From: Arabidopsis thaliana
Lineage: Eukaryota; Streptophyta; Magnoliopsida; Brassicales; Brassicaceae
DNA: 64,000 nucleotides
Reading direction: 5' to 3'
NCBI RefSeq assembly: GCF_000001735.4
Contig: NC_003070.9
Coordinates: forward strand, 8,494,001 to 8,558,000
The notes under the pieces are model-generated. The model was not told the DNA's origin and ran no database searches. It saw nothing but the letters and a program-made list of their open reading frames with translations. Shown here in pieces: positions 1 to 64,000 of the stretch (the first letter of the stretch is position 1; each line of letters starts with the position of its first letter). The position numbers and the translations under genes were made by a program.

Positions 1-325
1 ATTAGGTTCAATTTCATTTTAAGTTGTTAGATTATTCTATATATCAAGTAAATAATCAACTCTTCCACATTTCATTCATATTTCCCACAGAGATGAGACA
101 TCAATCTGTTTACTATAAATCGCAATATACATGAGGATTTTCTGAATCGTTTATGAAAAAATGTAACTGTTTGGTTTTCATCTCATGACTCACGTCACTC
201 ACCATATGTTTGGTTTTCTTCAAAATGAGCCAGTTGGGTTTCACTATGTTGCAGTTGCACAATACATAAAAATATCCAGATTTAATTTATTTCATCTGCT
301 TAATTTAGCAATTAATTTGAACCAT

Positions 326-357
<32 letters not shown>

Positions 358-2056
358 GAAAATGAGTATGTTGGCTGATGCAAAATTCATATAATGAAAG
401 TGGTTTTGACTAATACTAATAGTACGATGATAGGAATATCTGCTCAGTCATTTTCGTATTAAGACAAAACAAAACCATGACTTTTTGTAAATTTCAAACT
501 TTTCCAGAAATATTTATTTTTTAGCCTTATTAAACTTTTACCAACTCTCACTATTTAGAAGTTCGAGGTAGTTTTGAAAATGCATGTGTGTTTTATAGTT
601 GTGAATTTGAAGCATACAAACTGGCAAAAGACAGACATTTTTAATATAAAAAAATCTATAATAATGTTAAATTGAATAGCTAAGCCTACTTTGAAAACAT
701 ATATTAATATAGTTGCCGAATAAAAGTTTGGATAATAGTTATATATATTGCTAAAAAAATATCAATGTCTCTTCATATGAAAAAACTTTTTCTGAAAAAG
801 TATTATAATTTTCTAGTATACATGACGTTGCTTCTACAAGCTTAACAAACCCTAGCTTGGAAATATCTCTATTTGAATTTCTCGAGTTGTTGATTATTAT
901 TTTATTGTGTGATGAACATTCGCACTTTACATTGATTTTCTTATGTCATGGAGATTCTTATTTCTTTGTTTGGTATTTTAAAAATTTTTCTTGATCGTTC
1001 ATTTCCTTTCTTAACAAAACTAACCAAATTGGCTACGTTGAGATCGAGTTGCTTTATTTGCCCACATCTGATTTTTTATTGTATGTAATGAAGAGATTCA
1101 TATCACACACAATTAATTCGGTTCTTCGGTTCTTCGGTTCTCCACCTTATGTATACAATATCTGGTGTGTGGGTTTGATAATAATCTTCTCAAAGAAGGT
1201 GATTTTATATAGAAAGTTTTAAGAAATTTACATTAATTATTTTTACCTAACCCCACCACCAGTGGCGGATCTAGAGAAATATATAGTTTAGGGCACTATT
1301 TTTTAATATATATTTTTCAAGAATATGATACATAAAATTTATTTTTTATTATTTATGCAAGTGTGTATAGCATGGATATAGAATTTCGTAATTATTTTCA
1401 TATATATATTAACATTTAAGATATAACACAAATAATATTTAATCATATCACAAAAAAATTTCAAAATAAACTTTAAACTGATAACTAAATAAGGAAGTTT
1501 GAGCTAAGTGTATCATTAGATAATTCAAATTAATGTTTGTGGTAGAAGAAAAGGACAATGTAAAAAAAAAAAAAAGTATCTGCTAACTAGATTCGAACCC
1601 AAGCACGGGTGAAAGAGTATGGGGGACACAACCACTAACGCTGGCTTCACATATATCAATTGTCTTACAAGATAAAATTTATAAAACTTGTGTAGGGCAC
1701 GTGCCCTACCTACCCACAACGTAGATCCGCCCCTGCCCACCACTTAACTTTAACATCAGATGGAATCTTCCTAACTTTTATCAAAAGTTTAAGAATTTGC
1801 ATTTTGTTTCATCCCACTTAATTAACCAGTAGTACATGCATGTGAGATTAAATAAATTACGCAGAAACAAAAGAAAATTATTGTGAATACTAATTGACTC
1901 CAACAAGCAAATATTTATTGATTATGCATTTTCAAAGAATTTAAGTAAATACATCATAAATCCAATTATTATAACGATAACTATTTCATATAGTGTGATA
2001 GAATAATAGATATAAATAACTATATATATGGGTTCCACTTTGTATAAAATTTTAGA
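1..2056. other. Spacer of the MLP array, no gene seen
   Basis: I see no credible coding region. Blocks here recur further right. About 190-430 resembles 2870-3230 and 3960-4190, sharing GTGGTTTTGACTAAT and a 'ctgcttaattt...gaacca' stretch. About 945-1085 resembles 4540-4690, sharing CTTATGTCATGGAGATTCTTA. About 1140-1860 resembles the promoters of the three MLP genes. The stretch is therefore a decayed copy of the tandem unit that lacks its gene. A T homopolymer lies near 330-357. A hAT-type element occupies 1260-1735. Confidence 0.6.
1260..1735. mobile_element. Non-autonomous hAT-type element with perfect 8-bp target duplication
   Basis: The element begins CAGTGGCGGATCTA and ends TAGATCCGCCCCTG, which is an imperfect terminal inverted repeat (one mismatch in 14). 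It is flanked on both sides by the identical octamer CCCACCAC (1252-1259 and 1736-1743). An 8-bp target duplication and a CAG-rich terminus are typical of hAT transposons. At 476 bp with no transposase reading frame it is a MITE-sized, non-autonomous copy. It sits inside a duplicated MLP-type promoter, splitting the conserved 'acctaaccccaccac' block. Family assignment within hAT is not possible by eye. Confidence 0.85.
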
Positions 2057-2526
2057 TTATTCTTTAAAATTAAGAATAGCCTCATCCAACTTCTTAAAGT
2101 ACTTGACAGATTCGTCGATGATGGAATGTGGATCATCGATGTCTTTGTGAACCTTCTCGAAGTGGAATGTCCATACCACGTGGCTACCATCACCAACCCC
2201 TATCGGAGTAACAGCAATGGATCCTTTAAGCGTCTTGAAGTATTTCTGGATTTCGGAGCCACTCATTTGAATTGTCATCGTTTTCTTCACCAAATCCACA
2301 GCCTCGATTTCCGTCTTGCCTATGGTTGAAGCATAAAGTTAATTAGCGTTAAATCAAGAATATTATGAATGGAATGATGAATCAATGAGGAGGTTGATGT
2401 AAATAATGGAAAAGAGTTACCATTTTTTTCAAAAGGGCGATTCGTGTCCTCAACGAAAGCTGAAAAGAATTTGTCTGCCGGACACTTAACGTCAAACTTA
2501 ACAGACAAAGCTCCCTTTAGTGTCAT
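2057..2526 (-). CDS. Short MLP / Bet v 1-like protein (At1g24000-type)
   Basis: This is a member of the major latex protein branch of the Bet v 1 / START-like fold, which are small soluble proteins that bind hydrophobic ligands. There are two exons, 2526-2421 and 2319-2057, joined in phase 1 through a Gly codon, the usual intron position of the family; the product is 122 residues. It starts MTLKGALSVKF and keeps the motif KTEIEAVDLVKKTMT and the C-terminal helix (DESVKYFKKLDEAI). Compared with MLP423 downstream it lacks about 35 residues around the intron: exon 1 stops after ~35 codons instead of 62, so the strands and P-loop-like segment that shape the cavity are missing. It may be a reduced paralogue or a gene in decay. 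It is the first of three tandem copies on this strand. Confidence 0.8.
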
Positions 2527-4959
2527 TATCGATTTTTTTTTATTTTTTTTAAGAGCAAATGTTTTTGTGGATGTGATATTAATCTTCTCAACTAACGTGT
2601 TTATATAGAGAGAGAGGTTTACAAAAATTACCTTAATTACTTTTACTTAGCTCCATCCACTTTACTTTTCACCGTAAGGAATCTCACCAACTTTAGCCAA
2701 AAGCTCCAATATTTTGAACTTTGCTTTCACCCGTTCAATTATTCATTGTGGAGGGTAAATAAGTTGTTCATATTGATTTGATCTGCATAATATATCAAAT
2801 AACTCCAATCAAGCAAGTATTTTACGCAATAGGTGTTTTTCTAACTACATTCTTAAGAAATGTGATCAACTGGAAATGGTTTTGACTAATGAATATTGTG
2901 AAATAAAATCACGTAGTCACGAGTTACTCAACTTTCACAAACTGATGAGCAACCTAAAATTTCAATTATGTTTAGCAACCCATATTTTGATCTATTTTTT
3001 TTTTAATACATCTAGCGATTAACTACCCGGAAGAAAATACGAATAATGCGACCTAATTTATTTCCCCTGCTTAATTTTGAAAGAAACTCGAACCATACGC
3101 AACTTATCTATATTTAGTACTTTATCATGAAGAAAAATGTGAACATGTGGGACAATGTCTTTGATGAAGTGAAAGTGGTTTTGACTAATGTACATCATCA
3201 AATAAATATCACTAAATGCTCAAGTCACTCAACTAACTTTAGTTTCAATTACCATACATTAGGAATAGTAATAAAAATCACATTAGAAATTTCACAATAT
3301 ATTATCTGAACTAGATCATAAAAAATAAGCGTGTTACACTGTTACGTTTTTTTTGTTTGTTTTTCGGGGTAAGCGTGTTACACAAATGATTCTTCTTTAT
3401 TACCCTTATTGAGAAATATTATGACTATATGTGCTATTTCTTTTTCTTGGTATGTTGATGAAAATCTTAACTTTTGCTAGCTTGCTATTTCTTTTTCTTA
3501 TCAGAAATAAAAATTATTGGGAATTTAGCGTATGTCTCAATTAAATAATTCTGAAGAGAGATCATATAACCATATTTTGTCAAGGAAATCTCATAACCCT
3601 CAAACAAAAGAAAAACCTATCTAGCTTACTAGCTCGCTCTTAATTTATGATTTAACTGATTCAACTGCATTATTTACCAATTGGATTCAACCAAAATAAT
3701 TATTCGACGTAGTTGATTTTGTAAGTACATTATTAAAAATATGATAATAAACCAATGTGAACATGATGAATTATAAGTTTTAACAAATAATGTTATAATA
3801 TATAACTACGTTAGTAAATGGATTCTAGAGATCATAATGCATACATATTTTACGGTTTGTGAGTTGATATTAGTGATTGTTCCATTGGAGATGAGAATTT
3901 GTATCAATTTCTTAACTGAAAATGGCAATGCGTGAACGTGTTGTATCATTATGACTCACACATTGTTATTTTGTTCATAATGAGTCTGTTCAAGTAAAGT
4001 GGATGTCTACGTGGAAGAAAATACAAATTGTGCAAAGATGATTAATTTCTTCTGCTTAATTTAGCAAGTAACGCGAACCATACGCAATTGATTGATATTT
4101 AGTAATTTTCAAGAACAAAAATATGATAGGTGACCAGCGGGTATTTATGAATATCATCAGATAAATACTGAAGTCTCTAGCTCAACGTTTTCGAGTAATA
4201 AAAGTTTAATTTCAAATACATTACATTTAAATATATCTTAAAATGTGTGTAACATAAGTAAGTTTTATATGCATGATTATTGATATTAAATTGAGAAACT
4301 TTGGTCTTTTTTTTTTTGAGAAACTCAAAATTTCTAACAAATGTAAAAGTTAACGATAATGAATATTTATTAATAATAAGAATAAATTGATAGTCTCTTT
4401 GGATAAAAGTACCTACTGAAACTGAAAGGGTATATATATAGTTCTGATTTGGTCCGAACAAACATTGTAGGTATATTCAAAGAGGCTATCAAAGTTTTTT
4501 CAAAAGAAAAACATTGTAGGTTTATTTGACTGTCCATTTTCTTTCTTATGTCATGGAGATTCTTAATTCTTAGATTTCACTTTTTCTTGATAACTAATTA
4601 CTTGCGTTTCTTAAAAAACTAATAGCCAAATTGGTTAGGTTATATATGCATTGTCTTGTCCATGTGTTTTTTCTTATGTATTGGTAAATCAGAACTAATT
4701 AAACAATGAGTTACATAATCCACATATAAGTTACTTAATTTATCAAACTAATCATGGATAAATTAGCCTCTATATTAAAATCGTTGATACAAACAATAAC
4801 TCACATGCAAAACGATATATTATTATGTATATTGAAATCTTTATGAGTAACTACATCCCAAATGCCAATCAATGTTAACCATTACTAGTCTATATGCTGC
4901 AATAACCGTAGATAAATAACTTTAAATGGGTTCCACTTTATTAACCAGTTAAGATAACT
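2527..4959. other. Promoter and duplicated spacer between MLP genes
   Basis: About 2560-2760 is the promoter of the gene to the left. It has a TATA-like 'tatatag' near 2610 and a block conserved with 5540-5650 and 7520-7690 ('ccaccatt..tttcaccgtaa', 'ccaaaagct'). The rest is AT-rich spacer repeating the unit seen at 190-430 and 945-1085. The short open frames here, such as 3127-3309 and 4177-4461, look random. Confidence 0.5.
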
Positions 4960-5464
4960 CTAATTAAAATCTTCAACAAGATACTCATCCATCTCCTTAA
5001 AGAACTCTACAAAAGTGTCCATGATGGTGCCTGGGTCTTTAATGTCAGAGTTGATCTTCTCATACTTTACTGTCAATATCGCACGGTCACAGTCATTGTC
5101 TTCCACATGAGTGATGGTCATGGTTCCTTCGAGTTTCTTGTACCCATCCGGGTTTTGCCACGTGGCCATGTCAGGGGTGATTGTTCCTTTGAACGATTTG
5201 TACCACTCCGATATCTGAAAGCCCTCGATTCTAAACGTAGTCTTTTTCTTCTCCAAAGGTACCTCCTCGATCTCCACCGTGACTATGGTGAAACACAGCA
5301 ATTAGAGTTTTAAATAAGATTTATATCAATCAATGAGATGTACGTAATGGAGAAGAGTTACCATCGTCTTTAGGTAGATCCATCGTCTCGATGCAAGTTT
5401 GAAAGAATTTCTTCGCCGGAGACTTTATGTGAAAATCAGTTGACAAGTATCCATTTAGTGTCAT
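4960..5464 (-). CDS. MLP / Bet v 1-like protein (At1g24010-type)
   Basis: This is the second copy of the tandem MLP array. Exons 5464-5362 and 5282-4960 join in phase 1 (GAC G|TC ACG) to give 141 residues. It starts MTLNGYLSTDFHIKSPAKKF and has the family core TVEIEEVPLEKK, the KSFKGTITPDM strand pair, KYEKINSDIKDP and a C-terminal helix (DTFVEFFKEMDEYL). Exon 1 is short (34 codons plus one base), like the first copy and unlike MLP423, so the N-terminal part of the ligand cavity is reduced. Exon 2 is full length. The donor and acceptor are ordinary GT and AG. The role is probably a ligand-binding cytosolic protein; no specific ligand can be read from the sequence. Confidence 0.82.
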
Positions 5465-6652
5465 TATTTCTCTCTCTTTTTTTTTTTTTTAGTATATGTT
5501 GTGTGGCTTAGATAATAATCTTCTTAGTTCTTAATGATGGTGTTTTAAATACAAAGAGTTTCTGAAAATTACGTCAATTATTTTACCTAACACCACCATA
5601 TCTAACATTTTCACCATAATCGAATCTTTCTAAATTTAACCAAAAGCTTAACAGACATGTGACAGCTATAAACATATGTATTCAGCTTAATTCACCACCC
5701 AATTAATTAATTAATAATTGTATGTATAGGAGATTTCATCTACGTAGTAGATGGTTTGTAAACAAACCTTTATAAAATGGGAAGTTCTTTGGAAAAGAAA
5801 ATTGGAGATTCTAAGAAAATTTTCAGCAATGTAGCAAAATGTTGAAAGACTAATGAACTATTACTAAAAATTAAAATAATTAGAATTAAAAATCAAACAC
5901 AAACAAAATAAAATTATAAAGATTTCTCAAAAGTTATAATGACGATTATCCAAAACCATTAGGTATATGTATGAGTCTAAGAAAATGTGATTGTCTTGAT
6001 TTCTTCAAAATGAATTTCTTAGAATGTACCTACTACATGCAAGTAAATAGTAGATTAGACTAAAACCAAAAAGAAAGAAAAAAAGCGTACCGTTGAACAA
6101 AAAAAAACACGATTTTGCAAATCCATAATGTTTTAATTAGCGGTTCACTATCTTTCGCCAGATCCGTCACTATTTCGCAAATTTCATGTCAAACAGAATT
6201 GATACAAGATCTTGAGCTTCCTTCACCAAATTGATTCTCTGAGTCCAAGTTGCAAAGCAATAAATAACGTCGTTGCAAGTTGCTCATTGCATGGCAAGTC
6301 TCAATTGATCGGAATGTCCTTCTTTAAATATGGTTCGGTTTGGCTCCAACTCGATCGTCAAACTCAAACTACATTAATATGACTCTTCATTTGTTTGTCT
6401 TTTAATTTATTTTTTTATCTACCAACCAATCCGGTCCAAGAGCCAAATAATTACTCTACCACAAGGTTCGATTTTTTCAAAATGTTCGACTAAATTGGCT
6501 TTTGTAAAAAGCTTATGGCCTACTAGGCTGCATAAACTCCGAAATCATAAAACGTGGATATTCATAAAGGGGTTCCACTTTATTCAACTTCTTAATTAGA
6601 AAAATCTTATAGAGACGGTCGAACCCTCTTATATAATTTAAAGGTTCTAGTG
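5465..6652. other. MLP promoter and spacer
   Basis: About 5490-5700 is the promoter of the preceding minus-strand gene, with the conserved 'ttttacctaacaccaccat' block and 'ccaaaagct'. The remainder is AT-rich sequence with no supported gene. The stretch 6540-6650 is probably the 3' untranslated region of MLP423. Confidence 0.5.
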
Positions 6653-7458
6653 TTAGGCACTAGTTTGCTTAAGAAGATACTCATCTATCTCTTTGAAGTT
6701 CTTGACAGCAAAGTCCTTGATGACATGTGGATCATCGATCTCATGGGCGGTCTTCTCAAACTCACCAGACCATTTCAGAAGGCTACCACCATCCTTAGGG
6801 ATAACGGTGATGGTTCCTTTGAAGGTTTTGTAGTACTCCAACATTTCTCCGCCAATGATGCTGTACGACATGCTTTTGTTCTCCAAATCCACTGCTTCGA
6901 TCCTCTCCGCCGATATCTTCACCAGTGGAGATCCTATATTACGGTAAAGAGTAGAAACAATGAGCATTTTTTAAATAAAGATATGGTGAGAGAGTGAAAT
7001 ATAGTCAATGAAGACATAGATCATTTAGGGTTTATAATGAGTTATTGACCATTAAGTAACATGAATTATTTATTATTATCTTTAATACATACAAGTCTTC
7101 CTATCTAGAACCACACTTGTTTTTTTTTTTGAAAGATGTCTTCATGAATGTAGTACTCAATCTTGAATGCGACAAGATTTATGCTAATTACTTAATTAGC
7201 CATTTAGGTATTTATTCGAAACATGATTTATTAATTATGGTTACAAATTAAAGACAAAATGAGAAATGTACCTTCTCCATAAGTAATGAGGCGAATGGAG
7301 CCAGGAGCGTTGCCATCGCCGGCTAGAACTTGGATGGTTTTGTAGTCGTTAGGGAAAGCTTTGGGGAAGAGATTGATGCCGTCGCCAAGGGCTACCCAGA
7401 ACTTTTCAGCCGGAGACTTAACCTCAACCTCCACATGAAGAACACCACTCAACCCCAT
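6653..7458 (-). CDS. MLP423: MLP-like protein 423
   Basis: This is the full-length copy of the array: 155 residues, exons 7458-7272 and 6933-6653, joined in phase 1 (GAA G|GA TCT). It is a Bet v 1 / START-like fold protein of the MLP branch. The N-terminal strand MGLSGVLHVEVEVKSPAEKF is followed by the glycine-rich loop AGDGNAPGS, the ITYGEG turn at the intron, ERIEAVDLENKSMSYSIIGG, the FKGTITVIP strand and a long C-terminal helix (HVIKDFAVKNFKEIDEYL). Length and intron position match the family norm, so this is probably the parent-like copy of the two shorter neighbours. Proteins of this family bind small hydrophobic ligands in the cytosol; the ligand here is not known from sequence. Confidence 0.93.
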
Positions 7459-9393
7459 TTGTTTCTAATTAAAAAAAAAACTCAATTATTTTGTATGTCT
7501 TTGAATGATTTGTTTGTATAACTTGTCAATGAACGTGTCTATATATAGAGAGGTTTTAAAGCCTTTAGTGATATGATAAATTGCATTAACTATGTGGAGC
7601 AACTCATCCAACTAATTTTTCATCCTATGGGTCCTTTTTAAAATTAACCTAAAGCTTATACATTTGCCATTCTTCATTGCTATCTCACCCACTCAAAGAG
7701 GTGGATGAATCAATAAATCGATGCATGGTATAACATTCAGTACAAAGAAATTAAAACTGGTTTTGTACTGCTTTAAAACAAAATTGTCGGTGATAAATGT
7801 TGAAAAACATATAGTATTGAGAGTCTATCGGCCAAAAAAAAAAAAAAAAAAAATCTAGATATTTTTCATATATTCATACACGTTATTTTTATGGCTACAC
7901 TCATCTACATATATATTTTTCTTATTATGGATTTAAATTTTTAGGAAACAAAATTATTTCAACTTTTCATGATTATATCTACCCTTTTTAACACTTGATT
8001 AATTGGTTTCTCTTCTTTCAAGGTTTTTAGATCAAAGTTTCAATTGTTTGATTTATTTGAAAAACTATTTATCATAGAGAGTGTTTATGGCCTAGAGATA
8101 AACTAATCCCTTGTTCGTATTTCTTCAGATCGATTTTGTGAGATTACCATTTTTTCAGATCACTTACTTGGTTCTTTGTTGAACAATGGTAATGTCACAC
8201 AATCGATCTGAAGAACCAAGTAAGTGAAGTAGCATATTTTACATAATTGGTTCTCATTTACGACCTCTCATAATAACTGTGGGCCAATATGTGAAACATG
8301 ATGAGATTTAAATGGTTATAAATAATGTATTATCATTGATCAAAAATAAATCAGTAAACGTTCACGTCACACAATTAGTCAAACATAACAACTTAATAAT
8401 TGCAAATTGCATTTCATAAGAATAAAACTTTCTAATCATAAAGAGCTGAATGTTTCCTCTTTATTTTCTACAATAATCTTCTTGGTGGCACTGGCATGGT
8501 TAGGTGCAATGCAATAAAGCCAAAACAATTTCTTCATCGTTAGGTACTTTGATTTCACCATTGTGCGAGAAAACAGCATGTTGGTTTCCATTGATATAAA
8601 ACGACAACCACTCTTCAATCGTAAAATAAAAATGTTCTAAGAATGAGTCATCATTTCTATTCGAAGCAAAAGTTCATCCGAACCCAAATCCTTAATATAC
8701 AATTGGATACGTTAAAGTTACAGTATCCTAGGATTTGTCAATCTTATTAAAAAAAACTAAGATTGCTTTAAGAAAATTATAGGTTTTCTCCACTTATAAA
8801 GTTTAACTTTTATAATCTCTCTCTCAACGAACTATGAAAACAACATTAGTAAATAGTAATATAGAAGTCTAGAGAAAAAAGTTGAGACGAAAAGGGTAAG
8901 GAAACACTCTGAAAGCAGCTTCCCATCTCTATTTGATCGACAGAGATACGTACGTACACAAACTGGTTAGAAGGAGATAGATTCAGACAAGAGAACCAAA
9001 CCGAGAATTTGAGCTTAGAAAAGTTAAGGAAACATCAAGTCTTTACTTTCTCAAGATGGCTCTCAATTTCTTTTGCTTCACGTACATGTAATCTACGTAT
9101 TCTTCAGCTCTACCGTCTCTTTCTCTCTCTCTTGAACTTTCGGTAGTTGAAATACTGCTGTTGAGTATTTCAGAAACCTAACCCTCAAAATCAATTAACT
9201 TTATTGCACTCTATATTTATCATCTTCAACCACAACAATCTTCTGTTTCTTTGGAAGCAACTAACTACAAAGAACATCTTCACGACTAGAAAGACACATA
9301 CCCTTCTGTCTTAAGGACGAGACCAGAAGCTTCTTCTATCGGCTTTGTAATGGTCTACAAAGGATAAGAAAAAACCAAATCCAAACTAAAGCT
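7459..9393. other. Spacer: MLP423 promoter, paired inverted repeats, kinase leader
   Basis: About 7500-7700 holds the MLP423 promoter, with 'tatatatagag' near 7540 and the conserved 'ccaa..ttttcatc' block. There is an A run near 7832. Two interleaved inverted repeats lie at 8123-8226 (separate entry). No credible gene is seen; the 8436-8618 frame is unconvincing. About 8880-9393, rich in CT tracts, is probably the 5' untranslated region and promoter of the kinase gene. Confidence 0.45.
8123..8226. repeat. Two interleaved inverted repeats
   Basis: Arm A (8123-8151) pairs with 8185-8213 with two mismatches in 29. Arm B (8161-8176) pairs perfectly with 8211-8226 over 16 bases. The order A, B, A', B' means the two hairpins cannot both form fully at once and would make a pseudoknot or alternative folds. 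No coding sequence or known element is recognised. Confidence 0.7.
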
Positions 9394-11195
9394 ATGCATT
9401 TTCCACTTGTTTCGGCTTGGAACAAGAGAAGGAGAAGCAAATCATATGATACGGATCCATGTACGTTCCTTTTCTCCATCATCTTCGCCAGATGGCATAA
9501 AAGTATGTTACTGTTTTTGTTTTTCGACATTACTACTACTGAATATAAAGGGTTTAGGTAAAACTGAATCACCATCTGTTTGAAACTAACCTTCTTCTCA
9601 GGGGTCTACAGAACAGCAGAATGCTGGCAAATCGAAGATCAGGCTTCTCAGCCAAGGAAGCGAAGATTCGGGTCATCAGTTTATACCCTCAAGGAGATGG
9701 AGGAGGCCACAAGTTCTTTCAGTGATGAGAATCTCCTCGGTAAAGGAGGCTTTGGCCGAGTTTACCAAGGCACTTTAAAAACAGGAGAGGTAGGAACTAT
9801 ATAGCTTCATTTATGTGATTTACAGGCTTTGTAATGTTACAAAAACTTTTCTATCGAAGAGGAGCTATTAGAGTAGGATACATATCTTAATCCCTTGTTA
9901 TTTGAAGGTTGTTGCAATCAAGAAGATGGATTTACCTACGTTTAAAAAGGCTGACGGAGAAAGAGAATTTCGTGTGGAGGTGGATATCTTGAGCAGACTC
10001 GACCACCCAAATCTGGTCTCTTTGATCGGCTATTGTGCAGATGGGAAACACCGGTTCCTAGTATATGAATATATGCAAAATGGAAACCTGCAAGATCATT
10101 TGAATGGTAAGTCAACAAAATAAGAGCCCAATCCACTAAAACCAATTGGCGACTAAACCGCGTCTTTATCACAGGAATCAAAGAAGCAAAAATAAGCTGG
10201 CCAATAAGGCTCAGAATTGCACTAGGAGCAGCAAAAGGACTCGCGTATCTCCATTCAAGTTCTTCTGTTGGGATTCCAATTGTTCACAGAGACTTCAAAT
10301 CCACCAACGTTCTACTAGACTCCAATTATAATGCAAAGGTTCTTATACAGTTAATAGAAATGGAGGGTTTATGCAGCACTAATACCAAGCATAGACTAAA
10401 ACTAAGATGTGAGTGTAATCCTTGCAGATATCCGACTTTGGACTAGCAAAGTTGATGCCAGAAGGAAAGGATACTTGTGTCACAGCAAGAGTTCTAGGAA
10501 CATTCGGCTATTTCGACCCAGAATATACATCGGTAAAGATTCTTACTTATATTTCACACATGATTCTCTTCCGATAGGGTAAACTAGACACTACTTAAGA
10601 AAAATTAAAACTTGCTAGTAATGACATAAAATAGCCTGGAAAAGGAACTTTAATCACACTCACATATCAGAGCCAATAGGCAACGGAGGACAATTTTTAG
10701 CATAATTTTTGTTCCCTTCTTCTGTGGCAGACAGGTAAACTTACTCTACAAAGCGACATTTATGCATTTGGGGTTGTGCTGCTAGAACTACTTACTGGAC
10801 GCAGAGCAGTTGACTTAACTCAGGGCCCAAATGAACAGAACCTGGTGCTACAGGTAAAATGGACCTTTTAGGTTCTATGATTCACAAACACAAAAAGTTC
10901 AAAGATCAGGAAACTTAACATAGGAATAAACTGATCAATTATCTCTACGTTTCAGGTTAGGAATATACTGAATGATAGAAAGAAATTGCGTAAGGTTATA
11001 GATGTCGAGCTGCCTCGGAATTCATACAGCATGGAAGCTATAACCATGTTTGCTGATCTAGCATCACGGTGCATCCGTATAGAGAGTAAAGAGCGACCTT
11101 CAGTGATGGATTGTGTTAAGGAACTGCAACTAATTATCTACACAAACTCGAAGGGTGGTTTGGGTGGGACGATTCCTACATTCAGAAGGCTCTAG
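9394..11195 (+). CDS. Receptor-like cytoplasmic protein kinase (At1g24030-type)
   Basis: Seven exons (9394-9460, 9602-9789, 9908-10106, 10175-10338, 10428-10532, 10731-10853, 10956-11195) give 361 residues with phase kept at every junction. The first ATG fitting this frame is 9394 ([16 protein letters not shown]). There is no signal peptide or membrane segment, so it is a cytoplasmic Ser/Thr kinase related to receptor kinases. All catalytic motifs are present: glycine loop [11 protein letters not shown], lysine [13 protein letters not shown] (an RD-type catalytic loop with D and N), SDFGLAK (DFG) and DPEYTSTGKLT in the activation/P+1 region. The basic N-terminus could help membrane association; that is inference. 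The substrate is unknown. Confidence 0.93.
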
Positions 11196-11793
11196 ACACT
11201 GAATTCTTCGAAACAAGTAAAATGGATTACTGTCATTTTTCCTAAAATGAGAGGTCACTGATAAAAAAACACTTGATAAATATAAACAAACAATACTAAT
11301 TATGAATTACCGGATAATTTCAATTCAACTTCCAGCTAGGAAACTTTGATCAAGCGATATTATTTGGATATATATACTATAATTTCACTAAGAAAATCAA
11401 GCACTAGATGTATCCGTATAGTATGTTGTATTTGCTGCTATGAATGTTTTGCTTTAAGAGAAATGAGTACATAAATTCAGGGGTGTAGTCTTGTTTTTTC
11501 TTTCCTTCTTTCGCCTAATGCCTAAAGAATTAACCACATGTCTATGAACAAGAAATACAATCGCTGCCAATACAGGAAGCAGATAACAAAGATAAGAGTG
11601 TGTGTGGAGTACCTCTACTAAGATCATATAAACAATAGGTCGAAGCAAACGGGATTATCAACCCGACCCTTGGTCATGTCACATTTAGCTCCTACATAAT
11701 AAAGCCAATCACAATGTTTGTTATAAATTCAGAAAAGGTTGAGAAGAAGACTAAAAGCTAATTGGTACACTGATGGAAAAACTGTACCCATGT
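11196..11793. other. Convergent 3' region
   Basis: This is the spacer between the convergent kinase and acetyltransferase genes, presumably both 3' untranslated regions. No further gene is supported. Confidence 0.5.
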
Positions 11794-12753
11794 TTACACA
11801 TTTGCAGAGGAGGTCAGCTCATTATCAGACCCCACCATTTCTACTATAGGATTGGTGCATAGTGGAAGAAGTTTCTTCCGCATCAAATGCTTACGCCGCT
11901 GTAACATCAGAAGGACCAAAACTGTATCTGTCTTAACAACCTCGTATCCTGCCTTCTTGTACATATTGAAAGGAGCCTCATCAACCATCCTACAATGCAA
12001 GTATACATCTTTTGATGGACTAATCTGAGATATCAGTTCCTCACTCGCCTTCAACAAATGCCACCCAATTCCTCTCCTTCTAAGATCCTCTTTGACAGTC
12101 ATGTTACAGATATAAGGTGATTCCTTAGGAGGAGTTGGAGAAGGAGGAGAAGCATTAGCGCCTCGTTTCTCCAAACAAACCTCAACAGTTCCAGCCATCA
12201 CAGCCTCCTCCTCTCCATCATCACTAAACTCATCAACTTTTTTCCTAAAGAAACCAACTAAAGTAACTGCGTGTGGCAACACTTCTCTTCTCTCAATCAA
12301 ATACTGCTTAATCAAAAACCGTAACACAGACTGATAACCAGAAGGTAATAACATCGATTCACCAAATGACTCAGCCAATAGATGCACCGTTGAATCCATC
12401 TCTTCATGTCTCATAACTCGAACCCACATCGATCCAGATTCAAGCTCTTGAAAATACGCAAATCCTTCAAGAGTTTTAAGCTTCTCTAACTCATCGTTAC
12501 TCAAAAACCTCCCGGTACGAAACGATTCCTCTAGAAACGCGTAATTCCCGGTCGATTTAGAGTTTTCTTCTCCAGTTTCTGTAGCTGTCGAAACTGAAGA
12601 AGGAGGGAAAGCGAATCTGAGATTGGAGCGGTGAGATTTACACGAGTAGAGTAATGGATATCTATGTGAAGAAGACGAGAAGCCAAACTTCGTTGATTGG
12701 GTTGGTTTGAGAGAATCAACAGAGAAAGCTAGTGAGATGCTTAAAGCCGCCAT
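11794..12753 (-). CDS. GNAT5: Plastid GNAT-family acetyltransferase
   Basis: A single exon of 319 residues. The ATG at 12753 (MAALSISLAFSVDSL) is preferred because the frame upstream has no ATG. The first ~60 residues are rich in Ser/Thr/Arg and poor in acids, like a chloroplast transit peptide. The GNAT core includes the acetyl-CoA binding motif A in the stretch CNMTVKEDLRRRGIGWHLLK (R-x-x-G-x-G) and a following conserved Tyr region (FNMYKKAGYEVVKT). Plant plastid GNAT enzymes of this group acetylate protein N-termini and lysines; naming it GNAT5 rests on remembered gene order (At1g24040). It is divergent with the LSM12-like gene and shares a ~300-bp promoter. Confidence 0.85.
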   Translation of the reverse strand: MAALSISLAFSVDSLKPTQSTKFGFSSSSHRYPLLYSCKSHRSNLRFAFPPSSVSTATETGEENSKSTGNYAFLEESFRTGRFLSNDELEKLKTLEGFAYFQELESGSMWVRVMRHEEMDSTVHLLAESFGESMLLPSGYQSVLRFLIKQYLIERREVLPHAVTLVGFFRKKVDEFSDDGEEEAVMAGTVEVCLEKRGANASPPSPTPPKESPYICNMTVKEDLRRRGIGWHLLKASEELISQISPSKDVYLHCRMVDEAPFNMYKKAGYEVVKTDTVLVLLMLQRRKHLMRKKLLPLCTNPIVEMVGSDNELTSSANV

Positions 12754-13056
12754 TGACACACACACACACGATTTTCTCCGATTTGATTGTGGTTCAGTGT
12801 TCGCTAATCTGTTTATAACGAAATAAAATGGATAAAGTAACAGTCATACACTAATCTTTAAAACGCCGCGTTTTGAACTAATCATGAAGCTCAGTAGTTA
12901 TTGGGCCCTTATGGCCCATATACTGATATAAAAATGAGGAAACTGTTATAAGCCAGTAGCTATTTGGGCTTAAGGCCCATATTGCGATATATATAGTTTT
13001 AATTTTTCCGAAGTTCGGCGATTTCAGAAGACGGAGGAGGAGCGAGGACGGCCGCC
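12754..13056. promoter_or_regulatory. Compact bidirectional promoter with duplicated site II module
   Basis: Only 303 bases separate the two start codons. A ~38-base module is repeated: 12892-12930 and 12954-12991 share CAGTAG, then TATT, GGGC, a GGCCCAT box, and a trailing GATATA. GGCCCA/TGGGCC are site II elements bound by TCP factors in housekeeping plant genes. A short CA repeat lies at 12756-12769 next to the acetyltransferase start. Confidence 0.7.
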
Positions 13057-14439
13057 ATGGATCCAGCAGGAGCATCGGTGGCCAGCGCAATCGGAGGAGA
13101 AGGAGAGAAATTCGCGGTGGGGAATATTTATTCAGTGAAGGTGATCACCGGAGATGAGTTCAGAGGGATCGTCATGGCTTACGACCCCATCCCCAACTTC
13201 GTCTTTTTTGATATCCTTAATTTCTTTAATTGTTTGTTTCATCAAAATTTGAGATTTAGGTATTTTCAATGTCTTGACCTGAATTGTGTTATCCTTGACG
13301 AGTTATTGGTTATTACAAGAGGGTACAAAACCTAGACCTGGGCATTTGAAGAACACTCGGATGGTGAATGCGAGTTTTATTACAGGGCTTTCGTATTTAG
13401 GCAAAACTGAAGATCCACTTGATTCAGACAACTTTTCTGTTGATCTTAATGGTCTCCGAGCTAAAGAGGCACTTGCTATCAGGTGATAAGATATTTTGTT
13501 GTTGAATCCTTTCAAAATGCAATTTTTATTGCTATTTGCTTGTTTTGAGCTTACTTGGGAAAACGTATTGAGCACAGGCAAGCGGAAGCAGATGCTGAAA
13601 GAATGGGAGTTGGTGTTACCGCTGAGGCTCAGAGCATCTTCGACGCGTTGTCTAAGACGTAAGGATCTTCTCTTTTTATACGTTTTCGGATCGAAAAATA
13701 AGCTAATCTCTAAGAAGGAAACACAGCTTAGAGTATACGGTAGAGAGGTGGGACGAGATCGTAATCTAATGTTGTTTAGTTGAACTATTAGTTCTTTGTA
13801 AACAATTGCTTGGGTTGGAGGATTTTGTTTTGTGCGTCTAATGTGTTATTCCCAAAGATAAATTGTTAGGATCTGGACATGATTTAGTGTTGTTTTGCTC
13901 TTGGTTTCCGGTGATGCTAGTTTGCAACTATATATATGTAAAGTTTCTATGTTTGTGGTTGTTGTAGATTACATATGTTGTGGGCTCTAGTGTCAAGTAT
14001 CTTTAGTCTTCTTTGTGATACTGATACAGTTAAGAAGCTGTCTAGATACATAGTTTTAGACTACATAAATCCTTAAACTTTCTTTGTTTGAATTTGCTTT
14101 TTCTCTTTCGAATGAATCACATGTGAATTATTTTCCTTTTAGGCTTCCTGTGCAATGGGAAAACTCAGACATTCTGGTGATGAAAGAGGTACGCGTTCGT
14201 AGCCCGTATCTTTCAGATTGTGTCTTTGGAGGAACTGATGCTGCCAACAACCGAGTCAAGAAAGTGGTAAGCGTCACTTTCAGTTCATTGTGTAATGCCA
14301 ATTAAGCCTCTGGTGTTATATTAGTCATTTGCATTCAATCGTGTAACGTTGATCAAGCCTTGGGTGTGATAGTAATGCAATTTTGCTTTTATCGCAGCTT
14401 GAGCTGGAAAGACGAAGGTTGCAACTCTTTGGCACATGA
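13057..14439 (+). CDS. LSM12-like RNA-associated protein
   Basis: Five exons (13057-13210, 13317-13482, 13578-13658, 14143-14266, 14398-14439) give 188 residues. Residues ~18-60 form an Lsm-like fold (FAVGNIYSVKVITGDEFRGI). The C-terminal half is an anticodon-binding-domain-like (AD) region found in LSM12 (QAEADAERMGVGVTAEAQ, then VMKEVRVRSPY). The match to LSM12 runs along the whole length. LSM12 proteins are thought to act in RNA-binding complexes, often with ataxin-2-like partners. The first intron has AT-AC ends and U12 signals (separate entry). With ordinary GT-AG ends I could not join exons 1 and 2 to give the expected FVFFEEGTKP. Confidence 0.92.
13211..13316 (+). other. AT-AC (U12-type) intron
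   Basis: The intron starts ATATCCTTAA (consensus ATATCCTTT for the minor spliceosome) and ends in AC. A branch site TCCTTGAC (consensus TCCTTAAC) lies at 13292-13299, about 18 bases before the 3' end, as expected for U12 introns. Joining exon 1 (…TTT TTT G) to AA GAG GGT gives FFEEGT, the residues expected for the LSM12 family. Confidence 0.9.
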
Positions 14440-15375
14440 GGCTAGTGAAAAGAGTCGGTCAGTGAAATAGCGAGAAAGGGTTCGTTGCTACTAACCCGAA
14501 AGGCGTCTATAGATCTGATCGACCAGCGAAAAGCGGATATGTTTGCTTTTCGCATGTTGTTGTCTTTACTTAGAATCTGCTTGTCCTTGTAAAAGCAGAT
14601 TAGAGATTTCTTGAGTTACAGCCTTACAGGGATTGAAATTTGGACTAATTTCACCCTGGTTATTGACAAGAACAGTGAGGTCTTGTCTTGTCCACTTTTT
14701 ACCAGGGCTTGGTTTATTTATCGCCTGGAACTGTAAACTATTCTGAAATGTTGAACTACTTTTTAGTGACTTCTCCGGTAGATTTTTACATCTCGTGTGC
14801 TCTAGAACTGAGTTCCTTGATCAATGCAAAAGTTATAAGAAATATTTTTCTGTTGATTGTTAGTATTGAACTGTGTATAGATTCCAATGATGATCATAAT
14901 AGACCGTGGTGATGTATAAAACCATCTTATTCGATACACAACATATACAACTATGGACACAACTACTTTGCGTTTGGGTGATCAAGCGTGAGCTAACTTG
15001 TTGATTAGAAACCAACATTGATGCTACATGCGAATGAAATTTTACGTTACGACTAAGCTAACTCTGGATAAGCGCTTGCATGAGGAGATGGAGATATAAC
15101 AATGATCACTCAGGTTGCTTGATATCATTTGAATCAAAGCTTTAAGAATGTTGTAAATTGAATCCAAAAACTAGTAAGACAATGTGTTAATTCAACATTG
15201 GAACTTATAAGTATCATAGATCGACGCGAGAGTTCTGCTTCTAACAGATACTTATCACCAAAACCTTAACCTATCTTTAGTGCAAAACACCACTAAACTA
15301 TGAGCCACAAAAATTATTAAGAAGGCAACAAAAACCCTACTAAGAAGCCAAAGGAAACAATCCACACACTTGCTT
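14440..15375. repeat. LSM12 3' region and duplicated CSLA 3' end
   Basis: The first ~300 bases are 3' untranslated sequence of the LSM12-like gene. About 14745-15115 is related to about 22080-22520, the downstream flank and last exon of CSLA10. Both carry 'ctccg.tagatttt.acatct.gtgtgc.ctaga.ct', 'accatcttattcgata', 'gaactaacttgttga'-type and 'cttgcatgaagagatagagatataacaat'-type stretches. The minus strand at ~15060-15100 still reads like LLYLHLLMQA, matching [10 protein letters not shown] of CSLA10. This is a truncated, non-functional CSLA fragment. Confidence 0.7.
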
Positions 15376-16056
15376 CTAATCTTCTACTTGTTGAGTATTT
15401 CGCTGAGATTGAGTTGCTTTCTTTAGCAATCCACTACTAACACAAGCCTGAAAACACAACCATTTACCAGCAAGAAGACACCACCACAGCAACAGTGTAA
15501 CATTACTGAACTCAAGATGAAAAGAGACTAACCTGAAGAGCTCTCTTACCACATGAACGAGAATTGTGCCCTGCTTGACCACATTTATTACAATGTATTG
15601 TGCGCTTGCTAAGTTTCCCCTTTTTCTTAGGTGGAGACACATTCTTTCCTTTCCTCTTTCGCTTCTTCGATGGAGACTCACAACAAGTACTTATCAAAAC
15701 AAGAATGACCAAAATGGTATTTTCTTTGGATTAGTTTATAATTTGAGCACTTTATATACCTTAAGCTTCTTCACATAATCCGGATCATAATCTGGATCAT
15801 CACAGTACTTAGCACGTTTTCTTTTGTTATTATCAGACGTTATCGTGATCATCCATGGATCATCACACGTTGCACGTGTTCTTTTGTTATTTTCAGACGT
15901 AATCTTGATCATCGATGGATCATCACACTTAGCACGTTTTCGTTTGTTATTATCAGATGGCGCAGTATGTTGCTCAGCCTCGGGAGGGATGGTTAGCTTA
16001 GTCCCAGCTGAAAGGTAGACGCTGAAACCAAGAAGAAGATTCGGGTGTTTTTTCAT
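15376..16056 (-). CDS. Chimeric small protein: PAH half-domain plus CCHC zinc knuckle
   Basis: A three-exon model (16056-15760, 15676-15533, 15447-15376; all phase 0) gives 170 residues. The N-terminus MKKHPNLLLGFSVYLSAG matches the second half of a SIN3 paired amphipathic helix (PAH). Next come three imperfect ~25-residue repeats built on NNKRKRAKCDDP. Then a Lys-rich stretch (SPSKKRKRKGKN) leads to a zinc knuckle CNKCGQAGHNSRSC (C-x2-C-x4-H-x4-C) of the sort found at the C-terminus of MULE transposases. A stop codon lies just upstream of the start in the PAH frame, so the first PAH helices are lost. It could be a young chimeric gene or a decaying fragment. The start of exon 2 is the least certain junction. 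Confidence 0.5.
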
Positions 16057-16501
16057 GAGTCCCTACACCTTTGAAATGAGACTAGCTTCATCAACTCTAC
16101 AAAGAGACTAGTAACTTCAGAGTTAATTCATAATGTGATGTTTTGTTGTTTAGCAGAATTGCGAGTTGAAGTTTAGCAGAATTCTAAAGGTAAGGAGAGA
16201 TTCATGGTTAGGAGGAAGACTTTGATAATAATGCCAGGGAGAGATTCAATTTTTTTGTGTGTTTGCAACTTAAAATCTAGATCTTCCAAGTTATTTTATG
16301 TTTTAAATTTTTGATAACTTAAGTGGATGATTAACTTTGGTGTGAATTAAAACATAAAATAAATTTTGGTTCGATCTGGTTATGAACTTCATAATGTTTC
16401 TGAATTGAACCGAATTGAATATTTGGTTTTTCTATTCAAAAGAAGATTATTTATCTCTTTATTCATTGTAGGTACGTAAAATAAAATAAAATATATATTA
16501 A
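16057..16501. other. Spacer
   Basis: AT-rich sequence between the PAH/zinc-knuckle gene and the first defensin-like gene. A short duplication 'tttagcagaatt' occurs near 16150-16180. No gene is seen. Confidence 0.5.
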
Positions 16502-16896
16502 TCAAGGAGAAGGAGGTGAAAGAGTAATAGGATTACAACAACAACGAGGAATGTAAGGTCGTTTAATAGGGGGAAGATCATCAACCTCAGAAGGAGGATA
16601 TAGGCAGCTACCATCTTTATAAGCCAATAATGCACACCATTTGTTACATTCTGGATCTTGAAATGTCGCGTTACAATTTTCAAAGCATGTTGGAATCACA
16701 AGCGTTGCCGCACTTATTCCTATTTCTGCGATATCATCATATATAAGAAGTAATTAAAACTGCAAAAAAAAATACTATGAATAAGTAAATATTGTAATAA
16801 TTGTATTATCTAAAGAAACATACCAGAGAAGAGGTCATAGGAAATGGTAATCATAACAACGAGAGTGAGTGCAACCAACAATTTAGAAGAACCCAT
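16502..16896 (-). CDS. Defensin-like secreted cysteine-rich protein, copy 1
   Basis: Two exons (16896-16824, 16725-16502) give 98 residues. Exon 1 encodes only the signal peptide (MGSSKLLVALTLVVMITISY), the standard layout of plant defensin-like genes. The mature part has eight cysteines in the pattern CFENC…ECNKWC…SC…CCC and a Pro-rich tail (ITLSPPSP). Such proteins are secreted and act in defence or cell signalling; the target cannot be read. The neighbour at 17586-17934 has the same exon layout and signal peptide, so the two are tandem duplicates. Confidence 0.82.
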
Positions 16897-17585
16897 TTTC
16901 AAATTCTTACTCGATTTGCTTTTATTAAAACAGGATTTATCGTCTTTGAAGATTTTGTTTGATGTACATTAGTTGAGTATGAAATGATGTATTTATAATT
17001 ACAGAAGAAGTTCATTACCATAACTTTTGTTAATATAATCAATGTAGATTTTTAACTAAAAATTTAAATCTTTGACCCAAAAAAAAACAAATGGTAAATC
17101 ATTTGTTTGGTCAAAGTTCAATCATGTTAAGAGGAAGATCTAGTGATAATAGCACTGCGAATTTAAAAGACACATAATCTACATTAACAATTTTTTTATA
17201 GTTAGATTGACTTATTCAATTCTTAGCTTACTTGCTACATAAGAAATTTCTACTAACAACGAACTATCGTTTTCACTTTTCGTAAGCTGTTTAATGCTAT
17301 TTCAATTGATTTGTTTCATCAAGCGTCTTCCAATTTGTATTGGTTTAGTTAGTTGGGCATATAACAGAGAGCCAATGAGCCACATCGAAAAGGCTTAAGG
17401 TTTATTCAAATACTCGTTTGAGTATGTGTTAAACCTTCGTAGATCTTCCTTCAATTCCGATGAGACACTTTTCCTCTTAAAGTACACACTCTTGTTTTGA
17501 AAAATAAAATTCTCTAGTATAGTTAAAGGATAATAAACATGAACATATTCGATCAAAGCGGATGAAACATTACATATTTTATTTA
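16897..17585. other. Promoter and spacer between defensin-like genes
   Basis: The promoter of copy 1 (about 16900-17110) includes 'tatttataatta' near 16990. The rest is AT-rich with no supported gene. Confidence 0.45.
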
Positions 17586-17934
17586 CTAACAACAACGACG
17601 ATATGTAGAAGTTTTTGGAGGAAATCCTTCGGATAGTATGCACACACTTCTTTTATAAGACAAACTGACACAATATTTATCGCATTCTTGTGTCAAGAAT
17701 TTCTTAGTACAGTCTCGTTCACAAGTGGGAGGCGAAGCTTGCACGTTGATTCCAGTTTCAACTATCAATCAGTAAACGGAAAATGTAAGATTTTTGTTTT
17801 TTGAGAATGATACAAAATTGTATATGTAATAAATGAATCTGTATTGAAAAAGAACTTATACCACAGAAAAGGTCAGAGGAAATGGCCAGCATAGCAACAA
17901 TAATGAATTTAATCATCAATTTGGAGGAGCTCAT
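17586..17934 (-). CDS. Defensin-like secreted cysteine-rich protein, copy 2
   Basis: Two exons (17934-17862, 17761-17586) give 82 residues. The signal peptide MSSSKLMIKFIIVAMLAISS is followed after the intron by PPTCERDCTKKF, QECDKYC, SVC and a terminal CC. Exon 1 has exactly the same length (73 bases) and donor phase as copy 1, and the C-x3-C…C-x3-C spacing is conserved. The mature part has seven cysteines because it ends two residues after STYRR, whereas copy 1 has CCC and a longer tail; an odd cysteine is unusual for this family. Probably secreted. Confidence 0.8.
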
Positions 17935-19323
17935 TTTAACTAACCAAGGCAATTTGTATATTTTCAAGATAGAGATTAATTTACTTTGATTAAATATGAA
18001 ACATATACTAACATTTTTGAAGTACATTTTAAGGAATCCAATTGGGTAGACCTTTTTTTTTAATTTTCGACCCAAAATTGAATCAGTCGGATCTTTCAAT
18101 AATTACTTTCATTCCTACAAAAAAAACTAAACAAAATTAACTTTAAATAAACCAGTTTAAGAATATATCATTCTAACAAATGAATATTTGACAATCAAGT
18201 TGTTTTCTATTATAATGCTAACGATACTAATCATATTTGTTTCCTAAATAAAATATAGATAAATATTTTTGGAAACTAATTCATTATAACCTTAATTATT
18301 ATAGATATTTAAAATTTAAAAACGTTTAAAGTATTTATAATATTTAAATTCTATATAAATTTTATAATATTAATAATATAGATGAACTCTATACAAATTA
18401 TGTATATATATATATGTAATGGAAACCATTTGCAAACTTTTAAATTGACTTGAATTATATGTTTTTAAGGAAAAAAAATATTGAAAAGAAAAATGACAAA
18501 ATGATGTTTAATTTTATTAAACGGGCTATATAATGGAACGGGTTTGGATCAATATTAAAATAGAACAATAAGCTACGGTTAAATTCTAAAATTACAATCA
18601 AAATATAATTATATAATCCTCAACATTAAACAAAATAAATACAATTTAAATTTCAAAATTTTAGGTACAAAAAAGTCGATCCGCGGTATACAAAAAAAAC
18701 TATTATATACAACAAATACATCAGTTTATAAAAAACTCAAATAACAAAAAATCATTTTTTGATGATTGTATTTCCATAAATTGTTTTTTCAATTTAACTA
18801 ATCTCATAATTTTTTCCATAAAAATCATTTAACTGAAAAGAAGAAGAAGAACATATGGTCATTTCAGAAGAAGCGAACCATGTACACAAAAGAAAACTAT
18901 ACAGTCATTTTGTCTCTTAAAAATCCGAATCATTTTTTTTACAACTCAATATAGAAGCATATGTTCATTTCATGTTCTGTTTAAGAGCTAAACTGTCTTT
19001 TACAACTCTATAAAGGCTTTTTATTATAGCATTTTCATATAAATGTCCATGAGATCTTTATCTAGGAGGGAAGACACCTACAATTGCCAAAACAAAAACT
19101 GTTTAAAATATTGTCAAATCATGATCAAAAGACTTGCCAAAAAAATTGTTTAAAAATATGGACACTTACCTCAATTTGATCTTGGAGAATCGACATCTTT
19201 TTGCACCGTACGTGCATCATGACCTTCATAAAACTATGTGCAATATTTGCATCTTTTTCATGCAAATCCAAACATTCACATTCATGATTCTTTTTTTCGT
19301 ATTTTCTTGAGAGGAGTTTAACA
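17935..19323. other. AT-rich spacer with possible Helitron remnants
   Basis: No gene is supported. About 18290-18400 and 18500-18720 resemble the interior of the Helitron at 44890-45762 in composition and in short phrases ('aacgggctatataatggaacgggttt', a CCGCGGTATAC palindrome-like stretch near 18679). Neither end can be placed. Confidence 0.3.
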
Positions 19324-19787
19324 TTATAGCATTTTTACCTTAAGCATCTTAGGTGTGAGATATCTTTCTCTTCTTGGCTTCGGGAAATTTAATTCTCTTA
19401 GACTTGGTAATGTTGAATGAGAGGAGATCATCAACGGGAACTCTAGGAGTTCTCTTAGCCTTTGGAATCTCAAAGGAGAGAAAATCATGCACTGAAACGA
19501 CATCTTCTTAAGCGGGAATAGTGAGAAGACCCTGAAACAACTCATACCTTTCGAAAATGTTGCTAAGATCCTTTAGAGGCTGTTGGTGTCCTTGGAGAAT
19601 AAACACCATTTTTGCCATAGTATCGGCATCACATTCCCTACAAGTTTATTAGTAGAGTAATTAGGTCAATCATCACAAAATCAGAAGGAAAAAAAAGAAG
19701 GAAAGAATGAAAATTTAATTACTTAGGATCAAATATCGGTAAAAAGGCTTCATATTTTCCGGCTTCTCTATCAAAAGCTTTCTTCAT
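19324..19787 (-). CDS. Putative PAH-type microgene (uncertain)
   Basis: A three-exon model (19787-19723, 19637-19548, 19531-19324) keeps frame and uses ordinary GT-AG sites, giving 120 residues. The first two exons read MKKAFDREAGKYEAF and ADTMAKMVFILQGHQQ, resembling the helices of a SIN3 PAH domain. The last exon has no known domain and is built from a ~38-base repeat also present near 19835-19870; different copies read as LLSFNITKSKR or LSFEFPSLREF depending on frame. It may be a non-functional remnant of a SIN3-like gene. Established knowledge places several SIN3-like genes close by on this chromosome. Confidence 0.35.
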
Positions 19788-21157
19788 TGATTGTAAGATT
19801 GCAGACGATCGTGTTTTGAGATCTTGAACTCTCTTAGACTTGGGAATTCAAAGGAGAGACGATCGTGTTTGCAAAAGGTCCATCTTTGTCCACATCCAAC
19901 CATGGGCTAAAAAAACAAGATCAAAATCATTTGTTAATCTCATCAAATTAATTCTTCTATTATCCTTGGACAAACAAAATTCAATATGTTGTGTCTAGCC
20001 CATATCCTTCCTTAATGTTCAAAATTCTCCATAGAATATATTTTGTTCAAGATTTGTACTTAATTCATTATTTCTTTTGATGGTTTGATTTATTCAGTTA
20101 GAATATTCAACACTAATATACTACACAAATTTATACATTTGATATTTTAATTCTCTTAGATTTGGAGTCACACTTTATGTATTATGCCGTTAATATCATT
20201 AGTAGAAAACCATGATTTATATATAATTTCTTTATTTTTTAAACTCTTTCTTGTTGACAACACTATTTTAAGATTTTAAAAAGTGCCTTAATCTAATCGT
20301 CAATTAATCTTGATGCATGTAAAGGGATTATATTTGCTTAAATATATTTTTGGATAACTTAGAAACTCATAGCTTAACTTTATATATTATTATATCTCAT
20401 AAACTCTCTTCTACTAACAAGCTACTTTTTTATCTAAGAAAATTTTCTAATCTAATTGTAAAATTATTTTAATTAAAAAGTCACTCCATGATTGGTGGCC
20501 AATCTATAGTAAAAGAAAATTTAGATAACTCATTATTAAGAAACATATGTATTGTTGAAAATCAAAATAAAAACCTAAATTCAAGAGATTTTTCGAGCAA
20601 CTCGTCTCTCTCTCTCTTCGTGATCGTGTGTCTTGTCCTCCAAGGCTTCTTCTTTTTTCTCCAAAATTCGATAACAATTTCGTATTTTCTGGTTCACTGC
20701 ATGGGAATGTTTTTCAGGCTTGTATTTAATTCCTTTTGTAGTTGCTGGCATAAGTTTGAATTGGATTTTTGACTACAATTTTGTATCTGCTACAAAATTT
20801 ACCTGCTGATTATTAAATCCGAATGATGAAAGTTTGATCACCTTGAACCCTCAAATGTAAAACTAAACTCCAAAACGTATCCTCTGGCAAGCTTTTTATT
20901 GGTGAATGTTCTTCTTTCTTTTTTTTGTTGACTTTGGAAGAGCAAATTAATCGGTGTCGTAATATCTTCTGAGTTGCTATTAAATGCGATTTGTAAGTTT
21001 TTTATGCACTCTAGGTTCTATTTCTTGAAAGATCCTAAAGTGGTAATAGCTTTGAGATACTAGAGAGATTCAGTGATGATCAAAATTTATATGTTTTAAT
21101 GAACAAAATTTCTCTTTCTAATTAAGGATACCAAAGGGTTTAGACCAAGTTCAGACC
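19788..21157. other. Spacer and possible 5' leader of PAH microgene
   Basis: AT-rich. The CT-rich stretch at 20590-20720 could be a 5' untranslated exon of the gene starting at 21158. The open frame 20488-20772 shows no recognisable domain. Confidence 0.4.
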
Positions 21158-21971
21158 ATGGCTGTAAGAAGAGTACCACCGCAGCTAACTATGGATGATT
21201 CTGTTTCATACCTCAATTCTGTGAAAATGACATTTCTTGATGAACCTACAAAATTTAAAGAATTTCTCAAGCTCTTGATTGATATTAAAGGTCCTTGGTA
21301 TGAATCATCTTCCACTCCTGATCTACACAACTAACACACATGTGATTTTGATTATGATCATGTTACTAAAGTCTCTTTGTAAAATCAATATATTAGGGTC
21401 CACAACTAAAGCAAGCCCAAGCCCAAGCCCAATGTGATGTCCATGTAACTAGGGTTTTAGCAAGTTAGAAGATTCATATATAGTTATGTAATGAGAACTA
21501 TGACTGTAACTTTGAGAGTTGGAAACAACTCTCCTCATTCATCTTATAAAATATCAAATCCAAGAATCAATTAGATCTTGGTGACAACCTAAAGCTTCTT
21601 CCTCTCTTTACATTCTTTGCACAATAAAGCTCTTCATGAGCTATTCAATTTCTCTTTCAATAAGCTCAATGAGCATCAATCTACTCTTGTCTTAGAAATG
21701 TCAACACAATAAAGATAGTAGCATTGCAAGGATGATTAAACTCATTAAAGCGCACCCGCAGCTGCTTCCTGGTCTTAATGTCTTCCTTCCAGAGGCTAAC
21801 AAAGGATTATGCCAATCTCAAACCATAGGTTCCACAAGCGTATCCCCGGAGCTACTTAAGGTTAATGCGTCTGCATACCTGGCTTCTGTGGAAGAAGCAT
21901 TTGATGATGACAAATTATTTTTTTCTCCAAACCAACTGAGGGATAAAACTAATGCACAACTTAACAGTTAA
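21158..21971 (+). CDS. PAH-domain microgene (SIN3-like)
   Basis: Exons 21158-21297 and 21719-21971 join in phase 2 (CCT TG|T AGC). The product is about 130 residues. Exon 1 reads PQLTMDDSVSYLNSVKMTF and FKEFLKLLIDIKG, the first two helices of a paired amphipathic helix domain. Exon 2 continues SIARMIKLIKAHPQLLPGLN and VFLPEA, the second helix pair. A second partial PAH start (NASAYLASVEEAFDDDKLF) follows before the stop. SIN3 proteins use PAH domains to hold transcription repressors; this protein has little more than one domain and could act as a competitor, which is inference. The intron holds a solo-LTR-like fossil. Confidence 0.65.
21391..21706. mobile_element. Solo-LTR-like fossil in an intron
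   Basis: A 316-base block within the PAH microgene intron is flanked by the 5-base direct repeat CAATA (21386-21390 and 21707-21711), the target-duplication length of LTR retrotransposons. It ends in CAACA and begins TATTAG, so it looks like an old single LTR, possibly Copia-type. There is no internal coding part. It ends 12 bases before the exon 2 start. Confidence 0.5.
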
Positions 21972-22436
21972 ATATATATACCATTTTTCACATCGATTGT
22001 GGCTAAACCAGTACCCATTATCGATCTCAAATAAATTCATAATAACATGGTTATGCACTATTCTGAATGATGAACCCAAAAAAAAAAAATTTGATAGACT
22101 TGCTCTCCGATAGAATTTAACATCTTGTGTGCACTAGAGCTAAATTCAGGCTTCAATGCATAAAGTACAGAAGGTTATCTTAATTTATCAAAGCAGGGAT
22201 AAGAAAACATTGTAGTACGGTGTATGCTTTGTGTACATGTTAGAATTTAAAAAACGATTATAACAATTAACACCATCTTATTCGATATTCAAGATATAAA
22301 ACTAACGTAGCTAGACAAAACATCTAGAAATTATCAATCTAAATTTACACAATTAACTTGAGACTGAGTAATCAAAGCATGAACTAACTTGTTGAAGAGC
22401 TAGACACTAAAATTGAGGTCTAAATGTGATCGATAT
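21972..22436. other. Convergent 3' region
   Basis: This is the 3' flank of CSLA10 and of the PAH microgene. About 22080 onwards is the source or sister copy of the duplicated segment at 14745-15115. Confidence 0.5.
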
Positions 22437-25400
22437 TTAAGTGCCGACAAAGCCAACTCCAGATATGAGAAAAGCAACCGCTTGCATGAAGAGATAGAGA
22501 TATAACAATGTGTTCCCAAAGAAAAGTCCATAGCAAGCACAACACAAGATGTATATCCCCACCATTATCTCCTTGGAGTTTACTCTGCAACCAACCAAAC
22601 TCTTTAGCAAACATTAGTGTAGATATATTATTTTTTAACTAGTTGATTAATTTAGTTACCTTTCAAGAAACATGTTACTAGGTTTTCCAATCCTAGGAAG
22701 TAGCTTAGTCTTAAGAGCATCTCCTAATTTCTCAGTGACAACCCATTCGTTCACTCTTTGTCTTTCGAGTATGCCGATGAAAGTTCCTTTTGTCCGGTGC
22801 ATAGACATTACGTTTTCAAACAAGATCCAAAATATCACGAGGTAGAATGATCTAGGAAATGAGATAATCCATTGTAAATAACGATATACAATATACAATT
22901 AGGTGATATATTTATCGATCAAGATGAATTAGGAAGTAGTAACTAACCTTGGTGTCGCAATGACAATGCAGAGAGTGATCATAGAGGGAATGTAAAAAGT
23001 TGACCAAGCTGGAATGTTGACTTCGGGAAAGAAGACACTTGTAGGAAGAATAACACAGTAGAAAATAAAAGTGAAGCAGTGGACTATGATCTTCCGTAAG
23101 AAAAAGAAGCTGTAGACCAGATACAACTTCTTCCAAATCGTCACTCTCTGCTCATTAAGTCATTATTACATAGATTTGTAGATTAAGGTTAGATATCTAC
23201 TCATGAATTAATTATTTGTTTTAGAGTAATCTTTTAATACGACTCGGTTTAACTAAACCCGAACCAAATAATACTAGATTGAACCAAACCGGTCTTCTAA
23301 CCCATCAGATTACCAAATCAAATGCAACATTTTTTTTGTGTGTGTGCATCTTCTTAAAGCATAAAAGAAACAACAAAACAGAAGAAAAAATCAATCCCCA
23401 TCGAAGTGACCAATCAAAACAAAAAATATTGTACGTCAGCCTCACATCACATGGCCTGTTTGTCTCTCCATATTAACAAGATGAACAAAAAACCAAAGTA
23501 GTTATTGGACGTGTGACAAAAAAAATTGTGGGCACGTTTTTGTCAAGATTAAATAAGTAGATTGAGAAAAGGACCTTATTGCGAATAATCTCCATAATCA
23601 TTTTCCTGAAGAGATTAGCTGGACCACAAGACCATCGATGTTGCTGGAATCTAAAGGCCTTAAACTTGCTTGGTAACTCGCTTTTCACCTACAAACTCAG
23701 TGTTCATATACATAATGTAATGATTATAATTTAGTAATTATTATTTTATAGCAATGCATCACTATATATATATATAGAATTATAGATATCATTGCACATC
23801 AAGACAAGAGTGCCACACTAGTCAGAAACTATGTCCATAACCAAATTCTATAAAATCTACCACAATAACTATAGTTCAAAAGGGGAGTTTCTATGTGACT
23901 TTAATAAAGTTATAGTTTCAAAAGTGGAAGCATACAAAAAAAAAGTGGGAGTGTCTATGTAAAGAAAGCACTAGTAAATGTTGGATATTAAATCCACATG
24001 GGAACAGTTACATAATGTACGAAAGATGCAATGAGGGCTTATTTACAGCAATTAATAGGTAGGGATAAAATCAAGTACCGTGAGGTCATTGAGAAAGACA
24101 AATTTCCAGCCGAGAAGACCAGCACGAACGGCCAAGTCCATGTCCTCTACAGTAGTCCGGTCATGCCATCCTCCAGCTTCTTCCATCGCGGCCATTCTCC
24201 ATACACCCGCAGTTCCTGAAAGAGATATACCAAAACCATATTTATAAAATAAGTACCTAAAATTTATCAAAAATTCAAAACATGTAATGATAACCAAATA
24301 CACCATTGAAGCTAAAGAAGGCATGTCTAGTGGATCCAGATTCTTGCTCTGCCATAAAGTGGTAGTTGAGGGACATCTCTTGCATCCTCGTCATCAAGCA
24401 CTTGTTTGCGTTCACTGCAATGAACCCCACACACACATACAATCACTCAGTTTGAAAATAAACTTTGTTAGGATCCTTAATTATGTACATAGCATTGTTA
24501 CGAAAGATATAAGTTCAGTTTATCACAACCTAGATATGGAGTAAAAATTTACAAATATTGATAGTCTCATATAAGTTAATAGTTGTAAATGTTTAGGTAC
24601 GTAAAATTGTCTACCATAATGTACGTACTGAATCTCCATCGGGCTTGAACCAGAGCGACCTCGGGGTTATGAACGAGGAAGGGGACAGAGTGTTGGAGGT
24701 AATCAGGCTCCGGTTGGAAGTCTGCGTCGAAGATGACGACATAATTGCATAGCTTCACGTAGTTGTGCTTCATGCCTTCTTTAAGAGCTCCGGCTTTGTA
24801 GCCATTTCTGTTGTCTCTCCTCTCACACTTTATATTTACACCTTTGCTTTCCCATTTTGCACACTCTGTGTTCACCAGCTCCTGAAACTCAATCCTCCTC
24901 ACATTAAATATCTTACAATACATTATATGTGTTCAAATAAATCAACAAACTTGGTCGGCAAGACCTTGATGGTTTGATCAGTGGAATCATCTAAAACTTG
25001 AACAATTAGGCGGTCCAATGGCCATATTAGTCTACATGCAGCACCTATAGATAATTGAAGGACCTGCAAGTTAAGAACATGTTAATATGTTATGAATCTC
25101 ACATCTATAAAATGTTCCAATGTAATGTGGTTTATAAGAAACTTAAATCGTTATATTTATTGTCGATTAGTTTTGAAATAAACTTTATGATTCGTCCATA
25201 CTATAATTTATAAAATACATGTAGATATACCTCTTTTTCGTTGTACATTGGAATTTGGACAAGGACCATGGGGTAGGTTTCATGTCCAAGCTCAATGTCC
25301 TCTTGCATCGCCTCCCATCTATAAACTTTTTCGGGTTTTCGCTCAAACACCTTGACGTAGAGTACTACAAGGTTCATGTATATACCCTCTATGAAAACTA

Positions 25401-25734
25401 AGAGGGAGATTATCAAACAAAAAGCCACCAAACACTTGAATAAGGGAACTATAAATAAGCTCCTAAATTCTCGTGTCCATGTCGTGTCGAAGCTTATCCT
25501 CGCACCATTTATGGATGTTTCAAGCTTCTTGAGAGCTTCAGCTGCATCCTCAGAACTCCCTCGATGGAACTTCTCATGCATAAATAAATAGACAAAATTA
25601 GAAATTATCCGTAAAGCAGAGAAACAGAGCGAGTGATAGAGAAAGAAAGATATGCTGGTGTTAATTACCATTAGAGAGAGGAAGGCAAGACATGAATCTT
25701 GTAAGAAGATGAGTGACTTCAGAAACGTAGTCAT
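22437..25734 (-). CDS. CSLA10: Glucomannan 4-beta-mannosyltransferase-type enzyme (CSLA10)
   Basis: Ten exons: 25734-25669, 25569-25231, 25063-24965, 24881-24629, 24414-24304, 24215-24079, 23688-23575, 23147-22948, 22851-22660, 22584-22437; 552 residues. It is a cellulose-synthase-like A protein of family GT2, a Golgi membrane enzyme that polymerises mannose and glucose from GDP-sugars. The motifs are all there: N-terminal membrane helix ([18 protein letters not shown]), VQVLDDSTD, the DxD-type [30 protein letters not shown] and QQHRW (the QxxRW signature), followed by C-terminal membrane helices. The start at 25734 (MTTFLKSL) uses a short first exon ending at …SLM. An upstream in-frame start would add 14 residues and is less likely. 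A duplicated, broken copy of the last exon lies near 15 kb. Confidence 0.95.
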
Positions 25735-26289
25735 TTTCTTTTTGTCTAGTTTAAGCTCATCAGTGACTAACTTCAAGAGAGACTCTGATTGAATGGTGCA
25801 TTTGCATCTTTAAGCTAGCACATTGATTTATTTTGTTTTTTGTTTTTTTTTAGTTGAGACCTTTTGTTGGTTTTCTTTAGTTTGGTTGGTTCTCGACTTG
25901 TCGTTAATAGTGTAGTGTACGTTGCTGATTGTTTGGAGAAGATGCTGATGACTCACGAGCAGTATATCACAACTTTAAACCAACCACACAAAAGAGAAAA
26001 AGAACCCAAAAAAAAAGTGTTTTCATTTTTCAAATCATTGTCAAAAAAGAACAAAAAAGTTTTGTTAACTCCTCTCACTATATTTTTCATCCGTAATTAT
26101 CACGTGATGAATTTTGCAATTGTACTGGTTTTTGTCAACGTCGACAATGATAACAACAATGACCATGGATTTTAGATACTAAAAACGTACGTGTCTCATG
26201 CATTTGCATTTTTATTGGGTCAATATTTTAGGTCCATTAAAAGCCCATTTTGATTATTATAAAAAATATAAGATAAAAAACGAAAGATA
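25735..26289. other. CSLA10 promoter region and spacer
   Basis: This is the upstream region of CSLA10 and the 3' flank of the tRNA. The 25864-26175 open frame has no recognisable domain, a low-complexity Lys-rich middle, and is judged chance. Confidence 0.5.
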
Positions 26290-26363
26290 TGGCTTCGCCC
26301 GGGTTCGAACCGGAGACCTTCAGTGTGTTAGACTGACGTGATAACCAACTACACCACGAAACC
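26290..26363 (-). tRNA. tRNA-Val (anticodon AAC)
   Basis: The minus strand begins GGTTTCGTGGTGTAGTTGGT. The acceptor stem GGTTTCG pairs with CGAAGCC (one T-G wobble) and the discriminator base is A. The B box reads GGTTCGAACCC. The anticodon arm has loop CTAACAC with anticodon AAC, reading valine codons. It has no intron and ends in a T-rich flank on the minus strand ('tatctttcg'). Confidence 0.96.
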
Positions 26364-26833
26364 TTGTCTGAACATAGATAACATTACAAAATACTTAAAC
26401 CTAAATTAGAAATTGATAGTACTTCAAAACTCCCATTGACCCTAACTTTTGAGGATTGAGACCAAAACCCAGCTTAAACCCACCGAGTGGGTTCGTCTTC
26501 CTTCTTCACCGGCAAGTTCTCACAAATTAATCGAGAGATTCACGTCTCTGTGCTTCGTAAGATTTTAATTTGACTCTACTAATCAGTTTTTTACTCATTT
26601 TCATCAGTCCTCTGGTTTTCATTTTCTGTTTTGTTTCGCCGTCGAGAAATTTCACTTTATCCGCTTCAATCATAGATACCCAGATTACGAATTCTGCGAA
26701 AGTGTTAAACTTTTCAACTTTGATTTCATGTTTGTAATTTGACATTTGTTCTTGAATCTCTGAAGCTTATCTAAAGTTGTGCGTGTGTTTTTTTTTGTGT
26801 GATAAATCTCAGTGTGTGGTGACTTACATTGTA
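26364..26833. promoter_or_regulatory. Promoter and leader of the RNase H gene
   Basis: This holds the upstream region of the gene at 26834, including a T-rich leader. Its exact transcription start cannot be read. No other gene is supported. Confidence 0.45.
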
Positions 26834-28737
26834 ATGAACTGTCTGTCTCATGCGCGTTCATACATTGCCTTGGGACTGCTTAAGAGATCAAGCTATGTCA
26901 GTTCTATTCCGTGGAATGAATGTTTCTTCTATATGCCTTCAAAATCATGTTTAAAGCCTGTAGCTGTGAGTAGTGTGTTTGGAATCTGTAGTGTTCATTC
27001 TTATTCCTCAAGATCAAAGGCTGTTAAATCAAAGATGTTATCATCAACCGTTGTTTCGGCTGTGGATAAAGAAAAGGACGCCTTTTTCGTTGTTCGGAAG
27101 GGTGATGTTATTGGAATTTATAAGGATTTGAGTGATTGTCAGGCTCAAGTTGGATCTTCGGTAATTATGTTTTGGCCTTAAGAGTCTGTTGTGTATAATA
27201 GATACTCTCTTTATGATGGGAATATAAGAGCTTTCTTAATAATGGTGTAGGTGTTTGATCTTCCGGTTAGTGTTTATAAGGGATACTCTTTGCCTAAAGA
27301 CACTGAGGAATATCTCTCTTCTGTTGGGTTGAAGAAACCACTATATAGTTTAAGAGCTTCAGATTTGAAAGATGATATGTTTGGTGCTCTTACACCATGT
27401 CTTTTCCAGGTAAGATCATAAAATGGCCTTCACTGTATTTCTCTTCTCTCCTATGATGCATTCTTGGAGAATATCTGCATCTGCCATGATTTGTGATGTG
27501 GGATTTTAAACTGAAATAGTAACTATCTCTCTTTAAATTTCTTCACTAGGAGCCAGCTCCTTGTACAGTCAAAGTATCTGAAGATGAGACTACCTCAGAG
27601 ACGAAGTCAAAAGATGACAAAAAAGTAAGCTATAAGAACAAGTTTCTTTGGAATCTTATTGAGTTGCTTAGCTGAATTTTAATGATTATGAGACAAAGCG
27701 ATTAAGCTCGTTGCTTAAGTATTCATTTTTCGCAGGATCAACTTCCTTCAGCTTCTATATCTTATGATCCTTTGGAAAAGCTTTCAAAGGTGGAGCCATC
27801 TGCTTATATATCAGACGTGAGTTGTGATTATGTTTGTATATACCGTTACTCATGTTTCAATGGACTGGATGCAAAATTTTGTGCTCAAGTTGGTCTGTTT
27901 CTCTTATCTCCTCATGTGTTAGGAAACTTGCTTTATCGAGTTTGACGGTGCATCAAAGGGAAATCCCGGTCTCTCCGGCGCAGCAGCGGTACTGAAAACT
28001 GAGGACGGGAGCTTGGTATGTATCCTTTTGAATCACTGTTACTAATTAAAGAATGCAGTGATGTATCTAAGTATCAATTTTCAACATAGATTTGTAGAGT
28101 GCGTCAAGGTTTGGGAATTGCCACAAACAATGCAGCAGAATACCATGCGTTAATCCTAGGATTGAAGTATGCTATTGAGAAAGGTTACAAGAATATTAAA
28201 GTGAAAGGTGACTCCAAGCTGGTCTGTATGCAGGTTCGTCAATTAAAACGTTATATATTTTTGTGCAACTAGGTAAGTTTAATGAATCATATACGCTTTT
28301 ATCTTCTCACTTTCTCAACACTTTCTGAGAAACAACAGATTAAAGGTCAATGGAAGGTAAACCATGAGGTACTCGCAAAGCTCCACAAGGAAGCAAAACT
28401 ACTTTGCAACAAATGTGTCTCTTTTGAGATCAGTCATGTACTAAGGGTATGTCTATGTGTGTCTCTCTCTGTGTAAATGAATGATATCACATATTTCTCG
28501 TCTCATGCTTGTGAGTTGTGAGAAAGATACTAATGCAAGTTTCTGCCATTATTGGCATTTTTCTTTGTAGAATTTAAATGCTGATGCGGATGAGCAGGCA
28601 AACTTGGCTGTCCGTCTTCCCGGTTAGACAACCTAGTCTCCTCTTTTCTCTGCATTTGACAATGTCGGATCAAAATAATACAGAAAACTAACCAACTCTG
28701 TGCTGCCTTTACAGAAGGAGAAGTTGAGGTGGCGTGA
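26834..28737 (+). CDS. RNase H1-type protein with N-terminal hybrid-binding domain
   Basis: Nine exons (26834-27160, 27251-27409, 27550-27624, 27736-27816, 27923-28015, 28090-28233, 28339-28446, 28571-28622, 28715-28737) give 353 residues. The start MNCLSHARSYIALGLLKRSS is rich in Arg/Ser and could be an organelle targeting sequence. A hybrid-binding (viroplasmin-like) domain follows: FFVVRKGDVIGIYKDLSDCQ and VYKGYSLPKDTEEYL. After an acidic linker comes the RNase H fold with its catalytic acids: FDGASKGNPG (D), AEYHALILGL (E), KGDSKLV (D) and LNADADEQAN (D). This combination removes RNA from RNA:DNA hybrids. Likely the product of At1g24090; the compartment is inferred. Confidence 0.93.
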
Positions 28738-29344
28738 AGGCTAATTATCGATGAACTAATATAAAGATCCGGGTTTGTTGTTCCTCACCACATACAGATC
28801 TAAATAGCCTGAGCCCTGAACAAATGTACTCATGTTCGTTAGGAAAAAAAACATCTTGGATTAAAATCTCTGTTTTCTTGCAGAGTTACACACTAGCGAC
28901 TAGCCACTAGAAACTGGTGAAGAACCAGAATGAGCACAGAGAATTCTCTGTCAGATCTCACAGAGAACAGCAGAAACTGACTCATCATTTGTCTTCTCTT
29001 TACTTCAGATGATATTTTGCCGGCGTTCTAACGTTTTATTTTGCTTTGCTCTTACACTAGAACAGTTATATTGAAAAATTCTTTTGTACCATTAGGAAGT
29101 GAATAACATGCGCTTCCGTCAGCGCGTGAAATTTTATATCGAAACAGTCGTGGGCTTTGATTTCTGTCAATTAGGCCCAATAGATGATAAAATGAGCCCA
29201 TTATCATTTGCATTGAACCTTTCGCCGGACTTGGAGCTCAAGCAAAGTACAGTTCTTCGTTGAAAGTCTCTCGTCTCTTTTCCCCAGAAAAAAAAAGCAA
29301 TTGATACTTCTTTTTTTAAACAAAATGCGAAGAAGATTTCTAGA
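28738..29344. promoter_or_regulatory. Spacer with site II promoter
   Basis: The 3' region of the RNase H gene is followed by the promoter of the DCC gene. GGGCTTTG, AGGCCCAAT and GAGCCCATT at 29151-29204 are site II-like GGCCCA boxes, as often seen with organelle-protein genes. Confidence 0.5.
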
Positions 29345-30690
29345 ATGTTGACGAGAGCGCTTCGGATTTTGAAACCCAGGTTATTTCTGGGAAGTTTGCT
29401 ACAGCGTCGATCGGTTTGTTTCTCAGCTCCGTCGCCGGCGTTTTCTACCGGAGCTATTTCCCGTACGACGGCTGAGATTGACGCCGATGAAGTTACTGCG
29501 TGCTTGGATCCAGCTGAATCGGTGACTAAGATTCCGGTGATAATGCCTGGTAACCTTCAGCCACGTGTCGTCGTGTACGACGGAGTCTGTCATCTTTGCC
29601 ATGGAGGTACAATGCTTTTCTATTTCTCTCTTTAGCTTAGAACAACTCCGTTTTCAAAAGGATCCTTTAGTGGTTTATTGATCGATTCTGTCTATTGATC
29701 TGGCTATGTATGATGAAATGATTTGGTTCTAGTCGATTCTTAGTCTTGTTCAGCGAAATTTGGGGATGTTTGCGATTCAATTGAAATGATTGTTATTTCT
29801 AGTTCTGGAAGAAGAAGAAGATTATGCAGTTTTTGTAATTCGTTGTTCTTGTCACATTGATTTGACTTGAAGTCATGAACCAGAGATTGTGGAAGAGAAA
29901 ATGTGGGAATTGCTTTTCGTAATTGTCCTTTGTTGGAGTCATTGTGCTAGAGAATTTGAGGTCTTCTAAGAAGGATTGTGTTTCTAGGTTGAATTGTTGT
30001 TAATTTGTATCTGAGTAATTGTGTTCAATGTAGGTGTGAAGTGGATAATCAAAGCTGATAAGTACAGAAAGATAAAGTTCTGTTGTCTTCAGTCTAAAGC
30101 AGCTGAGCCTTATCTAGAAGTGAGTGGTGTCACTAGAGAGGATGTTCAGAAACGATTTCTCTTCATTGAAGGTCTCGGCTTTTACCATCAGGCATCAACC
30201 GGTATGTACATCTTCTTTTTACAAAAATGCTTTCAAGTTTCACAGTTAAGAGTTTGGTAAGATTTAGCTGAAAACATCTGCTGCACTGAGAAGTAAGTAT
30301 TTTAAGTTATTGATGAGTCTGCCTAGTTTAAGTATGCCCCACTGGTTAGTTATGGTAGATGGATTCCAAATGATATCAGTTTTAACTTTAAGCTAGAGTT
30401 AAGTATAACTAAGTATGTAGTTGTTTCGTAATTAACATGTTATTATACCTTCTGATTCTGCATCTTTTGACTCTGCAGCTGCACTCAGAGTGGTATCATA
30501 CTTACCTCTGCCTTATTCCGCATTGAACGCGTTCTCCATAGTTCCCACTCCTCTGAGAGACTCGGTGTATGACTATGTGGCGAAGAATCGCTATGACTGG
30601 TTTGGAAAAGCTGAGGATTGCTTGGTTCTGAATGACAAAGAGCTGTTGGAGAGGTTTATAGACCGAGATGAACTCATTAATCGAAGCTAA
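29345..30690 (+). CDS. DCC-family thiol-disulfide oxidoreductase-like protein
   Basis: Three exons (29345-29606, 30034-30201, 30479-30690) give 213 residues with phase 1 at both junctions. The DCC family hallmark D-x-x-C-x-x-C is present as VVVYDGVCHLCHGGVKW, with both cysteines intact. The family is a thioredoxin-fold-like group (formerly DUF393) with presumed redox activity. The first ~45 residues (MLTRALRILKPRLFLGSLL, then RRSVCFSAP) have Arg/Ser/Leu composition typical of a mitochondrial or plastid presequence. A later conserved stretch FLFIEGLGFYHQASTAALR matches the family. The partner is unknown. Confidence 0.9.
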
Positions 30691-31546
30691 TGACGACCCT
30701 TTGAACAATTTGGAGTTTGAATATAGAGATCTAAAGGGATATAACTAGAGGAAATTGTCCAAGTATCAAAGCTTATTAGGTTTGTGTTAGGTTTCTGAAC
30801 ACTAATCACAAGGGGCTTAACAACCTTCCAAAGCTAAATCAGCATAATCTTCTTTGCTACTTCTATAATTACTTCAGACAAAGCAGTAAGTTTTTGGCAC
30901 GAAAAAATAATTCCAAATTGATTATTTCATAAGATTCTCTCTCAATATAAAAAGATAATTAATGTTTGAATTTTGCTAAATAAAAGCGAGGTGATTTGGA
31001 GTAAAAATTTGAGGATTCAATTAACTTTCATACAGGCGAAAGAGATATCTCTCATTATCGAGTGACAAAAAAAGTTAAGACTAGTAAATTGTTGAGTCTA
31101 CCCGAAGGCAGATCCCTCCAAAAATAGGCGTATGCCACTTAGCGTGGAGAGCACACGGTATTCTTTAGTAAAAGGCGAAAGAATAGTTCGCTTTGTGCTC
31201 ACTACATGGCTGCGTGAATTTAATCAAGGAGATTGAAGTCTATTTATATTGAAGTCTCCACTATCAAATGCTCTCAGTCTTCCGATGTGGGACACTTGAA
31301 GTTGAAGTTCCTTCTTTAAAGGCTTTATCATTTCGGCCCTTTTGGGTATTTAAGGCCCAACATTTACTAGTTTGAAATCAACCTTTTTTCGTTTTCTTTT
31401 CCTTTGGTATACATCTTCCAACATAAATTTACTTGTTCACAATCACAATTGGTTTATTATTGAATCACAGTCATCGTGGTACAATGCTCTTATACAACAT
31501 CAACAAACACTTACATTTCATGATTTACAAAGTTGAATCAATAATG
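30691..31546. other. Convergent 3' region holding a repeat
   Basis: This lies between the convergent DCC and UGT74B1 genes. A repeat-like block occupies 31080-31371 (separate entry). The rest is AT-rich untranslated sequence. Confidence 0.5.
31080..31371. repeat. Terminal-repeat element, class unresolved
   Basis: A 273-base core (31090-31362) starts TGTTGAG and ends CCCAACA, so it has TG…CA ends like an LTR. Outside these, ACTAGTAAA and TTTACTAGT form a 9-base inverted repeat. Read on the minus strand it has GTCCCACATCGG and a TATAAATAG box, features common in plant LTRs. I see no direct target duplication. An inner fold pairs 'gagcaca..ggtattcttt' with 'aaagaatag…tgtgctc'. It may be a solo LTR fossil or a small inverted-repeat transposon. 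Confidence 0.45.
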
Positions 31547-33010
31547 TTACTTCCCTAAACTCTCTATAAACTCGTTAATGCTTCGATCAGAGCTTCCTCC
31601 TTCACTCATTGCCTTCACAGCCAAATCTTTCCACTTCTTCGAACTCTCTCTAATCTTCACACTACTCTCTCCTTCCATCACTCCTTTCAAACACCTCACC
31701 AATTCTTCACTCTTCACGATTACTTCCCCAGCTTCCTCTTTCGCTCTATACCCAACTTTCCAAACTTCCTCCACAAACTTAGCATCATTCATCTGATCAC
31801 TCCACTGAGGCACACCAACCATCGGAACTCCCAAACTCAACCCTTCCAACGTAGAGTTCCAACCACAATGAGTCAAAAAGCAACCTATCGATTCATGAGC
31901 TAAAACCTCAAGCTGGTTACACCAAGAAACCAACAAGGCTCTATCTTTAGTCGATTCCACAAACCCTTCAGGCAATTTCGCTATATGAGCTTCTTTAATC
32001 ACCCACAAGAAGTTCAAATCCGATTCTTGTAGCGCAATAGCTACCTCTGCAAGTTGCTTCTCAAAGAGAATCCCAAACGAACCAAACGAAACAAATGCTA
32101 CTGACTGAGCCTGCTTAGTCTCAAGCCACTCCATACACTCCTTCGATATCGGTTTCAACAGACTCGCACCATAGTCTTTATCATCTTCCATCCGATCATC
32201 AAGATAAGCCGATGGAATCATCGGTCCGATCAACGTCGCCTTCATTGCATCAGACTCACCATTTTCACAATCCTAATCAAAACAACAGTTCTAATTTCAA
32301 TTCAACAATGTAACATAAAGTTTCAAACTTTATAGTAGAATCAAAACTCTTACTTGTGTTTCTTCTAACCCTTCAAAGCCATTAACGAATAACCAATCAG
32401 CATTTTCATGGTTAGGAAACTGATTCAGAAGAACTCTGCCATGCTCAGGATGAGTCAACCAATGACGTCCCACAAACGAAGGTAACTCATCGTAGCTCAA
32501 AGACGGTAAGCCACGGATACGAAACGGCGCCGAATTAGGATCAGCGGGAAGAGGAAAGTCACCGTTAGAGAATTTACGCAACACAGAACAAACAGTGAGA
32601 TTATTAGTGAAGAAAGAAGCAGCTGAAAGTTCCATAGATCTAGCAACTTCAAGTCCCCAAGGAAGAAACGAATCGTAGATTAAGCAATCGATTGGTGAAT
32701 CTGTGGATTTGAATTTCTCGATTAGGAGAGTTAGGGTTTCGGATCCGTTGAGCTTGAAGGATTCTGAGTAAGTATCGACGCTGAAACCGGGGATACCTAT
32801 GGGGATGAAATCGAATCCATCGGAGATTGGTTCGACGGAGAGTGATGGTGTTGTGATTGAGGAGGCGGTGTAGGTAGTGGTGGCGATTGTGACTTTGACG
32901 TTTTTGGAGACTAGACGTTTAGCGAATTGAACCATTGGGTTTAGGTGGCCTTGAACTGGGTATGGTAAGATTACGACGTGGCCTTTCACTTTGGGAGTTG
33001 TTTCCGCCAT
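31547..33010 (-). CDS. UGT74B1: UDP-glucose:thiohydroximate S-glucosyltransferase
   Basis: Exons 33010-32354 and 32272-31547 (phase 0) give 460 residues. It is a family 1 (GT1) UDP-glycosyltransferase of the UGT74 group. It glucosylates thiohydroximates to desulfoglucosinolates, the last step before sulfation in glucosinolate core synthesis, in the cytosol. The N-terminus has HVVILPYPVQGHLNPMVQFA with the catalytic His (VQGHLNP). The C-terminal PSPG sugar-donor box runs from WCNQLEVLAHESIGCFLTHC through GWNSTLEGLSLGVPM to VPQWSDQ, ending in Gln as expected for UDP-glucose. Length and single intron match the remembered At1g24100 protein. Confidence 0.95.
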
Positions 33011-33837
33011 TGTTTTAGCTCAACGAAGCAGAGCTTTGGGTTGATTTTTTTTTTTTTTTCAATTGAAGATGATAAAGTGTTGAAGACATTTGTTATTTGA
33101 TTTTGGTTTATTATATAGTCAGATCTATTATGTCGCGTTGTTCACGTTTTGCGTTGGTGGCACCAACCTCAATGTTGTTGGATAGTATTATTCTCTTTTT
33201 AGAAGTTTTCTCAATTGAAAAAAGTGTAACTAAAATACTAAAAAAACAATGAAATAACAGAACATAATAATGATATAAAAATTAGTAAAGAACAATGGAA
33301 TGTAGTATATCAGCACGAAATTATGAAAATTTTGAATTATTGTGAAATAACTATAACCAATTTATAGGAAAGTGATGTAAAAATAAATAACTAGTTTTTA
33401 GGTTTTTGTTTAGAGATTATGTCGAAATAATTGTGATTTGTAGTATATGAAAGATTGGAAAGTCACACCTCTTTGACGTTAGTAAATACAGTGAGTGTGT
33501 GTGGCAAATCGATTAAACAAAATTTATACATATGACATTTTTGTTAGGAGCAACATTTTGATTATTTTTATCTCCTAGTGTTTCTAATAATTGTGGAGAC
33601 CAAAAAAGGGTTTTACAATTTGGTAAAATATCGTTTTCTGTTTCTCCTAAAAACTCTCAATTTAGATTTTTCTAAACAAAAACACCTTCGTTTTAGAATT
33701 AACAACGACACAAACAGCTAAAAGATAACACACACGCCCACAACAATAGAAGAGAAAAAATAGAGATCGAAAATCAACCAATATCATTTGAAATCAGGAG
33801 AAAATAATATTAATTAGATTTTTCCCTCTTTTTTTCA
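33011..33837. promoter_or_regulatory. Divergent promoter of UGT74B1 and PER6
   Basis: 827 bases separate the two divergent starts. At 33153-33167, GTTGGTGGCACCAAC holds two head-to-head ACCAAC motifs, which fit R2R3-MYB AC elements; MYB28/29/34/51-type factors control glucosinolate genes (established knowledge), but binding here is inference. The 33180-33700 part is AT-rich. Confidence 0.5.
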
Positions 33838-34818
33838 ATGAAATCTTTTGGTTTATGTCTGTTTATTCTCGTATCTTCTCCATGTCTCCTTCAAGCCAAT
33901 CTCTCGTCTGATTATTACACCAAAACATGTCCTGAATTCGAGGAAACACTCGTACAAATCGTCACCGATAAACAAATTGCAGCTCCAACAACAGCTGTCG
34001 GAACACTCCGTCTCTTTTTCCACGATTGCATGGTTGATGGCTGCGACGCCTCAATCCTCGTTGCTTCTACTCCACGTAAAACCTCCGAACGTGACGCCGA
34101 TATCAACCGTTCTCTTCCTGGAGACGCATTCGACGTAATCACACGTATCAAAACCGCCGTCGAGCTAAAATGTCCAAACATTGTTTCTTGCTCCGATATC
34201 CTCGTTGGTGCAACACGTAGTTTAATCTCAATGGTCGGAGGTCCGAGAGTTAACGTTAAGTTCGGTCGGAAAGATAGTCTTGTCTCTGATATGAATCGTG
34301 TTGAAGGAAAACTAGCTCGACCTAACATGACTATGGATCATATCATTTCTATTTTCGAGTCTAGTGGTCTGACCGTTCAAGAAATGGTTGCTCTTGTTGG
34401 TGCTCACACCATTGGTTTCTCTCATTGCAAAGAGTTCGCGAGTCGGATCTTTAACAAGTCTGATCAAAATGGTCCGGTGGAGATGAATCCGAAATACGCG
34501 GCGGAGCTGAGGAAGTTGTGTGCGAATTACACCAATGATGAACAGATGTCTGCGTTTAATGACGTTTTTACTCCAGGGAAATTTGATAATATGTATTACA
34601 AGAATTTGAAGCACGGTTACGGGTTGCTCCAGTCCGATCACGCGATTGCGTTTGACAACAGGACGCGCTCGCTGGTGGATCTTTACGCGGAGGACGAAAC
34701 GGCGTTCTTTGACGCGTTTGCGAAGGCTATGGAGAAAGTTAGTGAGAAGAATGTGAAGACGGGGAAGCTTGGAGAAGTAAGAAGGCGGTGTGATCAATAC
34801 AATGACTACAAGGGATAA
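33838..34818 (+). CDS. PER6: Class III secreted peroxidase
   Basis: A single exon of 326 residues. The signal peptide (MKSFGLCLFILVSSPCLLQA) is followed by the mature start NLSSDYYTKTCP. The distal active-site motif LRLFFHDCMVDGCDAS holds the catalytic Arg and His; the proximal haem ligand is in VALVGAHTIGFSHC. The eight conserved cysteines are present (CP, HDC, GCDAS, CP, VSCSD, HC, LC, RRC). Class III peroxidases act in the wall or apoplast, oxidising phenolics with H2O2. The usual gene has three introns; this one has none. The symbol rests on the remembered order (At1g24110). Confidence 0.9.
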   Translation: MKSFGLCLFILVSSPCLLQANLSSDYYTKTCPEFEETLVQIVTDKQIAAPTTAVGTLRLFFHDCMVDGCDASILVASTPRKTSERDADINRSLPGDAFDVITRIKTAVELKCPNIVSCSDILVGATRSLISMVGGPRVNVKFGRKDSLVSDMNRVEGKLARPNMTMDHIISIFESSGLTVQEMVALVGAHTIGFSHCKEFASRIFNKSDQNGPVEMNPKYAAELRKLCANYTNDEQMSAFNDVFTPGKFDNMYYKNLKHGYGLLQSDHAIAFDNRTRSLVDLYAEDETAFFDAFAKAMEKVSEKNVKTGKLGEVRRRCDQYNDYKG

Positions 34819-35282
34819 ATTAGGATTACCCCTTTTAACACACATTCAAAATTTATTTGGTAGTGACTAGTGAATTTGGTCTTGTGATATTGAGTTGCTA
34901 ATATATTGAAATTGAAAATGTAGCAATCATGATTCATGCCTTCGGGTGGAAAAAAAAAATCTCTCGTGAAATTTTTTGTGCCATCAATATGTGTTATCTA
35001 AATTTTTGCATGTGTCAAATTGAATAATCTGTTACAAAATTGGATATCACAAAATTTCCATACTTGCGATCCATTTGTCATATGTGATCTCGGGTTCAAT
35101 AGGGCACAATATGTTTAAGAGAACTTTGACAGATAACAATTATCAAAATAAAATTGTTGACTAATACTAATGATAAGTTGAAGGAGAAAAATAGCAAAAG
35201 ATTTACAGATACACCGATCCCTAAGGTAAGGGAGAAAAATAATGGATAAGAATCTTTTTCTTTGATAAAAGTGATGAAGAAA
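34819..35282. other. Convergent 3' region
   Basis: 3' flank of PER6 and of ARL1; AT-rich, with no gene seen. Confidence 0.5.
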
Positions 35283-37946
35283 CTAACAAGGTTTTTTCTT
35301 GTCCAATTTCAAATGTAAATTGAACCATTTGCTCTTCTTCTTTAGTGTCTCGGACTTATCACAAGTACTTGGTTTCTTGTTCTTCTGTCTGCTGCTTTCT
35401 TCCTCTTCTTCTTCCTCTTCCTCTTCCTCTTCTTCCTGTTCAGTTGGAGCAGGCGCCTTAGCCGCCGCCTTCTTGAATGAGCTCTTTCTCATCCTGTTCT
35501 TGCTCGAGCTCCGCTTCATCAATGGAATCGTCGTGTATGCTGAGTGAATTTCATTTCTCTGCTTTAAGAGCTCATCGATCTGCAAAAAGACCATAAGATA
35601 ATCAGACTAAGCTAACCATTTCAGAAACTTACACATAGAATCTGGTCTAATTTACTCAGTCATGACACATCTTCTCTTCGTTTTCTGTGAATGGTGGTTT
35701 GAAATTTATAAACTTTCATGAATAAAAGACTAACCGATTGCATTTCTTGAGCGTATCGACTGGTCATATCGGTGAACTGCACAAGTACTTCCCTGTACTC
35801 TGTCTCAAACTTTGCCAGCTCTGCTCTTTTAGTGAGTATCTGAGCTTCTACAGACCTGAGGTCTTCTTTTTCTTGCGTAAAAGCGGCAGCACACAGGACT
35901 TGGATTGTGTAGCTCACATTTTTAAAAAAGTTATCACCTGAACAAAGGAAAATGTCATCAGATGATCACCAAGTTGAATCGAATACTGAATCCAGACAGA
36001 TATAAAAGGGAGAAGATAAATGAATTTGTAATCAGATAATAAACCAGGAAAACTGACCATAGACAGCAAAGACATGCGTGCCGGCCTTTAGCTCGGTTAC
36101 CTCACATTGCTGAAAACCATCAAGCTTTTTAAAGAAGGCAGTTTCTGGATCTTTTGCTTGAGCCATCTAGAGCAAAAAAAATGAAGTCTTGTTGGGAAAA
36201 AGAAACTCATCCACCAGAATGAGGTGAAGTAAATTTAGAACATAGTGAAGTGAACCTACTGAATTAATTGTGTGATCCAACCGGTAGACAGGGAAACCGA
36301 GAAAGTACATTCCGGCAGATGTTATCTTACCCGTTCTTTTGCTGTCCTCCTGTATCCACGTAGAATTCAATGTACAAGAAGAAAACAACCATTTGAGTTA
36401 CTTATATTTATATGATATATGAAAACCCTCTGAAAAACACTGTTTTCACTTCAATTGATAACAACAATACCTGCAGGGCTAGGCTTAATCCGCTGTTGGC
36501 CTCTTGATCAAAATACAGTAGCTGCACAAGCAGACACACACGTTAGTTCATTATACTTTGGTACTTCCATACCAGTTTGACAGGAAAGACTCTGCCCGAA
36601 CCAACCTTGAATTTGCTTTTGCTAGATGATTCTACTCTGCAGACCAACCCAGCACTTACTTCCTCTTCTGATATTGTGACAGCATAAAAGTGTGCACATT
36701 GCTTTTCAACCTGTAAGAACCATGGCATATATGAGACTTATATGGAGACAGACACTCATTACATACACAGATGAGATCATTACTAGGCATCCGCTAAAAA
36801 CAACACACCTTTTTAGACACAGCTTGTCCAAGTACAAGAGGATCAACTGAAACTCTGCCATTAAGAGCCTCCTCCAATATAGTTGCAGATACAGATGTTT
36901 TTATCGGCACACCAAGTTTGCTAATTCATCGGAAGTTTCAGAACATATACTCAGCTTGCATAAAAGGGGGCTTAGGAAACGAACAGAAGTCTAAATCAAA
37001 AGAAACAAACCTAAACAAAGCTGCAAACACAGTATTCACAGCTCCTAAACTTGAGAGATCTAGCTCCAGCTCTTGGCTTTCTGCTTCAACAGCCTGTGAA
37101 AGAGAAGCGCGTTGCAATTAGCAAAGTCTTAAAGTTGATGCTAGCGTAGTATTAGCTGCTAAAAGAATTTCGAAGCACACCACAGATTAAGAACGTCCCT
37201 ACAGAAAAGCAGTATTTTCTAGAGACCAGGGTCCTATAAGAGCCTAAACAGCATCTTAACCTAGACTAATACAGCATGATAACTATAATTCAACAGAAGA
37301 CACACACACAAAAAATTAACTCTTGCCACACATAGAGGTCAGAGTAAATCTACAATCCCACAATGCAAAACAAATCTCACCTCAAAACCAGCTGAATCAA
37401 ACTGGCGACGTTTCTCCGGATCAGATAAGATGTTGTAAGAAAACGTGACCTCCTTAAACATGTCAGCTGCAACCGGATCATTTGCAGTCTTATCCGGATG
37501 GTACCTGCAACACAAAACATTAATTAGGGACTATAAAAAACAAAGAGAGAGCTTGTGCAGAGGATTTGTAATTACCCTAGACCAAACCATCACCTTCCCT
37601 AATGTAATTCGGATTAGGCTTAGCTAAACAAATCACAGATTAACAAGTAGTCATTGACTAATTCCCAGACTTATCGGTAACCTAAATTGACTCAATTCAA
37701 GGTTCTTCTTCATAGCCTAACCCTAAAATTAACACAGCTTTTCGAATTGCAAATTTCAAATTTCAAACTAGGACTCTAGGAGAGACATAAGAAACCAAAT
37801 TAAACTTACTTGAGAGCCAATTTCCGGTAAGCGCTCTTAATTTCCTGATCGGTAGAGTTCCTTAAGACTCCTAAAACCTCATAAGGATCCCGACGGAGCT
37901 GCTTATCAGCATCCTTCTTCTCCGACTTGGATCTATGACCTGGCAT
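35283..37946 (-). CDS. ARL1: DnaJ protein ARG1-LIKE 1
   Basis: Ten exons (37946-37810, 37504-37381, 37093-37011, 36920-36809, 36710-36606, 36521-36471, 36349-36260, 36166-36058, 35937-35735, 35579-35283) give 436 residues. The N-terminal J domain DPYEVLGVLRNSTDQEIKSA is followed across intron 1 by YHPDKTAND, giving the HPD tripeptide that stimulates Hsp70. The middle holds the ARG1-type region (VSKKVEKQCAHFYAVTISEE and FQQCEVTELKAGTHVFAVYG). The C-terminal part is a coiled coil (RSVEAQILTKRAELAKFETE), then a run of glutamates and a Lys-rich tail. ARG1 and ARL1 act in root and hypocotyl gravitropism. Confidence 0.94.
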
Positions 37947-40182
37947 TTTCTCTTCACAACCAAAACCCCTAATAATCAATCACACTTCAACAAAATAGAA
38001 TCTCCAGCGAGGTGATAATAATCTTCTCCAATTATTCCTTCATTTCTACAATTCTCTCCCCGGAAACCTCAAATTGACGGCGGAAGAGAGCTACGAGACG
38101 GTTCTATGTATCTCTCTATATCTCCGATCCTTGCGAGAGATAAGACTGAACTGTCAAAGGAGAAATCGTCGGAGGAAGGTGAGAGAAATAGTTTGAGAGA
38201 GAGAGAAGACGAAATTTAAAACTGTGGATATTTCACACTACAGTGCGCTGGTTCGGCGCGTGATATCGGCGCGTGGGTTATGAGATTTGAGGTCCGCAGG
38301 TTGTTTCTTGTTTTGGCATCTTTGTTTTTGGGAGGCGCGTAGTGTTCACGCGAAGCAAGACAGTAGGTTTCCAGATTAAATCAATCAATTAACATTAATA
38401 ATCCAACTCATATGTGTTATTTATGACCTTTTTTTAATCATTTCTCTAATGTTTGTTTCTATTTGGATTGGTTTAGTTATAAGTTATAACTTACAATATG
38501 GTTTTCAACAATATCTAGTACCCAACTTATATTAGTGGTTCAAGTTTAACAATTAACAAATTTTTATATTTACTTTGTTATACGTTTTTGTAAACAGCTA
38601 AGATTTTTCTATGTGACATATATGGGAATTTTAAAAAATATAATTATGGTAAAAACAAAAATAGAAAAAGGATTTTACTATATAGGTAGGGTTGAATAGT
38701 AACAGTTTTGTTGACTATAACAATATAATAATAATTATTTATGAGTATAATAACAGTTTAATATTTGATTTGATGCTGCTGAGTTTGAGTATAATCGAAT
38801 TTAATTAGCGATTAACGTCAAATTGTTAAGTTTTTATTTTATTTTCTGTCCTATCCTCACAAAAAGGTTGTGATGCTGGCTTGCATCAGTGTACAACTTT
38901 TCAGGAATATTTTATAAAAAATGGTCCACATGAGATTATTAATTGAGTATTAATGAAAATGAAAACACAACGACGAGGACACTTCAACACAATCAGAGGC
39001 TCATTATCATGTTGGGTTCATTTTTCTAATAAATTTGTGTTCTTGCCAAATCTTTTCTTGGGCTTTATCGAGGATCATTTTAAACTAATGTAAAGATTAG
39101 TTTGTAACAAATATTTGTTTATAAGAATGTCTAAGAAATACTTTACCGTTTTTGATTATTTTAGATAGAAAAATACATTGGAGAATGAGATATTTGCAGT
39201 TTCAAAATATTACTTTCACTTCACGAGATCGGGACGTATTACATTATAATTAAAATTATTATCAGCAGATTCCTACTACGAAAATGATTGGAACTGGTCC
39301 CCTTTACGGTCATAAGTCACAACAAAACGTCATATGCTTAGGACTGTTGACTTGTTTGATGGGTTTGTATCATCGTACTAAAATCTATATATTATTCATG
39401 GGTCTCTAAAGTTTGGGCCTTACAATTAGAAACCCAATAACTGAATCGCCTAAAATGTTAAACCTCCATTCGCATTTTATCAAGCAATAAGAAGGGACAT
39501 ATATTTTGGTAATTGCATAGAGTATTTTTATATTTCAATTTAGAATTCAGTTATCTGCACACAAAGATTGTATAGTAGTACTATAGTGTGAAAGTTTTTC
39601 TTTCCCCATACTTCACGTGTATTATGCGATATCCATTTATCACTATTATAACATATAAATTCAGTCATAGTGGAAGACAAAACTACGTGATTCGTTATTT
39701 TAAAAAGTTCCACAATTCTTTTATCAATGTTTTTTGGGGGGTCATCTGACCTCACACACATATTCCAGATTAATAACTTCAACCAAACACAAATCATAAA
39801 ACCACCACACCACATGGATGATCAACTTCCACGTTGTAGAATAAGTTTTATAATTCTCTATCGTCATTTTAAATTTACTTTAACTCTATATTTCACAAAG
39901 AAAAATAAAACTAAACATTAAAACAATGTGTACACATAAGTTCGTGTGAAGTCGTGAAGGTCATTGTTAATAACATAGCCAATGATGATCAAAACTGAGA
40001 AATCTCATATATTTGGAGAACAAATTTATAAATCGTAATATTAAAGTGTACTCCGATAACCGAGTGTTGTAGGTTTTTGACTAAAACCTAGGTAGCTCCA
40101 TTATGATATATCACATTCATAAGTATATAGACTAATAAAGAGAGATTAGTCATAATCACGTTATAGATTGTAAAATAAGCAG
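37947..40182. other. ARL1 promoter and long spacer
   Basis: The first ~300 bases are leader and promoter of ARL1 with GA tracts and a cluster of CGCGT/ACGCG boxes (38245-38355), which fit CAMTA-type sites. The rest (38.4-40.2 kb) is AT-rich with no recognised gene; frames at 39540-39815 and 39727-39921 look random. Confidence 0.45.
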
Positions 40183-41430
40183 TTAGATAGATGAAACCCT
40201 TAAGTTCCAAACTTTAAGAGAAAGATCAAGACTCCCACTATAAACCATACAAGAATAATCAGAATTAGAATCGGAATCAGAAACTGAAACAGCCAAAGAC
40301 TTAACAGGCTTGGTATGTCCTTCCAGAACCGCCAAACAAGAATAACCCTCTTTCTCCATTAATCCTCTCCTCCAAACCCTCAAGCTCTTATCCGCTGACC
40401 CACTCAACACCAAATCAGACGCAACTGCTAAACACATAATCGCCTTCCTGTGTCCCCTTAAAGCTCCCACTACAGACATATGTAACTCCTCATCATCTCC
40501 ATTAATCAATCTCTCCCACACAAGAATCGATCTATCACACGCACCGGAGTAAAGAACCTTCCCGTCTTCACTAATAGCCAACGCGTTCACTGCCGAGAGA
40601 TGTTTAGTCAGTGTAGCGACCAGAGAGTGTTTCTTGTCCTTCTTGTTCCACACTTTGATCTTCTTATCTGCCGAACCCGTGTACACAAAACCGTCTTTGG
40701 ACACTACGATGGCGTTAATAGCATCATCGTGAGCCTTTTCGATAGAGTCCAAGCATTTGAAATCAGATGTTCTCCATATCTTGAAACTCCGGTCCCACGA
40801 AGCAGAGTAAAGCAGAGAGCCATCTTGCGACAAGGCTAGTGATGACACGGCGTCCACATGGTGAACCCACGTGCACTTCTTGTGCCGTCGGACTTCCACG
40901 TAGCTTTTGCTACTAAAGAGAGTCTTGAAGCGGTCGTTCATCGTCGGAAGAGTAGCTACGCACTTGTACTTCTGACCTCTGCGATTGCTCTCGTCGATGA
41001 TCTTCCATACACGAATCTTGTGATCTTGATGAGCACTTATTAGCTTGTCGCCAAGAATCACCAACGATTTAACCCCTCCGTTTCCGTTGGCAACTACGTT
41101 ACGGTCATCGCCGGTGGAATATTCCGGTGAGAACGGAGGTTCACGAGGCCATACACGTATCTCACTGTTGGAAGAGCCAGTGTAGAGTAATTTATCTGAG
41201 ACAGCGAGAGAAGATACGTACGAGGATTTATCTTTGAGCGTGGCTAAGCAATGGTGATCGACGCTGGAGCTCTGATGCTGAAAAGACAGCGAAGGAACCA
41301 ATGGAAGACTTGGCTGAGACAAAAGCGATGATGACGTTGAGGATTCTGATTGGTGATGCGTCGATTTCGTTTCACATTCTGATCTTGTTTCATTGCAAGG
41401 CAGAGGACAAGAACACGGAAGCAAACCCAT
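40183..41430 (-). CDS. WD40-repeat protein (At1g24130-type)
   Basis: A single exon of 415 residues. The N-terminal ~60 residues are rich in Cys/Ser and otherwise unstructured (MGLLPCSCPLPCNETRSECE). WD40 repeats follow, seen as VSSLAVSDKLLYTGSSNSEI, SLVILG..LISAHQDHKIRVWK, VSSLALSQDGSLLYSASWDR, NAIVVSKDGFVYTGSADKKI, NALAISEDGKVLYSGACDRS, CLAVASDLVLSGSADKSLRV and VYSGSLDLSLKVW, about seven blades, enough for a closed propeller. It is probably a protein-protein scaffold. No enzyme domain is present and the partners are unknown. Confidence 0.93.
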   Translation of the reverse strand: MGLLPCSCPLPCNETRSECETKSTHHQSESSTSSSLLSQPSLPLVPSLSFQHQSSSVDHHCLATLKDKSSYVSSLAVSDKLLYTGSSNSEIRVWPREPPFSPEYSTGDDRNVVANGNGGVKSLVILGDKLISAHQDHKIRVWKIIDESNRRGQKYKCVATLPTMNDRFKTLFSSKSYVEVRRHKKCTWVHHVDAVSSLALSQDGSLLYSASWDRSFKIWRTSDFKCLDSIEKAHDDAINAIVVSKDGFVYTGSADKKIKVWNKKDKKHSLVATLTKHLSAVNALAISEDGKVLYSGACDRSILVWERLINGDDEELHMSVVGALRGHRKAIMCLAVASDLVLSGSADKSLRVWRRGLMEKEGYSCLAVLEGHTKPVKSLAVSVSDSDSNSDYSCMVYSGSLDLSLKVWNLRVSSI

Positions 41431-42130
41431 TGTTCTTGACCAAGCTAGAGAGAGTTTTATGTTTTGTTTGTTTTGTTGTTGTCGGGAATAATCGTGGATA
41501 TGCTTTGCTTTATAAGATGAGTTTTCGTATCCCGAGGTAGGGAAGATCTGGGGAGTTTAATGGAGAATTATATAGAAAGGTAAAAGATAATTAAAAGAAA
41601 ATTAAAGTTTAGGGTAGTGTAGGGTGGGGGAACTGATTGACCCATGTGTCGTTACTGTGATAGTGTGATGATGTGTTTGTAATTAATTAACATATCTTTG
41701 TGTTCCTAACTTACCTTTTTGTAATTATTATATTTCCCTTATAATCAGTTTTGGCTTATTATAAAGTTATGTGTGTTTTGAGTTGAGAGATCAAACCCGA
41801 TGCTTCCAAAGTTATGTTAAATTCCCTTTACCAGGGTCAAATTGTAATCATTATTTCTAGTTATAATGGTCCCCATCAATAGTGATTTCCATTTAAAATT
41901 GTTATTGAATTTGAGTTTAAATAAAATAATTTGAACTTTACTCCTAAAAAGTTAGTTTGAACTTTATACTTTGAACTCATAAATTTCATCTCAAAATTAA
42001 TTAGTAACAAAAAAAAAAGTATACTATTATGTTCAAAAAGAGAAACTATGCATGAATGAAGAACCAATCTAGGAAAAATAATCCAAACCGTGTCTTAATA
42101 ATCTGTAAATTAATGAACTAATCCAATCAT
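41431..42130. other. Promoter of the WD40 gene and spacer
   Basis: Upstream region of the WD40 gene and 3' flank of 3-MMP; no gene seen. Confidence 0.5.
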
Positions 42131-43285
42131 CTACACTAAATACAAAAATAATCCAAATATAATCCAAAAATAATACTGAAGTAGATTAGTCAAAACCGAT
42201 CTAGAACCGTCGCTTCTACCAGGAGCACCAGAATCGCCAGTGTCTCGTTGTTGAGTGGACGGTGGTGGAGATCTAGAACCATTGAAGTTAGGATTCGCAC
42301 CGTACAAATATTGGACTCCTTCCACGTCATCGGTCGTTAAATCAACTTTACGCCTACCCGTCCTGATGGTTGGATACATGATCGAACCTTCTACCGAGGA
42401 ATGGCCTAACCCTAGAAGATGTCCAATCTCGTGAACAGCCACCGATTCTAGATCAACAGCCTCAGACACGGAGATAAAACCGTCGCCTCCTTCGCCGGAG
42501 ACGATCCAGTTCTCTTCTCCGTCTAGATGGAAGTGTCCCGTCGGGGGCGAGAACGCATGTGCTAGCGTTCTCATTGGGCCGTCGAACGGTTCTCCGTCTC
42601 CGTGCTCTCCGGAGTAGAATCCGATGCTGATGTCAGAGGTCGAGAACCTCTCCACGCGTGTGAACGTTAGTGGAGTCACCTCCTCCCAACGAGTGAAAGC
42701 GCGTGAGAACACGCTCTTGACCTCTTCGGTCAACGCGTTTCGCGGGTCGAAAGCGTAGGTTAGATCACGACGATTTCTCGGCCACCGTGGCTCTCCGGGG
42801 AAGAAAGAGTAGTGTTTAACGGCGTGGAAGCGTTGTCCCCGCCCGGCGAAGGAAACCTCGAAGGTTTTCCTACCGCTATGCATAGTTGAGGTGCCGTTGA
42901 CTACGTCGGGGTTGCCGCAACGTGGGATCACAACGTGTTTGAGAGTGAGCTCGTCGAGTACTCCGGTGACGTTTAGCTGGAAGTTTCTCTGGTACATTTC
43001 GACGGCGTTCTTGAGAATATCGTCGAAGTCGTCAGTGAAGTTTCCGGAGAGATTAGTTTCGGTGATGTAGCCAAAATGTTGAAAATATTGTTTGAGCATA
43101 TAGAGACCATCGTACTTCTTGCCGGCGTGACATCCAGTGAAATTCAAGAATGAGTTCCAGGGGTTCCCGGTGGCGTTTCGGAGAAGCTGCGGCGGAATGG
43201 CTGAGGAGTTTGTATAGAAACCAGCGGAGACTGGAGAAGGAGCGAAGAACAACAAGAAAACCATGAAAACACAAATCCTCACCAT
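42131..43285 (-). CDS. 3-MMP: Matrix metalloproteinase (MMP)
   Basis: A single exon of 384 residues. The signal peptide ([20 protein letters not shown]) is followed by a propeptide with a peptidoglycan-binding-like helix region and the cysteine switch PRCGNPD, which keeps the enzyme latent. The catalytic domain (from RDLTYAFDP) has the zinc site [15 protein letters not shown] with the three His and the catalytic Glu, and the Met-turn SIMYP. The C-terminus has a Ser/Pro linker and a hydrophobic end ([14 protein letters not shown]) that suggests GPI or membrane anchoring. It cleaves proteins outside the cell. The symbol rests on the remembered locus At1g24140. Confidence 0.93.
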
Positions 43286-44352
43286 CCAAAAGAGAAATAT
43301 TAAAAAGATTAAGTGAAGAGGTATTATTGAGATTTACAAGAGAATTAGAGAGATGACATAGATAAAACTAAACAAGTTTGACGTTGGAGAAAGCAGAGGT
43401 CATTTCTGCGTTGCGTTTGGAGAATTTTCTATGTTGAAAATGCTGCATTATTCAAAGGAAACTTCCTCCGTCCTCGTTTCAAAGGGTCTCACGAAGAAAA
43501 AGACTAATGAAGCTTCTGCCAATAGATAGTGTCGTTTTATGGATAATTAAAGTTGATTGGTGGCTTGGTGCAATAGATTAGGCCCGATTTAGTCTTGGAT
43601 GACTAGAAATTGTGATTGACCGGTGGTAAAGGACCGGTTAAATGCAAAGTTGGAAAAAGAACCATGCAACAAAAATGGTTGAAGGCGGCAGAATCAACTA
43701 AATTGGTTGAAAGTGTTTTTGTTTTTTTTGGGTCGTTGAATGTTTGAATTGGTCTTTTTTCTTTTTGTGATAATTTTTCCGGAGGTTGTTGTTATTGGTT
43801 GAAAAAATCAACGTAAAATCTCCACCTTACACGAGTAACGCCATGACTTGTTTGTTAGGCTATCTAATTTTTTCCTGTAATGGGTATAACATGCAAGTCT
43901 CCATCGGTAAAATTAATTGATATATCATACATGCATATAAAGTTTTGGGCCAAAAGTTTGAAGCCCTTTCTAAACAGAATTAGGATACATATAAACAGAA
44001 AAATGTAGATTTTCATGTTAGATCCATTTAGGCTAAAAATTGTTTTCAGAATTAGTTCAACCACGTTTGCACCAACATTATTAAAACTTAGAAGCCTGTA
44101 AACGCATAGCTTTATTAACCAAAATCTAAACTAAGGGACGTTTGATAGTGTTTAGTGTACATTTATTTCGTAGTTATGATATTTTTGACTGACTAATTCA
44201 TTTTAGTTACAGATTTTAATTACATTTTTTTTTTGGTGTGCTTTGGGTTAATAATACTTAATTATATTCTACCACCAAGTGATAGGTTTTCTTTGCATAC
44301 GGTTAGTGTATGACTAATGGAGTCATAAGAGCACCTTCACTAGAGGACTCTT
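43286..44352. promoter_or_regulatory. 3-MMP promoter and spacer
   Basis: The upstream region of 3-MMP. No gene is supported; the 43864-44064 frame shows nothing recognisable. Confidence 0.45.
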
Positions 44353-44656
44353 TAGAGCATCCTCAATGGACAATTTAATTGGGTGTCTTTCTCTATTATA
44401 AAATATTAAGAAAATTTCGTTTGCCCCCAAAAAAAAAAAATATTAAGAAAATCAAAATATAATTATTAAAATATGATAGTGTCTTTAAATGAGAGACATT
44501 CAGTTAAAATGTCTATGAAAAGACATTATGGGAAGGAGAATTTTTATTTAAAGACATTTTCATATTTTAATAATTATATTTTAGTTCTTTTAATAGTTTA
44601 TTGTGGAGGAAGACATCCAATATAAATGTGCAATGTGGATGGTGTAAGATGATCTT
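44353..44656. mobile_element. Fold-back MITE-like element
   Basis: The left half ('gagcatcctcaatgg', 'gggtgtctttc', 'aattattaaaatatga', 'gtgtcttta') is repeated inverted in the right half ('taaagaca', 'tcatattttaataatt', 'gaagacatccaa', 'tgtggatggtgt'). The whole can fold into one imperfect stem of about 300 bases. Terminal 'gagcatcctcaatgg' phrases are common in Arabidopsis non-autonomous elements. Ends and target duplication cannot be fixed. Confidence 0.55.
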
Positions 44657-44889
44657 AAGAAGATAAAGTCTTTTTATATCACATGAAAAGTCTATTTTGT
44701 TAATAAAAAAAAGTATATGGAAAAACAGAAAATACATATATTTATGAAAAGACAGTGTTGCCCTACAGAGCCAATAGAACCCATTTGACTGAGTAAAATG
44801 CTGTAAACGAATGCCCCACATACTATTAAATAGTGAGATTCTAACTCAAAAACAATTGACAATGAATAGAAAACTTTATATATTATATA

Positions 44890-45762
44890 TCTATATATAT
44901 ATTTTTGTAGTTATTTTAACAAATAAATCTTAGAGTTGGACTTATTTACAACCCAATGCCATTAGCATTAAATATTTTTTTCAAAATAATTAATTTTACT
45001 TTAAATTCTTAATTTAAATTGTCAATCACATTATCAATCAAATTTAATCCAAACAAACTTCACATCAATCCCTTAAAATTAGCATAAACGTATTTGTTAA
45101 CAATATTTTAAAACAAAGTTTTTTGTTTAAATAAATATTATTCTTACTAAACGTTTTTTGTTTAAATAAATAAATTCTGTATTTGAACTTATTTACAATG
45201 TCATGCTACTGGCATTAATTATTTAGAAATGAAAATATTTAATTAACGATTTAAATCTTCTAAATCTTTGCTTTTAGAGTTATTATGTCATTACCTAAAA
45301 GGGAAAAAATATATTTTTTTAAATATTATTATTTATATATTTAAACTTTATAAAACATTATTAATATTTAAACTTATAAAAAGTTTAATATATAAAAAAA
45401 TTTAACATCATTATATAATATATAGTTTAAAAAAATCTCAAAAACATTTCCGTCATATTTTGTGATTCAAAATTTTAAAAATGAACATATATTGACCAAA
45501 TTGGCGAAAAATGTGTGGGTTCAACATCCCGCATCGACTAAAATATTTAGACAATAATTCATAAATAAGATCAATATTAATAAAATAAATGGTTTTTTTG
45601 CAGGACGGGTTTTGCGGGACGGGTTTGGCAGGACGTTACTTAATAACAGTTGTAAACTATAAAATAAAAATATTTTATAGATAGATACAATTTACAAATT
45701 TTTATATATACTAACTTTAAAAAATCATTTGTCTCCGCGGTGTACCGCGGGTTAAAATCTAG
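44890..45762 (+). mobile_element. Non-autonomous Helitron (AtREP-like)
   Basis: It begins TCTATATATATAT after an A and ends CTAG before a T, fitting A|TC…CTRR|T insertion. The 3' end carries the hairpin CCGCGGTGTACCGCGG ten bases before the end. Internal phrases ('ttggacttatttacaa', 'gcgggacgggttt', 'ggcaggacgttacttaa') are typical of Arabidopsis AtREP elements. At 873 bp it has no helicase frame. It lies right upstream of the degenerate peptide gene at 45.9 kb. The precise 5' end is less certain than the 3' end. Confidence 0.8.
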
Positions 45763-45929
45763 TACCACTTAATTTCATACTTAATTTTCAATGTGATATA
45801 TTGTTATCCTTAATACATACCAACATGTCGTCTTCCCTCTCATTTCCTCTCCTCAATTTTGTTTATATAGATGCGTAATCTAAAATAGTGTCGAAGTGAA
45901 CTTTAATTATTAAGATCTCTTCATTCATT

Positions 45930-46361
45930 TGCCTTTTTCTTCTCATGTTTTTGCTTTTTATAGATGAACAAGCCCTTGCAACCCAAGCAGAACACCGCAA
46001 ACTCAATGAGTCACTTACTTACATATACTTTCGTTATTTTATTTATGTTATTGTTTTGTTGATTTTCATGGTTTAATACATCATGTCATATGTATATTAT
46101 GCTGGTGTTGTAGAAGAGACGATAACCATGAGAAGGAACTTGGAAGGCATAGGCGAAAAAGCTCCCAAATTGGGGTTATTCCGAGCACTTCACGTCATGC
46201 CGAGACAAAAACCTCTAAATAGCAACGAGAAAGAGTGTCCTTTTATAGAAAGACTAAGTCTTGTCAGTGCCGGTCCGGTAAAATGTGGGGCTAAAAATTC
46301 AAAACTGCTAAATTTTGTTTTTGTTGCTAACTATAGGGCATCCATAATTTTTATTTCTTAA
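45930..46361 (+). pseudogene. Degenerate member of the small secreted-peptide cluster (copy A)
   Basis: The exon 1 remnant at ~45918-46004 reads SSFICLFLLMF..DEQALATQAEHRKL, matching the other copies, but the start codon position is lost and the donor after CGCAAACTC reads ATGAGT instead of GTGAGT. The exon 2 remnant from 46113 reads EETITMRRNLEGIGEKAPKL and then drifts out of frame relative to its paralogues; the S-x-S core (PSTSRH) is still legible in another frame. A Helitron sits directly upstream, where the promoter of the other copies would be. Several independent defects mark it as a pseudogene. Confidence 0.7.
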
Positions 46362-47039
46362 ATTTTCTTAATTTTGGGGGTACTGTTTGCTAATTTTGGA
46401 ATATTTTTGCTAATTTCATGATTTTTTTTGTTAATTATGGGACTTAATAATAATTTAAAAAAACATAGAAAACGTAAAAATTTGAGACCCAATATAAATG
46501 TTTCAACATTATGCGTAAAAGGACAGGCCTTCCTAAAATTAGAACATTTTATATGATATCCTCTTAAGTCTTAAGTACTATCGAAGCCGGAGATTTCTAA
46601 GTTTTACTTTTACTAATTAAGCTATTGACACTTGATAAATGCCATATTTTTGCATTCCCTAAAACCTCAAAACTCTCTAAACACGTTTTTGTGGACATAT
46701 TAAAATAGTGTATTTTGTAGTCTCTTCCAGGTTTCTTCCTTCTTGTCAACGTCGCACAAGTCCGTTTACGGATATGGGTGAATAATTGAATATTATCCAT
46801 GTTTCCTTATTAGCAGTCGCTATTGTGGGTTTCTTTTTGGTAGTCTAATTTATTATTTACTTCTTTAAAATGGGGAAACAGATACAAAGTTGCATTACAT
46901 ATATAACGCAATACAATTAGATCCCATTTGACCGAGTAAACGCTAAGATCCACACAAACTCAATCGTCAACTCCTCTCTCTTCTCTATTCTATATAGTTG
47001 CGTGAAATGTAATGAAAGTGATCATCATTCACTTCTAAG
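46362..47039. promoter_or_regulatory. Promoter of peptide copy B
   Basis: AT-rich upstream region. Near 46870-47000 it carries 'acgcaatacaa..atcccatttgaccgagta', 'ccacacaaactcaatcgtca' and 'tctattctatatag', conserved with the promoters of copies C and D, including a TATA-like stretch. No other gene. Confidence 0.5.
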
Positions 47040-47169
47040 ATGGCGGTATCTATAGTTTCTTCCATCATTTTCTTTCTTCTGTTTATCATACTTTCACAAT
47101 ATGTAGATGGAAACGGTTTTGCTGCCCAAATGGAACATCGCAAACTCGGTGAGTCTTCTACCTGTATAA

Positions 47170-47201
<32 letters not shown>

Positions 47202-47616
47202 TACTTTTGAGTCATGTAGTCATGTACTGTTATATTTTATTAGTTAGCTAGTTCAATATAGCTTATAGACAAATTGTTTTTGAAGGTACTAAGCCTAATT
47301 AAAGGCTTGACGCGCTATATGTTATGTGTAACGTGCAGGTGGACCGAAAAAAACAATGACCATGAGGAGAAACTTGGAAGAAAATGGGCGCCAAGGCTCC
47401 AAAATTGCAACTCCTGGGAGCACGTCACGGCACAGTGGACAAAAAAACATTGAAAAAGAGCCGTCAAAAACAATTTATGGTCATCAATTACGTCCTGATC
47501 AAATCAAAAGGGGAAGCCCTTGCAAAATCTACACCCGATGTAAACATTCATCCTCACTTCCACAACCTCCTCCGCTTCCAAGCTCTTCTATAGACACACA
47601 AGGACTTGGTCACTGA
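47040..47616 (+). CDS. Small secreted peptide precursor, copy B
   Basis: Exons 47040-47148 and 47339-47616 join in phase 1 to give 128 residues. Exon 1 encodes a signal peptide (MAVSIVSSIIFFLLFIILSQ) and ends HRKL. Exon 2 starts GPKKTMTMRRNLEENGRQ, then SKIATPGSTSRHSGQ, and a basic/polar tail with two cysteines (SPCKIYTRCKH) and a C-terminal GLGH. The MRRN-type motif and S-x-S core are shared with copies C and D. Precursor size, signal peptide and S-x-S core recall PROSCOOP phytocytokine precursors of Brassicaceae; that is a suggestion. Annotated as hypothetical. Confidence 0.7.
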
Positions 47617-48521
47617 TCGCACTGTAGCTTCAAATGCCAATTCTGGATCGATAAAACGGTGTATATTTTCTAGTCTTCTTTTCTCGATACGACTATTTGT
47701 ATATTGATACATGGAGGTTTATATAACTTTGGCGTGACATATGTTGCCTTTGGAATGTTTAACTATATATTCTTAAGACAAAGAGAAGCTCGATGCATCT
47801 GTTTGGCTAAAGCTATAATGAATCTATTCCACGTACAAAAAACAACGAATGAATCCCTTTCGAGGGGTTTGAGGAAGACAGATGATAAACAGTGTTAAGT
47901 CCCCACGTGGCTGAGTAAACTAAAACATTGACATGCTTGAGCATGAAGCCAAAAATATTGGGATTTCCTATGTAATATCGCACGTTCATATGGTTCACTC
48001 CTTTTGATAGATGGCTGTGCGTTCAGGTCTTGGTCTTTTGTCTCTCTCTTACAATTATTAACGTATCTTATCATTTTTGAACGTCTGACTATTCTTTTCA
48101 CATTGTTTCTTCGTGTCACTTTCTTAAACCTTGTAGAAATCCCTCTCCTTAAAGACTGATCCTTTACTGAAATAAAAAGAAACACCACTATAGTAATTGT
48201 GATTTTTTTTTTTTTTTTTTTGTACAATAGTTCTCAAGTCAAGTGTCAATTCCTTTATTTTGTTATTTAAAAATAAAACTATTCCGTGGAAAAAAGGATT
48301 GGACATGTAAATATGGAATGAAATCCACTTGATCATACGGATACATGGTGTGCGGAGACCATAACTCAAAACCCCACAACAAACTAAGTCCTCATCTCGA
48401 CCACCTTCTCTATTCTATATAAATGCGTAAACGTGAGTCGGATTCAGACACATCACACATACAAAGTAAATTAGGTCAATTTTGTGATAAGTGATCATTA
48501 AGTAACAGAGTGATTATTAAG
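47617..48521. promoter_or_regulatory. Spacer and promoter of copy C
   Basis: About 48210-48480 is conserved with 50115-50450 ('aagtcaa.tgtcaa.tccttta', 'acttga.catacgg.tacatggtgt', 'cggagacca', 'tctctattctatataaatg'), so the promoters were duplicated with the genes. A T homopolymer lies at 48203-48221. No other gene. Confidence 0.5.
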
Positions 48522-49306
48522 ATGGCATCTTCGACATTCTATTCCATGCTATTTCTTCTTGTCCTCGTGTTTTCACTTCATGTGGATGAAGCTCTTGGTG
48601 CTCAAACTAAGATCCGCAAACTCAGTAAGATTACATATCGATATTGATCATATTGAATAACTATAGTATACTATTAAGTTATTTGACCCAATTACATGTT
48701 TTCACATAGTTTTTTATTTTATTTTATTTGAGAACATCATATATTTCTTCATCTCTTTTTCATATTCATTTTATTAGTCATTTATTACAAGAATAATAAC
48801 GTAAATTTATCTTTTTCTTTTTTAAAAAAACATTATATATCTTTAGAGACTTCAATATATACCTTATGTTTATACATTCGGATTTGGTGTAATATGCTAT
48901 AAGCCTATAATGTTACTTACTATGTCGCTTCATTAATTAGTCAATATATACATTAGTTTTATATATTCAAAACTACCTGCTTGACTTAGAAATTGAAGTC
49001 TGAATTGTATGGGTACGTGATGCAGAAGAGATGATCACGATGCGGAGGAATTTGGAAGGCAATATTGACTACAGAAGCTCTAAAAGGCGGACTGGAGGGA
49101 GTGTATCAAATCAATGCCGCAGTAAAAGTTATATCGAGATCGTCACCACTTATCTTCCTGAATCTGATGATTCGTCCGCCCCCTGTATAAAGTGTAACCA
49201 CGACTATTGTTATAGTTGCACCAAGACCAGACAGTGCACACGGTCCACTGGCTCACCCTGGACGTGCACCGTCACCGAGTTGTGTTGCCTTATAGTATAT
49301 TCATAG
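48522..49306 (+). CDS. Small secreted cysteine-rich peptide precursor, copy C
   Basis: Exons 48522-48624 and 49026-49306 join in phase 1 (AAA GAG ATG) to give 127 residues. The signal peptide MASSTFYSMLFLLVLVFSLH is followed by DEALGAQTKIRKL. Exon 2 has KEMITMRRNLEGN, then SSKRRTGGSVSNQC (S-x-S core), an acidic linker and a cysteine-rich end: PCIKC, YCYSC, RQC, GSPWTCTVTELCC. Nine cysteines in all. The C-terminal C-[IV]-[RK]-C…C…G-x-P…TCT…C pattern is shared with copy D. No named family is recognised. Secreted, role unknown. Confidence 0.75.
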
Positions 49307-50529
49307 CTTTAGATTTATCGGAGGCAAAATCAATAATCTGTTGAACATTTCTATATATTTTACATTTGTGAGTTGGAATCATATGTATACTATTGTTTTT
49401 ATCAAAATAATAATAACAATATATATAACGTTATATAACACTTTTTATCTATGACAATGTCAAATCTTGATATGTAAGTAACAAGGTGAGTCTAGCTATA
49501 TATAGGCTTGATCTTCATATCTTGGAGACCAAATCAAAGCACAAGACTTAGACCTTTATTATATGATATCCCAAAGAGCTTAAGAAACTTACCTTTCTAA
49601 AAATATATGACTCAGTTGTTTCTGTTACCAAAGAAATGAGGAATGTGATGCAAACAAAAGTAAAGGCAATTTTTAGGCAGAGTTAAATAAAAATCCGTTT
49701 CATGTAAGTTTTTCATTATAGTCCTTGTACCCAGAAGATGAATTTTCGTGGCCCATATTTGGATTCTGCCACTTTTGCACCAAATTTTAATTCCATAATT
49801 TTTGCATCAACATTTTGGTTTTGCAATTTGGCAGAAAATCTCGATTGTTAGTTTCTATTTTTAAACCGATTGATAGTTAACTTTGTAGGCGCATTTTCTC
49901 GATTGTAGACCGCAAAACGGAGTTATCATTCGGAGCCTAATTAGTTTCAACGTTTAAACTACTATTTTTTAATTAAAAAAAATATGTATTTTGGCAGAAA
50001 ATTCCCTCTCTCTCTCTCAAAAGATTAATCTGTTTTTCTTCTGTAAATCATCTAAATTAAAGACCTATCTCTTTATTGAAATAAAAGCAATACGAATGTG
50101 TTTATATTTACATACGTTTTTCTAAAGTCAATTGTCAACTCCTTTATTTTATTTTTTTCTGTTTTTTGTTGGTCAAATTTGTTTTTTTTTTAAAGGAATG
50201 TACAAAGCTGCCCCGGGAAAATAATGCAATGAAAACCACTTGACACTTGACAGAGTATAATAAAACATGGTGTAGAGTGCAGAGACCACTAAATATCCCA
50301 AGATCAACAAGGGACAAACTGAGTCATCTCTCTCTTTCTTCTCTACCATAAGTTTAAACTCTCTCTTATCTCTAACTCTATATTCCACATAAATGAAATA
50401 AACGTGAGTAACAGTCATTAAGTAGAGATAAAAGAAAGTTTAATTAGCTCAGATTCAGCTCATGCAACGTCCTAAATTAGGTCAGATTCAGTGATTAGTG
50501 ATAAGTAGTAACAGAGAGATTTATTAAGA
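49307..50529. promoter_or_regulatory. Spacer and promoter of copy D
   Basis: The promoter part (50115-50500) is paralogous to that of copy C. About 49680-49990 looks like a degenerate repeat ('ggcagaaaat' twice, 'tctcgattgt' twice). No other gene is supported. Confidence 0.45.
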
Positions 50530-51309
50530 TGTTGTCGTCGTCAACAGTTTCTTTCATGTTATTTTTTCCTCATGTTTTCGATTCATATGAATGAAGCTCT
50601 TGGTGCTCAAATTGAAATCCGCAAACTCGGTGAGTTTTTTCAAAAATCTTTTACTCATCCATATATTCATATGTTTAATTACGAGTTATGTTGATAATAT
50701 TAATAGATGTGATCCAGTTACATGTTTTCACATAGTTTTTTTTACATATATTATTTATGAAAATTATATTTTTTAAAAACAAATCATATTCATTTTACTA
50801 GCAATTTATGCACCTGAATAAAAGAGAGCAATATTTTTTAAAGATTCTCAAAGTATCTCTGTTATTTCAATATTAGGATCTAGTGATTATGCTTTTTGAG
50901 TTGCTTACTAGTTAGCTTTGTAATTAGTTCAGCATATAGATAAACTAAAGAGTTACATATCATTGAAATTTTCAATGGCTTGAGGCTATATATAAATTAT
51001 AAGTGTGAAAGTAATGCAGAAGAGACGATGGTGATGAGGAGGAACAAGAAAGGTAATGGCTTCGTAACCTCCAAAATAGATGTTCCACCAAGCGCATCAC
51101 AACATTGCGGGGGAGGTAAACGTTTTAAGAACATGGCGACCACTAATCGCCATGATGATCAGTTCAGTCCACTTCCAGGAGGCGTCTCTTCCTCCCTCTG
51201 TATAAGATGCGTTACCACCCAACGTTGTGTAGGGGCCGTAGGCGCGCCACGCTCGACGTACACTTGCACTATCATCTCGAAACAGTGTGAAAATATACCT
51301 GGCCATTGA
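50530..51309 (+). CDS. Small secreted-type cysteine-rich peptide gene, copy D (signal peptide disturbed)
   Basis: Exon 1 ends at 50629 (CGCAAACTCG|GTGAGT) and exon 2 is 51020-51309, with the same phase-1 junction as the paralogues. Exon 2 reads EETMVMRRNKKGNGF, SKIDVPPSASQHCGGGK and a cysteine-rich end (LCIRC, QRC, GAPRSTYTCTIISKQC). The ATG at 50530 aligns with the start of copy C, but exon 1 is about 5 bases shorter within the signal peptide and that frame stops at a TGA. An internal ATG (about 50570) leads into the conserved NEALGAQIEIRKL frame but leaves no full hydrophobic leader. The gene may be newly broken, or may use a start I cannot see. Confidence 0.5.
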
Positions 51310-52042
51310 TCAGGTCATAACTTTGAAATGCACATCTATGATCTATTCATATATATGAATGTATGTACTAAAGCCGTAGTGGGTTTGCGTTTTCTATCTT
51401 TTTTCGTTTCATATTATTGGGGGTTGCAATATATATTTTTTTATAGATTTATTCAGTGTAAAATTAATACATGTACATGATATATACTATATATCTGTTG
51501 AATATGGTGAGTAGAGACAATGTTTATAATATACTGTAACAGTTTTTATCCACGGACATATATACATGGCCAAATTCTCTCTGGTTTTAAGTCTAATGTT
51601 AAAAACACAGAGAAACTCTTGAGGTGCTTACGCAAATGCCAAATGGTATTGAGAGAATGCGTACACGGAACGCGATTACTAATTACAATATATGTTGTAG
51701 TCTGTTTGGCAATGCCATGTGATTAAGGATAATAGTTGTTTAAACTGGTTCCATAAATTTTGAAATTTCAGAAAAATATAACGCATTGAGACTATCCAGA
51801 TGTATAGTTTTAACCTTTAAAGTATGGAAGAGCGTAAAACAATAAAATTGAAATAGTTCGGAATGTCATCAGTCGTCAATCAAAAAGAGAAAAATATGAA
51901 AATGAGTAAATAGATAAAAGGAAAAAGGAAGCAAGATTTATTTAATAATCCATTTAGAGATCTGACTTATAAGCCTGATCAGTTACAAATTATTCATAAA
52001 TTCAAATAGGAATTAAGAGGCTAAACATTAGTTACCTCCTAA
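51310..52042. repeat. Spacer; start of the duplicated ~1.1-kb unit (first copy)
   Basis: From about 51590 the sequence matches the region from about 53020 ('aactcttgaggtgcttacgca' against 'agctcttaagatgcttaagaa'). The duplication runs on through the micropeptide and its promoter to about 52670 (against ~54150). No further gene is seen. Confidence 0.6.
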
Positions 52043-52132
52043 CTAAATATATCCGAAAGCAGAAGCGATGGCAATGCCAGCCTGAACTATTATTACGAAA
52101 CAGTACATGATCGTTAGGAAGCACCCCCACAT
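52043..52132 (-). CDS. Hydrophobic micropeptide, copy 1
   Basis: A 29-residue frame (MWGCFLTIMYCFVIIVQAGI then AIASAFGYI) has ordinary start and stop codons. It is paralogous to the frame at 53476-53577: W-G-C-F-L, C-F, QA-x-IA, A-x-GY are kept, with substitutions concentrated at third positions and hydrophobic-for-hydrophobic changes. Upstream, both copies keep a TATA-like 'atttatag' and 'gttgaaccatgcataaatga'. It reads like a short membrane or signal-type peptide. An alternative is that it is exon 1 (signal peptide) of a longer gene: a GT follows a conserved GGAG just after the stop. No downstream exon was recognised. Confidence 0.45.
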   Translation of the reverse strand: MWGCFLTIMYCFVIIVQAGIAIASAFGYI

Positions 52133-53475
52133 CTTCACGATACTTATGATGAAATCAGTTTAAACGGTAACTTATGACAAAATAGCTTGTTCTATTTTTG
52201 GTGAAGGTGAAATGTTTGCATGGATGATGATCAATTTATAGTTGAACCATGCATAAATGATATCGGACTGTTGAAATTCTTTCTCTTCTAGTGAGACGGA
52301 AAGTAGTAATGGGCAGTCAAATTTAAAGATTAATGATTTGGAATTTGGAACGTTTTGTCATAAATGTGCGTAGAACCAACTTGGGCTTTGAACTCATGGA
52401 GTATTTGTATATGAAACTTATTGTTGTGTCCCAAACATTCTCATGTCTAGTGAAACAGAGTATTTAATTAAAATTTTAAAATAAATCCTCTAAGAAAATT
52501 TAAATATGAACGTGGACGAGTACTCTTATATGTCGTCGTACGTACTATAGAAACTGATTGAAAATGATATCGAGGAAACATAATTTGTCGATCGGTGTTG
52601 GAACCTTCCATGCATGACTCCAATTAGAGTTCTGGAACTTTTGGTTTCTCATTAGTCATGACTCTGATTGGACAAGTTCTAGTTTTTAACGACTCATGAC
52701 TCTTCACATGCTCCGAAAGTTCATCAAAACATTTATCAAAGTTTTACATGTTTTTGTGAACAATAATTATCTTATAAAAACATCAAAACATTTATCAAAG
52801 TTCTATAAGATAATTATTGTTCACAAAAACATGTAAAACATCATATCATTTTGTGGGTTTATATTCAGGTTTAAAGAGTGTATATACTATATATATATAT
52901 ATATATATATGTCATAAAAACTATGAAAAAAGATCCGGCGACAAAGACGAGGAACGCTTGTCTTTAGGAAAATAACAAAAGTGATTTGTTTTGATGATAT
53001 ATTTTCGTAAATTCAAAACAGAAAGAATACGTTATGTAAGGGAGCTAAATGAGCTCTTAAGATGCTTAAGAAAATGGAATTGTGATCGATTGCGTACAAA
53101 ACGTAAATTCCTATCTACCATTTCTAGTGGTCGGTTTAGCCATAGAATGGCCAATGTGATTAAGACAATTGTTGAAAACTGGTCACATGTATGTTACAAT
53201 TTCCGGTACTATGTTCAAACAGAGAAACCAGAATGGATTGGTTACCTACGTATACATACTTTTAATTTTAAAAGTTTAGAGAGCGTTAGATCTAAACAGT
53301 TAATATAACTTAAACGTAATTTGGAATGTAACATCAGGAGTCACAAATGAAATGAGTAAATAGATAGTATAATTAAATAAGAAGCAAGATTTATTTAGTA
53401 GACTTAATAGCCAGATCGATTACAATAGGACATAATAACTCATAAATCCATATAGGAATGAAGAGGTAAACATTA
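52133..53475. repeat. Promoter of micropeptide 1, long hairpin, second unit start
   Basis: About 52190-52670 is the duplicated promoter and upstream block shared with 53620-54150. Then comes a perfect 35-base hairpin (52742-52838), an AT repeat near 52888-52910, and from about 53020 the second copy of the duplicated unit. The 52991-53308 frame shows no known domain and lies partly in the paralogous 3' block, so it is not called. Confidence 0.6.
52742..52838. repeat. Perfect 35-bp inverted repeat (hairpin) with flanking direct repeats
   Basis: 52742-52776 and 52804-52838 are exact reverse complements, separated by 27 bases. A 22-base direct repeat (catcaaaacatttatcaaag plus tt) occurs at 52722-52743 and 52781-52802, one copy before the left arm and one in the loop. 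The perfect arms imply a recent origin, by template switching or a palindromic insertion. It is absent from the paralogous unit, as far as I can see. Confidence 0.85.
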
Positions 53476-53577
53476 TTAACCTCCTAAATATCCTAAAGCA
53501 GTAGCCATAGCAATGGCAGCCTGAGCCATCATTGAAAAACATGATACGATCACCAAGAAACATCCCCATTTCAACAT
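53476..53577 (-). CDS. Hydrophobic micropeptide, copy 2
   Basis: A 33-residue frame, starting MLKWGCFLVIVSCFSMMAQA and ending TALGYLGG. It is the paralogue of 52043-52132 and is slightly longer at both ends (two extra N-terminal codons, LGG at the C-terminus). Its promoter keeps 'gatcaatttatagttgaacc' and 'ttctttctcttct' in common with copy 1. The conserved frame between two duplicated copies, inside spacer that has drifted more, is the main support. Function unknown; could be a secreted or membrane-inserted peptide. Confidence 0.5.
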   Translation of the reverse strand: MLKWGCFLVIVSCFSMMAQAAIAMATALGYLGG

Positions 53578-55517
53578 TTTCACGATATTTATAAACTCAG
53601 CTTAAATATGAAATTATTACAAAATATCTTTCTGGTTTTTAGGTGGGGCTGAAATGCTTCTAGCATGATAGATCAATTTATAGTTGAACCATGCATAAAT
53701 GATTAAATGATACTATCAGACTCTTCAAAATTCTTTCTCTTCTCGTAAGTTGGAAATTAATAAAGGACAGTCAAAGATAAAGAATAAATGATTTGGAAAT
53801 TGGAACATTTTGTCATGAAAGTGCGTCGAACCAATTTAGGCTTAAGCTCAAATTGTATATGAGCTTATTATAGAGGCCCATTCATTTTGTCAAAAAGAAA
53901 TTTTTTTAAATATATTTTTTACTTCCTCCTCTGCAAACATGTAAACGTGGGACGAGTAGTCTTACTTGCCGTGTAAACTTAAATATTGGCCATGTTTGGT
54001 CCGTATCAATACAAGAAGTCAAGAAGAAGACGTGTTAAGAAAGAAATTGAGGAAACAAAGCGGTCGATGTGGAACCTTCCGTGACTCCAATTAGGGTTCT
54101 GAAACTTTTGGTCTCTCATGCATGACTCCAGTTATCATTAGTTCAATACCAATTCTAGTTCTTGACGACTCAAGTCAAGATCATTCAGACGGCCTTTTAA
54201 AATCTCTTTAACGTTCGAGACAAAGATAAAATCCTTTTATTTTTTCATAGAGAAAATTGTAAAAGAGGATAACAAAATAGAGAGAATTTGCTTTTAGGAA
54301 TTTCCGATTGAATATGTAGTTGGTAAAGCCTAGTTTTATATAATTATATGTGGACGGAAAAAGATTCATTATCTCGCTTATATAAAAACATACCAATTAA
54401 TTATAGTCTATAGTCACAATTCATCATATATTCTAGACTTTAAAAGTTGATTTTAGAATTTCTGAGAATCGAGAGGCAACAAAAAAAGTCTACAAATTTG
54501 ACTAAGAAGAAGCAGGCACATCCGCCTTGACGAAGAAAACGGTTTGGTTGGGAATGATGGAGTTGACCGGTAGACAAGTTTCGTCGAAGAAAACAAAAAA
54601 AAATAGAAACACAAAATCGGGTTTAATTTTGCAATTTCGCTTCAGTAGAAGACTTGTTGAATTCAATAACAATTTAGTTTCGTTCGACGAGTGTAATAAC
54701 GCGTTGAGCATTAATAACTATCGAGGGGCCATTAAGCATTAAATTACCATTTAATTACGAATTTTAGGGGTTGTTTCCTTCATCGTAGCTTATCAAATTA
54801 CACACACTCATACGTTCACACCTTCCCATTTTTCCAAGAAAAAACTTGGTTCATATTTCTTCTAATTCATACGTTTTGTGATAGTATTTTCAACTTTTGT
54901 TTTAAAGTTTTTCAACATGTATTACCAATTCAATTTGGTAATCCACCATCATATATTTATATATTGCTCGAAAGATCCGGTAGCAGTTGAGTCTGTCTGA
55001 CAAATTAAAACACTATTCACGATTTTTTTCTACAGTTTTACTTTAATCTTAAAAACCAATATTATTACAAATAACCAAGTCAAAGATAAGGTCAACCCCA
55101 CCAGACAAAACTTAGTTCACGGCACAACAAGACTAAGCACTGAAGTCTTTGAGAGGAAGATTTTGAAAATCTCGTGCAAAGACTAAAACATCCTTCTTTA
55201 CTATATATATCTTTCGCTCCACTACGAAGGTTATTTTCGTAATTCGACACAATTCCTTACAGAGAATAAGCGAACAGATCAACAACTACTCTGCTCTTAC
55301 AGGCGACGACGTCAACAACAACCCAAAATACCAAAAACCCTCAAAAGTCTCAAACAAAACTCAAAACCCAACAATTAAAGAAACAACATTTCAATATACA
55401 GATTTACTTCCTTTTACAGATTTTCCTAAAAAACCGAAATTGAAACAAACAAAACCAAAAGACGTTACCTTTTTTCCATTGATTCCTCAATTCTCTAAAC
55501 AAATGAGTTAATCTTCC
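53578..55517. promoter_or_regulatory. Duplicated micropeptide promoter, then FH4 upstream region
   Basis: 53620-54150 is the second copy of the duplicated upstream block. The frame 54527-54742 (Lys/Asn-rich) has no recognisable domain. About 55195-55517 is the FH4 promoter and leader, with 'ctatatatatct' near 55201 and an A/C-rich leader. Confidence 0.5.
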
Positions 55518-57910
55518 ATGGCTGCCATGTTGATGCAGCCATGGCCACCGTTTCTTCCTCATCTAACCCTAGTTTTCTTAACCCTAATCCTCTTTTTCCC
55601 TAATCAATCCTTTTCTCAATCCGATTCTCCTCGAAACATCGAAACATTTTTCCCAAATGACACAATCACCCCTCCAGTTCAATCTCCGGTTCTATCGCCG
55701 CCGCAAAACCCATCATCTTCGTCATCGGATTCAGACAGAGGAAATATCTTGAGGGCTGTGCTTATAACAGCAGCAAGCACTTTACTTGTAGCAGCCGTGT
55801 TCTTCTTCCTCGTCCATAAATGTAGGCGGAGGAGAAACAGAGTCGGTGGCGTTGACAACACCCTTCAACCACCGGTTCCTCCGTTGGCGGAAGCGGCTTT
55901 AGCTCGTGAAGGGTTTACTCGATTCGGCGGAAACGTAAAGGGTTTGATTCTAGATGAGAATGGTCTCGATGTGTTGTATTGGAGAAAGTTACAACAGAGT
56001 CAAAGAGATAATAAAGGTGGAAGCTTTAGGAAAGAGATCATCCACGGAGACGATGAAGAGAAGAATGTGATTTATTCGAAGAGTAAGAAGAAATCTGGAC
56101 CGGTGACGGAGACTCCTCTTCTCAGAGGAAGATCTTCGACTTCTCATAGTGTAATTCACAACGACAATTACCGAAATGCCACCACCACTCATCCTCCTCA
56201 TGTCAAGACTGATTCTTTTGAATTCGTCAAACCAGATCCAACTCCACCACCGCCTCCACCACCGCCAATTCCGGTGAAGCAGAGTGCAACACCACCACCT
56301 CCTCCTCCTCCTAAGCTTAAGAATAATGGTCCATCTCCGCCGCCACCTCCACCGTTGAAAAAGACGGCGGCTTTGTCATCATCGGCTTCAAAAAAACCAC
56401 CACCGGCTCCTAGAGGATCATCTTCAGGGGAAAGTTCAAATGGTCAGGTAAAGCTTAAGCCTTTACATTGGGATAAAGTCAATCCTGATTCTGATCATTC
56501 CATGGTTTGGGACAAAATCGATCGTGGCTCTTTCAGGTAAGATCCATAAGAACCCTAATCGTTTCTTTCAATTTGAAGGGTTTAGTCAGATAAAAATGCC
56601 AACTTTACAAATTTGGTTTCTTCTTCTTCTTCCTACAGTTTCGATGGCGATCTAATGGAGGCTCTGTTCGGCTACGTGGCGGTCGGAAAGAAATCTCCAG
56701 ACGACGGCGGTGATAAAAAGCCTAGCTCAGCCTCACCGGCCCAGATTTTCATACTTGACCCGAGAAAGTCACAGAACACAGCAATTGTGCTCAAATCCTT
56801 AGGAATGACTCGTGACGAGCTTGTGGAATCGTTAATGGAAGGTCATGATTTTCATCCAGATACACTAGAGAGACTCTCTAGAATAGCTCCAACGAAAGAA
56901 GAACAATCAGCGATTCTCCAATTCGACGGTGATACGAAAATGCTCGCAGACGCTGAATCGTTTCTGTTTCATCTTCTAAAGGCGGTGCCTTGTGCGTTTA
57001 CTCGTCTTAATGCGTTACTCTTTAGAGCTAATTACTATCCAGAGATCTCAAACCATAACAAAAATCTTCAGACGTTGGATTTGGCTTGTACAGAGCTTAG
57101 GTCACGTGGCTTGTTCGTGAAGCTATTGGAAGCGATTCTGAAATCTGGAAACAGAATGAATGCAGGAACAGCTAGAGAGATGCTCAAGCTTTTAATCTCA
57201 CCGCGCTTTTGAAACTTTCTGATGTTAAGAGTGTTGATGGGAAGACGACTTTGCTTAACTTTGTTGTGGAAGAAGTGGTTAGGTCTGAAGGGAAGCGATG
57301 CGTGCTTAACCGAAGGACTAACCGTAGCTTTAGCCGTAGTAGCAGCAGTTCGATCTCCGAGGTTATATCGAAGGAAGAACAAGAGAAAGAGTATCTTAGA
57401 CTCGGTTTACCTGTTGTTGGAGGGTTAAGCTCTGAGTTCACCAATGTTAAGAAAGCTGCAGCTGTAGACTATGACACTGTTGCTGCAACGTGCTTGGCTC
57501 TTACGTCTAGAGCGAAAGATGCTAGACGAGTGTTAGCGCAGAGCGAAGGAGATAACAAAGAAGGAGTGAGGTTTGTGAAGAAGATGAATGAGTTTCTTGA
57601 TTCGGTTGAGGAAGAAGTGAAGTTAGCGAAAGAAGAAGAGAAGAAAGTGTTGGAGCTTGTGAAGAGAACAACAGAGTATTATCAAGCAGGAGCTGTGAAA
57701 GGAAAGAATCCACTTCATTTGTTTGTTATTGTTAGAGATTTTCTTGCAATGGTTGATAAAGTTTGCGTAGAGATCGCAAGGAATTTGCAGAGGAGGTCAT
57801 CAATGGGGAGTACTCAGCAGAGGAATGCGGTTAAGTTTCCGGTTTTGCCTCCGAATTTCATGTCGGATAGATCAAGAAGTGATTCGGGTGGATCAGATTC
57901 CGATATGTGA
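55518..57910 (+). CDS. FH4: Type I formin, FH4-type, with a one-base frameshift in this sequence
   Basis: Exon 1 is 55518-56536 and exon 2 starts at 56639 (AG|T, giving SFDGDLME). A signal peptide ([20 protein letters not shown]) precedes a short extracellular part, a membrane helix ([20 protein letters not shown]), a cytoplasmic region, proline runs (FH1) and the FH2 domain ([25 protein letters not shown]). Formins nucleate and bind actin; type I members sit in the plasma membrane. Within FH2 the frame changes at about 57176-57179: NAGTAR is followed in one frame by [11 protein letters not shown] and a stop, while the expected [18 protein letters not shown] continues in the next frame to 57910. 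One G appears to be missing. The downstream frame is intact and conserved to its end ([10 protein letters not shown]). Confidence 0.9.
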
Positions 57911-58509
57911 GTTTGCAAAGACCATTTTTAATCTTGATGATCATATTGTTTAGAGGAGAAATGATTTGCTTGGTTGTAAATAATAGAATCGTTTGGGGTA
58001 TTTGATTATATTTTTTTCCTACAAAAAAAACTTTTTGAAGTGTTAATAAGATTTGATAGTCCGAGACTCCGAGGTATTTTTCTGCATAGTGTTCATAAGA
58101 ACAGAGTATTGCAATTTGCACTAATTCATATTATGAATCAGTTTTAGGATCTTTGGTTACATTTTCACCAACCTAAAATCTGATGGATGAAACAAATTCA
58201 GCCCTTTTACAAATTTCTCAGAAGCAGTCTAGGTCAAGATTGCTAATGATTATTCTATTGTTTTTCATTTCTTGCCATGTCGTAAATTCCTGAATTTTTA
58301 GTTTTAGACTTGATAAAGACAGACCACGAAGTCAAGACTTTGAATAGACAAAGAAAGGTTGTTGATTTGAATATTGTTTGGTACAGTAAAAAAAAAAGAA
58401 GTCATTCTAACAAGTCGCAACCAATATTTACATCAGGAAAGAACAAAACAAGAAAAGCAAAAAATATTCTGCTGATTTTCTATGGTTTAACAACATTAGT
58501 ACTCAGAGG
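57911..58509. other. FH4 3' region
   Basis: AT-rich 3' flank; no gene is supported, including the 58310-58525 frame. Confidence 0.5.
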
Positions 58510-59385
58510 GTGGTGCAGATCTTAACCACGATGGCTTATTCTGCTTGACGAGTCCACCATATTCACAGCTAGCTGGTCAAGTGTTTTACAACTTCACCTT
58601 CTGGTTCAAGGACTCACCAGATGGAATGGACTTATCTTTCTCCTTTACTTTTCCCTACGACCACACTTCTTGGTCTTCACATATTCCAAAACCAAATTAG
58701 TTGATGACACAAACCATGTTGGTATTAACATAAATAGCTTAATATCAGAGATATGGGCTTTGGTTACTTCAAAGATGATGCTACTTTCAAAAGCATCTCT
58801 CTTGACAGCTGAAACTCTACGTAGCTCCAAGAACAGCTTAATGCTACTACATGCTACTCGTGTGTCTAAACCACCTCTACTTACTTTTCTGTACAGGTAC
58901 ATTTGGATATATATCACTAAAGCTCTCAAAAACAGCAAGAAAGCACAAGCTCTGATGAAATCACATTTGGTGTTTTCATTCTGGAGACTAGGTCGAAGAC
59001 TGATATAGCCAAGACATCATTGCCAATGGAACAGTTCTTATTGATTGGGTGCTAGACTGTTAAGTGAAAGGATACATACTGCAGGTTGCTTGATGAGAGG
59101 CTCAAGCCTAGGTACCCAGAGGAGCAGCTGGCAGTAGTTTTGCGTGGCTTCCTTTGTTTGCATTTGGTTGCAGCTTTCAGATCAAACGTGTCGAGCATCA
59201 TTCAATTCTTAGACAATGTGGCTCAGTTTTCTCACAATTTGCTTGGCATGGTGAAATCTCCAAAAATAAATGGAGCCAACTCAAACCACATAATCATGGG
59301 AGAAGATCAAACCCATGATGGTAACACTAAAATATCATCAGAAGAAACTGAATCTACAATTCTATCTAATGGGGTTGTAGAATAA
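58510..59385 (+). pseudogene. L-type lectin receptor kinase pseudogene
   Basis: Pieces of a lectin receptor kinase lie in order in several frames. 58530 onwards gives DGLFCLTSPPYSQLAGQVFY and LSFSFTF (lectin start). Near 58705 NHVGININSLISE (the conserved H-V-G-I-D-I-N stretch) is seen, with GYFKDDATF close by in another frame, then IYITKALKNSK. After a gap that lacks most of the kinase domain, 59041-59215 gives IDWVLDC and LDERLKPRYPEEQLAVVLRG, then LCLHLVAAFRSNVSSIIQFL, the kinase C-lobe end. The membrane helix and the kinase core are missing and there are several stops and frame changes, so it is not functional. Confidence 0.82.
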
Positions 59386-59668
59386 CTGAGTAAATTATCT
59401 GCTGAACATTAACAAGATTGAATCAATCCACTTCTATTATCAGAACAACATTATCATTGGGTTCTATACACATACATAGGAAACTGTAAAATATAACTAT
59501 CTCTTATTACTCTTATTACTCCTTCCACGACTAAATACTGGTAACTAGAGACTTTTCTATATAACAACAAGAATACAAGATCATTGGCTCTATACCCCAA
59601 GACTGATGGAACAACATTGGTGGCGATCTTTGCCAGAAGATCAGATTAATACCGGATGGATATAACTA
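59386..59668. other. 3' flank of the TPX2/WVD2-like gene
   Basis: Probably the 3' untranslated region of the convergent gene to the right. No gene seen. Confidence 0.5.
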
Positions 59669-61830
59669 TCATAACACTTTGTCTAAAGAGCTTTTCGATA
59701 CGGTCCGCATTGGAAGAGAACCCTGCACAGGTTTTGCTTTCGGATTAAGAGAGTCCCTCCGCGTTTTGGCATCAATCACTCCTGCCTGTTACACAAAAGA
59801 AAGCAATGAGACCAGAATATATCTTCCGGGATTCAAAAAGTGAAAAACTTAGTAAACCTTTGGGTTCTTCTGCAAGCGTGTCTTCTCTAAAGGTCTTGCA
59901 CCAGACTTGGAAATCTGAAAACCATAAAGAAAGCATTAGAGTACGCAGAGATTGTTAGAGTAAACCTCCATGTTTGGTTTGGTTATGAGAGAGATATTAC
60001 CTCCTTTTGTTGTTTCTCAGCGGTTTCATTGCTTTTGAGTCCATGAGATGGAGAACGATAGGCGGTAGTACCACTTCTCTTCTCCATGCTACTTGCTTTT
60101 GTAGGCCTGCTTATTTAGGACAAGAACCAAACTTTAAGACTCAAAACATAAGATGATGACCTTCAGTAAACCAAGCAAGGGACCACCAGTCCCATGAGTA
60201 TATATACCTGCCATTTTCCTTCTGACGAGTAGCTACTGACGGAATAATTGTTGGCTTTGCAGGATTCTGGTTTTTAAGAAGATGATCAGTTGATAATCTT
60301 TCACAGTTGGTGAATTACACAACATTACTTAATACTACTGTACCTGCTTTACTGCTGTGTTTAGCCCGTCGACAGAAGACTTGAAGTCGAAACTCTTTTG
60401 AAATGATTTGAATGCACGTTTGACAATGTCTTTATCTCCCATTCGCTCCATGATCAATGATTTTCTAGTGCTTGGAAGAGCAGTAGGATCGGAAGCAGGT
60501 GGATCCAGATTCATAGAGATATGCAATGACTTTGGAGCGGTTTGTTTTTTACTCAGTAAAGGCGAGACCTTTTCCTTCTTCAACGAAGAGTGAGATGTAG
60601 ACAATGAAGTTTTTGTTGGAGCTGGCTTGTACACTCTTGGAGTTGCAAACCCTTGTGGGGATTTTGACATTGGTGCTGCTGGTTTCTTTGTTGCTTTCAT
60701 CATGTTTTTCATCTCCTTGCTCGGTGGAGTTTTCCTACTCGTTACAGTTTTGTTAGTTTCCGGTTTTCCCCCCACCTGATTAGGCTGTAGACAAGAAAGC
60801 AATAGACCAAAATGAAGACACAATTACATACAAGAACTACGCTCTTTATCTCTATTTTAAACACATCTGAAGAATTTGAAAACTTTACCTTAAGAGAGCC
60901 TCTCGTAGGATTAATCCGCACATTTCCATCATTCTTCTTGATTAGATTAGGCTTTTTCTCTTTCTTCACCACCTTCTTCGTCGTTTCATTTGCATCCACA
61001 GTATCATTTTGTAATGAAATGTCGTCTCTCACTTCTTCTCTTACTTCTGTCTCTTCTTTCTCATCCTCTTGTAAAACCTCTTCTGATCTCTCCTGCACAT
61101 GGACGACCATTTCTATCTTCTCTTCCTCAAGAGCAATCTCCTCTGCTTTCTCCAATACTGGACTATCCACACTGTCCTTGACTTCGTCTTTCACCGTATC
61201 AACCGAGCTTTGACATTCCTTGACAACAATAGTTTCTTCATTACTCTCATCAATACTCACTTGATTCACTTTAGCAGTAATGTCAGTCACATGCTTATCT
61301 TCATCACAAGATAATTGCCCATTACAACCATTATCAACCTCAGACTCTACCACCACCCCGCCATTTTCGCATTCCACACTCTCCTGATCTGAAACAATAG
61401 ATCTAAAAGATGCGTTCTCGTCCATTAGTTTCTCCTGATCTATAATCTCAGCTTTCCTCTCAGCAATCTTCTTATAATGAGCTTCAAAATAAGCCTTCTT
61501 TTGAGCAACTGATCCTGGAGTAGCACACTTGCCAACTTCCTCCAAGTACTTATTTGGAGAGAAAGCTGAGAACTTCTCCCATGAAAGTGAATCATTCTCA
61601 AACCTACCAAAAGAAACCGACACTTGCAAGCTCGGGTTCGATGAAGCCACCGCCTTTACTTGTGTATCCTCCATCAAACCATAAAAACCCTAAACCATGG
61701 ACAAAATGAATAACACCCAAATCAAGTCCAGAACGTGGAAGATCTCACAAACACAGAGAATAGTCAAATGTGTGAATAGTGAAATTACCTTATCGTCAAT
61801 AGTGGCAACACCAACTTGCATATCACCCAT
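59669..61830 (-). CDS. Lys/Glu-rich protein, WVD2/TPX2-like family related (At1g24160-type)
   Basis: Seven coding exons: 61830-61789, 61689-60889, 60784-60344, 60266-60208, 60106-60001, 59914-59858, 59785-59669; 540 residues. The start MGDMQVGVATIDDK in a short first exon is chosen because it splices in phase into GFYGLMEDTQVKAV; starting at 61674 is the alternative. A coiled-coil-like helix (AQKKAYFEAHYKKIAERKAE) and an acidic middle (EEKIEMVVHVQERSEEVLQE) are followed by a basic, Ser/Pro/Lys-rich C-terminal half with KSFQKSFDFKSS. This layout resembles plant TPX2/WVD2-like microtubule proteins, but a clear KLEEK motif is not seen, so the family call is tentative. Exon 5 has a tandem acceptor (AAGCAG). 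Confidence 0.8.
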
Positions 61831-63450
61831 TAATGCTCAGCACAAGAACCTTAATTCACACAAAATCAAGTAAATTTGAATCAAACCATAGCCATTAATA
61901 TCTTGAAGAAAGATCTAGTAGCTACTTTCACTTTCTCCTTTTTGTAATTCTCTAAACCCTCTTAGTGAGCAAACTCAGATTCTTGTAGACAGTAGTGTGT
62001 ACTTAAAAAATGAAGAAGCTTTCAAATAATTGAAGAAACAAAAAGAAAGACCAAATCTTCCATCAATGATTGAAAAGTACCAAACTTCACTTAGAAGGAG
62101 AGAGAGAATCTAAGAGAAAAGTGAAATAATGATCCAAACCTTACCAGAAAAGTGAAGATAACCCACAAACCAAAATTGTTGTTAAATTCCCAATGATGAT
62201 CCACCTTTTTCAAGCTCTTGTAGTTGCTGCTTCTAGTGGACACACAGAGAAAAAGTTCTCTATAGTAAAAAAAAGTTGAAGACTTTGAACAAAAAAGAGA
62301 AGACTTGTCAAAAGAATAACAATTATTAAATAGTTTTGGTTCACTCAGCTGAAGAAAGACTCTTAAATGCAGATTTAACAAGGGTGAGAGAGAGAGAGAT
62401 GAACACAAAAGCAAGAGGAAGAAGAAGAGATTAGATCCGACTCAGATCGGAAATGAAGACAAGAGTCGGTGGGACCATTTAGTAGTCTAGTAGTAATATG
62501 CAAGTGATAACTTCGAAGCAATCAAAGAGAGAGATCAAGAGACAAATAACACTGTTAAGTACTACTTCACGAGCTTCTTTATGAGTAAAATATTTGATTA
62601 GAAAACACTAATTTTAGTAAATATAAAATTGGTGTAATAAATGTTATGCCTCCTCTTCTCAGGACACCTGTGTGGATGTCAGGGTCCCCATAGATTCTTC
62701 TTCTCAGCGGTGAAACTCAACTACACACGAAAAATAGTTATGAACCAATGGTCTTTGAATCTGACCCGATTTTTGATTAGCCATAACAAAAACGTAAATG
62801 GGCTTTAATACAGCCCATTAGTAGTTTTCAAATGACGGTGTTTTGTCATGTAACTGTTTTGTAACCAAAACATTTATGATCTTTCTTGACCAGGTTTAAT
62901 AACATTGCGAGAAGACTTGGAACTTGGAAGAGATAAATGAACAACTATAATTGCTTCTCCAATACCAAAGCTTAGATTCCCAATGAGTCAAAAGCCATCA
63001 ATGTCATCACAAACCTTGTCACATTGATCATAATCTTTTTAGCCATTTTTAAGACATGTACACATTCTAGACTACTTGAATGGTCTGAATGAAAAGTATC
63101 TCAAAAGAACATGACTTAGGCTCTGATAGAGATTGATAGAGTTCGTTGTGAATATTTCTACGGATTAATTCAAAATGAGAAAACAGAGTATGTACTAGAT
63201 TAAACACTATCAAATTGGCACTTCAAGATGAGTTTTATTAAGAAGAAAAGATTGAAACACAAGAGCGCCAGAATGACAAAAGAATTCTCAACAAAAAGGA
63301 TCATCAATGGCTTTTCCACAGCCTAATATATATCTTCCCTCTCTAAAATAGATTTGTACAACAGAAAATCAAAGAATCACTCACCTGAACAATGATATTT
63401 CATCTGTAATACAACAGAAGATATTGAAAAAGAATGTAACTTTAAAACTC
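61831..63450. promoter_or_regulatory. 5' leader and promoter of the TPX2/WVD2-like gene, then spacer
   Basis: About 61831-62480 likely holds 5' untranslated exons with intron(s) and GA/CT-rich leader ('gagagagagagatg' near 62390). The rest up to 63450 is spacer and the 3' untranslated region of GATL8. The 62091-62414 frame is antisense chance. Confidence 0.45.
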
Positions 63451-64000
63451 TCACAAGAAGCTTGAATCATCAGTCAACTCCGACAGAGAAGCAAACCCAA
63501 GCAGAGACTGATCTTTAGCTCTCTCAATCTTATGCTTATACAAATCATATGGCTCCCAAAGATGATCCAACGGACAAGGCCTCTTCTCATCAAGTCTAAC
63601 CCATGGCTTACCTTTACCACTCCAATGCAACAAGCTCACAGGACCAGGATGCAATGACCGACAACTTCCTCGTATATTGTCTCCTCCTAAACCATGTTGG
63701 TTCCATCTATGATCAATAGCTTCAACATTACCCGCAAACACCAAAAGAAACGGTGGTAATGATCCAAGATCGTAGATTCTCATCTTCTTCTGCAATTGCA
63801 TCCATTGCTCTAACTTCTCTCTGTAATTCCCTTCTCTCCATCTAACAAGATCCATCACCATCACTCCTGTGTTGAAATAGCAAGGCTTTTGACCCGAGAT
63901 TAGACCCGGTAAAGCCGGGTCTGACCAGAACCCGGAAGTGAAATACTGAGTGAAGTTCGCGTGACAATACTCCGGAGCTCCGATGACTCGTGACCCGGTC
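63451..64000 (-). CDS. GATL8: GATL-type galacturonosyltransferase-like protein, C-terminal part (cut by window edge)
   Basis: The open frame runs to the right edge, so the N-terminal half and start lie outside. It is a GT8 family enzyme of the galacturonosyltransferase-like group, Golgi membrane enzymes linked to pectin or xylan synthesis. The visible part includes [52 protein letters not shown] and the conserved donor-site end [20 protein letters not shown], then a variable tail to [14 protein letters not shown]. No intron in the visible part, as usual for GATL genes. The symbol rests on the remembered locus At1g24170 (GATL8/LGT9). Confidence 0.85.

Follow-up and report, generated by a model that had tools for sequence, protein, structure and literature searches.

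The window analysed here, a stretch of 64,000 nucleotides of Arabidopsis thaliana chromosome 1 (Chr1:8494001-8558000), contains a tandem cluster of four two-exon gene copies, designated A, B, C and D, all of which are located on the forward strand (positions are counted from the first letter of the window). In all four, the signal-peptide exon ends in RKL, the two exons join in phase 1, and an MRRN motif is present. Two repeat families, one at the start of exon 2 (D1) and one at the end of exon 1 (D2), have four members each, and the protein similarity within the cluster (z 6.7-15.2 for every ordered pair of the four) was reached by none of 300 shuffles, thereby confirming the four copies where an earlier note on this DNA had placed them. 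Copies B, C and D have GT..AG splice signals in phase 1, in agreement with the two-exon layout with RKL, phase-1 junction and MRRN described in that note.

Copy B is located inside AT1G24145 (gene coordinates: PMC11149889, Table 1). This position within a published gene argues against assigning the window to a mere Brassicaceae relative instead of A. thaliana itself. Its exon 1 (47040-47148) encodes a signal peptide ending in HRKL, and exon 2 (47339-47616) carries MRRN, an S-x-S epitope (ATPGSTSRHSGQK, 47401-47451) and a shortened tail. The claim that B is devoid of the cysteine-rich end is true for most of the tail, but two cysteines have been retained (SPCKIYTRC). The designation of AT1G24145 as a histone deacetylase in a figure legend (PMC7835529) can be excluded, because the copy B protein comprises 128 residues and has no Pfam match above cut-off. 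AT1G24145 adjoins AT1G24147 (PMC4112631), and by gene order copy C is AT1G24147. It consists of a signal-peptide exon ending in IRKL (48522-48624) and a second exon (49026-49306) with MRRN, a weak S-x-S epitope (RTGGSVSNQCRSK) and a cysteine-rich tail. Copy D, which we take to be probably AT1G24148, has an open exon 2 (51020-51309) with MRRN, the epitope DVPPSASQHCGGG (51073-51123) and a cysteine-rich tail; in its exon 1 (50529-50629) the frame from the start codon ends after 21 codons and the RKL end lies in another frame. Copy A is a remnant: exon 1 (45930-46005; frame ...LATQAEHRKL) has no start codon at the position used by the other copies and AT replaces GT at the expected donor (46006). 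Its exon 2 (46114-46330) contains MRRN in one frame and the S-x-S epitope QIGVIPSTSRHAETKTS (46166-46216; IPSTSRHAE), whose codons align with those of copy B, in another, so that the frame changes between both motifs. The exon 1 products of B and C are signal peptides by hydrophobicity, those of A and D in their present, broken state are not. The predicted dead state of A and the damage to D are hence substantiated.

An RxLx motif spans the junction of all copies (RKLG in B, RKLK in C, RKLE in D, RKLK in A) and represents a candidate subtilase site. The spacer between MRR and S-x-S comprises 16 or 17 residues; beyond S-x-S, the protein continues for 62 residues in B, 65 in C and 69 in D. Outside the coding regions, C and D are 87% identical over 38 nt upstream and 85% identical over 48 nt in the intron, and B and C are 77% identical over 53 nt upstream. 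The former upstream block (48231-48268, family D7, equivalent to 50120-50157 in front of D) belongs to the C and D promoters that the earlier note had described as duplicated. Within the 500 bp upstream regions, W-box cores are raised in front of B (46540-47039; four cores, reached by 10 of 300 shuffles) and D (50029-50528; five cores, 2 of 300), but there is no enrichment upstream of C (48022-48521; 81 of 300) or A, and for the strict W-box TTGACY none of the four copies shows an excess. According to RNA-seq, AT1G24145 is induced 26-fold by flg22 and 11-fold by AtPep1 after 30 min (PMC11149889). This induction supports the immune role surmised in the earlier note, and because it is published, a lack of expression at every locus, which the note had named as evidence against its proposal, does not apply. 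The characterization of the cluster as small secreted-peptide genes with recent tandem duplication, fast decay and a function in signalling or defence is likewise upheld.

PROSCOOPs (SERINE RICH ENDOGENOUS PEPTIDE precursors) are the precursors of ligands of the receptor MIK2. In the SCOOP epitope, S-x-S comprises serines 5 and 7. Downstream of MRRN, copies B, C and D each read S-x-S in frame, and its columns are invariant among them. In a six-frame scan of 46,774 windows with an epitope matrix of 19 SCOOP-type epitopes (cluster genes excluded; only the two SCOOP10 epitopes of the training set verified against a paper), copy D ranked first, B second and A fourth, the latter although its epitope had been placed in the background set. 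The scores of B and D were exceeded by none of 582 S-x-S windows and none of 45,551 windows altogether, and in the leave-one-out procedure 18 of the 19 training epitopes score as well. The score of copy C is weak and not significant alone (beaten by 3 of 582 and 19 of 45,551 windows). SKIATPGSTSRH of copy B resembles native SCOOP10#1 (SAIGTPSSTSDH) and PPSASQHCGGGK of copy D resembles SCOOP10#2 (GPSGSGHGGGR; both SCOOP10 peptides from PMC9784617). As to the glycine-rich epitope end of PROSCOOPs, D has CGGGK, B a single glycine (SGQK) and C none; several SCOOP-type epitopes also have no glycine run.

EWR1 (AT3G13437) and its close relatives reportedly function as SCOOPs. We compared the cluster with the genes of the locus that we presume to harbor EWR1 and with the SCOOPs of chromosome 5. 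The profile comparison resulted in E-values of 0.0012 (presumed EWR1 locus) and 0.00022 (chromosome 5), compared with 0.02 between these two reference groups. Despite the small E-values, hhalign assigned probabilities of no more than 19.5% and 45.4%, which are low. Column shuffles gave z-scores of 7.5 and 7.6 (0 of 400 each). Removal of the S-x-S columns reduced them to 2.3 (13 of 300) and 2.8 (6 of 300), thus indicating that most of the profile signal resides in these columns. In the reversed-profile control the EWR1 locus still reached z 3.4 (2 of 300) and chromosome 5 z 1.1, and the profile of copy C alone was not significant (49 and 64 of 300). Pairwise alignments to single SCOOP-type proteins are weak (best z 3.2), as are those between SCOOPs of different loci (median z 0.87); this whole-protein test is underpowered. 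The best gene model had a phase-1 junction in all 15 SCOOP-type genes that could be modelled (16 tried), and several of them have RKL or a similar motif at the junction (KFRKL/, KFRKI/, GRKL/; the slash marks the junction). Secreted proteins commonly exhibit phase 1 after the signal peptide, and the shared phase is therefore weak evidence.

The RxLx site, the two exons, the phase-1 junction and the S-x-S motif match the PROSCOOP layout, and we accordingly regard the cluster as a small, diverged PROSCOOP locus, with a probability of roughly 0.8. The earlier note, which centred on MRRN and overlooked S-x-S, had assigned the copies to no named family, a view that has to be revised. PMC9784617 ascribes two coding exons, a signal peptide followed by the SCOOP motif, to the large majority of PROSCOOPs, and this is also the predicted structure of B and C including the phase-1 junction. 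An RxLx or RxxL subtilase motif occurs in most precursors according to the pertinent passage of PMC13157962. In PMC8448819, conservation of the C-terminus is what defines SCOOPs, but the S-x-S of the cluster is internal, with 62-69 residues following. Since SCOOP-type models with tails (up to 37 residues) also exist, we consider the internal epitope a variant and designate the genes PROSCOOP-like. In the proposed mechanism, pattern recognition would raise transcription of the cluster via WRKY factors, and the precursor would enter the secretory path and be cut, either by a subtilase at RKL-x or at the dibasic MRR by a different protease. From copy B this would free an S-x-S peptide of about ATPGSTSRHSGQK, which might then be bound by MIK2 together with BAK1 and amplify immunity.

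The cysteine-rich tails could suggest that the actual product is the C-terminus, an antimicrobial or receptor-binding mini-protein of an orphan family outside the SCOOPs, with MRRN and S-x-S as its pro-region. The tails of C and D have a common pattern, as the earlier note had recognized; C and D are 34% identical over an aligned stretch of 90 residues, and their protein similarity reaches z 14.4-15.2. Copy C combines a good signal peptide with eight cysteines after its poor epitope, and the only two strands in the AlphaFold2 model of its exon 2 (three sequences) are located in the tail. However, the mean pLDDT of 44.0 is unusably low, and the spacing of the tails differs between C and D. Sequence searches of Pfam, NCBIfam and PDB provided no match above cut-off, and the genome search with the copy C tail retrieved only itself without a second copy. 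B, the copy with the published induction, lacks the tail, and the occurrence of S-x-S in each of the four copies would have no explanation, which makes the orphan family unlikely. An affiliation with CTNIP/SCREW or another cysteine-containing phytocytokine, with a receptor such as HSL3, appears very improbable. The cluster is short, secreted and elicitor-induced and has cysteines near the C-terminus, as the CTNIPs described in the respective section of PMC9191895, but two conserved cysteines are needed in the C-terminal ~23 residues and the last 23 residues of B contain none, although C and D possess many cysteines. Unlike CTNIP/SCREW, the cluster has S-x-S, and the genome search with exon 2 of D (E up to 10) detected only D, C and B and thus no CTNIP match, the CTNIP genes having been compared by description.

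The copies could also be decaying relics without peptide function, in which case AT1G24145 would be induced incidentally, through chromatin opened next to genes that are co-induced. Two of the four copies are broken, pN/pS between C and D amounts to 1.05, and PMC4112631 names the neighbouring AT1G24140 and AT1G24150 as genes with coordinate regulation in mutants of topoisomerase VI. By contrast, B and C have retained start, splice sites and full frames, the strong epitope is preserved in B, and pN/pS is 0.58 for B-C (bootstrap 0.46-0.74) with synonymous sites near saturation, so that we consider relics very unlikely. The values, including 0.65 for B-D, are mixed and near saturation. We read the cluster as a working copy B, a diverging copy C and the broken copies D and A; the loss of D appears to be recent and that of A old. 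With its poor epitope, copy C is probably drifting or acquiring a tail-based role. In a rather improbable reading, C and D may represent two-part precursors that co-release an internal MIK2-type S-x-S peptide and a separate cysteine-rich mini-protein on immune activation, with a fading epitope and a retained tail in C. If true, copy C would be a phytocytokine gene in the midst of its change to a cysteine-rich effector or ligand.

AT1G24145, a flg22-induced orphan set aside as an 'unknown protein' in a published screen, obtains a candidate family name, and the cluster genes may already be among the published set of 50 PROSCOOPs in 19 loci. If the PROSCOOP assignment is right, the SCOOP repertoire takes in genes with an internal epitope and long cysteine-rich tails, which can be overlooked by searches limited to C-terminal epitopes. 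At this locus, members of a phytocytokine family that have decayed to different degrees adjoin one another.

Among known systems, PROSCOOP10 and PROSCOOP12 (MIK2-BAK1) resemble the cluster in the succession of a signal-peptide and an epitope exon, the phase-1 junction, the RxLx or dibasic site nearby, S-x-S and the tandem arrangement, and the elicitor induction of PROSCOOPs is also seen for copy B. The cluster differs from PROSCOOPs in RKL before and MRRN after the junction, the spacer of 16-17 residues to S-x-S, the 62-69 residues after the epitope and, for C and D, cysteine-rich tails that do not resemble those of the modelled SCOOPs. The models at the locus that we take to be that of the STMPs (SECRETED TRANSMEMBRANE PEPTIDES) have an exon 1 ending in GRKL and residues including a cysteine after S-x-S, but their tails are shorter (at most 37 residues beyond S-x-S), Arg/Pro-rich and without the C..C pattern of C and D. 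Compared with the genes of the presumed EWR1 locus, the cluster exhibits a longer spacer from the basic pair to K-I-x-T-P and longer tails, but their junctions, KFRKL/KEDLRMSMKIGTPHSDS, KFRKI/KDEIREMIHIHKTKKIQTPRSVT and KS/KEETIAETIHIRKVMKIRVPRSKS, are close to RKL/KETITMRRN and SKIATPGSTS of the cluster.

The four tandem copies A to D (45930-51309, + strand), described in the earlier note as small two-exon genes for secreted peptides, are all real, with similarity far above that of shuffled sequences in every ordered pair (z 6.7 to 15.2, 0/300 each). Copies B and C encode open proteins of 128 residues (exons 47040-47148 and 47339-47616) and 127 residues (exons 48522-48624 and 49026-49306), and both introns are of the GT..AG type; they lie in phase 1, as the same note had proposed. 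Its view of A as dead and D as damaged is borne out as well: copy A has no start codon, AT at the expected donor and a frame shift within exon 2, and the frame of copy D, which starts at 50529, ends at a stop after 21 codons, with exon 2 (51020-51309) open. Copy B is the sole copy that combines an intact frame with a strong epitope, and it is also the one with published induction. The Pfam content of the flanking genes (peroxidase, WD40, matrixin, formin FH2, GT8) agrees with what we take to be the order from AT1G24110 to AT1G24170; copy C is AT1G24147 by gene order and D presumably AT1G24148. The published coordinates of AT1G24145 (Chr1:8540838-8542053; PMC11149889, Table 1) correspond to 46838-48053 of the window and include copy B. 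Elsewhere in the window, three similar-looking adjacent ORFs on the minus strand (2057-2646, 4960-5301 and 6653-6970), the second of which matches Pfam Bet_v_1, probably form a tandem Bet v 1/MLP-like cluster; the minus strand also carries a tRNA-Val (AAC) gene (26290-26363) and a U5 spliceosomal RNA gene (31095-31211; full-length Rfam match, 85.2 bits).

The cluster had been assigned to no named family, but this overlooked an S-x-S that is invariant across exon 2 of B, C and D, where the conserved columns are MRRN, N, SK, S-x-S, K, P, C and P. S-x-S is described as the signature of SCOOP peptides, the ligands of the receptor MIK2 (PMC8448819, PMC7846792). Their precursors, the PROSCOOPs, are reported to have mostly two coding exons, signal peptide followed by motif (PMC9784617), and in most cases an RxLx or RxxL subtilase site (PMC13157962). 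The cluster exhibits both this layout and an RxLx site, and it is probably a diverged PROSCOOP-like locus.

The epitope was scored with a 17-column matrix trained on 19 epitopes from SCOOP-type loci, none from the cluster; two are the published SCOOP10 peptides, and the other 17 are presumed SCOOP epitopes, chosen by position and S-x-S. These 17 lie around PROSCOOP10 and at the presumed positions of EWR1, STMP and AT1G36622/40; the published SCOOP10#2 peptide matches contig 5 of the genome at 100%. Among the six-frame windows of the 64 kb, with ORFs containing MRRN excluded from the background, B and D were matched or beaten by 0/582 S-x-S windows and 0/45,551 windows, and copy C was weak (3/582 and 19/45,551). 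Leaving out each training epitope in turn gave 0/582 for 18 of the 19 and 1/582 for the remaining one. The top background window was copy A itself (QIGVIPSTSRHAETKTS, 46166-46216, + strand), in a frame other than that of its MRRN and with epitope codons that align with STSRH of copy B; without exclusion, the first, second and fourth places among all 46,774 windows go to D, B and A. In 141,359 windows of 200 kb from SCOOP-type loci, four non-training windows reach the score of copy B, namely, two training genes in shifted register, one glycine run and one window at the presumed EWR1 locus. SCOOP-like stretches outside the training set were scored at L011:4921, L011:6947, L012:630 and L015:2142, two of them with S-x-T for S-x-S (KIQTPRSVT, QIATPPSLT).

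The hhalign profile of B, C and D was compared with those of five presumed EWR1-locus sequences (E 0.0012, probability 19.5%) and seven SCOOP-type sequences of chromosome 5 (E 0.00022, 45.4%); the latter two gave E 0.02 and 2.4% against each other. Column shuffles placed the cluster at z 7.5 and 7.6 (0/400 each) and the two groups at z 3.2 (2/400), with z 3.4 to 3.5 (2/300) for the reversed EWR1-locus profile, z 1.1 (41/300 and 44/300) for the reversed chromosome-5 profile, and z -0.7 and 1.2 for the C/D tail. Masking the two serine columns of S-x-S lowered the values to z 2.3 (13/300) and 2.8 (6/300). As single copies, B (0/300, 1/300) and D (3/300, 0/300) retained the link, A did so partially (14/300, 0/300), and copy C did not (49/300 and 64/300 shuffles). 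It is thus S-x-S and the adjoining columns, in copies A, B and D, that carry the link. Pairwise alignment of the cluster to SCOOP-type proteins is weak (best z 3.2); in 64 pairs of SCOOP-type proteins taken from different loci it is weak too, with a median z of 0.87 and some 9% of the pairs above 3.

Outside the window, 16 SCOOP-type targets were run through a two-exon finder; 15 yielded a model, and for each of these the top-ranked one was in phase 1. With a looser cut-off on 10 targets, phase 1 was best in eight and two had no model; other phases occurred among lower-ranked models of two targets, and on copy D this round missed the true RKL junction and gave false ones. Genes of the presumed EWR1 locus have the junctions KFRKL|KEDLRMSMKIGTPHSDS, KFRKI|KDEIREMIHIHKTKKIQTPRSVT and KS|KEETIAETIHIRKVMKIRVPRSKS, a stretch to which the motif of the earlier note, (E/K)(E/K)x[IMT]xMRRN, probably corresponds, judging from a post hoc likeness seen by eye. 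EWR1, together with four close relatives, has been reported to function as a SCOOP (PMC9784617, citing Zhang 2022).

At 30 min, flg22 is reported to raise AT1G24145 expression 26-fold and AtPep1 11-fold, with confirmation by qRT-PCR (PMC11149889). Topoisomerase VI subunits are reported to bind AT1G24145 and AT1G24147, and both genes to be linked to ROS responses (PMC4112631, citing Simkova 2012). W-box cores within 500 bp upstream number four in B (10/300 shuffles), five in D (2/300), three in C (81/300) and one in A (187/300); strict TTGACY is enriched upstream of none of the four. A figure legend in PMC7835529 calls AT1G24145 a histone deacetylase, a label unfit for the 128-residue secreted protein of copy B.

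The precursor would be secreted and cleaved at RKL-x or, alternatively, at the dibasic pair, and the released peptide would probably be perceived by MIK2-BAK1. Both sites have counterparts, since RRLM of PROSCOOP12 is reported to be cut by SBT3.5 (PMC13157962) and dibasic-site cleavage is described for SCOOP12 extracts (PMC8448819). No link to SCOOP was found in the searched literature that names AT1G24145, AT1G24147 or AT1G24148. The section of PMC11331138 that counts 50 PROSCOOPs in 19 loci gives no gene codes, and the chance that the three genes are among them is about even.

SCOOPs carry their motif in a conserved C-terminus (PMC8448819), whereas 62 (B), 65 (C) and 69 (D) residues follow the epitope in the cluster, with eight cysteines in C and five in D; the structure model of this tail is unreliable. 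Because the C-terminal position of the epitope differs, we term the genes PROSCOOP-like; the trailing residues weaken the claim of membership more than that of function. Copy B SKIATPGSTSRH resembles native SCOOP10#1 SAIGTPSSTSDH, and copy D PPSASQHCGGGK resembles SCOOP10#2 GPSGSGHGGGR. Counted by eye, the basic pair lies 15 residues away from S-x-S in SCOOP10#1, 16 away in B and D, and 17 away in C.
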